Shown one piece after another: positions 1 to 44,467 of a stretch of DNA of 44,467 nt. The first letter of the stretch is position 1, and the number at the start of each line of letters is the position of its first letter. A program made the translations under genes and the position numbers. Where the stretch lies: positions 1 to 44,467 of IMG/VR virus record IMGVR_UViG_3300046557_000223; one strand, written 5' to 3'. The notes under the pieces were generated by a model. That model saw only the letters and a list, made by a program, of their open reading frames with translations, had not been told where the DNA came from and did not search any database. This DNA is from a virus.

Positions 1-127
1 GCCTTGCGGCTGGCGGTGCGTGCGCGGGATTGTTCGATGGTCGTCATCTGGCTTGCTCCGTAGTCGATAGGTGAACGGTACTCCTGCCCTGTGACATTGT
101 CAACAGTCAGCAGCAAATAATTTTGTT
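1..127. repeat. Left copy of 127-bp terminal direct repeat
   Basis: Positions 1-127 are identical to 44341-44467. The copy covers the codons around the start of the leftmost leftward gene and half of the divergent control region. A length of exactly 127 matches the largest k-mer of a common short-read assembler, so the repeat most likely marks closure of a circular contig rather than a packaged terminal redundancy. Gene content is continuous across the junction, which supports a circular or circularly permuted genome. Confidence 0.95.
75..103 (-). promoter_or_regulatory. Candidate leftward promoter (early leftward operon)
   Basis: On the minus strand a perfect -35 TTGACA lies at 103-98. Seventeen bases on, a weak -10-like TACCGT lies at 80-75. 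Transcription would begin near 68-69, about 20 bases before the ATG of the first leftward gene (44387, equivalent to position 47 on the circle). The -35 lies inside operator palindrome 92-102, so a bound regulator would block it. The -10 matches at only 3 of 6 positions, so the call is tentative. Confidence 0.5.
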
Positions 128-138
128 GACATTGTCAC
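91..138. promoter_or_regulatory. Paired operator palindromes in the divergent control region
   Basis: The 11-bp perfect palindrome TGACATTGTCA occurs twice, at 92-102 and 127-137. The flanks are mirrored: GTGACATTGTCAAC at 91-104 and GTTGACATTGTCAC at 125-138 are inverted copies at 13 of 14 positions. Centre-to-centre spacing is 35 bp. The pair sits between the leftward operon and the rightward Cro-like gene, as expected for lambda-type regulator binding sites. The likely ligand is the 69-residue HTH protein at 164-373. I saw no further copies apart from the one duplicated by the terminal repeat. Confidence 0.7.
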
Positions 139-143
139 GCGGC

Positions 144-149
144 TATGAT
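144..149 (+). promoter_or_regulatory. Candidate -10 of the rightward promoter
   Basis: TATGAT matches the sigma-70 -10 consensus at 5 of 6 positions and lies just downstream of the second operator palindrome. The -35 region at 121-126 is poor (TTTTGT), which suggests an activated promoter or a weak one. Transcription would start near 156, only 7-8 bases before the ATG at 164. No Shine-Dalgarno sequence precedes that ATG, so the regulator mRNA would be nearly leaderless, like lambda cI made from PRM. Confidence 0.45.
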
Positions 150-163
150 TCCATCGGCCCACT

Positions 164-373
164 ATGGCGAAAAATAAAACGCAAACAATCATTGATCGAT
201 TCTCGAAAGCTGGCGTCTCGCAGAGTGAGATTGCTAACGCTCTGCAGGTTGAACGCACGGCCGTCACCAAGTGGATTCGGCGGAATCGGATACCACCATG
301 GCATCGCGTTGCGCTCGTCGCGATTGCCGAGCTTCGCGGCGTCGAGCTAACTATTCAGGAGGTAACGCGGTGA
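164..373 (+). CDS. Cro/CI-like helix-turn-helix regulator
   Basis: This 69-residue basic protein has one helix-turn-helix, about residues 17-38 (GVSQSEIANAL followed by RTAVTKWIRR), of the Cro/YdaS type. It is predicted to bind the TGACATTGTCA palindromes just upstream and to control the two divergent transcription units. It is small enough to be DNA-binding domain only, so it resembles Cro more than a full CI repressor with a cleavage domain. No Shine-Dalgarno sequence precedes the ATG, consistent with a near-leaderless transcript. Its TGA overlaps the GTG of the next gene (GTGA). No second repressor is visible nearby, so which state it favours cannot be told. Confidence 0.8.
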   Translation: MAKNKTQTIIDRFSKAGVSQSEIANALQVERTAVTKWIRRNRIPPWHRVALVAIAELRGVELTIQEVTR

Positions 374-624
374 AAATCTGGAAAACTCAGCTACTCAAAA
401 CCGATTATCAGGGCATTGCCGTTCCGTTCGGCGCGAAATTCCTGACGGCGCAACTGCAGGCCGGCGAATGGTGCATCTGGTATCTGTGCAACGATCAGCA
501 GCCAATGACGTCGCGCAAAATTGTGGTCGTCGGGACTGGTCATGAAACTCCGTCCGGCGTTCTCGACTATATCGACACGATTCAGGACGGCGCGTACGTC
601 TTCCATCTATTCGAGGCGGTCTGA
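370..624 (+). CDS. DUF7352-like small phage protein
   Basis: This 84-residue protein starts at GTG 370, overlapping the regulator's stop. A strong AGGAGGT ribosome site at about 357-363 decides the start. The N-terminal VKIWK, the block PFGAKFLTAQLQ near residues 17-28, the W-rich stretch after it and GTGHETP near residue 55 resemble a compact beta-rich domain common in phage early regions (DUF7352, from memory). The function of that family is not known to me. The next gene begins three bases after its stop, so it belongs to the rightward early operon. Confidence 0.75.
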   Translation: MKIWKTQLLKTDYQGIAVPFGAKFLTAQLQAGEWCIWYLCNDQQPMTSRKIVVVGTGHETPSGVLDYIDTIQDGAYVFHLFEAV

Positions 625-626
625 CC

Positions 627-794
627 ATGAACCAACAAACCAAACGCAACGCCGGCTATGCGATTCTCGGCGCGATCGGCGGAGCTGGATATACCGCGCT
701 GATGGTATTCGCGCCGGGACTAGCATTCGCGCTGGCGCTGGTCTGTGCCGTGTGCATCGCGATCGTCGGCGGACTGGCGTTCGTTCTGTCATGA
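627..794 (+). CDS. Small two-helix membrane protein
   Basis: This 55-residue protein has a short charged N-terminus and then two hydrophobic stretches rich in Ala, Gly, Leu and Val (about residues 11-27 and 29-53) that could form two membrane helices. It lies between the DUF7352-like gene (two-base gap) and the next gene (ATGA overlap at 791-794), so it is translationally coupled on both sides. No recognised family. Its size and topology would suit an inner-membrane accessory or superinfection-type protein, but that is a guess. Confidence 0.6.
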   Translation: MNQQTKRNAGYAILGAIGGAGYTALMVFAPGLAFALALVCAVCIAIVGGLAFVLS

Positions 795-982
795 CCGCCG
801 ACGAACCCACCTGCCGCAGCAACCTACTCCACGCCGCCGAACTCTGGGCCCAGTTCCTCACGACAGAGCAGCTGGCAACCGTCTATGCAACCGGAATAAT
901 CGCATGCCGTCCGCACTCGAAACTGGGGAACCTCGAAGTGATCGTTCGAGTGACACCGCGCGCGCCGAGTACGCCAGGTTGA
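791..982 (+). CDS. Hypothetical early protein
   Basis: The 63-residue product begins with an ATG overlapping the previous stop (ATGA), which supports this start. The sequence is mildly acidic at the N-terminus and ends in a Pro/Arg-rich tail. No motif or family recognised. The downstream gene starts inside it at 904 in another frame, so one of the two overlapping 3' portions may not be translated. Confidence 0.5.
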   Translation: MTADEPTCRSNLLHAAELWAQFLTTEQLATVYATGIIACRPHSKLGNLEVIVRVTPRAPSTPG

Positions 983-1104
983 TCGCGCTGTGTCGACTGC
1001 TGCAGCCGTTTGGTGCGCGGATCGTTCCGGCCGATCCTGGGCCATGGATCACGTTCGGCGATACGCGGTGGCCGCCGGAACGGCCGTGGAAACGTCGTGT
1101 TTAA
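904..1104 (+). CDS. Hypothetical early protein, overlapping
   Basis: This 66-residue reading frame overlaps the previous gene by 79 bases. Its middle (EYARLIALCRLLQPFGARI) looks like an amphipathic helix and its C-terminus is Pro/Trp/Arg-rich. There is no clear ribosome site before ATG 904, so translation may depend on coupling. Its stop overlaps the GTG of the zinc-binding protein that follows. No family recognised. Confidence 0.4.
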   Translation: MPSALETGEPRSDRSSDTARAEYARLIALCRLLQPFGARIVPADPGPWITFGDTRWPPERPWKRRV

Positions 1105-1366
1105 ACGCGGCTACACCTGCCGATGCTGGCGCTGTTTCGCGAGCCGCACGCTGCGGAAACGTCCGAGTGAATACGTGCGTCCGCCGCGCTGTCAGTACTG
1201 CCGAACGGAGACGATGTTCATCGACAGGTTCCGCATGCGCGTCGAGTATCGACGGCCGTTGTGCGACTGCCATGGTTACGGGTTCAAGCATCGGCGCGGG
1301 AGCGGCTGGTGCGTCCATTCCAAAATAGAGAGGTCACAAGATGAGTGCGAACGACGGTTTGGTTAG
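1097..1366 (+). CDS. Cysteine-rich zinc-ribbon-like protein
   Basis: This 89-residue protein, read from GTG 1097, has paired cysteines: CRCWRC near residues 8-13, CQYC in the middle, and a C-terminal block CDCHGYGFKHRRGSGWC. The spacing suggests one or two zinc sites. The 'CxCxGYxFxHRRGSxWC' style ending is familiar from small phage proteins encoded near replication genes, whose role is unknown. The start overlaps the previous gene by 8 bases and the end overlaps the next gene by 26, typical of this compact operon. Confidence 0.6.
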   Translation: MFKRGYTCRCWRCFASRTLRKRPSEYVRPPRCQYCRTETMFIDRFRMRVEYRRPLCDCHGYGFKHRRGSGWCVHSKIERSQDECERRFG

Positions 1367-1532
1367 CGTGTCGCTGCGTCCCGATCAGTGGGAATTGATT
1401 TGGATGATGGCGCGTTTCTGCAAAACTCGATTGAAAAATCAAGCGACGAGTTCCAATATTCACGAAATGGCCGGTGAATATGTAGTCGAGCGTATCGACG
1501 AAATTCTAGGCGATGCGGGAGCGTTGCTATGA
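1341..1532 (+). CDS. Hypothetical small acidic protein
   Basis: This 63-residue protein has a GAGAGGT ribosome site at the right distance from ATG 1341. It is predicted mostly helical, with a Trp-containing segment (WELIWMMARF) and an acidic C-terminus. It is coupled to the next gene by an ATGA overlap at 1529-1532. Base composition is less GC-rich than its neighbours. No family recognised. Confidence 0.65.
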   Translation: MSANDGLVSVSLRPDQWELIWMMARFCKTRLKNQATSSNIHEMAGEYVVERIDEILGDAGALL

Positions 1533-1975
1533 CCGACGCCAACAAACGCCTACTCGCCGCGAAACTCGGACGTGCCGCCGCGTGGCGTCTCAAACGATAC
1601 TTCGAGCTAGTCGAACGCGCATGCCTCAAGCCTTCGCCGAAACACGAGGCCGACGTCGCGGCGTACTACGCGAAGGCGAAACAGGCGATGGACGAGTTTA
1701 TGCGGGCGCGATTTGTGGCGAACGCACCAAAGTGCGACTGCGAGTGCCATACGCCCGGCGTGGTGATGTTTCACTGCATGCCGTGCTGCAATGAGGATCG
1801 CATCCCGACTGGATACGGTAAGAAACCGTTGTTCGTCGGTCATGCGTGGAAATCGTCAGCCGAATCGGCCGTCGCTGAATTCAGTCGGCGCATTAACGAA
1901 GAGCAGACATTCTTTGCCGATCTTTTGGCTGGGCGGATGACGCTCGGCATCGGCCGCCTTCACGAACCGCATTGA
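1529..1975 (+). CDS. Hypothetical protein with a Cys/His cluster
   Basis: This 148-residue protein starts in an ATGA overlap. The first 60 residues are Ala/Lys/Arg-rich and helical. A metal-site-like cluster follows (CDCECH, then HCMPCC about ten residues later), and the C-terminus is helical. It sits directly before the helicase gene (three-base gap) in the same operon, so a replication or recombination accessory role is plausible but not shown. Confidence 0.6.
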   Translation: MTDANKRLLAAKLGRAAAWRLKRYFELVERACLKPSPKHEADVAAYYAKAKQAMDEFMRARFVANAPKCDCECHTPGVVMFHCMPCCNEDRIPTGYGKKPLFVGHAWKSSAESAVAEFSRRINEEQTFFADLLAGRMTLGIGRLHEPH

Positions 1976-1978
1976 CGC

Positions 1979-4345
1979 ATGTCCGAACTCCGCGACTACC
2001 AGCAGCAGGCAATCGCCGAAGTCCGCGCGCATATCAAGCGTGGCGTTCGGCGTGTGCTGGTGCAGGCACCGACGGGTTCGGGCAAGACGATCCTCACGTC
2101 GCATATGCTCGGCAGCATCGGCCGCGCCAAGCAAACCGGTTGGTTCATCGTTCACCGGCAGGAATTGCTAACGCAATCGTCGATCAAGTTCCGCGACGAA
2201 GAGATACCGCACGGCCTGGTGATGGCTGGTTACTCAATGCAGCCGGACAACCATATTCAAATTTGCAGCATCGGCACGCTTGTTCGCCGATACAAAAATC
2301 TGCGCAAACCGAAGTACATCGTTTGGGATGAGTGTTTCCCCGCGGAAACGCTTGTTGACGGCAAGCCTATAAACATGCTAGAAGTTGGCGACATGGTGCG
2401 CTCATTCAACCATGCAACAAATGCGGTTGAACTAAAGCGCATCATGCATAAGTTCAAAACGAAACCTCGCTCGATGTGCACGGTTCACATCGCCGATCGT
2501 TCGATCTTGTGCACAGAATCGCATCCGTTCTTCGTAATAGGCAGGGGTTATGTCGAAGCAAAAAGTATACAAGCTGGCGATCTCGTCATCGCCTTGCAAA
2601 ATATGCGCTACGCCTGTGGAGATAAACACCAAGTATCGCCACGACCGCTTAGCAAATCCGGGCTGGGTATTTTGCGGGAAAGAATGCTCGGGGAAATATC
2701 GCGCGATGATATCGGCGGTCACCATGGCGAACACGAATCGCAAGTATGCATCGGATCGAATGCGCTTGCGAAATCCGATGCATCTGGCGGAGAACAGGGA
2801 GAAAATGCGCGCATCACTTCTTCGCATAGGTCATCGACCAAAGACGCGCGGAGGGAATGGGAAAGGCATGACAGTACCGCAGCGATTGCTGTTGGAGAGT
2901 TTGCAGGATCGCGAGTTCTTGGCGGAATACATCTACCCGACAGGAACTCGCGGCTGCGGGATTCCGACGCATTACAAGATCGATATAGCGAATCCGAATA
3001 TTTGTCTTGCAATCGAGATAGACGGGTTCTCTCATACGGCTCTTTCTCGACAAGCCCAGGACAAAAAGAAAACGGAATTTATGGAATCGCGCGCGTGGAC
3101 TCTGTTGCGTTTCACGAACAGACAAGTGATGGAACATTTGCAGGACGTGCTGGCGACGGTTTCGTCTACAATATCGAAGTTGAAGATAACAACAACTATT
3201 TCGTAGAAGGTATACTTGTCCACAATTGTCACCACATCCGCGCGAACTCCTGGCAATCGGTGTTCGCTGCGTTCCCCGACGCCGTACACATCGGCCTCAG
3301 CGCCACGCCGTGCCGTCTGGACGGCCGAGGGCTTGCCGATTGTTTCGATGTCATGGTGCGCGGACCGTCTACTGCGCAGCTGATCGCCGAAGGCTACCTG
3401 TCACCCTATCGCCTATGGGCGCCGCCGCTCGATACGTCGGCACTCCACACACGCATGGGCGATTTTATACAAAGTGAAGTTGTGGAGAAAATGAACACGC
3501 CGAAAATCATCGGCGATGCCGTGGATCACTACGAGAGGATTTGCAAAGATGCTAGAACAATCATTTTCTGTGCGAGTATCGATCATTCCGAGCGGACCGC
3601 TGCCGAGTTCCGAAGCAGAGGATTTCGAGCGGCGCATGTCGACGGAGAAACTTCGCGAGATGCTCGCGAACGTTCTATGCGTGAATTTGAACTCGGAAAA
3701 ATCAAGATTCTTACAAACGTCGATTTATTCGGCGAGGGCATCGACGTCGCTGGAATTGAGTGCGTCATTCTCCTACGTCCCACGCAATCCCTCGGACTCT
3801 ATCTCCAGCAAGTCGGACGAGCCCTCAGACCAGTCTACGGAGACTCAGGTTGGGGAAGCCTTCTTGCGGGGCCTGCAGACCGGCGCCGCGCTATCGCCGG
3901 CGGAACGAAACCGTGTGCTTTCATCCTCGACCACGCCGGCAACAGCGAGCGACACGGATACCCCGACGACGATCGCGAGTGGTCATTGGAAGGTCGTCCC
4001 GCGCGCCAGCAATCCGAGAAAAACGAAACGATCCGCATCTGCGGCGCATGCTACTTCGCGAACCCAGCTACCAGTCGGGCATGTGGAGAGTGCGGCACCC
4101 CGTTCCCCGTCCAGTCGCGCGAAGTCGCGGAAGTCGAAGGGACGCTCGCGGAAGTAACTCCAGAGGAACGCGCGCGGGCGGCCGAACGAACAGCTGCCCG
4201 CATGGCTCAGGGGCGCGCGAAGACGTTCGAGGAACTGGCGGCGTTCGGGCGCGGTAAGGGCATGAAGAAGCCCGAGCGCTGGGCCATGCATATTCTGCGG
4301 GCGCGCGGGGCGTCGTTGAAGGGGATTGATCCGAGGTATTTATGA
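1979..4345 (+). CDS. SF2 DEAD/DEAH-type DNA helicase interrupted by an intein
   Basis: The precursor has 788 residues; removing the intein (residues 119-416) leaves a 490-residue helicase. N-terminal RecA-like domain: Q-motif-like start, Walker A APTGSGKT at 30-37, and Walker B/motif II split as DE|CHH by the intein. Motif III is LSATP at 440-444, motif VI QQVGRALRP at 610-618, and a C-terminal four-Cys zinc ribbon lies at about 688-709. The family unwinds or remodels DNA using ATP; here it probably serves phage replication or recombination. The intein splits the catalytic motif, so the enzyme should be inactive until splicing. Within the intein, the sequence between about residues 204 and 395 reads as out-of-frame translation of a nested endonuclease gene. 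The next gene overlaps by ATGA. Confidence 0.9.
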   Translation: MSELRDYQQQAIAEVRAHIKRGVRRVLVQAPTGSGKTILTSHMLGSIGRAKQTGWFIVHRQELLTQSSIKFRDEEIPHGLVMAGYSMQPDNHIQICSIGTLVRRYKNLRKPKYIVWDECFPAETLVDGKPINMLEVGDMVRSFNHATNAVELKRIMHKFKTKPRSMCTVHIADRSILCTESHPFFVIGRGYVEAKSIQAGDLVIALQNMRYACGDKHQVSPRPLSKSGLGILRERMLGEISRDDIGGHHGEHESQVCIGSNALAKSDASGGEQGENARITSSHRSSTKDARREWERHDSTAAIAVGEFAGSRVLGGIHLPDRNSRLRDSDALQDRYSESEYLSCNRDRRVLSYGSFSTSPGQKENGIYGIARVDSVAFHEQTSDGTFAGRAGDGFVYNIEVEDNNNYFVEGILVHNCHHIRANSWQSVFAAFPDAVHIGLSATPCRLDGRGLADCFDVMVRGPSTAQLIAEGYLSPYRLWAPPLDTSALHTRMGDFIQSEVVEKMNTPKIIGDAVDHYERICKDARTIIFCASIDHSERTAAEFRSRGFRAAHVDGETSRDARERSMREFELGKIKILTNVDLFGEGIDVAGIECVILLRPTQSLGLYLQQVGRALRPVYGDSGWGSLLAGPADRRRAIAGGTKPCAFILDHAGNSERHGYPDDDREWSLEGRPARQQSEKNETIRICGACYFANPATSRACGECGTPFPVQSREVAEVEGTLAEVTPEERARAAERTAARMAQGRAKTFEELAAFGRGKGMKKPERWAMHILRARGASLKGIDPRYL
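2333..3226 (+). mobile_element. Intein (298 residues) in helicase motif II
   Basis: Splicing blocks are clear. Cys1 at 119 begins CFPAETLVDGKPINMLEVGD (block A). CTESHPFFV is block B with its Thr and His, and GYVEAKSIQAGDLV completes the N-terminal Hint half. The C-terminal half has block F (VYNIEVEDNNNYFVEG) and ends LVHN, followed by extein Cys417 (block G, HN|C). All residues needed for standard Cys1/Asn/Cys+1 splicing are present. GC content is visibly lower than in the surrounding phage DNA, indicating acquisition. Between about 2590 and 3165 the intein frame carries no recognisable endonuclease domain but an Arg/Ser/Gly-rich filler. The endonuclease lies there in the +1 frame instead. 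Confidence 0.93.
2550..3206 (+). CDS. Vsr/DUF559-like homing endonuclease nested out of frame in the intein
   Basis: The 218-residue product is read +1 relative to the helicase/intein. The N-terminal zinc finger has CxxC at 16/19 and CxxxC at 42/46. A basic linker follows, then a PD-(D/E)XK-fold nuclease domain of the DUF559/Vsr type: KIDIA with Asp145, LAIEIDGFSH with Glu156, Asp158 and His162, then RAWTLLRFTNRQV (about 181-193). It would cleave intein-less helicase alleles and drive homing. The ATG at 2550 is preceded by TAGGCAGGGG (AGG at spacing 8, or AGGGG very close). The first ~13 residues overlap intein coding sequence, as do the last ~13 (stop at 3206, inside block F). Internal initiation is the likely expression route. 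The family is known from 'fractured genes' with split inteins and from phage introns; this arrangement differs. Confidence 0.85.
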   Translation: MSKQKVYKLAISSSPCKICATPVEINTKYRHDRLANPGWVFCGKECSGKYRAMISAVTMANTNRKYASDRMRLRNPMHLAENREKMRASLLRIGHRPKTRGGNGKGMTVPQRLLLESLQDREFLAEYIYPTGTRGCGIPTHYKIDIANPNICLAIEIDGFSHTALSRQAQDKKKTEFMESRAWTLLRFTNRQVMEHLQDVLATVSSTISKLKITTTIS

Positions 4346-4797
4346 TATTTGTCGTCAATGGAAAAATGGTCGAAGTTGGATACGTCGACGACGATCTCCG
4401 CAGCTACGCTAAGTCTGTTCTGGATGGATGCGCCAACCACGACAGCAGAATTAGCGGTTTCGACATGACCGGACGCAGGTCGCATTCCAATGCGGCAATT
4501 CCAATATATGGCAGGCCAAGAGTGGACAGCGTGGCCCATGAAGCGTGCATAGCGCGCGCATCGGCGCCTGCGGAACTGAAAGTAGCGTTTACGAGATGGC
4601 AAAATTTTTGGATATTCATTGCGCGATTGTTCGTGCGGGCTGAACGAAAAACGTCAATCGTTAGAGCGCATATGGCTTCGCGCGTCACCGCGCGCGCTGG
4701 CTGGTCAGGTCGCCGGTCGGCGCCGCCAATATCAGCAATGCAGAATGCCAAACGCTGGCAGCGATCCGGCATCACTTACGTCAACTGTAAACCTTGA
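4342..4797 (+). CDS. Hypothetical protein after the helicase
   Basis: The 151-residue reading frame begins in an ATGA overlap with the helicase stop, which supports the start. The first third is acidic (VGYVDDDLRSYAKSVL). The rest is strongly basic with several Trp and Arg residues, suggestive of nucleic-acid binding. Composition is lower in GC than the following genes. An open frame from 4619 to 4873 overlaps the 3' part, so a frame change near 4620-4700 cannot be excluded. No family recognised. Confidence 0.5.
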   Translation: MIFVVNGKMVEVGYVDDDLRSYAKSVLDGCANHDSRISGFDMTGRRSHSNAAIPIYGRPRVDSVAHEACIARASAPAELKVAFTRWQNFWIFIARLFVRAERKTSIVRAHMASRVTARAGWSGRRSAPPISAMQNAKRWQRSGITYVNCKP

Positions 4798-4873
4798 CAG
4801 GTCGCCGACTTCGCCGGCAGCCTCTACAATCCGCTTGACGGGCCCGGCAGTCGGGGTGTATGAGGGGGAGTGA

Positions 4874-5206
4874 ATGGAGCGGGACTGGAACCGAAGTAAT
4901 AGCGTGTGGAATGTAATATTGGCCGGCACGATTGGATCGCCGCCAATGCTGGCCTTCCTTCTCCTGATCGTCGCTTTCGTAATGGGACTCACCGTCGACG
5001 CGGTTTACGGCATCCGCGACGAGTTGCGACAGAACGAGATTCGCCGGACCGAAGAGATGAAGACGCTGCGAATGGAACTGCGATTACTCAGCAACGATTC
5101 GCGCGATCTGCAGTCGGTCATGATCTCTCACGGATACGCCAAACCGACCGATTTCAGCTATCCTGCCGGCATCGATTCCCCGGCGCAGAAAGGTAAGCAA
5201 CCATGA
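4874..5206 (+). CDS. Membrane-anchored coiled-coil protein
   Basis: This 110-residue protein has a GGGGGAG ribosome site just before ATG 4874. One hydrophobic segment at about residues 26-46 (MLAFLLLIVAFVMGL) is followed by a charged heptad-like stretch (about 48-80) and a Pro-rich tail. It is probably an inner-membrane protein with a coiled-coil arm. It heads the run of membrane and lysis genes and overlaps the next gene by ATGA. Function unknown. Confidence 0.65.
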   Translation: MERDWNRSNSVWNVILAGTIGSPPMLAFLLLIVAFVMGLTVDAVYGIRDELRQNEIRRTEEMKTLRMELRLLSNDSRDLQSVMISHGYAKPTDFSYPAGIDSPAQKGKQP

Positions 5207-5571
5207 GCGGAACTGCATGCTCGATCATCATCAACGGCAACAAGTCGCAGGCGAACGCGATGTCACTCGCGACCGAGCAGATTCTTGCGGCCGCATCTTC
5301 GGCTCAGAAAGCGTCGGCTAATACACTGTTGACCGGATTCGTCGTGCAAGGCGAAACGTTGCTCGGTATCCGGGTCAGGCCGACGCGAGATGAGTACAAT
5401 CCCGATGTGGTAATCACCATCAATGCGAATCTTGTCGTCGGCCTCGCTCGCACAATCTGCGCGATCGGATATGACAATTTCACGCCGGCCCAGCAACAGC
5501 ACGCGACCGACTTCATGGCTGCGTTCAACGGCACGACCGACACGCTACTCGCGGAAATCACCGCGTCGTGA
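5203..5571 (+). CDS. Hypothetical protein in the pre-lysis cluster
   Basis: This 122-residue soluble protein is rich in Ala, Thr and Ile. It starts in an ATGA overlap and ends in a GTGA overlap, so it is tightly coupled to membrane proteins on both sides. The middle (GETLLGIRVRPTRDEYNPDVVITI) looks like a small beta domain and the ends are helical. No motif or family recognised. Confidence 0.6.
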   Translation: MSGTACSIIINGNKSQANAMSLATEQILAAASSAQKASANTLLTGFVVQGETLLGIRVRPTRDEYNPDVVITINANLVVGLARTICAIGYDNFTPAQQQHATDFMAAFNGTTDTLLAEITAS

Positions 5572-5912
5572 CCACCTCAGCTGCACCCGACGAGAAGCAG
5601 TCGCGAATAACGTGGCTGCACTCGTCCTGGCCTCAGCTGCTTCTATTCCTCGTCGTCCAGATCGGCGGCCTACTCTGGTTCATGCGCGGCGTCGCTGACG
5701 ACCAGCACCAGCAGATCGCGCTACAGACCGAATTCAATACCGAATTCAAGGGGCAAATGTCGCAGCTCAATTTGAGCATGCGCGCCATGTCCGAGCAGGT
5801 AGCCAACCTGGCGACCAGCTATGCGCGTATCGACGAGCATATGAAAGGCATCGAGCAACGCGTCAACACGCACGATCACCGCATCGACAAAATAGAGGAG
5901 TGGAAACGATGA
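5568..5912 (+). CDS. Membrane-anchored coiled-coil protein (lysis-region)
   Basis: This 114-residue product starts at GTG 5568, overlapping the previous stop. A single membrane helix at about residues 22-39 (PQLLLFLVVQIGGLLWFM) is followed by about 70 residues of heptad-like coiled coil ending in HDHRIDKIEEWKR. The shape resembles small phage membrane proteins found near holins (DUF7201-like in appearance), but I cannot name the family with certainty. It could act in lysis or as a membrane tether. Confidence 0.6.
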   Translation: MTTSAAPDEKQSRITWLHSSWPQLLLFLVVQIGGLLWFMRGVADDQHQQIALQTEFNTEFKGQMSQLNLSMRAMSEQVANLATSYARIDEHMKGIEQRVNTHDHRIDKIEEWKR

Positions 5913-6022
5913 TGGAATTATTGCATGGATTCGTTCTCGGGCTGGCGTTCGCGACGGCATGCGGTGTCATACTCATCGGCATCAAAGCCTATCGCCTGCA
6001 ACCCAGACGGTGGCGCGCATGA
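5909..6022 (+). CDS. 37-residue single-pass membrane peptide
   Basis: The frame begins ATGATG at 5909, overlapping the previous stop and preceded by an AGAGGAG ribosome site. The peptide has one hydrophobic helix (about residues 4-24) and an Arg-rich C-terminus, giving a positive-inside orientation. Its stop overlaps the ATG of the next membrane protein (ATGA). A holin-like or antiholin-like role is possible from context only. Confidence 0.55.
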   Translation: MMELLHGFVLGLAFATACGVILIGIKAYRLQPRRWRA

Positions 6023-6165
6023 ATACCATCCTGAACGATCTGCTATTCGTGCTGGTCGGAGCGATATTCGTGCCCACGTCCGTACATGTCTGGCTCGATG
6101 CTCGCGGACTCGAACTTATCGCCAAGATCCGCGCGAAGTTCGGCAAACCGGCCGCGCCGAAGTGA
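6019..6165 (+). CDS. 48-residue single-pass membrane protein
   Basis: The ATG at 6019 overlaps the previous stop. One hydrophobic segment (LLFVLVGAIFVPTSVHVWL, about residues 8-26) is followed by a basic helical tail. It is the second of three consecutive tiny membrane proteins linked by overlapping start-stop signals immediately before the endolysin-like gene, so it is a candidate component of the holin set. Confidence 0.55.
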   Translation: MNTILNDLLFVLVGAIFVPTSVHVWLDARGLELIAKIRAKFGKPAAPK

Positions 6166-6305
6166 CGCCGTTCCAAGCCTGGGCGTTCTGGACCGGCGTA
6201 ACGGTCGTCCTCGCCGCAATCGCATTCTGGTTCACGATCCGCCACTCCGCCATCAAGCCGGCGGCTGATGAGCCGGACGAACATTCAAAACACTGGGGGA
6301 TATGA
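6162..6305 (+). CDS. 47-residue single-pass membrane protein
   Basis: GTG 6162 overlaps the previous stop (GTGA). One membrane helix (about residues 7-26, FWTGVTVVLAAIAFWFTI) is followed by an acidic, His-containing tail. The next gene starts four bases before its end. Position directly upstream of the endolysin-like gene makes it a holin candidate. The three small membrane proteins cannot be ranked from sequence. Confidence 0.55.
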   Translation: MTPFQAWAFWTGVTVVLAAIAFWFTIRHSAIKPAADEPDEHSKHWGI

Positions 6306-6994
6306 CGATGACGACCACGCTGCCGCGCGGAATAGCGCTATTCAATCCGGGGAATATCGAACACGGTGATCCCTGGCAGGGACTCGACAAGGATCAGTCC
6401 GACCCGACGTTCTGCAAATTCCTGTCGATGGCCTGGGGCTTCCGCGCAATGGCTCGGAACCTGATCGCCTATTTCGATGGATCCAAGAACGAGGACGGCA
6501 CCTATCGCCGCAAGCCGGTTCGCACGATCACCGATATCGTGACGATGTATGCGCCACCGACCGAGAACGATACGCCGGCCTACATCGCGGCTGTCGCGAA
6601 AACGACCGGGTTCGGTCCGAACGATGCGCTGAACCTGCACGCCTACGACGACATGTACAAGCTCTGTCGCGCGATGACAATTCACGAACAGGGTTCGTTC
6701 GAGAAGTTCTGCACCAAGGCACAGCTTGACGAAGGGCTCAAGCGTGCCGGTGTCGTCGGCGTACCGGTGACCAAGGGCGGCGCCATCGTGAGCACGATCG
6801 CCGCGACCGGTGCCGGTGCTGCAACGGCTGCTGCTGCCAATCCTAACGCGGCAGTCGCGGCCATATCATGGGCAACTTCCGCGCTTCCGGATGCTCACTT
6901 CATCGCAGAAATTGCACCGTATATCGCCTATTCGTTCTTGATATTGGTCGGCATAGGCCGTCTGATCGAGTGGCTGCGGGCGCGCCGGCAGTAG
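6302..6994 (+). CDS. Endolysin-like / structural P5-like protein with C-terminal membrane helix
   Basis: The 230-residue protein opens with RGIALFNPGNIEHGDPWQGL and continues with FCKFLSMAWGFRAMARNLIAY and APPTENDTPAYIAAVA. These blocks match a phage family often labelled structural protein P5 or peptidoglycan-hydrolase-like, whose members have the 'NPGNI...W.GL...F..F....G.RA' signature. It probably degrades peptidoglycan. Residues ~155-190 are Ala/Gly-rich, and a hydrophobic helix lies at about 205-222 followed by RRQ, so this version appears membrane-anchored, like signal-anchor endolysins but at the C-terminus. The start overlaps the preceding small membrane protein. The lysis neighbourhood supports the call. 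Confidence 0.7.
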   Translation: MTMTTTLPRGIALFNPGNIEHGDPWQGLDKDQSDPTFCKFLSMAWGFRAMARNLIAYFDGSKNEDGTYRRKPVRTITDIVTMYAPPTENDTPAYIAAVAKTTGFGPNDALNLHAYDDMYKLCRAMTIHEQGSFEKFCTKAQLDEGLKRAGVVGVPVTKGGAIVSTIAATGAGAATAAAANPNAAVAAISWATSALPDAHFIAEIAPYIAYSFLILVGIGRLIEWLRARRQ

Positions 6995-7005
6995 TATGCT
7001 GCGCC

Positions 7006-7176
7006 ATGCCGCTCGAATACGCGATCCCTCTGCTGCTGTTCGGCCTGCTGCTCACGGCGACCGGACTCATCGTCCATTCGATTCGCGACTCCGCGAACGC
7101 TGAACGCATATCACGCCTGGAGGCAACAAAATGCTCTCATGGATCACCGGACCATTCCTCAAGATATTCGGAATAA
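7006..7176 (+). CDS. 56-residue membrane protein
   Basis: Starting at ATG 7006, the product has one strong hydrophobic helix (YAIPLLLFGLLLTATGLIV, about residues 5-23) followed by a charged Ser-rich tail. Its 3' end overlaps the next gene by 46 bases in another frame. It has no obvious ribosome site. It is part of the lysis-associated membrane gene cluster; function unassigned. Confidence 0.5.
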   Translation: MPLEYAIPLLLFGLLLTATGLIVHSIRDSANAERISRLEATKCSHGSPDHSSRYSE

Positions 7177-7373
7177 TCGCCGCCGTGCTGGCCGCCGTCG
7201 CCTACATTTTCGCGAAGGGCGCGCGGTCGGGAGCCGATCACGTCGCGGTCGCTGACGCCAAGATCACGACCGCGGCCGTCGAGACACATGCGCGCGTAAC
7301 CGCCGACGTCGCAGCCGCGCCCGTCGGCGATGCCGCGAAACAGCTGGGCGAGAATTGGCAGGCGCCGTCGTGA
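7131..7373 (+). CDS. Inner-membrane spanin-like protein (i-spanin candidate)
   Basis: This 80-residue protein has a GGAGG ribosome site before ATG 7131. An N-terminal membrane helix (about residues 8-28) is followed by an Ala/Val-rich helical region and a short Trp-containing tail (QLGENWQAP), a layout seen in small phage i-spanins. The next gene encodes a signal-peptide/lipoprotein-like product, so the two may bridge the envelope at lysis of a Gram-negative host. The inference rests on context and topology, not a diagnostic motif. Confidence 0.5.
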   Translation: MLSWITGPFLKIFGIIAAVLAAVAYIFAKGARSGADHVAVADAKITTAAVETHARVTADVAAAPVGDAAKQLGENWQAPS

Positions 7374-7429
7374 CCGGGTTCGTGCGTGCCGTCCGCCCGC
7401 CGCCATTCCGCAGAGGACTATCAGCCGCC

Positions 7430-7711
7430 ATGAAAACCGCACTGTTCATCGTCGTCGCGTTCATCACCATCGTCGCCTGCCTGCTCACGTCCGGCTGTGC
7501 GACCTCGCCCGAACCTCGCGCGCATGACCTCTGTCTTGCTGACGCGCCGATTCTCGTACACTGCGGCCCGGCCGGCTGCGGCTCGAGCGACGGGTTCGAT
7601 CATCTCAGCGACGCGACGGCGCGCGCCATCCTGACGCACGACAAATCTGGGCAAGAAATTTGCTCGTGGAAACCGCCCATTCAATCCACCAAACCGAGGA
7701 CTACACCGTGA
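7430..7711 (+). CDS. Outer-membrane spanin-like lipoprotein candidate
   Basis: From ATG 7430 (AGAGGA upstream at spacing 12), the 93-residue product has a signal sequence of about 20 hydrophobic residues ending LLTSGC, a near-lipobox (position -3 is Thr rather than Leu). The mature part is Cys-rich (four further Cys) and ends with a block (LSDATARAILTHDKSGQEICSW) resembling small phage lipoproteins encoded next to spanins. An upstream GTG at 7370 overlapping the previous stop would add 20 residues ahead of the signal. I prefer the ATG because the signal then begins at residue 1. Confidence 0.55.
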   Translation: MKTALFIVVAFITIVACLLTSGCATSPEPRAHDLCLADAPILVHCGPAGCGSSDGFDHLSDATARAILTHDKSGQEICSWKPPIQSTKPRTTP

Positions 7712-8262
7712 CGCAGAATTTCTCTCACATGACGCTTGACCAGATGGCCGCAATTCTCAGAGCTGCCAGCTGGACCGTTATCGAACCGGTCGATCCGACC
7801 AACTACGAAGTGCATGCCGATGCGCACGGCGTTTATGCCACGTTCGCGCTCATCGATGCCGAGATCGCGAATAACCCGGCATGGGCGGTCAATCCGTCGA
7901 ATCCGGGTGGCTGCGCGCGCGAGTACGTGTTCGCTGGCTTGGAGTCCGATTTCCCCGACCGCAAAGTCGAGATTTCACAAGACGTCAAGGAAGCGACCGT
8001 CACCCTCGGTCAAGATCCGAGCTATCCGCTGATCGCCGGCAACAGCTACGATTTCAGCGCCGGCAATCGCGGTGCCGTCACGCGCGGACGCAAGTGCTTC
8101 GGCGAGGCGTTCACGCCGGATCAGATCGGCGCCTACATCGCGGCGCGTAATGCTGCCTACAACGAGCAGATCGCGCTGGACATGGGCACCAACGCCGCCT
8201 CGGCGAAGGCCCTGCCGCTGACCGATCCGGCGCCGCTCGATTTCAACGGTCCGGCGCCGTGA
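7708..8262 (+). CDS. Hypothetical protein downstream of lysis genes
   Basis: This 184-residue protein starts at GTG 7708, with CCGAGGA seven bases upstream and a GTGA overlap. It is an acidic mixed alpha/beta protein with no signal peptide or membrane helix and no motif I recognise. It is coupled to the next gene by a GTG overlap at 8259. No function proposed. Confidence 0.65.
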   Translation: MTQNFSHMTLDQMAAILRAASWTVIEPVDPTNYEVHADAHGVYATFALIDAEIANNPAWAVNPSNPGGCAREYVFAGLESDFPDRKVEISQDVKEATVTLGQDPSYPLIAGNSYDFSAGNRGAVTRGRKCFGEAFTPDQIGAYIAARNAAYNEQIALDMGTNAASAKALPLTDPAPLDFNGPAP

Positions 8263-8456
8263 AACCGAACGCCCTGATGGGCCTGACGCTGGCCGCCATG
8301 CTCGGCGGCCTCGGCGGACGCGTCCTGTCCGAACCACGCAAGCGCGAGCGCTCGGCTGTGGAGGCAGCCGAGCGTATCGCGGCGGCCGAGGCGAAACGAG
8401 CGCGTAGGGCCGCGCGTGCGTTCCGTGGGGCATCGGCGACGGCCTCGCTGTCGTGA
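8259..8456 (+). CDS. Small basic helical protein
   Basis: This 65-residue product starts at GTG 8259, overlapping the previous stop. A short hydrophobic N-terminus (MGLTLAAMLGGLGG) precedes a long Arg/Ala/Glu-rich helix (about residues 25-60). It is wedged between two genes by GTGA overlaps at each end. No family recognised; it could be membrane-associated or nucleic-acid-binding. Confidence 0.5.
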   Translation: MKPNALMGLTLAAMLGGLGGRVLSEPRKRERSAVEAAERIAAAEAKRARRAARAFRGASATASLS

Positions 8457-8938
8457 GCGAAACGGCACTGATGAACCGCATCGTGCTCGGCGTTTGCCGA
8501 GCCATGCGGAATGTGCGGATGTTCAGGAATGATGTACGCCAGGGGTGGTGCGGGAATGCGCAACGATTCGGCGGTCCGGCTACCGTGGATGTGCGCGCGG
8601 GTGATGTCCTCATTCGAGGCGCGCATCCGCTGCACGCCGGTCTATGCGATGGGTCCAGCGATCATATCGGATTGACGATAATTACCGTTCTGCCTCAGCA
8701 TGTCGGCGCTAAAATTGCCGTATTTACCGGCGTTGAATCAAAAACCGGTGACGGCCGAGAATCGAAAGAGCAGGTTAAGTGGCGCAAGTTCCTGCGTGCT
8801 GCCGGAGCTATTGCCGTCACCGCGCGCTCCCCCGAGGAAGCCATCGCCGAAATAGGCCGCCAGGCTGCGCGGTTGGGCTCACGGCCTGCGTTCGATGGGA
8901 TCTCCGAACTGTGTGACTCGGCGTTATCGAAGGTGTAA
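8453..8938 (+). CDS. VRR-NUC-type nuclease
   Basis: The 161-residue protein fits the VRR-NUC (PD-(D/E)XK superfamily) layout: an N-terminal helix (SETALMNRIVLGV), RNDVRQGWCG, a D-containing strand in HAGLCDGSSDHIGLT, the catalytic-type strand IAVFTGVESKTGDGRESKEQ (Glu-x-Lys near residue 95) and W..FL...G....TARS. Such stand-alone enzymes cut branched or Holliday-junction-like DNA in phage replication. It starts at GTG 8453, overlapping the previous stop. It is the last gene before a 127-bp non-coding gap containing a hairpin, so it closes the first rightward operon. Confidence 0.8.
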   Translation: MSETALMNRIVLGVCRAMRNVRMFRNDVRQGWCGNAQRFGGPATVDVRAGDVLIRGAHPLHAGLCDGSSDHIGLTIITVLPQHVGAKIAVFTGVESKTGDGRESKEQVKWRKFLRAAGAIAVTARSPEEAIAEIGRQAARLGSRPAFDGISELCDSALSKV

Positions 8939-8943
8939 GCTTC

Positions 8944-8977
8944 GGAAAAGAAAAAGCCCGATTGGTAAGATCGGGCT
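8944..8977 (-). terminator. Leftward intrinsic terminator
   Basis: A perfect 8-bp stem, AGCCCGAT (8955-8962) with ATCGGGCT (8970-8977), encloses a 7-base loop. On the minus strand it is followed by TTTTTCTTTTCC, a good U-tract. On the plus strand no T-run follows, so it terminates leftward transcription even though no leftward gene is nearby. See the small-RNA candidate at 8944-9013. Confidence 0.65.
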
Positions 8978-9013
8978 GAGATTGACTGTCCGGCCAGGAC
9001 CGTCGGGGCGAAC
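8944..9013 (-). ncRNA. Candidate leftward small RNA upstream of the primase gene
   Basis: A leftward promoter can be drawn: -35 TTGTGT (9048-9043), 17-base spacer, -10 TATTAT (9025-9020, 5 of 6). The start would fall near 9013 and the intrinsic terminator at 8977-8944 would end a transcript of about 70 bases. The -10 lies in the loop of an 8-bp inverted repeat (CCGTCGGG 9000-9007, CCCGACGG 9026-9033) that could be an operator. There is no reading frame in the transcript. This is inferred from signals only. Confidence 0.3.
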
Positions 9014-9065
9014 GAAGAAATAATACCCGACGGCTGTTACAAACACAAGACGTTGGGGTATTTCG

Positions 9066-9887
9066 ATGGATGAAACCATACTCACGGCCCGTCTCGAGGG
9101 CGTGAAGCGCACGCCGAGCGGTTGGATGGCTCGGTGCCCTGCCCATGGCGACCGATCGCCATCACTGAAAATATCAGTCGGCGTCAATGGACTGCTGATC
9201 CATTGCTTCGCTGGCTGCTCCGCTGGCGACATTCTTGCCGCCGTCGGCCTCGAGCTGGCCGACCTCTTCCCCGAGCCGCTCGCCGAAGAACGCAAGGAAC
9301 GCCAGCGCGGAGACTGGCTGCGGCGCAAGGTCGTCGTCGACCAGCGCCGGCTCGAGCAGCATCTCGACGCCCAGACTCGAGCGCGGTTCCTCTGGTCCGA
9401 TTCGCAACCAGCCTTCGTCGGGCATCCCTATCTCGTCCGCAAGAAAGTCCTCCCGTTCGGCATTCGCCAGCGCGGTGATCGTCTGCAGATACCAATGACC
9501 GATGCGGACGGCGTGCTATGGGGTCTGCAATCGATCGATGCAGACGGCTCGAAAATGTTCCTCCGCGGTCAGCGCGTCTCCGGGCTGCGACATCTGATCG
9601 GCGATGATCCAATCACGCATACGGTCATGGTCTGCGAGGGCTATGCGACCGGCGGCTCGCTTCATGGCGCAACCGGTGCGCCCGTCGCTGTGGCGTTCAA
9701 TTGCATGAACCTACTCCCCGTCGCGGTCGCACTGCGCGGCAAATACCCCTACACGAAAATCCTTATTTGTGGCGACAACGACTGGGAAACTGAGCAGCGA
9801 ACCGGCAAAAACCCCGGCAAGGAAGGCGCGCAACGTGCGGCATCGGCCGTCGGCGGCATCCTGATCCTGCCGGACGCGCCGAAATGA
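9066..9887 (+). CDS. Zinc-binding/Toprim primase (P4-type)
   Basis: This 273-residue DNA primase has an N-terminal zinc motif with Cys24, His27, Cys47 and Cys51 (CPAHGD ... HCFAGC) and a Toprim-like catalytic region. The Toprim conserved Glu is in VMVCEGYATGG (about 185-195) and the Asp residues in LICGDND (about 231-237). It corresponds to the N-terminal half of P4 alpha protein and makes primers for phage replication. Its 3' end overlaps the start of the helicase gene by ATGA, so the two halves are made as separate coupled polypeptides rather than a fusion. It heads a new operon after a 127-bp gap. Confidence 0.88.
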   Translation: MDETILTARLEGVKRTPSGWMARCPAHGDRSPSLKISVGVNGLLIHCFAGCSAGDILAAVGLELADLFPEPLAEERKERQRGDWLRRKVVVDQRRLEQHLDAQTRARFLWSDSQPAFVGHPYLVRKKVLPFGIRQRGDRLQIPMTDADGVLWGLQSIDADGSKMFLRGQRVSGLRHLIGDDPITHTVMVCEGYATGGSLHGATGAPVAVAFNCMNLLPVAVALRGKYPYTKILICGDNDWETEQRTGKNPGKEGAQRAASAVGGILILPDAPK

Positions 9888-11275
9888 CCGACTTCAATGA
9901 CCTCTCATCGGCTGACGGTCCCGATGCCATTCGCGCTCGCGTCGCGTCGCTGGCCGGGCAACCGGCCCGCACCATCGACGAAGCCGAAATAACCGAAGAT
10001 TCTCTCGCCAAGAAATTCACACTCAACCATCCAGAACTCCGCTACGTCGCGCAGTGGGGCAAGTGGATGCGCTGGACCGGAGCGCGCTGGCTCGAGGATA
10101 CGACGCTCCATGTGTTCGATCTCGCTCGAGCGATATGCGTCACTGAGGCCAACAACTACATTCTCTCGAGCAACGCCAGTCCTACCGGCGTGCGGCGAAT
10201 CAAATCCGCATCGACTCGAGCCGCCGTCGAGAACCTCGCTCGAGCAGATCGCGCGCACGCCGCCACCACGGAGCAGTGGGATGCTGACCCCTGGCTGCTC
10301 AACACGCCGGCCGGCATCGTTGACCTGCGGACCGGAGAATCGCGCGCAGCACGCCTCGAGGACTACTGCTGTCGCGCAACAGCTGTTGCGCCAGGCGGTG
10401 ACGCGCCAACCTGGCGCCAGTTCCTCGCCGACGCTACTGCCGGCGATCTCGAGCTGCAATCGTTTCTGCAGCGCATGGCGGGCTACGCCCTGACCGGGCT
10501 GACGATCGAACACGCCCTGTTCTTCGTCTACGGAACCGGCGGCAATGGCAAGGGAACGTTCCTCAACACGCTGCATCGGTTGATCGGCGACTATGCTCGA
10601 GTCGCCAGCATGGAGACATTCACGGAGTCGAAGTTCGACCGGCATCCGCAGGAACTGGCATCCCTTCTCGGCGCCCGCATGGTCACCGCGCAGGAGACTG
10701 AGGCCGGCAAGCGCTGGAACGAGCAGCGCATCACGGCGATGACTGGCGGCGATCCGATCACCGCGAGATTCATGCGCCAGAACGAGTTCACGTTCATACC
10801 TCAGTTCAAGCTAATCATTGCCGGCAACCACAAGCCAGGACTTCGTAGCGTCAACGAAGCGATCCGCCGACGCCTGCACCTGATCCCATTCACGCAACGC
10901 CCCGAAAAACCGAATCCGCGGCTCTCAGAGCAACTTTGGACCGAGGCCGCTGGGATACTAGCATGGGCTGTCGAAGGCGCGGCACAGTGGGCGGCGAAGG
11001 GCTTGGCGGCACCTTCCAGTGTCAAGGCGGCGACGGATGACTACCTGTCGGCTGAGGACACGATGCAGATTTGGATCGACGAGTGCTGCACCGTCCTCAA
11101 GTCATTGTCCTATAAATCGAGCGAGTTGTATAAAAACTACAGGGATTGGTGCGAAGAACGGAACGAATTCGTCGGCACGCAGAAACGATTTAGTCAGGAT
11201 ATTGAAAGCCGAGGGTTCAAAATCGAAAGAAGCAACGGAGCGTCAAGAATGCTCGGTATAGGCTTGAAACTATAA
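9884..11275 (+). CDS. P4-family SF3 replicative helicase
   Basis: The 463-residue protein has a D5_N-type N-terminal region (WGKWMRWTGARWLED, then WLLNTPAGIVDLRTGE). The SF3 ATPase has Walker A GTGGNGKGT at about 217-225, followed by motif B' and sensor regions (MVTAQETEAGKRWNEQRI; FIPQFKLIIAGNHKPGL) and the RRRLHLIPF block. The C-terminal winged-helix-like region includes YKNYRDWCEERNEF. It is expected to melt the origin and unwind DNA for the adjacent primase. The inverted repeat immediately downstream (11303-11398) is the natural candidate for its binding site, by analogy with P4 alpha and its origin repeats. Confidence 0.9.
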   Translation: MTDFNDLSSADGPDAIRARVASLAGQPARTIDEAEITEDSLAKKFTLNHPELRYVAQWGKWMRWTGARWLEDTTLHVFDLARAICVTEANNYILSSNASPTGVRRIKSASTRAAVENLARADRAHAATTEQWDADPWLLNTPAGIVDLRTGESRAARLEDYCCRATAVAPGGDAPTWRQFLADATAGDLELQSFLQRMAGYALTGLTIEHALFFVYGTGGNGKGTFLNTLHRLIGDYARVASMETFTESKFDRHPQELASLLGARMVTAQETEAGKRWNEQRITAMTGGDPITARFMRQNEFTFIPQFKLIIAGNHKPGLRSVNEAIRRRLHLIPFTQRPEKPNPRLSEQLWTEAAGILAWAVEGAAQWAAKGLAAPSSVKAATDDYLSAEDTMQIWIDECCTVLKSLSYKSSELYKNYRDWCEERNEFVGTQKRFSQDIESRGFKIERSNGASRMLGIGLKL

Positions 11276-11302
11276 TGAAAACTGTGCGATTTTTCGGAAA
11301 AA

Positions 11303-11398
11303 CAGTGCAGATAGTGCAGGACTTGCTTTATCCCCGTCCCACGCGCGCGTATGCGCGCACATACGTACCGATATGGGATTCCTGCACTATCTGCACTG
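11303..11398. repeat. 19-bp perfect inverted repeat with iterons; candidate replication origin
   Basis: CAGTGCAGATAGTGCAGGA (11303-11321) is repeated in perfect inverse as 11380-11398, with 58 bp between. Each arm holds two AGTGCAG units 9 bp apart, so there are four iteron-like copies, two in each orientation. The spacer has nested palindromes: GCGCGC-GTAT-GCGCGC and CGTATG...CATACG near 11342-11366, plus ATCCC/GGGAT close to the arms. The whole could extrude as a cruciform. It lies directly after the P4-type helicase gene in a non-coding gap, the position expected for an origin recognised by that protein. Confidence 0.6.
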
Positions 11399-11429
11399 GA
11401 TGAGAATAATTCCTATTTGGAGAATAACC

Positions 11430-11672
11430 ATGCAAAATGAACGATGCGTGAATTGTCGGTTTTGGTTCCAACCGCCCGGACTGCAACAGCCAAACGATAT
11501 CGATTCCTGTAGGCGCTACGCCCCAAAGCCGGAGATGCATCCGATAACGCCGCCTGGAGAGCCGCAGGTCAATGCGTGGATGCGAGTGCGGTCACCGATA
11601 TGGCCGCTTATCGCTCGGGGCGACTGGTGCGGCGAACACCGAGGGCTTGCAACCTCAGCCGAAAAACGGTAG
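11430..11672 (+). CDS. Small Cys-rich CxxCxFW protein
   Basis: The 80-residue product from ATG 11430 (TTTGGAG ribosome site) carries CVNCRFW near residue 6, CRRYAP about 20 residues later, and WPLIARGDWCGEH near residue 65. This four-Cys/His pattern is common in small phage proteins and suggests a zinc site. The function is unknown. It follows the candidate origin and precedes the packaging genes. Confidence 0.7.
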   Translation: MQNERCVNCRFWFQPPGLQQPNDIDSCRRYAPKPEMHPITPPGEPQVNAWMRVRSPIWPLIARGDWCGEHRGLATSAEKR

Positions 11673-11720
11673 GGTTTTTCATCGCGTATGATCTGTCTCA
11701 CATCGGAAGGGGATTGGTAC

Positions 11721-11849
11721 ATGGGTACCGTGGTAACAGTTGGCGGTGCGATCGACATGATCCTCACGGGATTGCTGTTCGGATTCGGCTTTGCCATCGC
11801 GCAAACATTGTGGGGCGCAATCGTCAACGCGTTGCGCCGCAAGCCGTGA
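11721..11849 (+). CDS. 42-residue membrane peptide
   Basis: Starting at ATG 11721 after a GGAAGGGG ribosome site, the peptide has one hydrophobic segment (about residues 10-33, with Gly-Phe repeats) and ends in a basic RRKP. Its stop overlaps the GTG of the small terminase gene. No family recognised; it is an unusual membrane peptide placed just before terminase. Confidence 0.5.
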   Translation: MGTVVTVGGAIDMILTGLLFGFGFAIAQTLWGAIVNALRRKP

Positions 11850-12145
11850 GCGAAGAAGAGGACGTCACAGTTTCGCCGCCGCTGTCGCCCAAGGCGCACC
11901 CCGGCAATCAGCATGCGAAGAAGGGCGCCAAGTGGTCGAGTGCGATTCGTCGCGCTCTCGTACGCAACGAAGATTCGCTCAACAAGGCCGCCAGCGCGCT
12001 GGTAAAGGCCGCGGTCGCTGGCGACATGAAGGCGCTCAAGGAACTCGGCGACCGCCTCGACGGCAAGTCTAAACAGTCGGTCGACATGACGAGCAACGGC
12101 AAGCCGATGTTCCCGAGCGTCATTCGTGTCAGTAGCGGTCAGTGA
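11846..12145 (+). CDS. Terminase small subunit-like protein
   Basis: From GTG 11846 (GTGA overlap) the 99-residue product has HPGNQHAKKGAKWSSAIRRAL followed by a helical AALVKAAVAGDMKALKELGDRLDGKSKQ. This block is typical of short phage proteins encoded immediately before PBSX-type large terminases (DUF5681-like DNA-binding start). It probably recognises the packaging site and presents DNA to TerL. It overlaps the TerL gene by 20 bases. It lacks a long coiled-coil oligomerisation region, so it is at the short end for TerS. Confidence 0.7.
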   Translation: MSEEEDVTVSPPLSPKAHPGNQHAKKGAKWSSAIRRALVRNEDSLNKAASALVKAAVAGDMKALKELGDRLDGKSKQSVDMTSNGKPMFPSVIRVSSGQ

Positions 12146-13370
12146 TATCGCGGTTGCGCCGAAGATACGCGAGTTATTCTCGGCGCCGAGCCGTTACAAG
12201 GTCGCGCATGGCGGCCGCGGGAGCAGCAAGTCGTGGGGATTCGCGCGTGAGCTGCTGCTACGAAGCATAACAAAATCCATTCGTATACTTTGCGCGCGCG
12301 AGCTGCAGGTATCGATCAAGGACAGTGTGCATAAGCTGCTGTCCGATCAGATCGACCTACTCGGCTGGGGCCCGTGGTTCAACATCACGCAGCACGAGAT
12401 CAGCAACGATTGGGGTAGCGAAATCCTGTTTGAGGGCATTCGCAACAACGTCACGAAGATCAAGTCGATGGAAGGCATCGACATTGCGTGGGTTGAGGAA
12501 GCTGAGAAGGTCTCGAAGGAAAGCTGGAAGGTGCTGATACCCACGATCCGAACGCCAGGATCGGAAATATGGGTCAGCTACAACCCCGACTTGCCTGACG
12601 ACCCGACGCACCAGCGGTTTGTGATGCAGACGCCTCCAGACGCGCGCGTGATCGAGATCAACTGGCCGGACAATCCGTGGTTCCCCGAAGAGCTGCGCAA
12701 GGAAAAGGATTATCTCTACAGCGTCGATCCCGAGGCGGCGGAGAACGTGTGGGGCGGCAAGACGCGCAAGAACAGCGCGGCCCAGGTGCTCAAGGGCAAA
12801 TACATCGTCGAGACGTTCGAGCCGCAGCTGGGGTGGGATGGCCCGTACATTGGCGTGGACTGGGGATTCTCGCAAGACCCGTCAGCCATGATTGAAATGT
12901 ATATTTGTGGACGCCGCCTGTTCATCCGTCGTGAAGTGTGGGGCGTCGGGATCGATATCGATCGGCTGCCTGCGCGGTTCGACGAGATACCCAATGCGCG
13001 AAAGTATACATCGCGTGCCGACTGCGCCCGGCCCGAGACGATCAGCTACATGCAGCAGCACGGCTATCCGAACATGATCGCGTGCGAGAAGTGGAAGGGC
13101 AGCGTAGAGGATGGCGTCGCGCATCTGCGGCAGTATGAGCAGATCGTCATCCATCCAAGCTGCCGCTACACCGCCGACGAAGCGCGGCTGTGGAGCTACA
13201 AGATCGACAAGCTATCCGGCGATGTGCTGCCCGATCTCGTCGATGCGCACAATCATTGCTGGGATGCGATCCGCTACGGGCTTGGGCCGATGATCCTCAG
13301 CGGGCGCTTCGCCATGCTCGATTTCTACAAAGCCGAAGCCGAGAAGGCGAAGGGGAAAAATGCAGCGTAG
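12126..13370 (+). CDS. terL: Terminase large subunit, PBSX-type
   Basis: The 414-residue packaging motor has an N-terminal ATPase with Walker A GGRGSSKS at 29-36 and Walker B-type IDIAWVEEAE at about 118-127. The coupling region is VSYNPDLPDDPTH. The C-terminal RNase-H-fold nuclease has its first Asp in VDWGFSQDPS (about 244-253) and its last acidic motif in DLVDAHNHCWDAIRYGL (about 370-386). It translocates DNA into proheads and cuts it. The start is GTG 12126, inside the small terminase gene. The family includes both cos and headful packagers, so packaging mode is not fixed by this gene alone. Confidence 0.95.
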   Translation: MSVAVSDIAVAPKIRELFSAPSRYKVAHGGRGSSKSWGFARELLLRSITKSIRILCARELQVSIKDSVHKLLSDQIDLLGWGPWFNITQHEISNDWGSEILFEGIRNNVTKIKSMEGIDIAWVEEAEKVSKESWKVLIPTIRTPGSEIWVSYNPDLPDDPTHQRFVMQTPPDARVIEINWPDNPWFPEELRKEKDYLYSVDPEAAENVWGGKTRKNSAAQVLKGKYIVETFEPQLGWDGPYIGVDWGFSQDPSAMIEMYICGRRLFIRREVWGVGIDIDRLPARFDEIPNARKYTSRADCARPETISYMQQHGYPNMIACEKWKGSVEDGVAHLRQYEQIVIHPSCRYTADEARLWSYKIDKLSGDVLPDLVDAHNHCWDAIRYGLGPMILSGRFAMLDFYKAEAEKAKGKNAA

Positions 13371-13797
13371 TGAGTTCGAGGAGTATGTCCACGAGCGGCT
13401 GGAGCTGTGGGGGTCGTTTTTCTCGACCGACCGATGCGCGCCCGAGCCGGCCGAAACGAACGTGATCTATCGGCTGATGCATCCAAAGGCCAGGGGGTTC
13501 GATCACACGCGCGAGGCTGCACAACGATTCGCGTCGGAGATCGAGGGGATAGTCGCAGTGATCGCAACCTCGGAATCGGGGGCGAAACGGGTCACGGCGC
13601 TGCGAGCACGTTTCTGCACTCATGGACGCGCCGGCATCGAGCGCTTCGAGACGGCGAAGAAGGCCATGCCGGGACTGACGCGCAGCAAGTTTTTCGCCAT
13701 GGTCGACGTCGCCACGGCCGAAGTCGGTGCCGTACTTCGCGACCGGGCACGAGGAAAATCCTTCGACCTGCTTGCAGTCCAGACCGCCATGGGGTAG
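13360..13797 (+). CDS. Hypothetical protein between terminase and portal
   Basis: This 145-residue, mostly helical, charged protein overlaps the end of terL by 11 bases. It has a Trp-containing N-terminus (HERLELWGSFF) and a C-terminal block (AVLRDRARGKSFDLLAVQTAMG). No conserved enzyme motif is seen. It is followed by a strong terminator at 13830-13853, so it ends the replication-packaging transcript. No function proposed. Confidence 0.7.
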   Translation: MQRSEFEEYVHERLELWGSFFSTDRCAPEPAETNVIYRLMHPKARGFDHTREAAQRFASEIEGIVAVIATSESGAKRVTALRARFCTHGRAGIERFETAKKAMPGLTRSKFFAMVDVATAEVGAVLRDRARGKSFDLLAVQTAMG

Positions 13798-13829
13798 ATT
13801 CCGGCACAATCGCCGTTGCCGCCCCCGAG

Positions 13830-13853
13830 AACCCAGCCCAGTGCTGGGTTTTT
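13830..13853 (+). terminator. Rightward intrinsic terminator before the portal gene
   Basis: A perfect 8-bp stem AACCCAGC / GCTGGGTT (13830-13837 and 13843-13850) with a five-base loop runs into TTTTT. It separates the terminase operon from the head operon, so the portal-and-later genes need read-through, antitermination or their own promoter. Confidence 0.85.
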
Positions 13854-13879
13854 CATTTCCGCCCATTGGACCGTGATAC

Positions 13880-16156
13880 GTGCCCAACGTCGTCCGCATC
13901 GCCTCGAACCTGAAACCGCGAGTGCGGTTGAATGCCGATGGCGGCATGACGATCATGAACATCACTGGCCAGACGCTGTTTTCGCCGAGCCAGCCGGTCT
14001 ATCCGTACGCGCAGAGCCCAGGACAGGGCGCGATCGGCCGGCAGTTCGACTATCAGACCGGCTACAACCTGCAGTGGACGCCGCGCTCCGATGAGGCGAT
14101 CGGCTTCCCGCAGCTGCGCGCGCTGGCCGAGAACTACGACATTCTGCGGCTCGTGCTGGAGACGCGCAAAGATCAGCTGCAGTCGCTGGACTGGACGATC
14201 GCCCCGCGCCATCCCGATGCGGACGAGGCGATAGCGAAAGACGTCCTCGACTTCATGCAGTACCCGGATCGCGTTCACGACTACGACACATGGTCGCGCG
14301 TGCTGATGGAGGACATGTTCGTCATCGACGCGGCGACGATCTACCCGCGCATGACGAACGGCGGCAAGCTGTATTCGCTCGACTACATGGACGGCTCGCT
14401 CATCACGCCGAAGATCGACGCGGCGGGCCGCACGCCGGACCCCGGACAGCCGGCGTATCAGCAGATCATCAAGGGCCTGGCGGCGGTGAACTACAGCCAC
14501 TTGCCCGAGCAGGATCAGCCCGATTTCGGCGGCGACAAACTACCGCACCTGATCTATCGCCCGCGGAACATGCGGTCGTGGAAGGTCTATGGCTACTCGC
14601 CCGTCGAGCAGATCATCGTGTCGGTCAATATCGCGCTGCGCCGCCAGATGTTTCAGCTGGACTTCTATCGCGAGGGCTCGATCCCCGACGCGTTCGGGTC
14701 GCTGCCGGAAACCTGGAATCCGCAGCAGATCGCCGAGTTCCAAGGCTACTGGGATCAGCTGTTCGAGAACCCGACCGGCCAGAACGCCGGGATGCGCCGG
14801 AAGATGCGCTGGACCCCGAAGGGCGATATCACGTTTGCGAAAGATGCCGTGCTCAAAGACGAGTACGACGAATGGCTCGCTCGCGTCTGCTGCTACGCAT
14901 TCAGCGTGCCGCCAACGCCGTTCGTCAAGCAGATGAACCGCGCGACCGCGCAGGCACAGGCCGACGCGGCGAAGACGGAGGGGTTGCTGCCGCTCAAGCG
15001 TTGGTGGAAGTCCACGATGGACTACATCCTCGCGCGCGTGATGAAGCGCCCCGACCTGGAATTCCAATGGCAGGACGAAGAGGAACTCGACCCAGCCATA
15101 GCGGCGGTGATCGAAGACACGAACATCCGCAACGGGAGCATCACCATCGATGCAGCACGCGCCGCGCGCGGGCAAGATCCGTATCCTGGCGGACTCGGCA
15201 GCAAGCCGATGGTCTATACCGGCCAGGGCGCGACGCTGCTGGCCGATGTGCTGAATCCTCCCGACCCGGTTGCACCGCTGGCGCCGGTCGGTCCTGACGG
15301 CAACCCGGTTGGCGCGAAGCCGGCCGAGGATAAGCCAGAACCGTCGGCCGCGCAGAAACTCGCCGCCGTCGCTGATCTCAAGAAGGCCGTAAAAAAAAAG
15401 TACATTGAACGCCGGCCGACGATGATCCAACGCCAGCGGATGACGCGCGGACTCAAGCGCGCATTCCGCGAGCAGGTGAAGATCGTCACGGCACAGGCCG
15501 CGCCGCGGCTGGCGAAAGCGACCGGCGACGATGGGTTCGACTGGGACGCGATCTTCGGTGTGATCCCGCCAGCCGCGACGCACCCGCTGCAGCTGTCGGC
15601 CGCAGACGGCGTGAAGTACGGCGCGACCGAGGTTGGCAGCGGCGTCGGGATTGGCGAGGGATTCGTCAACGATTGGTCCGTCGGCTACGCGCGCGACCGG
15701 GCGGCCGAAATGATCGGCATGAAGTGGATCGACGGCGAACTCGTCGCGAATCCCGAGGCAGAGTGGGCGATCACGGATGAGACGCGCGAGGCGGTGAATC
15801 GGCTGGTGACGCAGGCCATCGAAGACGGCTGGACGACCGACAAGCTGACCGAGGAACTCGAAACGTCCTACGCGTTCAGCCCGCAGCGCGCCGAGGCTAT
15901 CGCACGGACCGAAACGCGGATGGCCGACGGCAGTGGACGGCAAGCGGCCTGGCGCGAGTCTGGCGTCGTGCGCGGGAAGGTCTGGCTGATTGGTGACGAC
16001 AATCCGTGCGACGACTGCACTGCGAATGCCGATGCCGGCGAGATTGATTTAGAGGATTCGTTCCCGAGCGGTTCGGAGAGCGAACCGGAGCACCCGAACT
16101 GTAATTGTGTAGTTTCACCCATTGTATACAACGACGAGGCAGGCGCAGACGAATGA
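13880..16156 (+). CDS. Portal protein fused to MuF-like head morphogenesis protein
   Basis: The 758-residue product starts at GTG 13880. Residues ~40-470 are a DUF935/Mu gp29-type portal: LRALAENYDILRLVLETRKDQL, the wing/stem region, FYREGSIPDAFGSLPETWNPQQI, and ARVCCYAFSVPPTPFVKQMNRATAQ. A Pro/Ala-rich linker (about 455-500) leads to a MuF-type C-terminus with AIARTETRMA..., GDDNPCDDC and the HPNCNC ending (about 675-745). The portal forms the dodecameric packaging and exit channel; MuF minor proteins enter the head. The two are separate genes in most phages, so this is a natural fusion. The stop overlaps the next ATG. Confidence 0.93.
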   Translation: MPNVVRIASNLKPRVRLNADGGMTIMNITGQTLFSPSQPVYPYAQSPGQGAIGRQFDYQTGYNLQWTPRSDEAIGFPQLRALAENYDILRLVLETRKDQLQSLDWTIAPRHPDADEAIAKDVLDFMQYPDRVHDYDTWSRVLMEDMFVIDAATIYPRMTNGGKLYSLDYMDGSLITPKIDAAGRTPDPGQPAYQQIIKGLAAVNYSHLPEQDQPDFGGDKLPHLIYRPRNMRSWKVYGYSPVEQIIVSVNIALRRQMFQLDFYREGSIPDAFGSLPETWNPQQIAEFQGYWDQLFENPTGQNAGMRRKMRWTPKGDITFAKDAVLKDEYDEWLARVCCYAFSVPPTPFVKQMNRATAQAQADAAKTEGLLPLKRWWKSTMDYILARVMKRPDLEFQWQDEEELDPAIAAVIEDTNIRNGSITIDAARAARGQDPYPGGLGSKPMVYTGQGATLLADVLNPPDPVAPLAPVGPDGNPVGAKPAEDKPEPSAAQKLAAVADLKKAVKKKYIERRPTMIQRQRMTRGLKRAFREQVKIVTAQAAPRLAKATGDDGFDWDAIFGVIPPAATHPLQLSAADGVKYGATEVGSGVGIGEGFVNDWSVGYARDRAAEMIGMKWIDGELVANPEAEWAITDETREAVNRLVTQAIEDGWTTDKLTEELETSYAFSPQRAEAIARTETRMADGSGRQAAWRESGVVRGKVWLIGDDNPCDDCTANADAGEIDLEDSFPSGSESEPEHPNCNCVVSPIVYNDEAGADE

Positions 16157-18174
16157 AAATCCTAGCGGGATTGCTATTCGCGCTGACGGCATGCCTTGCC
16201 GACGCGGCGACGACGGTCACCAACCTGAACTTCGCCGGTCAGTCCGTCAACGGACGCAGCGGTCAGGTGTATGCCATCGACGCCAGCGGGCAGGCTGTGC
16301 CGGCGGATGGCGACCTACGTGATTTCTACGCGCTGGGGTTCATCGCGAAATCTGCGGTCACGGCGTCGAGTTCTATTCCCGGCGTCACGACACCGACCGT
16401 CACGAATGACTGCGCGAAGTTCTCCGACACGAAAGGCACGCTCGCGGATGTGGGCGCGCCGTGCGGCACCAGCAACGTCGTCTTGGGCACGACGAGCTAC
16501 GCGGTCACGGCAGCGCCATACAACGCGAAGTGCGACGGCACGACGGACGACTCCACGGCGATTCAGGCCGCTATCACGGCGGCGCAGCTGACCGGCGGCA
16601 TCGTCACGTTCCCGGCCGGTAAGTGCCGCATCAATTCGCAGCTGGCGATTCCGAACGATGGCGCATCGGTCCCGAACCAGAATCCGATCATTCTGCAGGG
16701 ATCTGGCCCGGTCTGGTATGGGCACGGCGGCACGCCGAGCACTGGCGGAACGATCCTCGACATGCGCTCGGCCGCGACTGACGGCAAGCTCATCAGCTAC
16801 GGCACCGGCTATCTGGAGATTCGCAATCTCAGTTTCACCGATGGCGGCACGAACTCTAACCCGTATGTTTTCGTGACGAACACGACCGTGCATATTCACG
16901 ACAACGTGTTCATCGGCAACTCGGCGAAGAATGGCGTTCAGTGCAATCAGGACGCGATCGTCCTCGGCGGCACCGCGCATACCTTCGGTGGCACGCCGTC
17001 GGATTCGTTCCAGGGATACGGCACGGTAATTCGCGAGAATTTCTTCGATCGTATTCGCCGCGCGGTGTACGGTCGCGTCGACGTCAACGGGATCGTGATT
17101 CGCGACAACCACGTTTACACCGATAGCGGCTCGAACCTCGCGAATGATGCGGCGATTCTGCTCGATGGCGGCGTGTACACGGCGACAGGGAATACGGTCG
17201 CGGGGAATCTGCTCGAAACGACCGGTTACACCTATGGCATCAAGCTTGCCAACGGCTCAGCGAATTCGATCATCGGCAACGACTGTTTCGACGCGGGCGC
17301 CGGCACCGTCGCGTGCGTGCGAATCGAGACGACCTCGACGCGCGATCTCGTCACCGGCAGCCTTGCTGGCGGATCGCCATCGATCTACCTCAGCGATGCG
17401 GGCGGCACGGCCAGCGGCACCGAGTACCTGTCGACCGATCAAGGTCACGCATCGCAGCTAGGCCCGGCGACCACGTTCACCGACGGCGCTGTCTGGTGGA
17501 ACGTCGACAAGATGACGCTCACGACTGGCACGATGGTCGCGACGCCGGCCAATGCCGACAACGGGCTGAACATCGCGACAACGGCCTACGTCGACAAGAT
17601 CGGCACGACGCTGGGCGACATACAGTATTGGTCGGCGAATGGCACTCGCGCGCGCCTGGCTGGGAATACTGCGGCCACGCCGGCCGTCCTGATGCAGACC
17701 GGCAACGGCACCGTCAGCGCCGCGCCGTCATGGTCAGGCGTCACCGGCACCGGTAGCGTTGTCCTCGCGACAAGCCCAACCGTCTCCGGCCTGACAGTTG
17801 GCGGCACGCTGACCGTGAGCAGTTCGTTGGCCGTTGGCGCCAATACGGCCGCGCTGCTGCAGGGATCGGTGCGCGTTGGGCGTACCGCGGTGGCCGATAC
17901 CAGCCCGACATTGACGACGACAGGCGGAACCATCGTCGGATATACCTCGATCACCGCTGCCCGCACGATCACATTCGCGACCAGCGGCAACACTGCGGCG
18001 CCGCAGTTCCTCATCATCAAAGACGAGTCCGGCAACGCGGACGGAACGAAAACAATCAGCTTGAGCGGTCCAACCATCGACGGCGCGGCAAGCCCGCAAG
18101 TCGTCGTCAATTCGGCGTTTGGCGTGCGGTTTCTGTACTGCACGTCGTCGACGGTCTGTCTGAAAATCCTCTGA
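16153..18174 (+). CDS. Tailspike-like beta-helix protein with an N-terminal signal peptide
   Basis: From ATG 16153 (ATGA overlap) the 673-residue product begins MKILAGLLFALTACLADAA, a convincing Sec signal peptide. Next comes a tailspike-type beta-helix start, YNAKCDGTTDDSTAIQAAI (about 120-140), with VTFPAGKCRINSQL, then a long stretch of short Asn/Gly-rich coils. The fibre-like C-terminus contains NIATTAYVDK and a Thr/Gly/Val-rich end. Pectate-lyase-fold spikes bind or cut host surface polysaccharide. Two things are odd: it is placed between the portal-MuF fusion and the head protease, and it has a secretion signal, which virion spikes normally lack. Confidence 0.8.
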   Translation: MKILAGLLFALTACLADAATTVTNLNFAGQSVNGRSGQVYAIDASGQAVPADGDLRDFYALGFIAKSAVTASSSIPGVTTPTVTNDCAKFSDTKGTLADVGAPCGTSNVVLGTTSYAVTAAPYNAKCDGTTDDSTAIQAAITAAQLTGGIVTFPAGKCRINSQLAIPNDGASVPNQNPIILQGSGPVWYGHGGTPSTGGTILDMRSAATDGKLISYGTGYLEIRNLSFTDGGTNSNPYVFVTNTTVHIHDNVFIGNSAKNGVQCNQDAIVLGGTAHTFGGTPSDSFQGYGTVIRENFFDRIRRAVYGRVDVNGIVIRDNHVYTDSGSNLANDAAILLDGGVYTATGNTVAGNLLETTGYTYGIKLANGSANSIIGNDCFDAGAGTVACVRIETTSTRDLVTGSLAGGSPSIYLSDAGGTASGTEYLSTDQGHASQLGPATTFTDGAVWWNVDKMTLTTGTMVATPANADNGLNIATTAYVDKIGTTLGDIQYWSANGTRARLAGNTAATPAVLMQTGNGTVSAAPSWSGVTGTGSVVLATSPTVSGLTVGGTLTVSSSLAVGANTAALLQGSVRVGRTAVADTSPTLTTTGGTIVGYTSITAARTITFATSGNTAAPQFLIIKDESGNADGTKTISLSGPTIDGAASPQVVVNSAFGVRFLYCTSSTVCLKIL

Positions 18175-18184
18175 GGTACTGACC

Positions 18185-19687
18185 ATGCAAATTTTTGCGC
18201 GTCTGATGAAGGTCGACGAAGCGACACGTCGCGTCTATGGCCGTGCCACGCAGGAAGTGCCCGACCGTTCTGGCGAGATTTTCGACTACGAATCGTCCAA
18301 GCCGAATTTCGAGAAATGGTCCGGCGAGATCGCCAAGGCAACGGACGGTAAGTCGGTCGGGAACGTGCGCGCTATGCACGGCAAGGTCGCGGCTGGAAAG
18401 TTGAACGAGATCACGTTCAACGACGTCGAGAAGGCGATCGATATCTGCGCCGAGGTTGTCGACGACGCCGAGTGGATCAAGGTTCAGAAAGGCGTCTATT
18501 CCGGGTTCAGCGTCGGCGGGTCGTATGCGCGGAAGTGGAACGATGCGGAGAAGCCGCAGATGAAACGGTTCACGGCGGTACCGACCGAAATCTCACTGGT
18601 CGACTTCCCCTGCGTCCCGACCGCGAATTTCGATCTCGTCAAGGCTGACGGCATGGTCGCTCAGGTGCCGATCGTCGGCGATCCCGAGGCCACGGCTGTC
18701 GACGCCATTGCGAAACTGTTTGACGCCGGCACGCTCAAGCCGACGGAACTGCTGGCGAAGATCGAGGCCGATCAGGCTGTCGCCGCCGAGGCCGCGAAGG
18801 TCACCGCGCTTGAGGAACTGCGCAAGGCCGTCGCCAACGATCAGATCACGAACGGCGAGATCGAGAAACTTGCCGCGGCGCACATGACCGTCGAGCAGAT
18901 CGCGGCCGTCTCGGGTGAAGGTCCGACGAAATCGCTGGGCCTGCTGGTCGAGCTGCAGAAAATGGCGCCGCCGATCGCCGCCGATCCACCCGCTGTCGTC
19001 GCGCCGCCGTCCGTTGTGGTCGAGCCGCTGACGAAAGGACTCTGGACCGTCGCCGACCTGGCGATTCTGGTCGACGCGCTCGCGGGCGTGCGCGCTAATG
19101 CCGCATGGGATGCCGCGATCGAAGGCGACGGCTCACCCGTCCCGGCGCGCCTCAAGGCCGTCTGCGACGAACTGGGGCAGATCCTGTGCGAGATGGCCGA
19201 AGAGGAAGTGCAGGAACTCGCCGAGGCCGAGAAGGCTGCGCGCTCCGAGAAGGTCACCGGCGTGCGCGAGCTGCTCAAGGTCGGCAAGCGGAACTCCAAG
19301 GCCGATCAGGACCGCGTGCAGGCGATCCACGATCACGCCGCGAACATGGGCGCCGACTGTGCCGCCGAGAAGGCCGCGACAGGACGGCTCGCAAAGGCGC
19401 TCGGCATGACCGACGTCGACGATGAAGCGCTGCAGAAACACGTCACAGTGCTGCGCGCCAAGGCGAAGAATTGGGACGACCTGCCTGCCGCGCCGAAAGG
19501 CGTGCTGCGTGTCGTCGAGAAGGTCAACGACGGCGTAACGCTCAGCGACGCCGACGCACTGAACAAAGCCCGTGAGGACGAGTTGCATCGAGCTGCGGAA
19601 TCGGGCGATCCGCTGGCGATGACGAAGTTTGTCATGAAGTACGGCGCGCAGCACGGAGCTGCACCGCTGAATTCCAATCGAAAATAA
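18185..19687 (+). CDS. XkdF-like head maturation protease with scaffold region
   Basis: The 500-residue product has an N-terminal serine protease domain of the XkdF/DUF2213 kind (about residues 1-155): VYGRATQEVPDRSGEIFDYE, GNVRAMHGKVAAGK with its His, KGVYSGFSVGGSY with its Ser, and ISLVDFPCVPTANF. The remaining ~340 residues are Ala/Glu/Lys-rich helices, fitting an internal scaffold that guides capsid assembly and is then degraded. It sits directly before the major capsid gene, as in HK97-fold phages. Confidence 0.88.
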   Translation: MQIFARLMKVDEATRRVYGRATQEVPDRSGEIFDYESSKPNFEKWSGEIAKATDGKSVGNVRAMHGKVAAGKLNEITFNDVEKAIDICAEVVDDAEWIKVQKGVYSGFSVGGSYARKWNDAEKPQMKRFTAVPTEISLVDFPCVPTANFDLVKADGMVAQVPIVGDPEATAVDAIAKLFDAGTLKPTELLAKIEADQAVAAEAAKVTALEELRKAVANDQITNGEIEKLAAAHMTVEQIAAVSGEGPTKSLGLLVELQKMAPPIAADPPAVVAPPSVVVEPLTKGLWTVADLAILVDALAGVRANAAWDAAIEGDGSPVPARLKAVCDELGQILCEMAEEEVQELAEAEKAARSEKVTGVRELLKVGKRNSKADQDRVQAIHDHAANMGADCAAEKAATGRLAKALGMTDVDDEALQKHVTVLRAKAKNWDDLPAAPKGVLRVVEKVNDGVTLSDADALNKAREDELHRAAESGDPLAMTKFVMKYGAQHGAAPLNSNRK

Positions 19688-19700
19688 GTGAGGTAACATC

Positions 19701-21281
19701 ATGTCGGACTATCGCATCGGCGGTGGCTTGGATACGAACGGGCTGATTGCGGAACTCCGCAAGTCGCTCTCGGTTCAGCCGCTCGCAAAGGCAAATTCGG
19801 TTTCGATCGCGACGAACCTAATCAACTACGATCTGAAGGTTCCCGCGGCGAACCTCTACCCCTTCAACACGCCGATCCGCAATCGGCTCCCGCGCGTGCG
19901 CGGCGACGGTGACAAAGCGACGCGTTGGAAATCGGTCACGGCCATTGCCGGCGGCGGATTCGACGCGATGGGCTGGGTACCGGAAGGCGGCCGCGCTGGC
20001 GTCATGTCGGTGACCGCTGCGGACTTCTTCTCGGGTTACGCGACGTTCGGCACGGAAATCAACCTGACCTACGAAGCGTGGGCGGGTGCCGAAGGGTTCG
20101 AGGACGAGAAGGCGCGCAACGCGATCCGCATGCTGCAGAAAACGATGCTGATCGAAGAGAATTCGATCCTCGGCGGCAATACGTCCGTTCCGCTCGGCAC
20201 GCCGACGGCACCGACCGTATCCTCGGCGAACACCGGCGGCACCGTGGCGCACGGCACGTTCCACGCGAAGGCTGTCGGCCTGACGTATGAGGGCTATCGC
20301 AACTGGGTCGCCTCGGGCTCGTCCATCGTCACCGGTCTGCCGGTCACGAAGACCGTCACCGATCCGACCGGCGCGACGTTCACGCTCAACGGCGGTTCCT
20401 CGGCGATCTCGTCGGCCTCTGGCGCGACGACCGTTTCGTCCGCTGGCACCGGCACCATGTCGATCTCGACGCCGGCGATCAACGGCGCCGTAGCCTACGG
20501 CTGGTTCGTCGATGCGGCAGGCGGCGGCGTGTATCAGCTGCAGTCCGTCACGACGCTGAACTCGGTCCTACTGACCGCGCTGACCACGACCGGTCAGAAC
20601 GGCACGGCGATCACGGCCGACCATTCGACGAATCCCGGCATCGGCTCGGGTCCGTCCGCGTTCGACGGTCTGATGTATGCGACCTACGCCTCGGCGGCGG
20701 GTCTGGCGACCACGAACTACACGGCCGGCGCGTATGTGAAGAACTTCGCCACGGGCACGGCCGGCACCGGCACGAAGCTGACGGCCTCCGGTAACGGCAC
20801 CGTCACAGAAATCGACGACATGCTGATTTCGATGTGGAACAACTACCAGGTGTCTCCGTCGGTCATCTTCGTCAATGCCCAGCAGTTGAAGGACATCACC
20901 AACAAGTGTCTGTCGACCGCATCGGCGCCGCTGCTCAACTACTTCGTTGACCCGAAAGTCGGTTACGCGCAGATGCAGGCGGGCGGAACGATCGAGTTCT
21001 ACTTCAACCCGTACACCATGGGCGGCGGCACGAAGATCCCGATCCTGATCCATCCGGCGCTACCGGCTGGCGTGATCGTGGCCTGGGCCGAGAATCTGCC
21101 CATGCAGTACCAGTCAAACGAAGTGCCGAACGTGGCAGAGGTCCATTTCCGCCGCGACTACTACGAAATCGACTGGCCGGCGCGCACGCGTCTGTTCGAG
21201 TCGGGCGTGTACTGCGAAGAAACACTCGCGGTATATGCGCCGTTCGCGACGGGCATCATCGGGAATATCGCCGCGGGTTAA
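19701..21281 (+). CDS. Major capsid protein with an inserted Ig-like/beta domain
   Basis: The 526-residue protein is preceded by a GAGGTAACATC ribosome site. Its N-terminal region (NLINYDLKVPAANLYPFNTPIRNRLPR; FGTEINLTYEAWAG) and C-terminal region (FYFNPYTMGGGTKIPILIHPALP ... VPNVAEVHFRRDYYEIDWPARTRLFESGVYCEETLAVYAP) fit an HK97-fold shell protein. Residues ~172-305 form a Thr/Ser/Gly-rich insertion (TAPTVSSANTGGTVAHGTF through TTTGQNGTAIT) resembling a surface Ig-like domain. It follows the protease and is followed by a strong terminator, allowing high expression. The insertion probably decorates the capsid exterior. Confidence 0.9.
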   Translation: MSDYRIGGGLDTNGLIAELRKSLSVQPLAKANSVSIATNLINYDLKVPAANLYPFNTPIRNRLPRVRGDGDKATRWKSVTAIAGGGFDAMGWVPEGGRAGVMSVTAADFFSGYATFGTEINLTYEAWAGAEGFEDEKARNAIRMLQKTMLIEENSILGGNTSVPLGTPTAPTVSSANTGGTVAHGTFHAKAVGLTYEGYRNWVASGSSIVTGLPVTKTVTDPTGATFTLNGGSSAISSASGATTVSSAGTGTMSISTPAINGAVAYGWFVDAAGGGVYQLQSVTTLNSVLLTALTTTGQNGTAITADHSTNPGIGSGPSAFDGLMYATYASAAGLATTNYTAGAYVKNFATGTAGTGTKLTASGNGTVTEIDDMLISMWNNYQVSPSVIFVNAQQLKDITNKCLSTASAPLLNYFVDPKVGYAQMQAGGTIEFYFNPYTMGGGTKIPILIHPALPAGVIVAWAENLPMQYQSNEVPNVAEVHFRRDYYEIDWPARTRLFESGVYCEETLAVYAPFATGIIGNIAAG

Positions 21282-21294
21282 GCGGGTCGTATCG

Positions 21295-21325
21295 ACCGGG
21301 GCGCGATCGTGCGCCCCGGTGTTTT
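21295..21325 (+). terminator. Terminator after the major capsid gene
   Basis: A ten-bp perfect stem ACCGGGGCGC / GCGCCCCGGT (21295-21304 and 21311-21320) with a six-base loop is followed by GTTTT. It lies 14 bases after the capsid stop and probably sets capsid transcript levels above those of the connector genes. Confidence 0.85.
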
Positions 21326-21337
21326 GAGGGTAGGTGA

Positions 21338-21928
21338 ATGGCAGCTGGCGATTTCACGACTGTTGCAGATGTTGAGGCGTTTGCGCAGATTAAGCCGGAC
21401 ACCGCGACTGATGCGCTGATCCAGATGCTCATAACCAACGCGTCGGCGTTCATGACGCGCTACATGAACCGAAATATTTTCTCGGCTATATACACCGAGA
21501 ATCGTTCCGGCTCGGGCGGCTGTCAAATGTCGCTGTCGAATATTCCGATCACGGCCGTTGCGTCGGTTTCGATCAATGGCTCGCCGGTGCCGCCATCCGC
21601 TGACCCGCGTCACGTCGGGTTTGTGTTTGACAACAATTTGCTCTACTACCGCGGCGGAATTTTCTGCAAAGGACTGTTGAATGTCGTCGTGGTGTACACG
21701 GCGGGTGTCGCGACGATCAGCGGTTCGCCGCCCGTCGTTTCTGGCATCCCCGCCGATCTCGCGCAGGTGTGCATCGATCTCGTGACCGTGAAGTACAAGC
21801 GGCGCACGAAAATGGAAGTTCAGGGCGAGACGCTGGCGCAACAGACGATCACGTTCGTGCGTGGCGATCTGACGCCCGGCGCGAAGCTTGCGATGGATCA
21901 GTGGCGCGACATGCGGACGATCGAATGA
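21338..21928 (+). CDS. Head-tail connector (adaptor) protein
   Basis: This 196-residue protein starts MAAGDFTTVADVEAFAQIKP and continues with DALIQMLITNASAFMTRYMNRN, a helical start typical of gp6/gp15-type adaptors. A beta-rich centre (SNIPITAVASVSINGSPV) and a helix (PADLAQVCIDLVTVKYKRR) follow. Connectors dock under the portal after packaging. Position immediately after the capsid gene supports this. It overlaps the next gene by ATGA. Confidence 0.8.
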   Translation: MAAGDFTTVADVEAFAQIKPDTATDALIQMLITNASAFMTRYMNRNIFSAIYTENRSGSGGCQMSLSNIPITAVASVSINGSPVPPSADPRHVGFVFDNNLLYYRGGIFCKGLLNVVVVYTAGVATISGSPPVVSGIPADLAQVCIDLVTVKYKRRTKMEVQGETLAQQTITFVRGDLTPGAKLAMDQWRDMRTIE

Positions 21929-22410
21929 TTACGAACACGGTCGACGACAGCCGCGCGATACGGAAGCTCGCTGCGATTCCGGCCGCCATTCGTGGCCGGC
22001 TGGTCAAGACGATGACCTCGATCGGCTACGACCTGACTGGGTACATCCAGCAGAACAAACTACAGGGCCAGGTGCTGCACCATCGGACGGGAAACCTGTC
22101 GTCGCATGTGCATCCCGAGTTCACGAACACCGAGACGCAGATCACGACGCGCGTTTCGATCGACGCAAACGCGGTGCCCTACGCGCGGATTCACGAGGAC
22201 GGCGGATACATCAAGGTGCCAGAGGTTCGCGGGCCGCTGATGGTGTTCGAGTCGGGAGGTAACACGGTGTTCACGCGGCGTCATCGCGCGTTCACGGTGA
22301 ATATGCCCGAGCGGTCCTATATGCGTTCCGGGCTGCGCGAGCGCGCGCCGATGTATCTGGCGCAGATCGACGCGGCGTGTCGCGAAGGGGCTAGAGGGGC
22401 CACGTCATGA
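21925..22410 (+). CDS. HK97 gp10-like neck protein
   Basis: This 161-residue protein has an amphipathic helical start (AIRKLAAIPAAIRGRLVKTMTSIGYDLTGYI) and the gp10-family block GQVLHHRTGNLSSHVHPEF. A beta region with PYARIHEDGGYIKVPEV and the ending RSYMRSGLRERAPMYLAQI are also typical. Such proteins sit at the head-tail joint. The gene starts and ends in ATGA overlaps with its neighbours. Confidence 0.85.
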   Translation: MITNTVDDSRAIRKLAAIPAAIRGRLVKTMTSIGYDLTGYIQQNKLQGQVLHHRTGNLSSHVHPEFTNTETQITTRVSIDANAVPYARIHEDGGYIKVPEVRGPLMVFESGGNTVFTRRHRAFTVNMPERSYMRSGLRERAPMYLAQIDAACREGARGATS

Positions 22411-22610
22411 AAATAATTATCGAGCACGGGAACAAGAAGCGTGAAATTGTTGGCGCATTCAACATCTGCGGGTCGCTTGCCGATCTGCAGGAATTGCAGC
22501 AACAATTAAAGAACGAGCTTGAGCGGCGACAGTTCGTTTATGGCTGGGTGAATATCGTCGAAGGACGGCAGCTATCGGTAGTGGATACGCCGCCGGAGCC
22601 GTGGGAATGA
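22407..22610 (+). CDS. Small hypothetical protein inserted among neck genes
   Basis: This 67-residue protein starts in an ATGA overlap with a GAGGGG ribosome site. It is a beta start (MKIIIEHGNKKREIVGAF) plus a helix (LADLQELQQQLKNELERRQ) and an acidic end. Composition is clearly more AT-rich than the flanking structural genes, which suggests a later insertion (moron). The stop overlaps the next ATG. Function unknown. Confidence 0.65.
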   Translation: MKIIIEHGNKKREIVGAFNICGSLADLQELQQQLKNELERRQFVYGWVNIVEGRQLSVVDTPPEPWE

Positions 22611-23095
22611 GCAGCACGCGCGACGACTGGTATCAGGCGATCTTCGCGATCCTGGCGCCGCTGGGTCAGCCGACTGGCTCGCCTGCGGTCGGTGACGGCA
22701 CATTCAAGACGCAGAGCCGCCGCCTGCAGCTGGTCGAGACGTTCGACCCGGCCGGGATGCCGGCGATATTTCAGCAGCAGATCAGCGAGCCGATGCCGCG
22801 ATCGGAGTTCACGTTCGGCGGCGTGGCGTTCTCCGAGTTCACGCTGTGCTGGTACATCTACGTTTACCAGTCCGATGAATCCGCGCCGATGACGCCGCCG
22901 CTGAATGCGCTGGTCGACAAGGTACTCGCGCGGCTGCAGGCGGCGATGTATCCGGCGGACGGTCAGCCTATCGTTGAGGTCGACGGCGCGCGCCTGGTCG
23001 TGCAGCCGACGGCCGTGACGTATTGGGAAGGGCTGCTCGGCGATCGCGCGGTGTGTCGGATCGATCTGCAGGCGAAACCGGTGTCGGTCGGGTGA
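22607..23095 (+). CDS. Tail terminator/completion-like protein
   Basis: This 162-residue protein (ATG 22607, overlapping the previous stop) has a helical start DDWYQAIFAILAPLG, a beta core, the proline-rich APMTPPLNALVDKVLARLQAAM helix and a C-terminal strand RAVCRIDLQAKPVSVG. Size, fold impression and position between the gp10-like neck protein and the tail tube gene fit a tail terminator (gpU-like). No diagnostic motif, so the name rests on synteny. Confidence 0.65.
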   Translation: MSSTRDDWYQAIFAILAPLGQPTGSPAVGDGTFKTQSRRLQLVETFDPAGMPAIFQQQISEPMPRSEFTFGGVAFSEFTLCWYIYVYQSDESAPMTPPLNALVDKVLARLQAAMYPADGQPIVEVDGARLVVQPTAVTYWEGLLGDRAVCRIDLQAKPVSVG

Positions 23096-23706
23096 TCGTC
23101 GTCTGCATCGCTGGCGGCCCATCGCTGCTGCCAGAGGACGTCGAGTACTGCCAGGGTCGCGCTAGCGTGATGGTCGTCAACGATGGCTGTCGCGCGGCAC
23201 CCTGGGCCGATTGGATGTACGCCGCAGACTACGATTGGTGGCTCGCGACGGCGAATGGCGAGACGGTCCCGAATCATCGTTTGCCGTTCGCTGGCGAGCG
23301 CTGGACGTGCGACCCGGCTGTCGCGGAGCAGTTCGGCGCACGACTGGTGCCGCACGATCATACGGCGCGGTTCGCGGACCGGCGGCCCGGGCACGTATGG
23401 GGGTCGAACGGCGGAATAGAGGCGCTGATTCTGGCGCAGCAGTTCGAGCCCGACGCCGAGCGGTATGTACTACTCGGCTACGACATGGGCGGTAGCGGAC
23501 ATTGGTTCGGCGATCACCCGAGCGTCACGCGCACGCACCCGCATACAGGGCGCGAGTACACGGTGAATCTCGAACGAACGGCCGCAGCGGATTTCCCCGA
23601 GTGGTGCCGCGAGTTCGAGCAGATAGACGGTCGTCGGGTCGTGAACGCATCGCGCGTCACGGCGCTGACGTGTTTTCCACGAGTAGACCTGAGAGGGGTT
23701 CTATGA
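23092..23706 (+). CDS. MptE-like / 'norphogenetic' Rossmann-fold protein
   Basis: This 204-residue product starts at GTG 23092. It opens with a Rossmann-type strand and loop (VIVVCIAGGPSL), then VMVVNDGCRAAPWADWMYAADYDWW, and later VWGSNGGIEALILAQQF and RYVLLGYDMGG. It matches phage proteins often labelled norphogenetic and related to the MptE/DUF115 fold shared with sialyltransferase-like enzymes. It probably binds or transfers a nucleotide-linked group. It begins a four-gene cluster with a methyltransferase and a glycosyltransferase-like gene inside the tail module. Confidence 0.75.
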   Translation: MIVVCIAGGPSLLPEDVEYCQGRASVMVVNDGCRAAPWADWMYAADYDWWLATANGETVPNHRLPFAGERWTCDPAVAEQFGARLVPHDHTARFADRRPGHVWGSNGGIEALILAQQFEPDAERYVLLGYDMGGSGHWFGDHPSVTRTHPHTGREYTVNLERTAAADFPEWCREFEQIDGRRVVNASRVTALTCFPRVDLRGVL

Positions 23707-24353
23707 GACACGCCGCAATGAGTAACCCGGAACGATTGCAGAACATGCAGGCTGAAATCGACGCGCAGATGCCTGGCGCCGACGCTCAGCTCGACGCCGC
23801 GCGCACGGCCGAGCATAGGAAATATGCCGAGGCATACACGCACGACGGCTACCGCATGCACGGCGCGCGCATGGAGAATGCCGAAACGGACCTGCGCGCG
23901 CTGCCGTGCCGCGGATCGCTGCTCGACGTGGGATGCGGGCGTGGGCATATGCTCGACTTCGCCGAGATGCTCGGATTCGCGCCGGTCGTCGGCACTGAGG
24001 TAGTGCCGTATCTGCTGAACGGCGAGCGGATCATCCACGCCCAGGCGCACGACCTGCCGTTCCCGGCGCAGTCGTTTGACGTCGTGATTTCCAATGACGT
24101 AATCGAACATCTGCTGCCGGGCGACGACGAACTGATGTGCCGAGAGATGCGCCGTGTCGCGCGCCGTTTCCTGCTCATCACGGCGAACAACATGCCGTCG
24201 ACGCTCGCCGACGGCACCGACCTGCACATCAACAAACGGCCGTATCAGGAATGGGATTCGCTGTTCCGCGATTGGTTCTCGCCGGGCGTCGTGACCTGGA
24301 TTCACACGGCGGCCACGCACTCGACGGAGCGGTGGATGGTGGAGTTGCCATGA
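23703..24353 (+). CDS. SAM-dependent methyltransferase (class I)
   Basis: This 216-residue protein has motif I LLDVGCGRGHMLDF at about residues 73-86, an acidic post-I position after VVGTE, motif II-like FDVVISNDVIEHL (about 122-134), and REMRRVARRFLLIT. This is the Methyltransf_11/UbiE-type small-molecule or glycan methylase layout rather than a DNA methylase (no DPPY or NPPF). It starts at ATG 23703 with GAGAGGGG upstream and is coupled by ATGA on both sides to neighbouring cluster genes. It may methylate sugars on virion or host glycans. Confidence 0.88.
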   Translation: MRHAAMSNPERLQNMQAEIDAQMPGADAQLDAARTAEHRKYAEAYTHDGYRMHGARMENAETDLRALPCRGSLLDVGCGRGHMLDFAEMLGFAPVVGTEVVPYLLNGERIIHAQAHDLPFPAQSFDVVISNDVIEHLLPGDDELMCREMRRVARRFLLITANNMPSTLADGTDLHINKRPYQEWDSLFRDWFSPGVVTWIHTAATHSTERWMVELP

Positions 24354-24523
24354 ATAAGGCCCGGCTAAAGTCTGAGCTATCCAGGCGCGCATTCGTTAGC
24401 CAGGAGCGGGGGCCGACCTTCCCGCGACCTATCCTTTGCCGGTGCCGTCTGGCAGGGATTGCTCTATTAACGTCGGTTACCGGCCGAATGCCACCGTCCG
24501 GGCTTATGGCGGATCATACATGA
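24350..24523 (+). CDS. 57-residue linker ORF between methyltransferase and glycosyltransferase
   Basis: The frame has ATGA overlaps at both ends (24350-24353 and 24520-24523), which argues that it is translated as a coupled gene. The product is basic (MNKARLKSELSRRAF) and later Cys/Pro-rich. A second frame over 24400-24519 (DCSINVGYRPNATVRAYGGS) runs without stop into the next gene. A -1 shift near 24408-24420 would therefore join this N-terminus to the glycosyltransferase. No family recognised. Confidence 0.4.
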   Translation: MNKARLKSELSRRAFVSQERGPTFPRPILCRCRLAGIALLTSVTGRMPPSGLMADHT

Positions 24524-25320
24524 TGCGCGTCGGAATTGTCGCATGCCAGATGCAACACCAGCAGGAGCACGCCGAGGCGCTATCCGCGGGCCTGGGCGCT
24601 CACGGCATCGCATCGACCATCTATGGCGAAGGCCAGACGCCCAGTGAGCCTGTAGCGGCCTGCTGGGGCTGGCGGCTGGGGTCGCGGATGCGCGGCGGCG
24701 GTCGCGACGTGCTCGTGATGGAACGCGGGTACATCGGCGACCGCATGCGGTTCGCGTCGATCGGCTGGAACGGGCTCAACGGGCGAGCGTGTTTCCCGCG
24801 GTTCGTTGATTCGGCGCGGCTCGATCCGGCGCTGCTGAAACCGTGGAATCCGGCAGGGTCGTATGTGCTGCTGATCGGCCAGTGCGACGGCGACATGTCG
24901 ATTGCTGACGTCGATATTCGGGCGTGGTATCGCGACGCGGCCGTGGCGATTGAGGATCGGTTTGGGCTGCCGGTGAAGTTCCGGCCTCACCCGGACAATG
25001 GTGAGAGGTTTCGCGTGGAACGCACCTCAGAAAGTGAGGGAAATCTGCAGGATGCAATGCGTTCTTCAAGTCTAGTCGTGACGTACAATTCAAACGCCGG
25101 CGTCGACGCCATGATGGCCGGCAAGCCTACGGTCGCCATGGACTACGGCTCGATGGCCTGGGAAGTCGCCGCGCACTCGCTCTACATCCCGGCCGAGCCG
25201 CAAGACCGCCGGCAGTGGGCCGAACGGCTCGCGAGCCGGCAATGGACGCTTGACGAAATTCGGAGCGGCGCCGCACTGGTGCCGCACCTTGACATGTTCC
25301 GCCGCGCAAAGGCGGCGTAA
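24520..25320 (+). CDS. Glycosyltransferase-like protein
   Basis: This 266-residue protein (MMRVGIVACQ start, first Rossmann strand) has a GT-B look. The second half has PVKFRPHPDNGERF, LQDAMRSSSLVVTYNSNAGVDAMMAGKPTVAMDYGSMAWEVA (about 170-225) and a C-terminal helix region. The 'HP...A...V.....S....A...G.P.' pattern is typical of nucleotide-sugar binding domains in capsule and teichoic-type transferases. With the adjacent methyltransferase and MptE-like gene it probably modifies a glycan, either on the virion or on the host surface. A terminator follows at 25327. Confidence 0.7.
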   Translation: MMRVGIVACQMQHQQEHAEALSAGLGAHGIASTIYGEGQTPSEPVAACWGWRLGSRMRGGGRDVLVMERGYIGDRMRFASIGWNGLNGRACFPRFVDSARLDPALLKPWNPAGSYVLLIGQCDGDMSIADVDIRAWYRDAAVAIEDRFGLPVKFRPHPDNGERFRVERTSESEGNLQDAMRSSSLVVTYNSNAGVDAMMAGKPTVAMDYGSMAWEVAAHSLYIPAEPQDRRQWAERLASRQWTLDEIRSGAALVPHLDMFRRAKAA

Positions 25321-25326
25321 TCAACG

Positions 25327-25346
25327 CCGGCCTCGCGCCGGTTTTT
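25327..25346 (+). terminator. Intrinsic terminator before the tail tube gene
   Basis: CCGGC / GCCGG (25327-25331 and 25337-25341) with a CTCGC loop is followed directly by TTTTT. It is short but well formed, and lies between the glycosyltransferase-like gene and the tail tube gene. Confidence 0.65.
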
Positions 25347-25368
25347 CCAACCCGTGAGGTAATTTCCA

Positions 25369-25905
25369 ATGACCACTTCCGTTAGCACTGTAGGCACCAA
25401 GGTCTACGTGATGGACACCACGGTGTCGCCTCACGTCGTACTCCCCTGCGATCAGCTCAAGGGCTTCGCGCCACTGGGTGGACCGCGCAAGAAAATCGAT
25501 ACCTCGAACATGGACGATGCCGGCGCCGATAGTTTGGCCGGCGGACGTTCGGCTCCCGGCGAATCGAGTGGTGAGGTCGTCTTCAATCCGAAGAATACGA
25601 ATCACCAGAAACTCATCAAGCTGTTTAAGGCGCAGTGCAATGCCACGACTGCCGCGCTGACACAGTTCTACGTCGGCAACAGCGACGCCACGAACGCGCC
25701 GACGGTCGTTGCTGGTGCGCTGCAGCCGGCACAGACCGCAACGCCGAAGAAATGGGCGCGCACCGGGTTCCTGCAGGATTGCTATATCTCGGACTTCCAA
25801 ATCAAATACGCCGACAACGAAGTGATCCGCGCCGATCTGAAAGTGCAGGGCTCGGGCTTCCCGGTCCTGTCAGTCAAGGGCGAGGTCATCGCCAACACGT
25901 ACTAA
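25369..25905 (+). CDS. Major tail (tube) protein
   Basis: The 178-residue product has a GTGAGGTAA ribosome site. Features of siphovirus tube proteins are visible: an early strand GTKVYVMDTT, a central PGESSGEVVFNPKNTNHQKLIKLFKAQ and CYISDFQIKYADNEVIRADLKVQGSGFPVLS, the 'D..I......D.....T...V.G.p' style end. It is followed by the frameshifting chaperone genes and tape measure, the standard order. It forms the tail tube. Confidence 0.85.
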   Translation: MTTSVSTVGTKVYVMDTTVSPHVVLPCDQLKGFAPLGGPRKKIDTSNMDDAGADSLAGGRSAPGESSGEVVFNPKNTNHQKLIKLFKAQCNATTAALTQFYVGNSDATNAPTVVAGALQPAQTATPKKWARTGFLQDCYISDFQIKYADNEVIRADLKVQGSGFPVLSVKGEVIANTY

Positions 25906-26012
25906 CCCACGCCCACGCCTGAACGAATCTGATCGGCGGCGCGCGCGGCTCGCGGCGTGGCGGGCACCCTCTCGGGCGCGTCGCCGGTCAGACCTACCTA
26001 AGAGGGTATCCC

Positions 26013-26387
26013 ATGAGTATCGATCTGGTTCCTATCGCGTACAAAAACGACGCCGGTGTCGACGTCACGGATATGGCGCATTTGAAGCGCGCGCCGTATC
26101 GCAAGCGCATCGCCATGTTCGCCGCGGCAAAGGGCGAACTAAAGACGTTCGAGTGGGAGCACATCCCCGAAATCCGCAAGGCGGAATTCATCGTTGCAAT
26201 GATTGCCGCGACCGTGCGCACGCAGGACGGTTTCGCCGCGGTCAAACCCGAAGACGTTGACGATTGGGCCGATGCTAAGCGCGACGCCTACTTCGGCGCG
26301 TGCATGAAAGCGAACACGCCGAACGTCACCGCACCGGTGGAGGACGTCGCAAAAAACTCTTCCTCGACCCCGAACGTCACGACTTAG
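26013..26387 (+). CDS. Tail assembly chaperone, short form (gpG-like)
   Basis: This 124-residue acidic, helical protein contains a -1 slippery heptamer 11 codons before its stop (see 26351). The C-terminal residues after the slip site are used only by the short form. Tail chaperones of this class coat the tape measure protein during tail assembly and are not in the virion. A 107-bp gap with GC-rich inverted repeats precedes the gene and a modest GAGGG ribosome site is present. Confidence 0.85.
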   Translation: MSIDLVPIAYKNDAGVDVTDMAHLKRAPYRKRIAMFAAAKGELKTFEWEHIPEIRKAEFIVAMIAATVRTQDGFAAVKPEDVDDWADAKRDAYFGACMKANTPNVTAPVEDVAKNSSSTPNVTT

Positions 26388-26587
26388 TAGCGATCGCGGT
26401 CGAACTCGGGATGCTGCCCGAGACGCTGGAAGAAAACTGCTCTGACTACGGCCTGCAAGAACTGCGGGCCTTTTTCATGCTGAAAAACGAGAAAAGCGAA
26501 CTCGTCGAGAACCTGAAAAACGAACGCGCGCGGCTGATCGCAGAGCAACGCAAAGATGATCCTGATTGGAACGGGCCGGAGTCGTAA
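26013..26587 (+). CDS. Tail assembly chaperone, -1 frameshift fusion (gpGT-like)
   Basis: Reading 115 codons in the first frame, slipping one base back at A AAA AAC (26351-26357) and continuing at CTC 26357 gives a 191-residue fusion. The added 76 residues begin LFLDPERHDLVAIAVELGML and are helical and charged. The second frame has no good start of its own. This is the G/GT arrangement known across long-tailed phages, where the ratio of short to fused form matters for tail length and assembly. Confidence 0.88.
26351..26357 (+). promoter_or_regulatory. Programmed -1 ribosomal frameshift site
   Basis: AAAAAAC in the zero frame reads A AAA AAC, the canonical X XXY YYZ slippery motif, with both tRNAs able to re-pair after slipping. 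TCGACC (26364-26369) can pair with GGTCGA (26398-26403), giving a possible stimulatory stem 6 bases downstream. Confidence 0.88.
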
Positions 26588-26590
26588 GCA

Positions 26591-29500
26591 GTGAATGACG
26601 TCGATGTAACTATAGGCGTAACCGCTGACCAATTGACTGCAGGCATGGGTGCCGCGACGAACACTGTCGTCGCTGGCACCGCTGAAATGACGGCTGCCGT
26701 CAATGCGTTCGGTGAGACTGCCGCGCAGCAGGCGGCGCGTATCCGCGACATGGTTGCGGCGTCTAAGCTGCAGGCCGCCGCGAACGCCGAGGTATCGGAA
26801 AGTCAACGCTCGCTCGCGGAGCGCGCCGGAAAGGCTACGACGGCCACCGTAGCGCAGACAGCAGCGATTCGCGCTCAGATCGCCGCGCAAGAAGCGCAGA
26901 TGGTGCCGATCGCTGCGTTCGTTGGTGCCGAGCAGAACGCCGCCGCAGGAGCCGCCGCGCTTGCCGGTGCTGCAGCTGGCACAAATACCGCGTTGGGACA
27001 AACGGCAGTAATCAGCGGCGGCGTCGCGCGCGAACTCGGCGTTCTGACCGGCGAGGCAATGCGCGGAAACTTTACGCGCATGGAGGGCTCAGCGATCACC
27101 CTTGCGAACCGCATGGGGCTGATGCAGAAGGTTTTCAGCAGTACCGGATTGACTATTGCCGGATTTGCTGCGGCTGGTGCGCTGGTCGTCGACTGGATGG
27201 TGCATGGCGCCATGGAAGCGTCGGCACTCAACAAGGAGATCATCGCGACCGGCAACTTCGCCGGAGTGACCGCATCCTCGGTCGAACTCATGTCGCGTGC
27301 AATGGTCGGCGGCGCAACGTCGCTCACCACGGCCAAGGATGCAATGACGCAGTTGATCGCGTCCGGCAAGTTCAGCTCCGACGAAATCGCCAAGGTCGGG
27401 CAAGCGACCGTCGACATGTCGGCCGTCACCGGCAAGTCGATCAAGGAAGTCGTCGCCGATTTCGAGGAAATCCAAAAGTCGCCCGTTGACGCGACGATCA
27501 AGCTCAACAATCAATATCATTTCCTCACGGAAGCAATTCTCGACCAGATCGAGGCGTTGCACCGTGAGGGCGACGATATCGACGCCGCGAAAGTCGCCAT
27601 GGATGCGCTCGGCGCGGTCATGCATACGCGCGCGCAGCAGATCCTCGACGATGCGGGTTACGTCGAGCAGGCCATTCAGCGATGGTCACGCGGATTCGCC
27701 AATATCAAGGGTTTTGTTTTCGATTGGGGCAAGCCGGCAACTGACCTTGACAAATTCGATTCTGCGCTAACGAATTATCAGCGAGATTTACTCGCGTATC
27801 AGCGCGAGATTGCCGTTGCTGGCGATCAGAACTCTACGATGTTCGTGCAATGGCGCGCGAAATTGCAGCAAGAATTCACGGCTGTAACCGCGCTGAAGCA
27901 GGCCTATCAGGACAAAAACAAAGCCGCCGCCGATCAGGGCGCCGCTCAACAGCAGCTCGCAATCACCCTGCAGGATGCTGCGGCGTTCGACAAGCTTGCG
28001 CAGTCCCTCGCGAAACAGGGTGCCTCATATCTCAGCACGCACCTTGCCGCCGTTCAATTCCAGATCGATCAGCGCGTGGCCGCCGAGTCGGCCGGGCTTA
28101 CGGCGACTCAGATCGATGTGTTGCGCGACCGCATTACCAAACAGGCGCAGGCATCCATCGATAACGCGATGGTGCTGGACGGCGAGAAGAAAGCCCACCA
28201 AGACGCCGCCGCCGCCGCGCGCGATCAGGCCGCCGCCCTGGCGTTCGCAGAGCAGCAAGCCCGCATGTCCGCCAAGGGCATGCAGGAATTGCAGACGATC
28301 AATGATTCGTTTGCCGGCAAGGTCGGCGACGACTACGCAAAGGCGTGGGCAACCTATGAGGGAGAAGTCTCAAAGGTCGTCGATGCCTACAACAAGGCAG
28401 TCGTTGTCACCAAAGATATCGATCAGGCCGAAACGCTCATGGCTCAAGCCATGGCGTCGGCAAGCGAGCAATATCATCGCCGCCTCGACGTACTCAACGC
28501 ATTACACAGCGTTGAGATGCAGTCAGGGGATGCCGTCCAGCAACTAATCAACAAGTACAAGGAGGAAGATTCGGACCTCGGCGTCAATGCCGGCGCGCAT
28601 CAGCTTGAGATCGAGAAACTCGCCGCAGAAAAACAGATGCGCGAGGCGGTTATTGCTGCAGTCAAGGCCGGCCATCCAGAGTATGCCGCACAACTAGACG
28701 ACCTCATGAAAGAGGCCGATGCGCATGTCGAAAACACCGCGCGCATTAAAGAAAACGAAGCCGTAATGAAAATGTGGCAGGGCGTCGCGACGTCCGCCTT
28801 CGATTCTGTTTTCAACACCCTCAACAAGGATATCGTCGAGGGCGGCAACGTAATGAAGGATTTGGAGAACGTCGCCAAGCAGGTCGTTGAGTCGATTCTG
28901 TTCACGTTCGAGAAGTTGGCGATCATCAACCCGCTTCTCAATCAGATTTTCGGATTGTCCGGTTCATCGCTGCTGCCCACGTTGTTCAACACGGCTGGCG
29001 GGGCTGCTGCAGGCGGCGGCGGCCCGAATCTCCTAGCGATGCTCGGCGGCGGCGCGAACGCCGGTAGCTCGTGGCTCGGCTCGCTGTTCGGTGGCGGCTC
29101 CGGTGCGTTCGCCGGTTCGGCAGCCGGCGCAACTGGCAGCGCGGGTGCGGCGGCGTTCAACGGCTCATCGGCCGGTGCGGCTGGCGGCATCCAGATCGGC
29201 GGTGTCGGCCTCGGCACGATCGTCGGCGTCGCGGGCGGTATCCTGGCCGGCTACAACGAGTTCAAGGCGGCCGGCGGCGGCGCGGGCGGGGTAGCGGGGG
29301 GCATCGCCTACGGCGTCGGCACGTACGCGCTGGCGGGCGCTGGCGCGGCGGCCTTGTCCGGCGGCTTGGCGGCTGGACTGGCGGCAATCCCGGTCGTCGG
29401 CTGGATCGCGCTCGCCGCGATGGCGCTGAACGCGATCACCGGCGGCGGCCTGTTCGGCACCGCTGCGAAGCCGATCGGCAGCGAGACGAACGTCAATATC

Positions 29501-31246
29501 GGTCAGGGCGGCGCATCGATCACGCAGGCGATCGACGAGAAGGGCAAGAAGGCGCTGTTCGGCGGCTCGTATTGGAAGACCGTTGACGTCAAGGTCGATC
29601 AGAAAACGCAGGATGCGATCGCGGCGTTTTTCTCCGGCGTCAGTCAAGCGGCGGTCGCCGAGGCAACGGCGTTCGGCGTAGACACGGCAACGATCGTTAC
29701 CGGCTCGTTTCACGAGACGTTCGACAAAGCCGGGAAGATGCTCACGCAGACGTCGACCGTCCTCGGGCAGAAATACACGGAGTCGATTCAAGATTTCCAG
29801 ACGCGCATCATGGCGGACACGCTGCTCGCCAACATGGGCGACGCGTCGGCCGAGGCGCAGGCCATCGCGCAGCAATGGCAGTCGACTGCGAACGATCTGA
29901 TGGCCGGCGCGCAGTTCCTTGCGCAGGCCGAGTTGGATATTCACCAGGGCCATGCGCTCGCGGCCGACGACACGCTCACGCAGCTGACGAAGTTCGTCCA
30001 GGGCATGGAAGCGCAGGGCGAGACGCTGATCCAGACTTACGTGCGGCTGTCGCAGGAGACGTCGACCGTCGAAACGACGCTCGCGCGGCTCGGGCTCAGT
30101 ACCGGGAAGACCGGCGAGGCGCTGGTCAAGTTCGACGACGACATGGTGAAGGCTGCGGGATCGCTGCAGAATCTCACGTCATTGTGGAACACCTATTTTT
30201 CGGAGTACTACACGCAAGCCGAGCAGCAGGCGATGGCGCAGAAAGACGTGACAGGCATGCTCACGTCGCTGGGGCTCGACCCGTCGATATCCGAGTCCGA
30301 TTTCCGCAAGGCGTTCGAGGCCGCGCTGCCGACGCTCACGCCCGCGCAGGTCGTGCAGTGGCTGGCAGCCGGCGCCGCGCTGCACTCGTTTGACCAGGCC
30401 ATGCAGCAGACGACCGACGCGGCCAACAAAGCCGCGCAGGACGGCGCTACGGCGTTCCAGTCGTTCATGGACAAGATCGTCCAGGGCGTGCAGCAGGCCG
30501 AGCAGGAAGCTGGCCAGATCGCGGCGAAGCTGTTTGGCACGCCGATTGACCAGCTCAAGGCGAAGCTTGCCGATGCGCAAGGGCATGCGGCGGCTGGCGG
30601 ACCGGCTGAGACGTATTGGCTGAATCAGGCGGCCGCGCTGCAGAAACAGATCGACTCGGCGACCGCGCAGCAGACGGCGGCTCAGCGGCTCGGCGATGCG
30701 ACGACGCTGCTGAAAGACCTCAGCGTGATCGGCGAATTCGCTGGCGGCTCACTCGCGGACCTCGCGGCGAAGTACGGGTTTACGACGCAGCAGCTCGCGA
30801 CCGAACTCGGCGTCTCGAACGATCAGCTGCAGGGGATGTTCGATCAGCAGGAGAAGGCGGCGCGTGCGCAGATCGATCTCGTCGCGTCGGCGAAGGCCAC
30901 GAACGAACTGCTCGCCGATATTTTCGCGACGCTGAACGGCCAGACGGCGCCGTACTCTGCGGGCGATATCTACGCCGACAACAACGCGGGATCTTCGTCG
31001 CGGTCGGTCGGTCGCGGCAAGGGTGGCTCACCGATCCATATCGGCGGCGGACCGGTCAGCGATTCGACTGACGTCGTGACGGCCGTGAAGTCGGGCGCGA
31101 CGCAGCAGTCGAGCGACACGCAGGCGCTACTGAAAGCGACGCTCGAACAAAACGACTTGCTGCGGCAGATGCTGCAGCGTTTTGGCGGCGGCCCTGGCGT
31201 TGGTCCGCGAACGGGACTTGGCCGTGTTCCTGCTTACTCGCCGTGA
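26591..31246 (+). CDS. Tail tape measure protein
   Basis: At 1551 residues this is the longest gene, starting at GTG 26591 four bases after the chaperone fusion. It is mostly alpha-helical and Ala/Gln-rich, with a prophage tail-length domain near the N-terminus (LTGEAMRGNFTRMEGSAITLANRMG; AMVGGATSLTTAKDAM) and a hydrophobic Gly/Ala-rich block at about 790-960 that could insert in membranes. Long coiled-coil stretches follow. It sets tail length and probably helps DNA entry. At about 1.5 angstrom per residue the length would correspond to a tail in the low hundreds of nanometres. No lysozyme or peptidase motif was seen. Confidence 0.95.
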   Translation: MNDVDVTIGVTADQLTAGMGAATNTVVAGTAEMTAAVNAFGETAAQQAARIRDMVAASKLQAAANAEVSESQRSLAERAGKATTATVAQTAAIRAQIAAQEAQMVPIAAFVGAEQNAAAGAAALAGAAAGTNTALGQTAVISGGVARELGVLTGEAMRGNFTRMEGSAITLANRMGLMQKVFSSTGLTIAGFAAAGALVVDWMVHGAMEASALNKEIIATGNFAGVTASSVELMSRAMVGGATSLTTAKDAMTQLIASGKFSSDEIAKVGQATVDMSAVTGKSIKEVVADFEEIQKSPVDATIKLNNQYHFLTEAILDQIEALHREGDDIDAAKVAMDALGAVMHTRAQQILDDAGYVEQAIQRWSRGFANIKGFVFDWGKPATDLDKFDSALTNYQRDLLAYQREIAVAGDQNSTMFVQWRAKLQQEFTAVTALKQAYQDKNKAAADQGAAQQQLAITLQDAAAFDKLAQSLAKQGASYLSTHLAAVQFQIDQRVAAESAGLTATQIDVLRDRITKQAQASIDNAMVLDGEKKAHQDAAAAARDQAAALAFAEQQARMSAKGMQELQTINDSFAGKVGDDYAKAWATYEGEVSKVVDAYNKAVVVTKDIDQAETLMAQAMASASEQYHRRLDVLNALHSVEMQSGDAVQQLINKYKEEDSDLGVNAGAHQLEIEKLAAEKQMREAVIAAVKAGHPEYAAQLDDLMKEADAHVENTARIKENEAVMKMWQGVATSAFDSVFNTLNKDIVEGGNVMKDLENVAKQVVESILFTFEKLAIINPLLNQIFGLSGSSLLPTLFNTAGGAAAGGGGPNLLAMLGGGANAGSSWLGSLFGGGSGAFAGSAAGATGSAGAAAFNGSSAGAAGGIQIGGVGLGTIVGVAGGILAGYNEFKAAGGGAGGVAGGIAYGVGTYALAGAGAAALSGGLAAGLAAIPVVGWIALAAMALNAITGGGLFGTAAKPIGSETNVNIGQGGASITQAIDEKGKKALFGGSYWKTVDVKVDQKTQDAIAAFFSGVSQAAVAEATAFGVDTATIVTGSFHETFDKAGKMLTQTSTVLGQKYTESIQDFQTRIMADTLLANMGDASAEAQAIAQQWQSTANDLMAGAQFLAQAELDIHQGHALAADDTLTQLTKFVQGMEAQGETLIQTYVRLSQETSTVETTLARLGLSTGKTGEALVKFDDDMVKAAGSLQNLTSLWNTYFSEYYTQAEQQAMAQKDVTGMLTSLGLDPSISESDFRKAFEAALPTLTPAQVVQWLAAGAALHSFDQAMQQTTDAANKAAQDGATAFQSFMDKIVQGVQQAEQEAGQIAAKLFGTPIDQLKAKLADAQGHAAAGGPAETYWLNQAAALQKQIDSATAQQTAAQRLGDATTLLKDLSVIGEFAGGSLADLAAKYGFTTQQLATELGVSNDQLQGMFDQQEKAARAQIDLVASAKATNELLADIFATLNGQTAPYSAGDIYADNNAGSSSRSVGRGKGGSPIHIGGGPVSDSTDVVTAVKSGATQQSSDTQALLKATLEQNDLLRQMLQRFGGGPGVGPRTGLGRVPAYSP

Positions 31247-31649
31247 TTTTCTCGTCTGGATTGCCTCAGCTATGAGCGGACCTCGCAACGCTATTCTCGC
31301 GCGCATTGGGAACCAGATGCGCATTGTTGGTTCGCCGCCGGTGGGACGGTCTGGTGTAGCGTATTCGTTCACATTCACTGGCGTAGGTGGGCAAGCGCCG
31401 TATACGTGGAGTATCAAGCCGGAGGGCGAGCTAGCATTCTGGCCGCCAGGAATATCGGCTACGAATGATACGATCAGCGGCACGACGACCGGCGAGACTG
31501 AAACGGCGTTTCGCGTGACGCTGACGGATTCGGTGCGCAACCAGATTTCAGCATTGTATACATTGGTATTTGCAGCGCCAGCAACGGCGGTTGTTTTCTC
31601 TGGCGATCCATGCCTGTTCAACGGCGTGACAGTTACCTTCGGGAGTTAG
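31224..31649 (+). CDS. Ig-like (He_PIG-type) tail-associated protein
   Basis: The main body (about residues 25-125 from this start) is a putative Ig domain: PYSFTF-type strand, GQAPYTWSIKPEGELAFWPPGIS, TISGTTTGETETAFRVTLTDS. The start is uncertain: GTG 31224 (overlapping the tape measure by 23 bases) gives 141 residues, while ATG 31272 gives a shorter protein beginning MSGPRNAIL. Neither has a strong ribosome site. Ig-like domains on tails often give weak carbohydrate or surface binding. Context is tail tip. Confidence 0.65.
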   Translation: MFLLTRRDFLVWIASAMSGPRNAILARIGNQMRIVGSPPVGRSGVAYSFTFTGVGGQAPYTWSIKPEGELAFWPPGISATNDTISGTTTGETETAFRVTLTDSVRNQISALYTLVFAAPATAVVFSGDPCLFNGVTVTFGS

Positions 31650-31653
31650 AAAA

Positions 31654-32532
31654 ATGTCGACTGAGATGACTACTTGGCCGGATGCCACAGGTGCTTTCAC
31701 CGTTTTCGGGAATCAGTCGGGATCGCAGGTGCAGGCGTCGAACGCTCAGCAACTGGCGCAGATCAATCGCCTCAGTGGATATGCGACCGTAAATCTCGGG
31801 ACCGTGGGCGGCACGGCGACATGCGACTTTGCCACAAACGATTGCGTGATACTCACCGAAACGGCGAATACGCCGTTAACGCTGACGTTAACCGCGCCAA
31901 CGCAGGATGGCAAAGAATGTGTGCTCATCGTGGCGATGCCAAGCTCTGGAACGACCGCGGCGAATACATTGCTGACATTCCCGGCCGCCGTAATCAACAC
32001 GTCATTCGCGGCTCCTGCCCAATATCTTCCAACCGCCACAAATAGCGTTACAACAATTTATACATTTGTATTTATTCAGGGATTGTATATTCTGCTGAAA
32101 GTCGACGTTAGCGGAGCGACGGATACGTTCAAGCAGCCCGTCCCTTTGGGTATTCTGCAAAACGCATCTATCAGCGTTTCATTCCTGCAGGTTACAGCCA
32201 ACCAGCTTCGCACCGCACTGTTCGACTCTGGCACGTTCGGGTCTACTGGCACCGTCAATTGGGCCGGGTCCGATTTCCGCAAATTCACGCTGACCACAGC
32301 AACGAACTGCACCGTCTCGTTTACCGCGCCGTCCGGCAGCGCTCCGGCGCGGCTGCGGCTGCTAGTCATCGCTCCCGCGAGCGGCACGTCGCCAACAATC
32401 ACATGGCCTGGCACCGTGAAACAGGGCACCCCCGCAATCCCGACGACGGTGACTCTGGCAAAAACGTCGCTGCTCGACTTCATGTTCGACGGTACTAGCT
32501 ATTGGTTCTTGGGCGCGCAGCAGAATCAATGA
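31654..32532 (+). CDS. Tail protein with duplicated beta domain
   Basis: This 292-residue protein (GGGAGTTAG ribosome site) is Thr/Ala/Ser-rich and beta-stranded. Two similar units are visible: one at about 45-150 (NLGTVGGTATCDF ... NTPLTLTLTAP ... LIVAMPSSGT) and one at about 190-290 (SGTFGSTGTVNW ... NCTVSFTAP ... LLVIAPASGT). This indicates an internal duplication of a module that also occurs near the end of the tailspike-like protein at 16153. Probably a tail fibre or tip component. The stop overlaps the next gene. Confidence 0.7.
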   Translation: MSTEMTTWPDATGAFTVFGNQSGSQVQASNAQQLAQINRLSGYATVNLGTVGGTATCDFATNDCVILTETANTPLTLTLTAPTQDGKECVLIVAMPSSGTTAANTLLTFPAAVINTSFAAPAQYLPTATNSVTTIYTFVFIQGLYILLKVDVSGATDTFKQPVPLGILQNASISVSFLQVTANQLRTALFDSGTFGSTGTVNWAGSDFRKFTLTTATNCTVSFTAPSGSAPARLRLLVIAPASGTSPTITWPGTVKQGTPAIPTTVTLAKTSLLDFMFDGTSYWFLGAQQNQ

Positions 32533-35216
32533 CCGCGATCTTCTCCACATTCGATGCGGCACATTCTGCAATCGCGAACGGCTTGGTTCTCTCGCAAGCC
32601 GATCAGGTCGTCCAGAATAACAGCGACGGTTCAGCGCCCGTCACCGCCCGCTGCTTCTACCCGCAGTCGGTCTACCCGTCATTTTGCGAATTCCTCGTCT
32701 ACGGCGACCCGGCGTTCGACACGACGACATATTCGCTGGTCGGCATCTGCACTGCAGCATTCGATGTAACCGGCGAGATCGGGCTGGACGGCGGCAGCAA
32801 CAGCGTCGCGTATACCGGCGACGGCACGGTGCTGATCGCGGGCGGCACTGTCGCGAGCGGCGCCCCGTTCGTGATCGGCGATGTGATCGGCGTATTCGTC
32901 AATCCGATCAACAACACGATCTCGTTCTACGTCAACGGCGTCTTCTCGGTGGATACGACGATGCCGAGTCCCGGCGGCAGTCCGCCAGCCGTGCAGCCGT
33001 GGTACCCGGCCGCGTCGCTCGGCGGATTCCTGGCGCATCCTGGGTTCATCTTCTTCAACGCCGGTCAGCAGCGGTTTCAGTACCCGCAGCCGAATATCCT
33101 GGGCTGGTGGATTCCGTCGGCGCTGATTTCCTCGATCGCGTTCGCGACAGAGGATTTCATCACGCTCGACACCGACGCGAACGCAAGCTTCGCCTACGAT
33201 GGCGCGCTAGACGGCTCAGACGCCGCGGGGCTGACGATCACGCGCGAGGTACACTTCTGGCCGTGGCGCACGTCGTCCGCAGCCGTGAGCGGCGCGCAGA
33301 GCTACGGCAGCCTGACGCTGACCGACCCGACCGGCGCGTACGACTTCCTATTCTCGACCGACGCGCGCGACAACCCGATCACGATTCAGCGTGTGCCCGT
33401 CGGCGGCAGTGTCGACACCGAGGGCCAGCTGATCGCAATCGCCGTGGTCGACCAGGTTCAGTCCGGCGGCGACTTCAAGAAAACGATCACGGTCAAGGAT
33501 AACCTTGCGATTCTCGACCGGCCGGCGCAGACCTCGCTATTCCTACCGAACGCCGATCCGTCCGCCGCGGGGCGGCCGCGCCCGATCTGCCTCGGCGCGT
33601 GCCGCTCGGTGCCGGCGATTCTCTTCAACGCTTCGACGCATACCTATGCTATCCACGACGCGCCGCTCGGGCAGATCGCGAGCGTGCGCGTCGCCGGGAA
33701 ACAGCTGTCGCCGGTCGGTGCGCCGCCGGACTACACGTCGACGCCGGACAACACCGGGATCATCCTCAACGACGACCCGATCGGGATCGTGACAGTCGAT
33801 GCATCCTCGGCATTCGCGGTCATCCCGACGACGCCGACTGACCTGCTGTCGGGGCACGGTAACTTCCACGTATTCACCAGCTCGGCCGAGTTCACGGGAA
33901 ATTGGGCGACGTGGTGGATCGGCACGTCAACGCCGGCACCGGCGCCGTTCCGCGCGACCTGGGGCAGCACGCCGAAGACGGTCACTTTTCCGAACGCTGG
34001 CGGCGCGGGATTCTTCACGTCGATCGCATTCAACTCAGCCGTCATCCAGGCCGGACACTCGTACGCCGTCGTACTCACGTTCCGCGCGTTGTTCGGCGTC
34101 GATACGCGCGAGGCAGATCAGCCGTCCCAGTCCTATTTCTGGTACTCCGGCAACGTCGGCCTCGGCATGCCCGTCGGCTGGATGCCGGCCGGACACTGGT
34201 ACAACACCGTCCCGGCCGATCCGTCCTCGGCAGGCGGCGGCGGCGGGAACGTTCACCCGCCAGCGACTGTCTCGGCGAAGTTCACGAATACGCAAGGCGT
34301 CAACCTGCCGCTCGTCCTCACGTACCAGGCATCGAACTTCGTCAGCGGCGGCGACGTCGCGCAGATCGACTCCGTATTTTTGTACGAGATCAACGGGCCG
34401 CTCACCGTCTCGGCGCTGGCCGGGATCACGCTTGAGCAGTACTGCCAGCACATCATCGAGTTTTCGGCGAACCTGCCGGCGTCGACCTGGGCGAGTTCCG
34501 ACGCCGCGGCGATCGACCTGGCGACCGGGTACCACTCGCTCGGGAATTTCATCTCGCAGCCGACGACCGTTCGGAACGCGCTGCAGCCGGCGCTCGATAG
34601 CTGCGGCTGTGACCTGTACATAGACCGCTCCGGCGTCGTCAGGATCGCGCGGCTGATCGACCCCACGTCCGTGGTGCCGCTGGGCGTGATCGACGAATCG
34701 GTCATCATGGGAACGCCTACGGGGAACATCTCCGGGTCGCAGCAGATGAGCATGATCGGCATCGCGGCCGATCTGGCGCCGGGGCTGTCGACGCAGTTCG
34801 GCGCGCGCCGGAACAACAAGGTTTTCACAGACGGCGATTTCGGCGCGACGTCCCTGGCCGATTGCCCGAACTCGGTCCGCGCGCTGCTGAAACTGCCGTT
34901 TCAGGCTATCGCCGCGTCGGGTCAGCAGCTGTCGCCGACATACGTTTACGCGCAGCAGGCCGGCGCTGTGGCGTCGGTGTTCGATGATGTTGCTGAGGCT
35001 CAGTCGGAGATCGACCGCATCTGCGCGTTGTACGCCGTGCTGCGGAACTTTTACTACGTCCCAGTGGTTTCGGCGCTGGCGCAGAACTACGATATTGGGC
35101 AGGTCTGGACGCTGAAATATCCGCGCTACGGGCTCGGCACCGGGAAGCCGGTCATGATCGTCGGGATATCCGAAGTGCCGACGTCCGAAATGGTTACATT
35201 GATCTGCTGGGGATGA
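32529..35216 (+). CDS. Tail tip/baseplate protein with N-terminal SPRY-like domain
   Basis: This 895-residue protein starts at ATG 32529 (ATGA overlap). Residues ~55-150 have a SPRY/B30.2 pattern: CEFLVYG, VGICTAAFDVTGEIGLDGGSNSVAYTGDG, then GDVIGVFVNPINNTISFYVNGVF. The rest is beta-rich with a central adhesin-like part and a C-terminal region (VRNALQPALDSCGCDLYIDRSGVVRIARL; QVWTLKYPRYGLG...PVMIVGISE) resembling tail-tip proteins that share the phage T4 gp27-like hub tail. SPRY domains bind protein or sugar surfaces, so this may be part of host recognition. Confidence 0.8.
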   Translation: MTAIFSTFDAAHSAIANGLVLSQADQVVQNNSDGSAPVTARCFYPQSVYPSFCEFLVYGDPAFDTTTYSLVGICTAAFDVTGEIGLDGGSNSVAYTGDGTVLIAGGTVASGAPFVIGDVIGVFVNPINNTISFYVNGVFSVDTTMPSPGGSPPAVQPWYPAASLGGFLAHPGFIFFNAGQQRFQYPQPNILGWWIPSALISSIAFATEDFITLDTDANASFAYDGALDGSDAAGLTITREVHFWPWRTSSAAVSGAQSYGSLTLTDPTGAYDFLFSTDARDNPITIQRVPVGGSVDTEGQLIAIAVVDQVQSGGDFKKTITVKDNLAILDRPAQTSLFLPNADPSAAGRPRPICLGACRSVPAILFNASTHTYAIHDAPLGQIASVRVAGKQLSPVGAPPDYTSTPDNTGIILNDDPIGIVTVDASSAFAVIPTTPTDLLSGHGNFHVFTSSAEFTGNWATWWIGTSTPAPAPFRATWGSTPKTVTFPNAGGAGFFTSIAFNSAVIQAGHSYAVVLTFRALFGVDTREADQPSQSYFWYSGNVGLGMPVGWMPAGHWYNTVPADPSSAGGGGGNVHPPATVSAKFTNTQGVNLPLVLTYQASNFVSGGDVAQIDSVFLYEINGPLTVSALAGITLEQYCQHIIEFSANLPASTWASSDAAAIDLATGYHSLGNFISQPTTVRNALQPALDSCGCDLYIDRSGVVRIARLIDPTSVVPLGVIDESVIMGTPTGNISGSQQMSMIGIAADLAPGLSTQFGARRNNKVFTDGDFGATSLADCPNSVRALLKLPFQAIAASGQQLSPTYVYAQQAGAVASVFDDVAEAQSEIDRICALYAVLRNFYYVPVVSALAQNYDIGQVWTLKYPRYGLGTGKPVMIVGISEVPTSEMVTLICWG

Positions 35217-35219
35217 CGA

Positions 35220-36113
35220 ATGCGAATCATGACTGACCGCCCCTCGCCGCTGGCGTGGGCACTGACGAGTTCCGATAGCACGGCCGCGCTGGCGGCCGGA
35301 TCGTCGTATTCGTACCTCACTGACGGCAAGGTCGCGCTTCCGACGCGAATCAGTTGGACGACCGGCACGCCCGCGACGTCTGACTCGATCACGCTCAACG
35401 CCACGTTCCCCAGCTCGCCCGCGCTCATGCCCGAATGGTTCGCCGTGCTGCTGCCGCGCACGCCTTATGCGCCGCCGGCCGGGATGAAGATCGTCGTCCT
35501 GGGCGTCCGCGACGGCGGCATATCCGTCGTCCTGGGCGGCACCACGCAGACGCAGCGCGTCGTTATGCGCGACGACGGGGCCTTGCTGCTGATTGTGCGC
35601 GCGACGAGCCTGGCGCCTCCTGGCGGGCATACGTGGCAGGGGTTCCGCGTCCAGATATTCAACGACGTGAACGGCTCGGTTTATTTCGGTCCCGGCCAGT
35701 CGGTCGACGTCGGCGAAATCTGGTGCGGCACCGGCGCGGAGTTCAAGATCGGCGATGACGCGCAGTTCGGCATGACCGACCCGACGACGAATCGGCGGTC
35801 GCACTCGAACCAGCCGTGGCCGCTGTACGTGAAGCCGTACAATACATGGACGTTTAAGTTCGTGCCCATGTCGGACTCGGCTGCATACGCCGGGTCCGCG
35901 AACTCATTCGCTGCCGTGCGATATCAGGTCGCGACGGCGCTGGCCGTGCTGGTGTTGCCGCGATACCTGACGCCGGGGACGACGACGCTGAACACGACGG
36001 ACCTGCACCAGCTGGCCGTGTTCGGACGGCCCGAGTCGATCAACGCGCTGCAGGCGGTGCAGGGGGCGCATCTGTGGACGGCGGCGATGGTTGTGGGGGA
36101 GGCGCCGCCTTAG
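35220..36113 (+). CDS. Distal tail/tip protein
   Basis: This 297-residue protein, last gene of the rightward structural operon, is beta-rich: a DSITLNATFPSSPALMPEW strand set, a galactose-binding-like segment (WQGFRVQIFNDVNGSVYFGPGQSVDVGEIWCG) and a C-terminal region with LYVKPYNTWTFKFVPMSDSAAY. The GEIWCG sheet motif is common in tail-tip proteins that sense polymers. Its last ~70 bases overlap the 3' end of a reading frame on the other strand. I found no convincing terminator after it. Confidence 0.75.
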   Translation: MRIMTDRPSPLAWALTSSDSTAALAAGSSYSYLTDGKVALPTRISWTTGTPATSDSITLNATFPSSPALMPEWFAVLLPRTPYAPPAGMKIVVLGVRDGGISVVLGGTTQTQRVVMRDDGALLLIVRATSLAPPGGHTWQGFRVQIFNDVNGSVYFGPGQSVDVGEIWCGTGAEFKIGDDAQFGMTDPTTNRRSHSNQPWPLYVKPYNTWTFKFVPMSDSAAYAGSANSFAAVRYQVATALAVLVLPRYLTPGTTTLNTTDLHQLAVFGRPESINALQAVQGAHLWTAAMVVGEAPP

Positions 36114-36657
36114 GTCGTCGCCGCCACGGATATAAAACGATCTCTCGCCCGTCGATGATGATCGAGCCGAATAGCCTGGCTAAAAACCAATGCATCTCAC
36201 TTGCCAGTAGGCGAATAGACGTTGATGTGATTCTGCATTGAATCAGGCCGATTCGAGACAGCCGCCCATCCGTGACAGCCGTCGTCGCCGCAGCCGCACG
36301 GCAGCGCGACAAGCCACATGTCGAATTCTTCGCGCGGAATCTGCGATCGTTCGATGTAGCTTGCTCTGCCATAAAATACCGCTCGGCGAGTGTTGGGGAT
36401 GGATGGGCGAATAGCGTCCGAGTCTCAAATTGCTCCGGCCGATCCAGCGCATATTCCATTTGGGCTGCCGGTATTTCGGTCCACCGTTTTTCTGTCTTGC
36501 GTCGGTACTGGTATATCGCATCCTCCCCCGCCCCGTTGCGAGCGGCGATGGCTGCGGTTATGCGTTGGCGAAGATCGTCTGTATAAGCAACTCCAGGCCA
36601 GTTTTCAGCTACCTCTAAACATTCAGCGAGAAGGCTTTTCAACTGTTCATCACTCAT
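36040..36657 (-). CDS. Hypothetical protein, last gene of leftward operon; 3' part probably in the wrong frame
   Basis: Starts at ATG 36657 with GGAGAG upstream. The first ~95 residues look genuine: helical MSDEQLKSLLAECLEVAENW, then a phage-typical YQYRRKTEKRWTEIP ... RPEQFETRTLFA block. After about 36390 the frame becomes Arg/Ala/Pro-rich, while another frame on the same strand (36424-36197) looks coding. The far end, from ATG 36195 (MHWFLARLFGSIIIDGREIVLYPW), could be a separate ~51-residue gene. A single-base shift or gene overlap near 36350-36420 is therefore likely. The frame also runs antisense into the last structural gene. Confidence 0.5.
   Translation of the reverse strand: MSDEQLKSLLAECLEVAENWPGVAYTDDLRQRITAAIAARNGAGEDAIYQYRRKTEKRWTEIPAAQMEYALDRPEQFETRTLFAHPSPTLAERYFMAEQATSNDRRFRAKNSTCGLSRCRAAAATTAVTDGRLSRIGLIQCRITSTSIRLLASEMHWFLARLFGSIIIDGREIVLYPWRRRPKAAPPPQPSPPSTDAPPAPPAAR
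36197..36319 (-). CDS. Coding-like fragment with Cys/His cluster (shifted frame)
   Basis: This frame is open from 36424 to the stop at 36197, and its first ATG is at 36319. It contains PREEFDMWLVALPCGCGDDGCHGWAAV-like content (written here in pieces: FDMWLVALPC, then CGDDGCHGW). This resembles small phage zinc-binding proteins far more than the overlapping frame does. It may be the true C-terminal half of the 36657 gene after a -1 shift, or a short gene with a non-standard start upstream. Confidence 0.4.
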   Translation of the reverse strand: MWLVALPCGCGDDGCHGWAAVSNRPDSMQNHINVYSPTGK

Positions 36658-36877
36658 GGCTCTCTCCGCCACGCTGCTTTCGATATTCATCGGCGGGAGT
36701 TCCAGCATTGCATGTTTTGCAGATGTAACGCTGACCATCCAGCCAATACCCTTTTTCAAGCTCAGCAACTCTTTCTCGCAGAGCATCCAATCTTGCGGCG
36801 GCCAATACTCGATCATTGCCGCCGTATATTTTGGCGTTCTTTCTCAACTTCTCAGCTAAACTTTTGTCATCACTCAT
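36650..36877 (-). CDS. Small hypothetical protein with CxxC
   Basis: The 75-residue product from ATG 36877 starts MSDDKSLAEKLRKNAKIYG, has a charged helix (LAAARLDALRERVAELEKGYW) and a CKTC near the end. A single CxxC could pair in a dimer. The start region repeats the ATGAGTGATGA sequence used by the next gene at 36657. It overlaps that gene by 8 bases. Confidence 0.65.
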   Translation of the reverse strand: MSDDKSLAEKLRKNAKIYGGNDRVLAAARLDALRERVAELEKGYWLDGQRYICKTCNAGTPADEYRKQRGGESHE

Positions 36878-37017
36878 GGCGGTATCGCTCTTTGTAGGCA
36901 ATCGTTCGAGAATTTCAACACTGCCACCGCGCTCGGCTGTGCGGGCTGACTGGCTTCGATCTTCGCTGCTTCCGAAAATAGGTCGCGCAGCGATTTGATC
37001 GCAGCATTCGTCAGCAC
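36874..37017 (-). CDS. 47-residue hypothetical protein
   Basis: Reads from GTG 37017 and ends in an ATGA overlap with the gene starting at 36877. That overlap, and coding-like content (LTNAAIKSLRDLFSEAAKIEA), support it. Upstream of the GTG the same frame is open to a TAG about 30 bases away. The adjacent 37020-37084 stretch carries a second short coding-like frame right after the TAG that ends the 37375 gene (ALRQAIERRIAGYE). The 36878-37084 interval may therefore hold a broken longer gene. Confidence 0.4.
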   Translation of the reverse strand: MLTNAAIKSLRDLFSEAAKIEASQPAQPSAVAVLKFSNDCLQRAIPP

Positions 37018-37084
37018 ATCGCCGTCGTATCCGACGTCGCTGTTCGTACCCTGCTATGCGACGCTCAATCGCCTGCCGCAGCGC

Positions 37085-37375
37085 CTAGTCGCCAACTACT
37101 TTGACGCCGAGTAGCGGTCGCAATCCGCATGCTTGCCCCTGAGTCTCGCAAGTAGGATCGAGACATTTGACGCCGACGAGTGATCTATCGCACGCGTTGC
37201 ATCGAACGTTGACGCACTCGCGCTGCATCAGTGAATCGCCCGCAGCACTCTGGCGCAGGATATCCCTAAGACCGTTCCTTGCGTCCAGCGCTTCCGGACT
37301 CCAGCCGTGAGTATTGCAGCAGTCCTCTATCCATTTGATTGCTGCACGCAGCGCGTCGTTGGTGGGGGTGGTCAT
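37085..37375 (-). CDS. Cys-rich hypothetical protein
   Basis: The 96-residue product has a helical N-terminus (NDALRAAIKWIEDCCNTHGW) and a C-terminal metal-site-like region with CVNVRCNACDRSL and CLDPTC (six Cys in about 35 residues). It probably binds zinc. It starts in an ATGA overlap with the preceding gene. No family recognised. Confidence 0.65.
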   Translation of the reverse strand: MTTPTNDALRAAIKWIEDCCNTHGWSPEALDARNGLRDILRQSAAGDSLMQRECVNVRCNACDRSLVGVKCLDPTCETQGQACGLRPLLGVKVVGD

Positions 37376-37551
37376 TCCAGCATCTCCGTCTCGAACACTT
37401 CAAAACCGTAGGCATTGCCGAGCAGGTTTTCTTCGGCGTCGTGCTCAGCCTCTTCGCGACTGTCGTAGATAGCAACGGTGTCGCCGTCCTCGCAGACCAT
37501 GGGCTTGATAACGCGGTCCTGCACGTTCAGCATCACGAAAAATTTGCTCAC
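37372..37551 (-). CDS. Hypothetical 59-residue protein
   Basis: GTG 37551 is chosen because AAGGAGA lies six bases upstream; a longer frame exists but lacks a ribosome site. The product has a beta start (VSKFFVMLNVQDRVIKPMV) followed by an acidic helix (SREEAEHDAEENLL). Start and stop overlap neighbours (GTGA, ATGA). Function unknown. Confidence 0.6.
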   Translation of the reverse strand: MSKFFVMLNVQDRVIKPMVCEDGDTVAIYDSREEAEHDAEENLLGNAYGFEVFETEMLE

Positions 37552-37886
37552 TTTCCATTCTCCTTGGCGTTGTCGAGGGCGGCTAACTCGGCTGCGTGTT
37601 GCTGGATGATGAAGAATAGATCGCGCCAAGCGTCATAGCCGATGCACTTCGCGAAGTTGTGCGACGTGTGCAGTTGATTGAAAGCCTCGCGCCAATACTG
37701 CACCGTCACCCCATCGGCGCTCGGTGCGGGATGCTGGGCGAGTGCAGCAACCGCTGGCGACGCTGATATTTCGTCAGCTAACTTGCGTGCGTTACCGCAG
37801 CCGTGGACTCGGTAATATTGATCGAGCAACAACACGGCGCGCTTGAGTAGTTCTCGAACGTCCAATTCGCGGTCGGGGTTAGTCAT
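37548..37886 (-). CDS. Hypothetical protein
   Basis: This 112-residue product from ATG 37886 has AAAGGAT upstream. It is helical, with VRELLKRAVLLLDQYYRVHGCGNARKLA at the N-terminus and an aromatic C-terminal segment (YDAWRDLFFIIQQHAAEL). It is linked to its neighbours by 4-base overlaps. No family recognised. Confidence 0.65.
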   Translation of the reverse strand: MTNPDRELDVRELLKRAVLLLDQYYRVHGCGNARKLADEISASPAVAALAQHPAPSADGVTVQYWREAFNQLHTSHNFAKCIGYDAWRDLFFIIQQHAAELAALDNAKENGK

Positions 37887-38116
37887 GTCGAATATCCTTT
37901 GAGGCACCAGTAGCGAGTATGCGCCGCATCCTTCCATCGTGGCTCAATCAGTCCAGCGGCGAGCAACTCGTTGCACTCGGCGTTCGTAAGAGGCTTAACT
38001 TGGTCGCCGCCACTATGGGTAACGAAATTTTTGGTGTGATCGCTAGCTTGATACAGATCGCGATTGCGCGGATCGCCCTTCATAAACTCAATCACTCGCC
38101 GCTGGTTTTCGTTCAC
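37883..38116 (-). CDS. Hypothetical 77-residue protein
   Basis: Starts at GTG 38116 with GGAGGGG upstream. A helical start (NQRRVIEFMKGDPRNRDLY) leads to a winged-helix-like ending (LTNAECNELLAAGLIEPRW ... YWCLKGY), which might bind DNA. The stop overlaps ATG 37886. Function unassigned. Confidence 0.6.
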   Translation of the reverse strand: MNENQRRVIEFMKGDPRNRDLYQASDHTKNFVTHSGGDQVKPLTNAECNELLAAGLIEPRWKDAAHTRYWCLKGYST

Positions 38117-38691
38117 TTCACCCCCTCCTGCCGGTCGTCGGCGCGTGCAAAATGCTCACGAACTATTCTAATTGCTGATCGCAAAGTGCATGAGCCAACG
38201 CCGTCATAGCTACTTGCGACGATGTACTCGCGTTCGCTCTGCCATATTTTCAGTTCGACTTGCGGAAATGGGCGCTTGGATGTTGGCAACCCAATACAGG
38301 TACGCTGCGACAACCATTCCAAATCAGCCGCATCCTTCTCCGCCGCCGCAAGCGCGGTGCGGGTTGTCTCCAGCTCTTTGCGCGTCAGCTCGGCGTCATA
38401 ACCAGCCGCGAAGTGCTCCGACAGCAACTGATCGTCAGCGCGTGCGCAGCCGGGGAATCCTCGCGTACACTTCGCCTGATCCGCAGCCGCTAGTCCGCAA
38501 TACGTACACGGCTTGGAACTGTTGCCGAGTAGACCGCGAAATGTGTCGTTCTCCTTGCGTGTGCTGGCGAGGTCGGATTGTAGGGCGTCACGTTCGGCTG
38601 CAACTTCCGCCCAAACATCCATCGTCTTCACGCCGTCAGCTAGACTCAACGGAATAGCCATTTTCTTGATCGTACTCGTATCAGTTGCCAT
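38113..38691 (-). CDS. Coiled-coil protein with a Cys cluster
   Basis: The 192-residue product has a long helix (about residues 25-50, AAERDALQSDLASTRKEN), a four-Cys region (CTYCGL ... CTRGFPGC, about 62-82), a second coiled coil (LTRKELETTRTALAAAEKDA) and a beta C-terminus. Similar phage early proteins combine 'W..E..A..DAL...L' helices with zinc-like clusters, function unknown. Its start uses the recurrent GGAGACGGCAATGGC cassette. Confidence 0.65.
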   Translation of the reverse strand: MATDTSTIKKMAIPLSLADGVKTMDVWAEVAAERDALQSDLASTRKENDTFRGLLGNSSKPCTYCGLAAADQAKCTRGFPGCARADDQLLSEHFAAGYDAELTRKELETTRTALAAAEKDAADLEWLSQRTCIGLPTSKRPFPQVELKIWQSEREYIVASSYDGVGSCTLRSAIRIVREHFARADDRQEGVK

Positions 38692-38899
38692 TGCCGTCTC
38701 CGGGTGTTCGGTTGCAGCCAGTGGTACACAGCGCCAGCTTTACATCGTCTTTCGCGTAGGCTGTCGCGTAGTCGTTCTCGTACTTCTTGCAATCCTTGTG
38801 GACGCGATGCACAACCCCGTCCTCGACAATCTCTGCCCAGACTGGCGCACCGTTGACGTACATCAGTTGATTGCCGCACATCCAGCAAGTCGGCCGCAT
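38681..38899 (-). CDS. Zinc-finger-like small protein
   Basis: The 72-residue product begins MRPTCWMCGNQLMYVNG and has HKDCKKYE about 30 residues later and CTTGC near the end. The CxxC...HxxC pattern suggests a treble-clef-type metal site. It overlaps the next gene by 11 bases. Function unknown. Confidence 0.65.
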   Translation of the reverse strand: MRPTCWMCGNQLMYVNGAPVWAEIVEDGVVHRVHKDCKKYENDYATAYAKDDVKLALCTTGCNRTPGDGNGN

Positions 38900-38900
38900 G

Positions 38901-39173
38901 TCAGCACTCCTTCCATTCGCCGCGCGTCAGATAGCCATGCCAGCTTTGCTCGCGACCTTCGTTGACGAGAATCGATGGCGTGACCGTAATCGTGCCGTCT
39001 TCGTGCTCTACCGTCGTATGCCGGCGTAGGTTCGCGCTCAGTCCATTTGGCGTGCAGGCCCACCATTGATCGTTGGCGAAACCGTAGGCACCGGGCTGGA
39101 TGATGATGCGATAAACTAACCCATCACGGTCTGTCGGTTCGTCTGGCCGTCGCAAAAGTCGTTCGCCGATCAT
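38901..39173 (-). CDS. Hypothetical protein
   Basis: This 90-residue protein starts in an ATGA overlap, with GGAGACTGCAC before its ATG. It is beta-rich with several Trp residues (NDQWWACTPNGLSANLRRH; TITVTPSILV). Phage proteins of similar pattern are common near recombination genes but uncharacterised. Confidence 0.65.
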   Translation of the reverse strand: MIGERLLRRPDEPTDRDGLVYRIIIQPGAYGFANDQWWACTPNGLSANLRRHTTVEHEDGTITVTPSILVNEGREQSWHGYLTRGEWKEC

Positions 39174-39217
39174 GTGCAGTCTCCGGGTGCTAGTTCTACG
39201 CCGATCGGATTAGTCAT
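39170..39217 (-). CDS. 15-residue coupled mini-ORF
   Basis: ATG 39217 overlaps the stop of the upstream gene (ATGA) and the stop at 39170 overlaps ATG 39173 of the downstream gene. AGGGAG lies about seven bases before its ATG. It encodes MTNPIGVELAPGDCT. It may serve to carry ribosomes across the gap, or encode a microprotein. Confidence 0.4.
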   Translation of the reverse strand: MTNPIGVELAPGDCT

Positions 39218-39555
39218 TTCAATTGCTCCCTGACGTATCTGCAAATACGTATCTGATTCTTTGGGTAGAAAGATTCCATACTCAACCGCCATTCTTCCGC
39301 AGCAGTCCACATAACGAATGACTTCTGCATTATCCAAAACCTGTTCGGGTGTACTTCGACAACCCAAACGTGAGCAAGTCGTTCGTCAGCCATTGCCGTC
39401 TCCGGTAACTTTTCTTCGGCCTCCAGCAGATCAGCGCAGGCACGGAGCGCGGCGTCTGCTTTCTGCGACCATTCCCGCATCCCGGCAGAATCGCCATAAA
39501 GCAATAACGGCCGGTCGTCTGCCAGCTCCCGCCGGTGCGGTTGGGTGGGCGTCAT
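39214..39555 (-). CDS. Hypothetical protein, possibly two fused genes
   Basis: The 113-residue frame from ATG 39555 has a helical first half (WSQKADAALRACADLLEAEEKL) and, from Met55, a beta/aromatic second half. Met55 (39393) is preceded by the same CCGGAGACGGCA-ATGGC cassette used to start the gene at 38691, so the second half (59 residues) may also start independently, or two genes have fused by losing a stop codon. Confidence 0.6.
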   Translation of the reverse strand: MTPTQPHRRELADDRPLLLYGDSAGMREWSQKADAALRACADLLEAEEKLPETAMADERLAHVWVVEVHPNRFWIMQKSFVMWTAAEEWRLSMESFYPKNQIRICRYVREQLK

Positions 39556-39722
39556 GGCTGCGTCTTCTCCTGCTTATTTAGCATCGCTATGAATTCTGGT
39601 GATGTGCAGTGACCAAATAGAAAATGAAGATTAGCTTTGAGCATCAGCACCGAGCTTGATTTGCGTAGCGCTTTGCTGGCACGCTTGATCGCTAGAATGT
39701 CTGGGTCAATTCGTTTTGTCAT
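39552..39722 (-). CDS. Hypothetical 56-residue protein
   Basis: ATG 39722 has one of the best ribosome sites in the window (AGGAGGATGAG). The product is basic and helical (MTKRIDPDILAIKRASKALRK, then SVLMLKANLHFLFGH). Its stop overlaps ATG 39555. It is more AT-rich than average. A 60-bp gap precedes it, the longest in the upstream half of this operon apart from the 52-bp gap at 42326. Function unknown. Confidence 0.6.
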   Translation of the reverse strand: MTKRIDPDILAIKRASKALRKSSSVLMLKANLHFLFGHCTSPEFIAMLNKQEKTQP

Positions 39723-39782
39723 CTCATCCTCCTAGCGCATTGTGGTGGGGCGCGAAAATCTCTCAGCGTTGGGACTGGGGTG

Positions 39783-40190
39783 CTAACCAGGATCACCGCC
39801 GCTCAGCATGTCAGAAACCCAATTGCGTACGCGCTCGAATCTCTGTTCTGGTGTTCTGTCGCGGTTGTAGCCGAAATCGTCGTCGTTGACAAATTCAATT
39901 TCAGCCACAAGAACGCGCGCAATGCCGAATTCCTCTCCCAACAATTCATGGTCCGTCACATCCATTTTCGACATATCCATGCCGCGCTTCAGGCCAACAC
40001 TACCGATGGCGCATACCTCGCAACCATCCTGTAGAGCCTGCGTAATTAGGCGTTTCTGTGGTAGTGCATCGAGCGCATCTAGCATCTCTTGCAGGAAAGC
40101 CTTGCCGCGCTTACCGGTCACCGCTTTGCGAACGGCACCACGCCACAGACCCAAGTTGTCGCAATCTTCGCTATATCCTGACCTGCTCAT
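39783..40190 (-). CDS. Hypothetical phage protein with N-terminal W-R-G-A-V motif
   Basis: The 135-residue product starts at ATG 40190 after GAGGTGAGGAA. The order 'SGYSEDCDNLGLWRGAVRKAVTGKRGKAFLQEML', seen here as separate blocks (CDNLGLWRGAV; GKRGKAFLQEML; ALPQKRLI), is widespread in phage genomes. A Cys-containing segment (GCEVCAIG) and an acidic DDDFGYNR..TPEQRF...RNWV ending follow. The role of the family is unknown. It is a conserved accessory protein rather than a spurious frame. Confidence 0.8.
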   Translation of the reverse strand: MSRSGYSEDCDNLGLWRGAVRKAVTGKRGKAFLQEMLDALDALPQKRLITQALQDGCEVCAIGSVGLKRGMDMSKMDVTDHELLGEEFGIARVLVAEIEFVNDDDFGYNRDRTPEQRFERVRNWVSDMLSGGDPG

Positions 40191-40405
40191 TTCCTCACCT
40201 CGAAATTGTCGAAAAATATTTTGTCCGGCCCACAAATCGCCACCCTCAACTCACCGCACTGCTGCACCCATAGCGAGACAGCATGACAATCAGCAGACGT
40301 CGCGTAGCAAACCAGACCGGGAAACGAAACGGCTGGAAGGGTGATCGTCGCGCCGGACGCTGAGCCGATGGCCTGGGCGATCAGAGCTGCGAGCCAGCGG
40401 TTCAT
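40187..40405 (-). CDS. Small protein with signal-like N-terminus
   Basis: The 72-residue product starts MNRWLAALIAQAIGSASG, which could be a short signal sequence or membrane anchor, followed by a beta-rich region with three Cys (VCYATSADCHAV; QQCGELRVAIC). It may be exported. Both ends overlap neighbours by ATGA. No family recognised. Confidence 0.55.
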   Translation of the reverse strand: MNRWLAALIAQAIGSASGATITLPAVSFPGLVCYATSADCHAVSLWVQQCGELRVAICGPDKIFFDNFEVRK

Positions 40406-40581
40406 ACATCACGCTCCTTAAACCCAGATTTCAACCGCTTCGCCCGCGCATGCGCCGAATCGATCGCGCTGCCCTTACCCCACGGCGATTTCTTCCGAGC
40501 GGCGCGGCCAGCCTTGGCGCAATGCTCGGTCGTCGCACGCCATGGGTGGCGAGGGTCGCCGAATCGCACGCCGGTGCTCAT
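40402..40581 (-). CDS. Small basic protein
   Basis: ATG 40581 is chosen because it overlaps the previous stop (ATGA). The 59-residue product is highly basic (HPWRATTEHCAKAGRAARKKSPWGKG) and likely binds nucleic acid. Located just downstream of the exonuclease gene pair. Function unknown. Confidence 0.6.
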   Translation of the reverse strand: MSTGVRFGDPRHPWRATTEHCAKAGRAARKKSPWGKGSAIDSAHARAKRLKSGFKERDV

Positions 40582-40805
40582 GCGTCCGACACCGATCGCG
40601 GCACCGTCCCTCGCGTCCGCCACTCCTGAATAAGCTGGACCGACGCGTGCGGGTTGTGTACGAACACATCAATCTGCGTCGCCTCCGGCCGCGTCTGTAC
40701 GTCCCGAATTTTGGCGACCATCTCGGCTTCGCTGTCGCACTGAATCGGCTTCTCCGGGTTGCCGGAGTCGTTGCGATATTTCACGATCAGGATCGCATAA
40801 CACAT
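40578..40805 (-). CDS. Hypothetical 75-residue protein
   Basis: Starts at ATG 40805 (or GTG 40808), overlapping the exonuclease stop. An alpha/beta small domain (CYAILIVKYRNDSG; AEMVAKIRDVQTRPEATQIDVFVH) ends in a Trp/Arg segment. It is probably co-expressed with the exonuclease. Function unknown. Confidence 0.6.
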   Translation of the reverse strand: MCYAILIVKYRNDSGNPEKPIQCDSEAEMVAKIRDVQTRPEATQIDVFVHNPHASVQLIQEWRTRGTVPRSVSDA

Positions 40806-41554
40806 CACGGCGTCCCCTCATCCAGCCCCGAAAAATCCAACTCAATCTCATCGTCCGGCACATCGAGGTCGACAATCGACTGCGCGTATGCAGGAAACTC
40901 CCCGCTCTGCTCGCAGACCAGCAGTCGTTCGAGCCAGCCGCGATACGTTCGCCGACCGTGATCGACGGCGCGTTCGGTAAGCCGGTTCACGGTCACGGCA
41001 TACGGCGCCGCAGACTCGACCGCGACGATATACCCGGTCGTCGGCGCGCACGCCCCTGACGCCTCGGCGCCGTCCATGTACCACGGCAACTGCGCGAACC
41101 AGCCCATTCTCAACGCCTGCCACATCACTTTCGACGGCTCGGCGCTGACCGTGCATTTCAGCTCGGTCACGAACGTATCGCTGAGTACGTCGATCGTGCC
41201 GGCGCAGGCGCGTCCTGCGACGCTCCAGTCGAGCGGGATCTCGCGCCGACCTTGGAGTACGGTCATTGCCAGATCGTGGCGCATGACGGCGCTGGCGATG
41301 GCCTGGGACTTCGCGTAGTCGCTGGCCGTGAGGATCATCGCGCCCGGATTGTCGGCAGCGAACGCGTCGTAATCTTTGCCGCGACGGGGGCGGCCTTCCT
41401 CCCACGATACGACCGGCCGGCCGCCGAGAACGATTGAATGTACGGCGCTGCCTTTCTCGATGGCTGACGTCGATTCGACCTCGGCGGCGAGGTAGTGCAG
41501 TGGGCTGCGGGCCATGTGTTTTAGGCGGCTGAAATGGAGGGACTGGATGGGCAT
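40805..41554 (-). CDS. RecE-like PD-(D/E)XK exonuclease
   Basis: This 249-residue protein starts at ATG 41554 (GAGGT upstream). It matches the RecE/DUF3799-type phage exonuclease layout: LHFSRLKHMARSPLHYLA start, EKGSAVHSIVLGG with the family His, WSVAGRACAGTIDVLSDTFVTELKCT carrying the catalytic Asp and Glu-x-Lys (about residues 118-142), then QLPWYMDGAE and later a Tyr/Trp helix. Such enzymes resect dsDNA ends to feed single-strand annealing. No RecT/Beta/Erf-like annealase is recognisable; the OB-like protein at 41933 is the only nearby single-strand-binding candidate. Confidence 0.82.
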   Translation of the reverse strand: MPIQSLHFSRLKHMARSPLHYLAAEVESTSAIEKGSAVHSIVLGGRPVVSWEEGRPRRGKDYDAFAADNPGAMILTASDYAKSQAIASAVMRHDLAMTVLQGRREIPLDWSVAGRACAGTIDVLSDTFVTELKCTVSAEPSKVMWQALRMGWFAQLPWYMDGAEASGACAPTTGYIVAVESAAPYAVTVNRLTERAVDHGRRTYRGWLERLLVCEQSGEFPAYAQSIVDLDVPDDEIELDFSGLDEGTP

Positions 41555-41555
41555 G

Positions 41556-41915
41556 TCAAACGACCTCACGTGCGTTAGGTGTATCTATTGAAAGAATCGA
41601 ATGTATTGCACAATGCAATTCACCGTCATCGCCTAACGATTCTATGTCGGGATGCAGGATGCGCAGTTGATTGCAAATATCATGGGCTCGCTGCGCCGCC
41701 TGCTTAAGTTGCCATTGCGTTTTATAAGCCGACAGCAATGCTGATTCGGTGTTAGGCGCACGATACTCGTCCGGAATGCCCAGCTTATGCGCCAGCTCAC
41801 GACATTCGTCAGCAGTAGGTAACGGTCGCTTGCCGCGCGCCGCATCTAGCAAGAACTGCTCAACAGCAACGCGCCGCGCGAAGTCGGCGCTACGCTGCTC
41901 ATGCAAGCCACTCAT
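41556..41915 (-). CDS. Hypothetical helical protein
   Basis: ATG 41915 has GAGGTT six bases upstream and is preferred over an upstream in-frame codon. The 119-residue product is helical and acidic (LPTADECRELAHKLGIPDEY; LLSAYKTQWQLKQAAQRAHDICNQL). It lies between the OB-like protein and the exonuclease, so a recombination-related role is possible. No family recognised. Confidence 0.6.
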   Translation of the reverse strand: MSGLHEQRSADFARRVAVEQFLLDAARGKRPLPTADECRELAHKLGIPDEYRAPNTESALLSAYKTQWQLKQAAQRAHDICNQLRILHPDIESLGDDGELHCAIHSILSIDTPNAREVV

Positions 41916-41932
41916 GACACAACCTCGGCTGT

Positions 41933-42325
41933 TCATACGACAGGCTCATGCTCGATCGGGATCGCTGCGTTTTCGTTGATGCCGCCCTCTGGATTCCTGG
42001 CCGGAGGAATCGTCGGCCGCACGCGAATGCAGTCGACCGTCTTCGGCCCGAATGTCGTCGTTGTCGGATAGATCGTGATTCGTTTCCCGACCCAATCCTC
42101 AGCCTTGAACCCGTACATGCCGCCGATCACGCGGACGTTCGTGATGTTGAGCGCGAGCGGTTTTTGCTGGCTGCGGAAGTAGACCAGCGGTTTTTTCGTC
42201 TTCTTGCCGTCCGTGCCGGGAATGGCACCCTGCACAACGCGATCAATCGTGACGGTGCAATCTTTGCCGTCAAGATGGAACGAGTACAGATAGTCTTTGT
42301 CGAAAAACACGCGAACGTCGCTCAT
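41933..42325 (-). CDS. OB-fold-like candidate ssDNA-binding protein
   Basis: This 130-residue, mostly beta protein has FHLDGKDCTVTIDRVVQG, KKPLVYFRSQQKPLALNITNVRVIGGMYG and DWVGKRITIYPTTTTFGPKTVDCIRVRP. The pattern 'L.N.TN...I...YG....DW.GK.I.LYP' is typical of phage proteins encoded beside RecE-like exonucleases and RecT annealases, thought to be OB-fold single-strand binders. It is probably part of the phage recombination set. Confidence 0.7.
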   Translation of the reverse strand: MSDVRVFFDKDYLYSFHLDGKDCTVTIDRVVQGAIPGTDGKKTKKPLVYFRSQQKPLALNITNVRVIGGMYGFKAEDWVGKRITIYPTTTTFGPKTVDCIRVRPTIPPARNPEGGINENAAIPIEHEPVV

Positions 42326-42340
42326 CTGTTGCTACTCCGG

Positions 42341-42388
42341 TTAGCCGCCGACCGTAGGGATATCCCATGGGCCGGCGGAGAGGATCAT
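42341..42388 (-). CDS. 15-residue coupled mini-ORF
   Basis: ATG 42388 overlaps the stop of the membrane protein gene (ATGA), and the frame encodes MILSAGPWDIPTVGG before TAA. It is the same length as the mini-ORF at 39170. It occupies most of a 59-base gap before the OB-like gene, whose own ribosome site (CCGGAG) lies beyond it. It may be a coupling or leader peptide. Confidence 0.35.
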   Translation of the reverse strand: MILSAGPWDIPTVGG

Positions 42389-42600
42389 TTGCGTGCCGCC
42401 GCGATGATTGCCACGACGACCGCGCCGAGAAGTATCAGCACGAGGATCGCGATCGTCGTCAACGCGGCAATCCACAATGGCGACAGAACCCACCACCACG
42501 ACCATGTGATGTAACCGGTCAGCTTGAGCGCGATGAACAGGATCGTCAGCAGCCCGGTAAAGCCGATGCCGCCGGAAGCGGTGGAACTCTCGGCGCTCAC
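42385..42600 (-). CDS. Transmembrane Fragile-X-F-like protein
   Basis: This 71-residue product from GTG 42600 has two strong membrane helices (about residues 13-33, FTGLLTILFIALKLTGYITW, and 40-66). The KLTGYITWSWWWVLSPLWI centre is characteristic of a widespread phage membrane protein family labelled 'transmembrane Fragile-X-F protein', of unknown function. The start overlaps the previous stop by GTGA. Confidence 0.75.
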   Translation of the reverse strand: MSAESSTASGGIGFTGLLTILFIALKLTGYITWSWWWVLSPLWIAALTTIAILVLILLGAVVVAIIAAARK

Positions 42601-42839
42601 GGTTTCGCCTGCTCGGCTGCTCCGGCGGGGGCCGTCGTGGCCGCCGCAGCGGGCGCAGGACGCGACTTGATCGCAACCTTGTCCACGTACAGCCGGCGCA
42701 CGGTCGAGCCGGTACAGGGCTTCGGGACCGCGATGCCCGTCGAGATCGACAACGCATCGGCCGGCGACGTGGCCTCGACGAACTGGGGCGGCGTCGTTTC
42801 GACTTCGTAGACTTTCAGTTCGGGGGATTTGATGGTCAT
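42597..42839 (-). CDS. Hypothetical protein with Pro/Ala-rich tail
   Basis: The 80-residue product from ATG 42839 (AGGAA upstream) begins with a beta-type segment (MTIKSPELKVYEVETTPPQFVEA) and ends in a low-complexity Ala/Pro tail. It precedes the membrane protein in a GTGA overlap. Function unknown. Confidence 0.55.
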   Translation of the reverse strand: MTIKSPELKVYEVETTPPQFVEATSPADALSISTGIAVPKPCTGSTVRRLYVDKVAIKSRPAPAAAATTAPAGAAEQAKP

Positions 42840-42865
42840 GTTGATTCCTATGGCTGGTTGAAAAG

Positions 42866-43054
42866 TTAAAGTTCTTCGACGTAATTGCAATGTGGGCAGT
42901 GTATTTCAACTGAATATGTTCCCCCACTTGGACAGCTGTAAATAAACAAAGACTGCTTGGTTCCGCCAAAATTAGAGTAGTCATTCCACATGAGCATGAA
43001 TGATTTTTTGCATTGTGGACATTTTACATTTTTCAAATCTTCGTTATCGTTCAT
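42866..43054 (-). CDS. Four-Cys zinc-ribbon protein (AT-rich)
   Basis: The 62-residue product begins MNDNEDLKNVKCPQCKKSF and ends IHCPHCNYVEEL; the CPQC...CPHC pair with about 33 residues between is a zinc ribbon. GC content is much lower than in the rest of the operon, so it appears newly acquired. ATG 43054 overlaps the previous stop (ATGA). Possible transcription or nucleic-acid-binding role; not assigned. Confidence 0.7.
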   Translation of the reverse strand: MNDNEDLKNVKCPQCKKSFMLMWNDYSNFGGTKQSLFIYSCPSGGTYSVEIHCPHCNYVEEL

Positions 43055-43230
43055 CCGAACGGCGCTCCCCACAAGTCAGCGAGAAACCAAGACAGGAATA
43101 CGCAGACGAATACGGCGATGATCGCGCCGAGCGTCGGCAGGAAAATTATCGCCATGCCGGACAGCCAGCACAGCAGGAACATCGCGCCGAGTGAATGCCA
43201 GCGGATTTCGATGCGGGTTTCGGTTTTCAT
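43051..43230 (-). CDS. Two-helix small membrane protein
   Basis: This 59-residue product from ATG 43230 (overlapping the previous stop) has a basic N-terminus (MKTETRIEIRWHS) and two hydrophobic segments (about 15-32 and 34-52). It ends ADLWGAPFG. No family recognised; a membrane accessory protein such as an exclusion factor is possible. Confidence 0.6.
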   Translation of the reverse strand: MKTETRIEIRWHSLGAMFLLCWLSGMAIIFLPTLGAIIAVFVCVFLSWFLADLWGAPFG

Positions 43231-43553
43231 GGTGCAGACTCTTCGGCAGCTATGGCACAATCGAATAATGCGAGAATATCGGCATGCGTTGTTGTGTGGT
43301 GGTCGTTGAAATGACCAATTGATGAAAATCCTTTCTGCAGGACTGCGCGCATCAGTGCCATATCCGCGTCGCAATCTATCCCTCGAATAGCCCAAGTTGC
43401 ACCAAGTGCGCAGAATTTGACAGCGCGCTTAGCTTCATCTGGACTAAGCAGAAAACCGTTAATATCAATGATGCTGCGTCTCTTGCACCACGCGCTAGGT
43501 TTCTCGATCAATTTCCGAGCAGCGCGCAGATCGTTCGCCGTCTGCGTACTCAC
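43227..43553 (-). CDS. Hypothetical protein
   Basis: This 108-residue product starts at GTG 43553 in an overlap with the previous stop. It is helical with a His cluster (GHFNDHHTTTHADI) near residue 85 and several Cys. The pattern 'AVKFCALGATWAIRG' is reminiscent of phage proteins of unknown function found in early operons. AT content is raised. Confidence 0.65.
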   Translation of the reverse strand: MSTQTANDLRAARKLIEKPSAWCKRRSIIDINGFLLSPDEAKRAVKFCALGATWAIRGIDCDADMALMRAVLQKGFSSIGHFNDHHTTTHADILALFDCAIAAEESAP

Positions 43554-43864
43554 GTATGCAGCTCCTGCATGAACCGCTTGGCCTGCTCGATCCGCCTCTG
43601 CATGATCGAACGCGCGCGACGGTTATCGAGGCCGATACCACTAGCCCTGGCGGTGATAATCGAGACAGCGGCACGATTCGCTATAGCCACGCCAACGCAG
43701 GTAGCCATTGCGCGCGATCCGCCGGCGCGCAGGACGTCTTCGGCATCGCTCAGTGCCGCAGCCTCGCGGATCGTGTTCGTCAGGCCCAGGCTCGCGCAGT
43801 GCGTGCTGACGGCCAAGGCGACGACTTTCGAGTCCGACAATCCTGATAGTTCGCTGAATTGCAT
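43550..43864 (-). CDS. Hypothetical helical protein
   Basis: ATG 43864 is chosen because GGGAG lies six bases upstream; two in-frame upstream starts lack a ribosome site. The 104-residue product is Ala/Ser-rich (SELSGLSDSKVVALAVSTHC) and ends in a basic helix (RRARSIMQRRIEQAKRFMQEL). No family recognised. Confidence 0.6.
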   Translation of the reverse strand: MQFSELSGLSDSKVVALAVSTHCASLGLTNTIREAAALSDAEDVLRAGGSRAMATCVGVAIANRAAVSIITARASGIGLDNRRARSIMQRRIEQAKRFMQELHT

Positions 43865-43893
43865 GGTTGACTCCCGGTTGTTGGTCATGACGC

Positions 43894-44166
43894 TCAAGCG
43901 GCAGCACGATACGGCGGCACCCGCTTACTCCACGATTTCCATTTCGCCCAGGCGATGCGGGTACGGACGGCACCGCACAGGCTCAGCGGATCGACGGCGT
44001 TCGTCAGGGACCACGGCAACGGGTTACTGCGGTAATACGCCCGGTCGGCTGCGGCCAGCTCGAACGAATTCAGTACCTCGCCGTCATGCTCGCGGTCCTG
44101 GCAGTGCATGCCGAACTGCGCGTCGCGATAGTCGTGCATTGCTTGATAGTAGGCGGTGCGGTTCAT
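43894..44166 (-). CDS. Hypothetical protein
   Basis: This 90-residue product starts at ATG 44166 in an ATGA overlap with the first gene of the operon. It is Tyr/His/Asp-rich at the N-terminus (YYQAMHDYRDAQFGMHCQDREHD) and Trp/Arg-rich at the C-terminus (WAKWKSWSKRVPPYR). No family recognised. Confidence 0.6.
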   Translation of the reverse strand: MNRTAYYQAMHDYRDAQFGMHCQDREHDGEVLNSFELAAADRAYYRSNPLPWSLTNAVDPLSLCGAVRTRIAWAKWKSWSKRVPPYRAAA

Positions 44167-44387
44167 GGCTGCACCGAGAGGATGCGGTCGGCATCGAGTT
44201 TGGCGAGATAGGCGGCCTTCGTCTCGGCGTTGAACGTACTGGGCTTGCCGTAGCGCGCCTCGGATGCCTGGCGTGCGCCGAACTGTTTCACGACGCATGC
44301 ATGGAACTTGTCGTCGGCCACTACAGCTGCGTCATAAGCGGCCTTGCGGCTGGCGGTGCGTGCGCGGGATTGTTCGATGGTCGTCAT
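44163..44387 (-). CDS. First gene of the leftward operon; hypothetical
   Basis: The 74-residue product starts at ATG 44387, chosen over an upstream in-frame codon because CGGAG lies nine bases before it and because the candidate promoter start falls between the two. It is helical and Ala/Lys-rich (SRARTASRKAAYDAAVVADDKF). The 5' part lies in the terminal repeat. As the promoter-proximal gene of the operator-controlled leftward operon it is likely expressed first. No family recognised. Confidence 0.65.
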   Translation of the reverse strand: MTTIEQSRARTASRKAAYDAAVVADDKFHACVVKQFGARQASEARYGKPSTFNAETKAAYLAKLDADRILSVQP

Positions 44388-44467
44388 CTGGCTTGCTCCG
44401 TAGTCGATAGGTGAACGGTACTCCTGCCCTGTGACATTGTCAACAGTCAGCAGCAAATAATTTTGTT
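44341..44467. repeat. Right copy of 127-bp terminal direct repeat
   Basis: Identical to 1-127. It contains the start of the first leftward gene, the leftward promoter and the first operator palindrome. Joining the two copies gives a 44,340-bp circle in which the divergent control region is intact. Confidence 0.95.

Follow-up and report, generated by a model that had tools for sequence, protein, structure and literature searches.

Classical full-length inteins normally carry their homing nuclease as an in-frame domain, which is excised together with the rest of the intein. Dassa et al. reportedly described, in 2009, fractured genes in which split inteins are associated with Vsr-like homing endonucleases. 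In phage DNA methylases, the ShiLan domain and Pacc40 gp60 represent out-of-frame HNH nucleases, for which internal initiation has been proposed, and the host frame remains open through the insert (Arsenault, Gosselin, Gogarten 2025, PMC11855218). These nucleases lie in the third frame without an intein splicing domain, and the insert is thought to remain in the host protein (PMC11855218). I-Bth0305I (PDB 3r3p), with a nuclease core tethered to DNA-binding modules, is an EDxHD homing endonuclease of a group I intron (family: PMC3943268). The part of the 2018 phage phi673 genome paper considered here describes a putative helicase intein that is absent from phi674 (PMC6132909).

The locus reported here lies in a window of 44,467 nucleotides, which is the whole stretch of DNA analysed (IMG/VR virus record IMGVR_UViG_3300046557_000223, positions 1 to 44,467). 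An earlier note, made from the letters of this DNA, had read it as an intein with all its splicing blocks in a helicase frame and a nuclease encoded +1 out of frame within it, and the ORF, motif and profile evidence presented below confirmed this reading. The locus is very probably a mobile intein with an overprinted homing endonuclease made by internal initiation.

Results

Organization of the helicase gene and its intein

The features of the locus are as follows.

1979..4345, + strand: SF2 helicase precursor, a single open frame with exteins at 1979-2332 and 3227-4345
2333..3226, + strand: class 1 intein of 298 codons in helicase motif II (DE/C...HN/CHH, slashes marking the intein boundaries)
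2333..2602, + strand: N-terminal HINT part, intein residues 1-90, ordered (AlphaFold pLDDT >90), with HINT fold matches
2539..2549, + strand: possible weak ribosome-binding site for ATG 2550 (AGG at 2539, spacing 8; AGGGG at 2543, spacing 2)
2550..3206, + strand: nuclease gene in the +1 frame, 218 aa, EDxHD/Vsr-like (DUF559)
2550..2602, + strand: 5' dual-coding overlap, in which the nuclease start shares DNA with ordered N-HINT
2595..2687, + strand: zinc-finger part of the nuclease, CxxC...CxxxC (C16, C19, C42, C46)
2603..3079, + strand: linker, intein residues 91-249, an open, disordered shadow of the nuclease (pLDDT mostly <50)
2964..3134, + strand: predicted nuclease catalytic core (D145, E156, D158, H162, D171), with I-Bth0305I and NGO0050 folds
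3080..3226, + strand: C-terminal HINT part, intein residues 250-298, ordered (pLDDT >90)
3080..3206, + strand: 3' dual-coding overlap (about 41 codons), in which the nuclease core and tail share DNA with ordered C-HINT; present as a fossil in mini-inteins

The precursor is an unbroken frame of 788 aa with ResIII and Helicase_C domains (phrog_16 DNA helicase, E 3.5e-96), in which Cys1 of the intein is residue 119 and is followed by the TESH block B, block F and HN/C. The intein matched the profiles Pfam Intein_splicing (E 3e-10) and NCBIfam intein_Cterm (E 8e-7), and C1, T61, H64 and N298 were invariant in an alignment of 59 inteins. Cys1, a TxxH block B, a C-terminal HN followed by Cys, and a HINT fold are thus all present, as in class 1 inteins. 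The window helicase is one ORF, unlike the host of a fractured gene, which is split into two ORFs. No Rfam family for a group I or group II intron RNA reached the gathering threshold in the window, and a self-splicing RNA intron was rejected on this basis. The same helicase gene bears a chance-looking shadow ORF of 213 aa at 3516-4157.

The nuclease ORF lies entirely within the intein, its codon position 3 being helicase codon position 1, and its frame is shut by TAG at 2538-2540, three codons 5' of ATG 2550. The product matched Pfam DUF559 (E 9e-10). Among 66 nucleases, C16, C19 and C42 were nearly invariant (C46 was invariant in the first seven), and D145, E156, D158, H162 and D171, which are typical of a nuclease core and putatively catalytic, were invariant. 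The AlphaFold model of the nuclease had a mean pLDDT of 91, and its nearest folds in Foldseek were NGO0050 (3hrl) and I-Bth0305I (3r3p, ranks 2 and 3, probability 1.00 but E 5e-3), then Vsr (1cw0, rank 6). The E-values were modest (2e-3 to 6e-2) because only the nuclease core matches.

The predicted structure of the intein was ordered at residues 1-90 and about 250-298, with a disordered linker of 159 residues between them, and matched mini-inteins, BIL and Hedgehog domains (HINT) in Foldseek. In the window, about 15 codons at the 5' end of the nuclease ORF and 41 at its 3' end overlap ordered HINT sequence; the medians in 74 loci are 2 and 42.5 codons. Across the 3' overlap, folded protein is predicted to be encoded in both frames.

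Relatives found from the nuclease side and from the intein side

A tblastn search with the nuclease retrieved 40 phage records, including those of Vibrio phages, Pseudomonas phage MR14 and Corynebacterium phage phi673, at 38-44% identity. In the eight phage records inspected, the nuclease lies +1 within a contiguous helicase-intein ORF and the annotation shows the helicase alone (8/8), and overprinted nucleases are therefore missed by annotation. Scanning viral and genome contigs with an alignment as query added 160 further loci; with a single protein as query (P0002), a scan of viral contigs gave no match. E. coli genomes contained no DNA match. Among the 115 loci with a strong nuclease match, all N blocks found (110) and all C blocks found (110) were in the same phase, and 112 had no host-frame stop, compared with an average of 14 stops in the third frame. 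This openness was not imposed by the search, because the loci were chosen by nuclease similarity.

An independent search, queried with an N-intein alignment, yielded 80 loci. A contiguous intein with +1 nuclease sequence was found in 76 of them; two were mini-inteins without a nuclease (L193 and L234) and two ran off the contig. Five of the 76 were shortened inteins (L171, L180, L231, L238 and L247) with a partial +1 nuclease, of which the C-terminal tail was always the part retained, that is, the part sharing DNA with the C-terminal HINT strand. None of the 80 loci had an in-frame nuclease. With both searches pooled, the full arrangement recurred in at least 138 distinct viral and bacterial loci. 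Unlike the in-frame endonuclease of full-length inteins, the nuclease was in phase +1 at all loci.

Other states also exist among the relatives, namely intein-free helicases, mini-inteins, free-standing nucleases and a fractured gene. L036 and L081 are free-standing nuclease genes directly upstream of an intein-free helicase. In L106, the helicase is split in two and the same nuclease lies between split-intein halves, which bears out the link to fractured genes that the earlier note had drawn. The contiguous form may be an intermediate between fractured genes and classical inteins, as that note suggested, or else the parent of the fractured form.

Expression of the nuclease

A Shine-Dalgarno (SD) match of at least 4 bases preceded the first ATG of the nuclease in 30 of 78 loci, compared with 5.9% of ATGs in other frames of these regions (p 3e-17), and in 66 of the 78 a nuclease-frame stop lay no more than 20 codons 5' of that first ATG. 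In most annotated phages, the SD is GAGG ending 6-9 nt upstream of the nuclease ATG, and in the Vibrio phages and Pseudomonas phage MR14 this GAGG falls within codons of the conserved intein (D)EVL. No 4-nt SD was present at any candidate ATG in 41 of the 78 relatives. Internal initiation, which the earlier note had proposed, is thus favoured by the SD enrichment and the upstream stops among relatives, though the window's own SD is weak; the nuclease is likely made in this way.

Programmed ribosomal frameshifting would make the nuclease an extension of the N-intein, as one protein, instead of a product of internal initiation, and it would fit both the constant +1 phase of the nuclease and the roughly half of relatives without a good SD at any candidate ATG. 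The frequent upstream stop, located at 2538-2540 in the window, would however leave a short stretch for the shift, the SDs are six-fold enriched at nuclease ATGs, and the homologues L036 and L081 are separate genes. We thus consider frameshifting unlikely.

Selection on both frames

Clustering at 70% identity gave 87 dereplicated loci from phages and bacteria, many of them A+T-rich. A host-frame stop can arise only as T/AA, T/AG or T/GA spanning two nuclease codons. The nuclease was always +1 in the 87 loci, and the intein frame contained 0 stops versus 595 expected from shuffling each nuclease's own synonymous codons, while the third frame contained 1018 versus 953 expected. The exceptions serve as natural controls, with about the expected number of stops in the corresponding frame: the free-standing L036 (28, with 27 expected) and L081 (31, with 29 expected) and the fractured L106 (23, with 25 expected).

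The share of NNT among NNT/NNC codons was 0/508 before AA, AG or GA and 52% in safe contexts, whereas in the exteins it was 43% and 42% in the same two contexts. Stop-making T-ending codons alone were avoided, and selection on linker composition was not seen. Selection thus acts on stops only, with the linker sequence otherwise free, as expected for the junk linker postulated from the window and predicted here to be disordered.

Substitution rates were obtained from gap-free alignments of close relatives (24 non-independent pairs in five clusters). At helicase codon positions 1/2/3, the rates were 0.07/0.05/0.19 in the N-intein and 0.03/0.02/0.32 in the C-intein. In the linker, they were 0.22/0.09/0.06, that is, highest at the nuclease third position, and where both frames overlap with ordered regions all were low (0.07/0.04/0.09). 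The absence of stops, the normal third frame and a substitution phase that flips exactly over the nuclease show that the nuclease and intein frames are both under selection.

In phase +1, a synonymous replacement of T by C in the third position of a nuclease codon can abolish any host-frame stop, so that both frames can coexist at almost no cost. The other sense phase would leave each nuclease with an average of 2.2 unavoidable stops, and 81 of 90 nucleases with at least one, because Met precedes residues that have A-starting codons only. The constant phase partly reflects one common origin and not 110 independent choices, and common ancestry alone could also explain it.

Some phage homing nucleases serve competition. 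The nuclease might accordingly serve the phage, for example in rival-phage exclusion, and not the mobility of the intein, or it might be a dead relic held open by the intein frame. The competition function of such nucleases agrees with the first version, and the mini-inteins with nuclease remnants, which show that loss is common, agree with the second. A relic is, however, at odds with the conservation of nuclease first and second positions inside the linker and with the five predicted catalytic residues, invariant in 66 sequences; the substitution phase and these residues led us to reject it. Taken together, these two versions have little probability. A homing role and a phage-serving role are not mutually exclusive.

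Long shadow ORFs are common in G+C-rich coding DNA, and the intein frame could in principle be open by chance. In the window, 41 of the 218 nuclease codons end in T and 48 begin with AA, AG or GA, and the forbidden junction is absent from the ORF, so the hand count in the earlier note, which gave about 38 T-ending codons, was nearly right. Under the own-codon shuffle, 7.5 stops were expected over the whole ORF (P(0) = 5e-5) and 4.9 over the 161 codons outside the intein blocks (P(0) = 0.001); under phage codon usage, P(0) was 0.0036 and 0.012, respectively. The chance of about 1 in 10,000 estimated in the earlier note therefore holds for the whole-ORF own-codon null and not for the others. Taken alone, the window locus excludes chance only moderately (P 0.00005-0.012 by null), and its openness is suggestive because the 213-aa shadow ORF sits in the same gene. 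The relatives are decisive for the reality of the two-frame arrangement: codon usage does not explain 0 stops versus 595 expected in 87 relatives, many of them A+T-rich, with a third frame full of stops and NNT absent from all 508 risk contexts. Chance openness is already refuted by these relatives, and we give it virtually no weight.

Although most loci are metagenome contigs and one unpaired indel would give such an appearance, a sequencing or assembly artefact splitting one in-frame intein-nuclease ORF is already refuted and of negligible probability, as it would need two exact compensating shifts at every locus, the same phase is seen in the genomes of isolates (Vibrio phages, Pseudomonas phage MR14 and Corynebacterium phage phi673), and the intein-first loci include no in-frame form.

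Empty sites and distribution

In nearly all loci, the intein occupies motif II (DE/C), across diverse SF2 helicases. The sister phages phi673 and phi674 differ here by an exact, clean insert of 906 nt, whose left flank is 100% identical over 120 nt and whose right flank is 94% identical; the +1 residue is Cys in phi673, which has the intein, and Val in phi674, which is empty. Likewise, the Vibrio phages L250, L251 and L254 are empty and read DEA/HH, versus DE/intein/CHH in occupied relatives. Nuclease and HINT distances remained correlated after extein distance had been removed (r 0.41). Extein and nuclease distances also correlate (r 0.45), and part of the spread may therefore be vertical. 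We infer homing as the natural reading of the sporadic presence and the clean empty sites, both of which are directly visible in the genomes compared.

Discussion

Considering these results, we propose the following scenario, in which one mRNA would be read twice. Translation from the helicase start would give a precursor whose HINT halves fold together and splice out with the disordered linker, leaving an intact helicase. Internal initiation at ATG 2550 would give a free nuclease with a zinc finger and an EDxHD/Vsr-like core. This nuclease would cleave helicase genes that lack the intein, at the codons for motif II (DExHH), and the intein would move in through repair from an intein-bearing copy. 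A nested gene that ends in a stop codon of its own has to be read in a different frame from the intein, whose frame has to remain open because the helicase would otherwise be lost. The element would thus work like a homing intein whose nuclease is encoded by a separate, overprinted gene.

The ShiLan-type methylase insertions are the nearest published case. They share with the present family a homing-type nuclease nested out of frame and a host frame that is open through the insert. They differ in being HNH nucleases without a splicing domain, whereas the present family has a DUF559, EDxHD/Vsr-like nuclease in the +1 frame of a complete class 1 intein with a full HINT domain, and is found at essentially one SF2 helicase site, in at least 138 loci. 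Fractured genes resemble it in having a Vsr-like/EDxHD nuclease as a separate ORF between intein halves, but their host is divided into two ORFs joined by trans-splicing, whereas the present intein is contiguous and overlaps its nuclease. With classical inteins it shares a HINT splicing domain into which a homing nuclease is inserted and presumed cis-splicing, but its nuclease is in another frame, outside the intein protein. I-Bth0305I, the second-best fold match, likewise joins a nuclease core to DNA-binding modules; it is carried by an RNA intron and not by an intein, and implies no overlap with another protein frame.

The phi673 intein is a member of the present family, and its second-frame nuclease is unreported in the part of PMC6132909 considered here and unannotated in the record. 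A full-text literature search returned no description of a nuclease encoded out of frame within an intein; a preprint of 2025 (10.1101/2025.01.02.630785), which concerns actinobacteriophage inteins of 'non-canonical architecture' and lay outside this search, may describe one. We think it probable that these loci constitute an undescribed class of mobile intein, widespread in viruses and bacteria at one SF2 helicase site, which carries a complete +1 overprinted homing-nuclease gene and in which about 40 3' codons encode two folded proteins, the core strand and tail of the nuclease and the C-terminal HINT strand. On the same estimate, the class arose when a free-standing nuclease gene entered out of frame, and it yields mini-inteins with a fossil tail and fractured split-intein genes.

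Since phi673 and phi674 share one laboratory host, homing is directly testable. As a natural example of sense-strand overprinting, the family is one of the clearest, and it follows a measurable rule, in that stop-making wobble bases alone are avoided. Splicing and nuclease functions lie in two frames of the same DNA, and thus belong to different proteins that are genetically inseparable. With one nuclease family found free-standing beside an intein-free helicase, overprinted in an intein, as a fossil tail in mini-inteins and in a split gene, the family supplies the states required for studying the entry of nucleases into inteins and the fracturing of genes.

Discussion

The C-terminal tail of the zinc-finger/DUF559 nuclease is retained in the +1 frame in five shortened inteins (L171, L180, L231, L238 and L247), where it is a fossil of the nuclease, kept because its DNA is common to the tail and the C-terminal strand of the intein splicing (HINT) domain. 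At locus L035 (3995-4603), the nuclease frame is broken near its N-terminus and the intein frame is still open; this nuclease is possibly decaying. The helicase of the Vibrio phage locus L252 carries two inteins, one at the Walker A motif that looks like a LAGLIDADG type and one at DE|C that is a mini-intein without nuclease.

Two further features were located in the window.

164-373: small helix–turn–helix protein, weak match to YdaS, immediately upstream of the replication genes
3516-4157: shadow ORF of 213 aa inside the helicase C-extein

The shadow ORF gave no sign of function, and it shows how long chance frames get here.

The residue following DE is Cys at the occupied sites of L001, L004 and L006, whereas it is Ala or Val at the empty sites of L250, L251, L254 and L261, and the splicing nucleophile seems to come in together with the intein.

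The same nuclease as in the overprinted inteins occurs in a split-intein form on a Lacinutrix MAG contig (L106), and copies of it in free-standing form lie immediately upstream of intein-free SF2 helicase genes at L036 and L081.

L106, 3211-5490: split helicase and nuclease
L106, 3211-3783: helicase N-half
L106, 4324-5490: helicase C-half
L106, ending at 4444: nuclease, starting within or close to the end of the N-half
L036, 3355-3999: free-standing nuclease
L081, about 3977-4588: free-standing nuclease

The intein-free helicase of L081 has an apparent frameshift in motif II, exactly at the intein site; this is an error in the contig or else a scar left by repair. A free-standing nuclease of the L036/L081 type is a possible source of the overprinted form.
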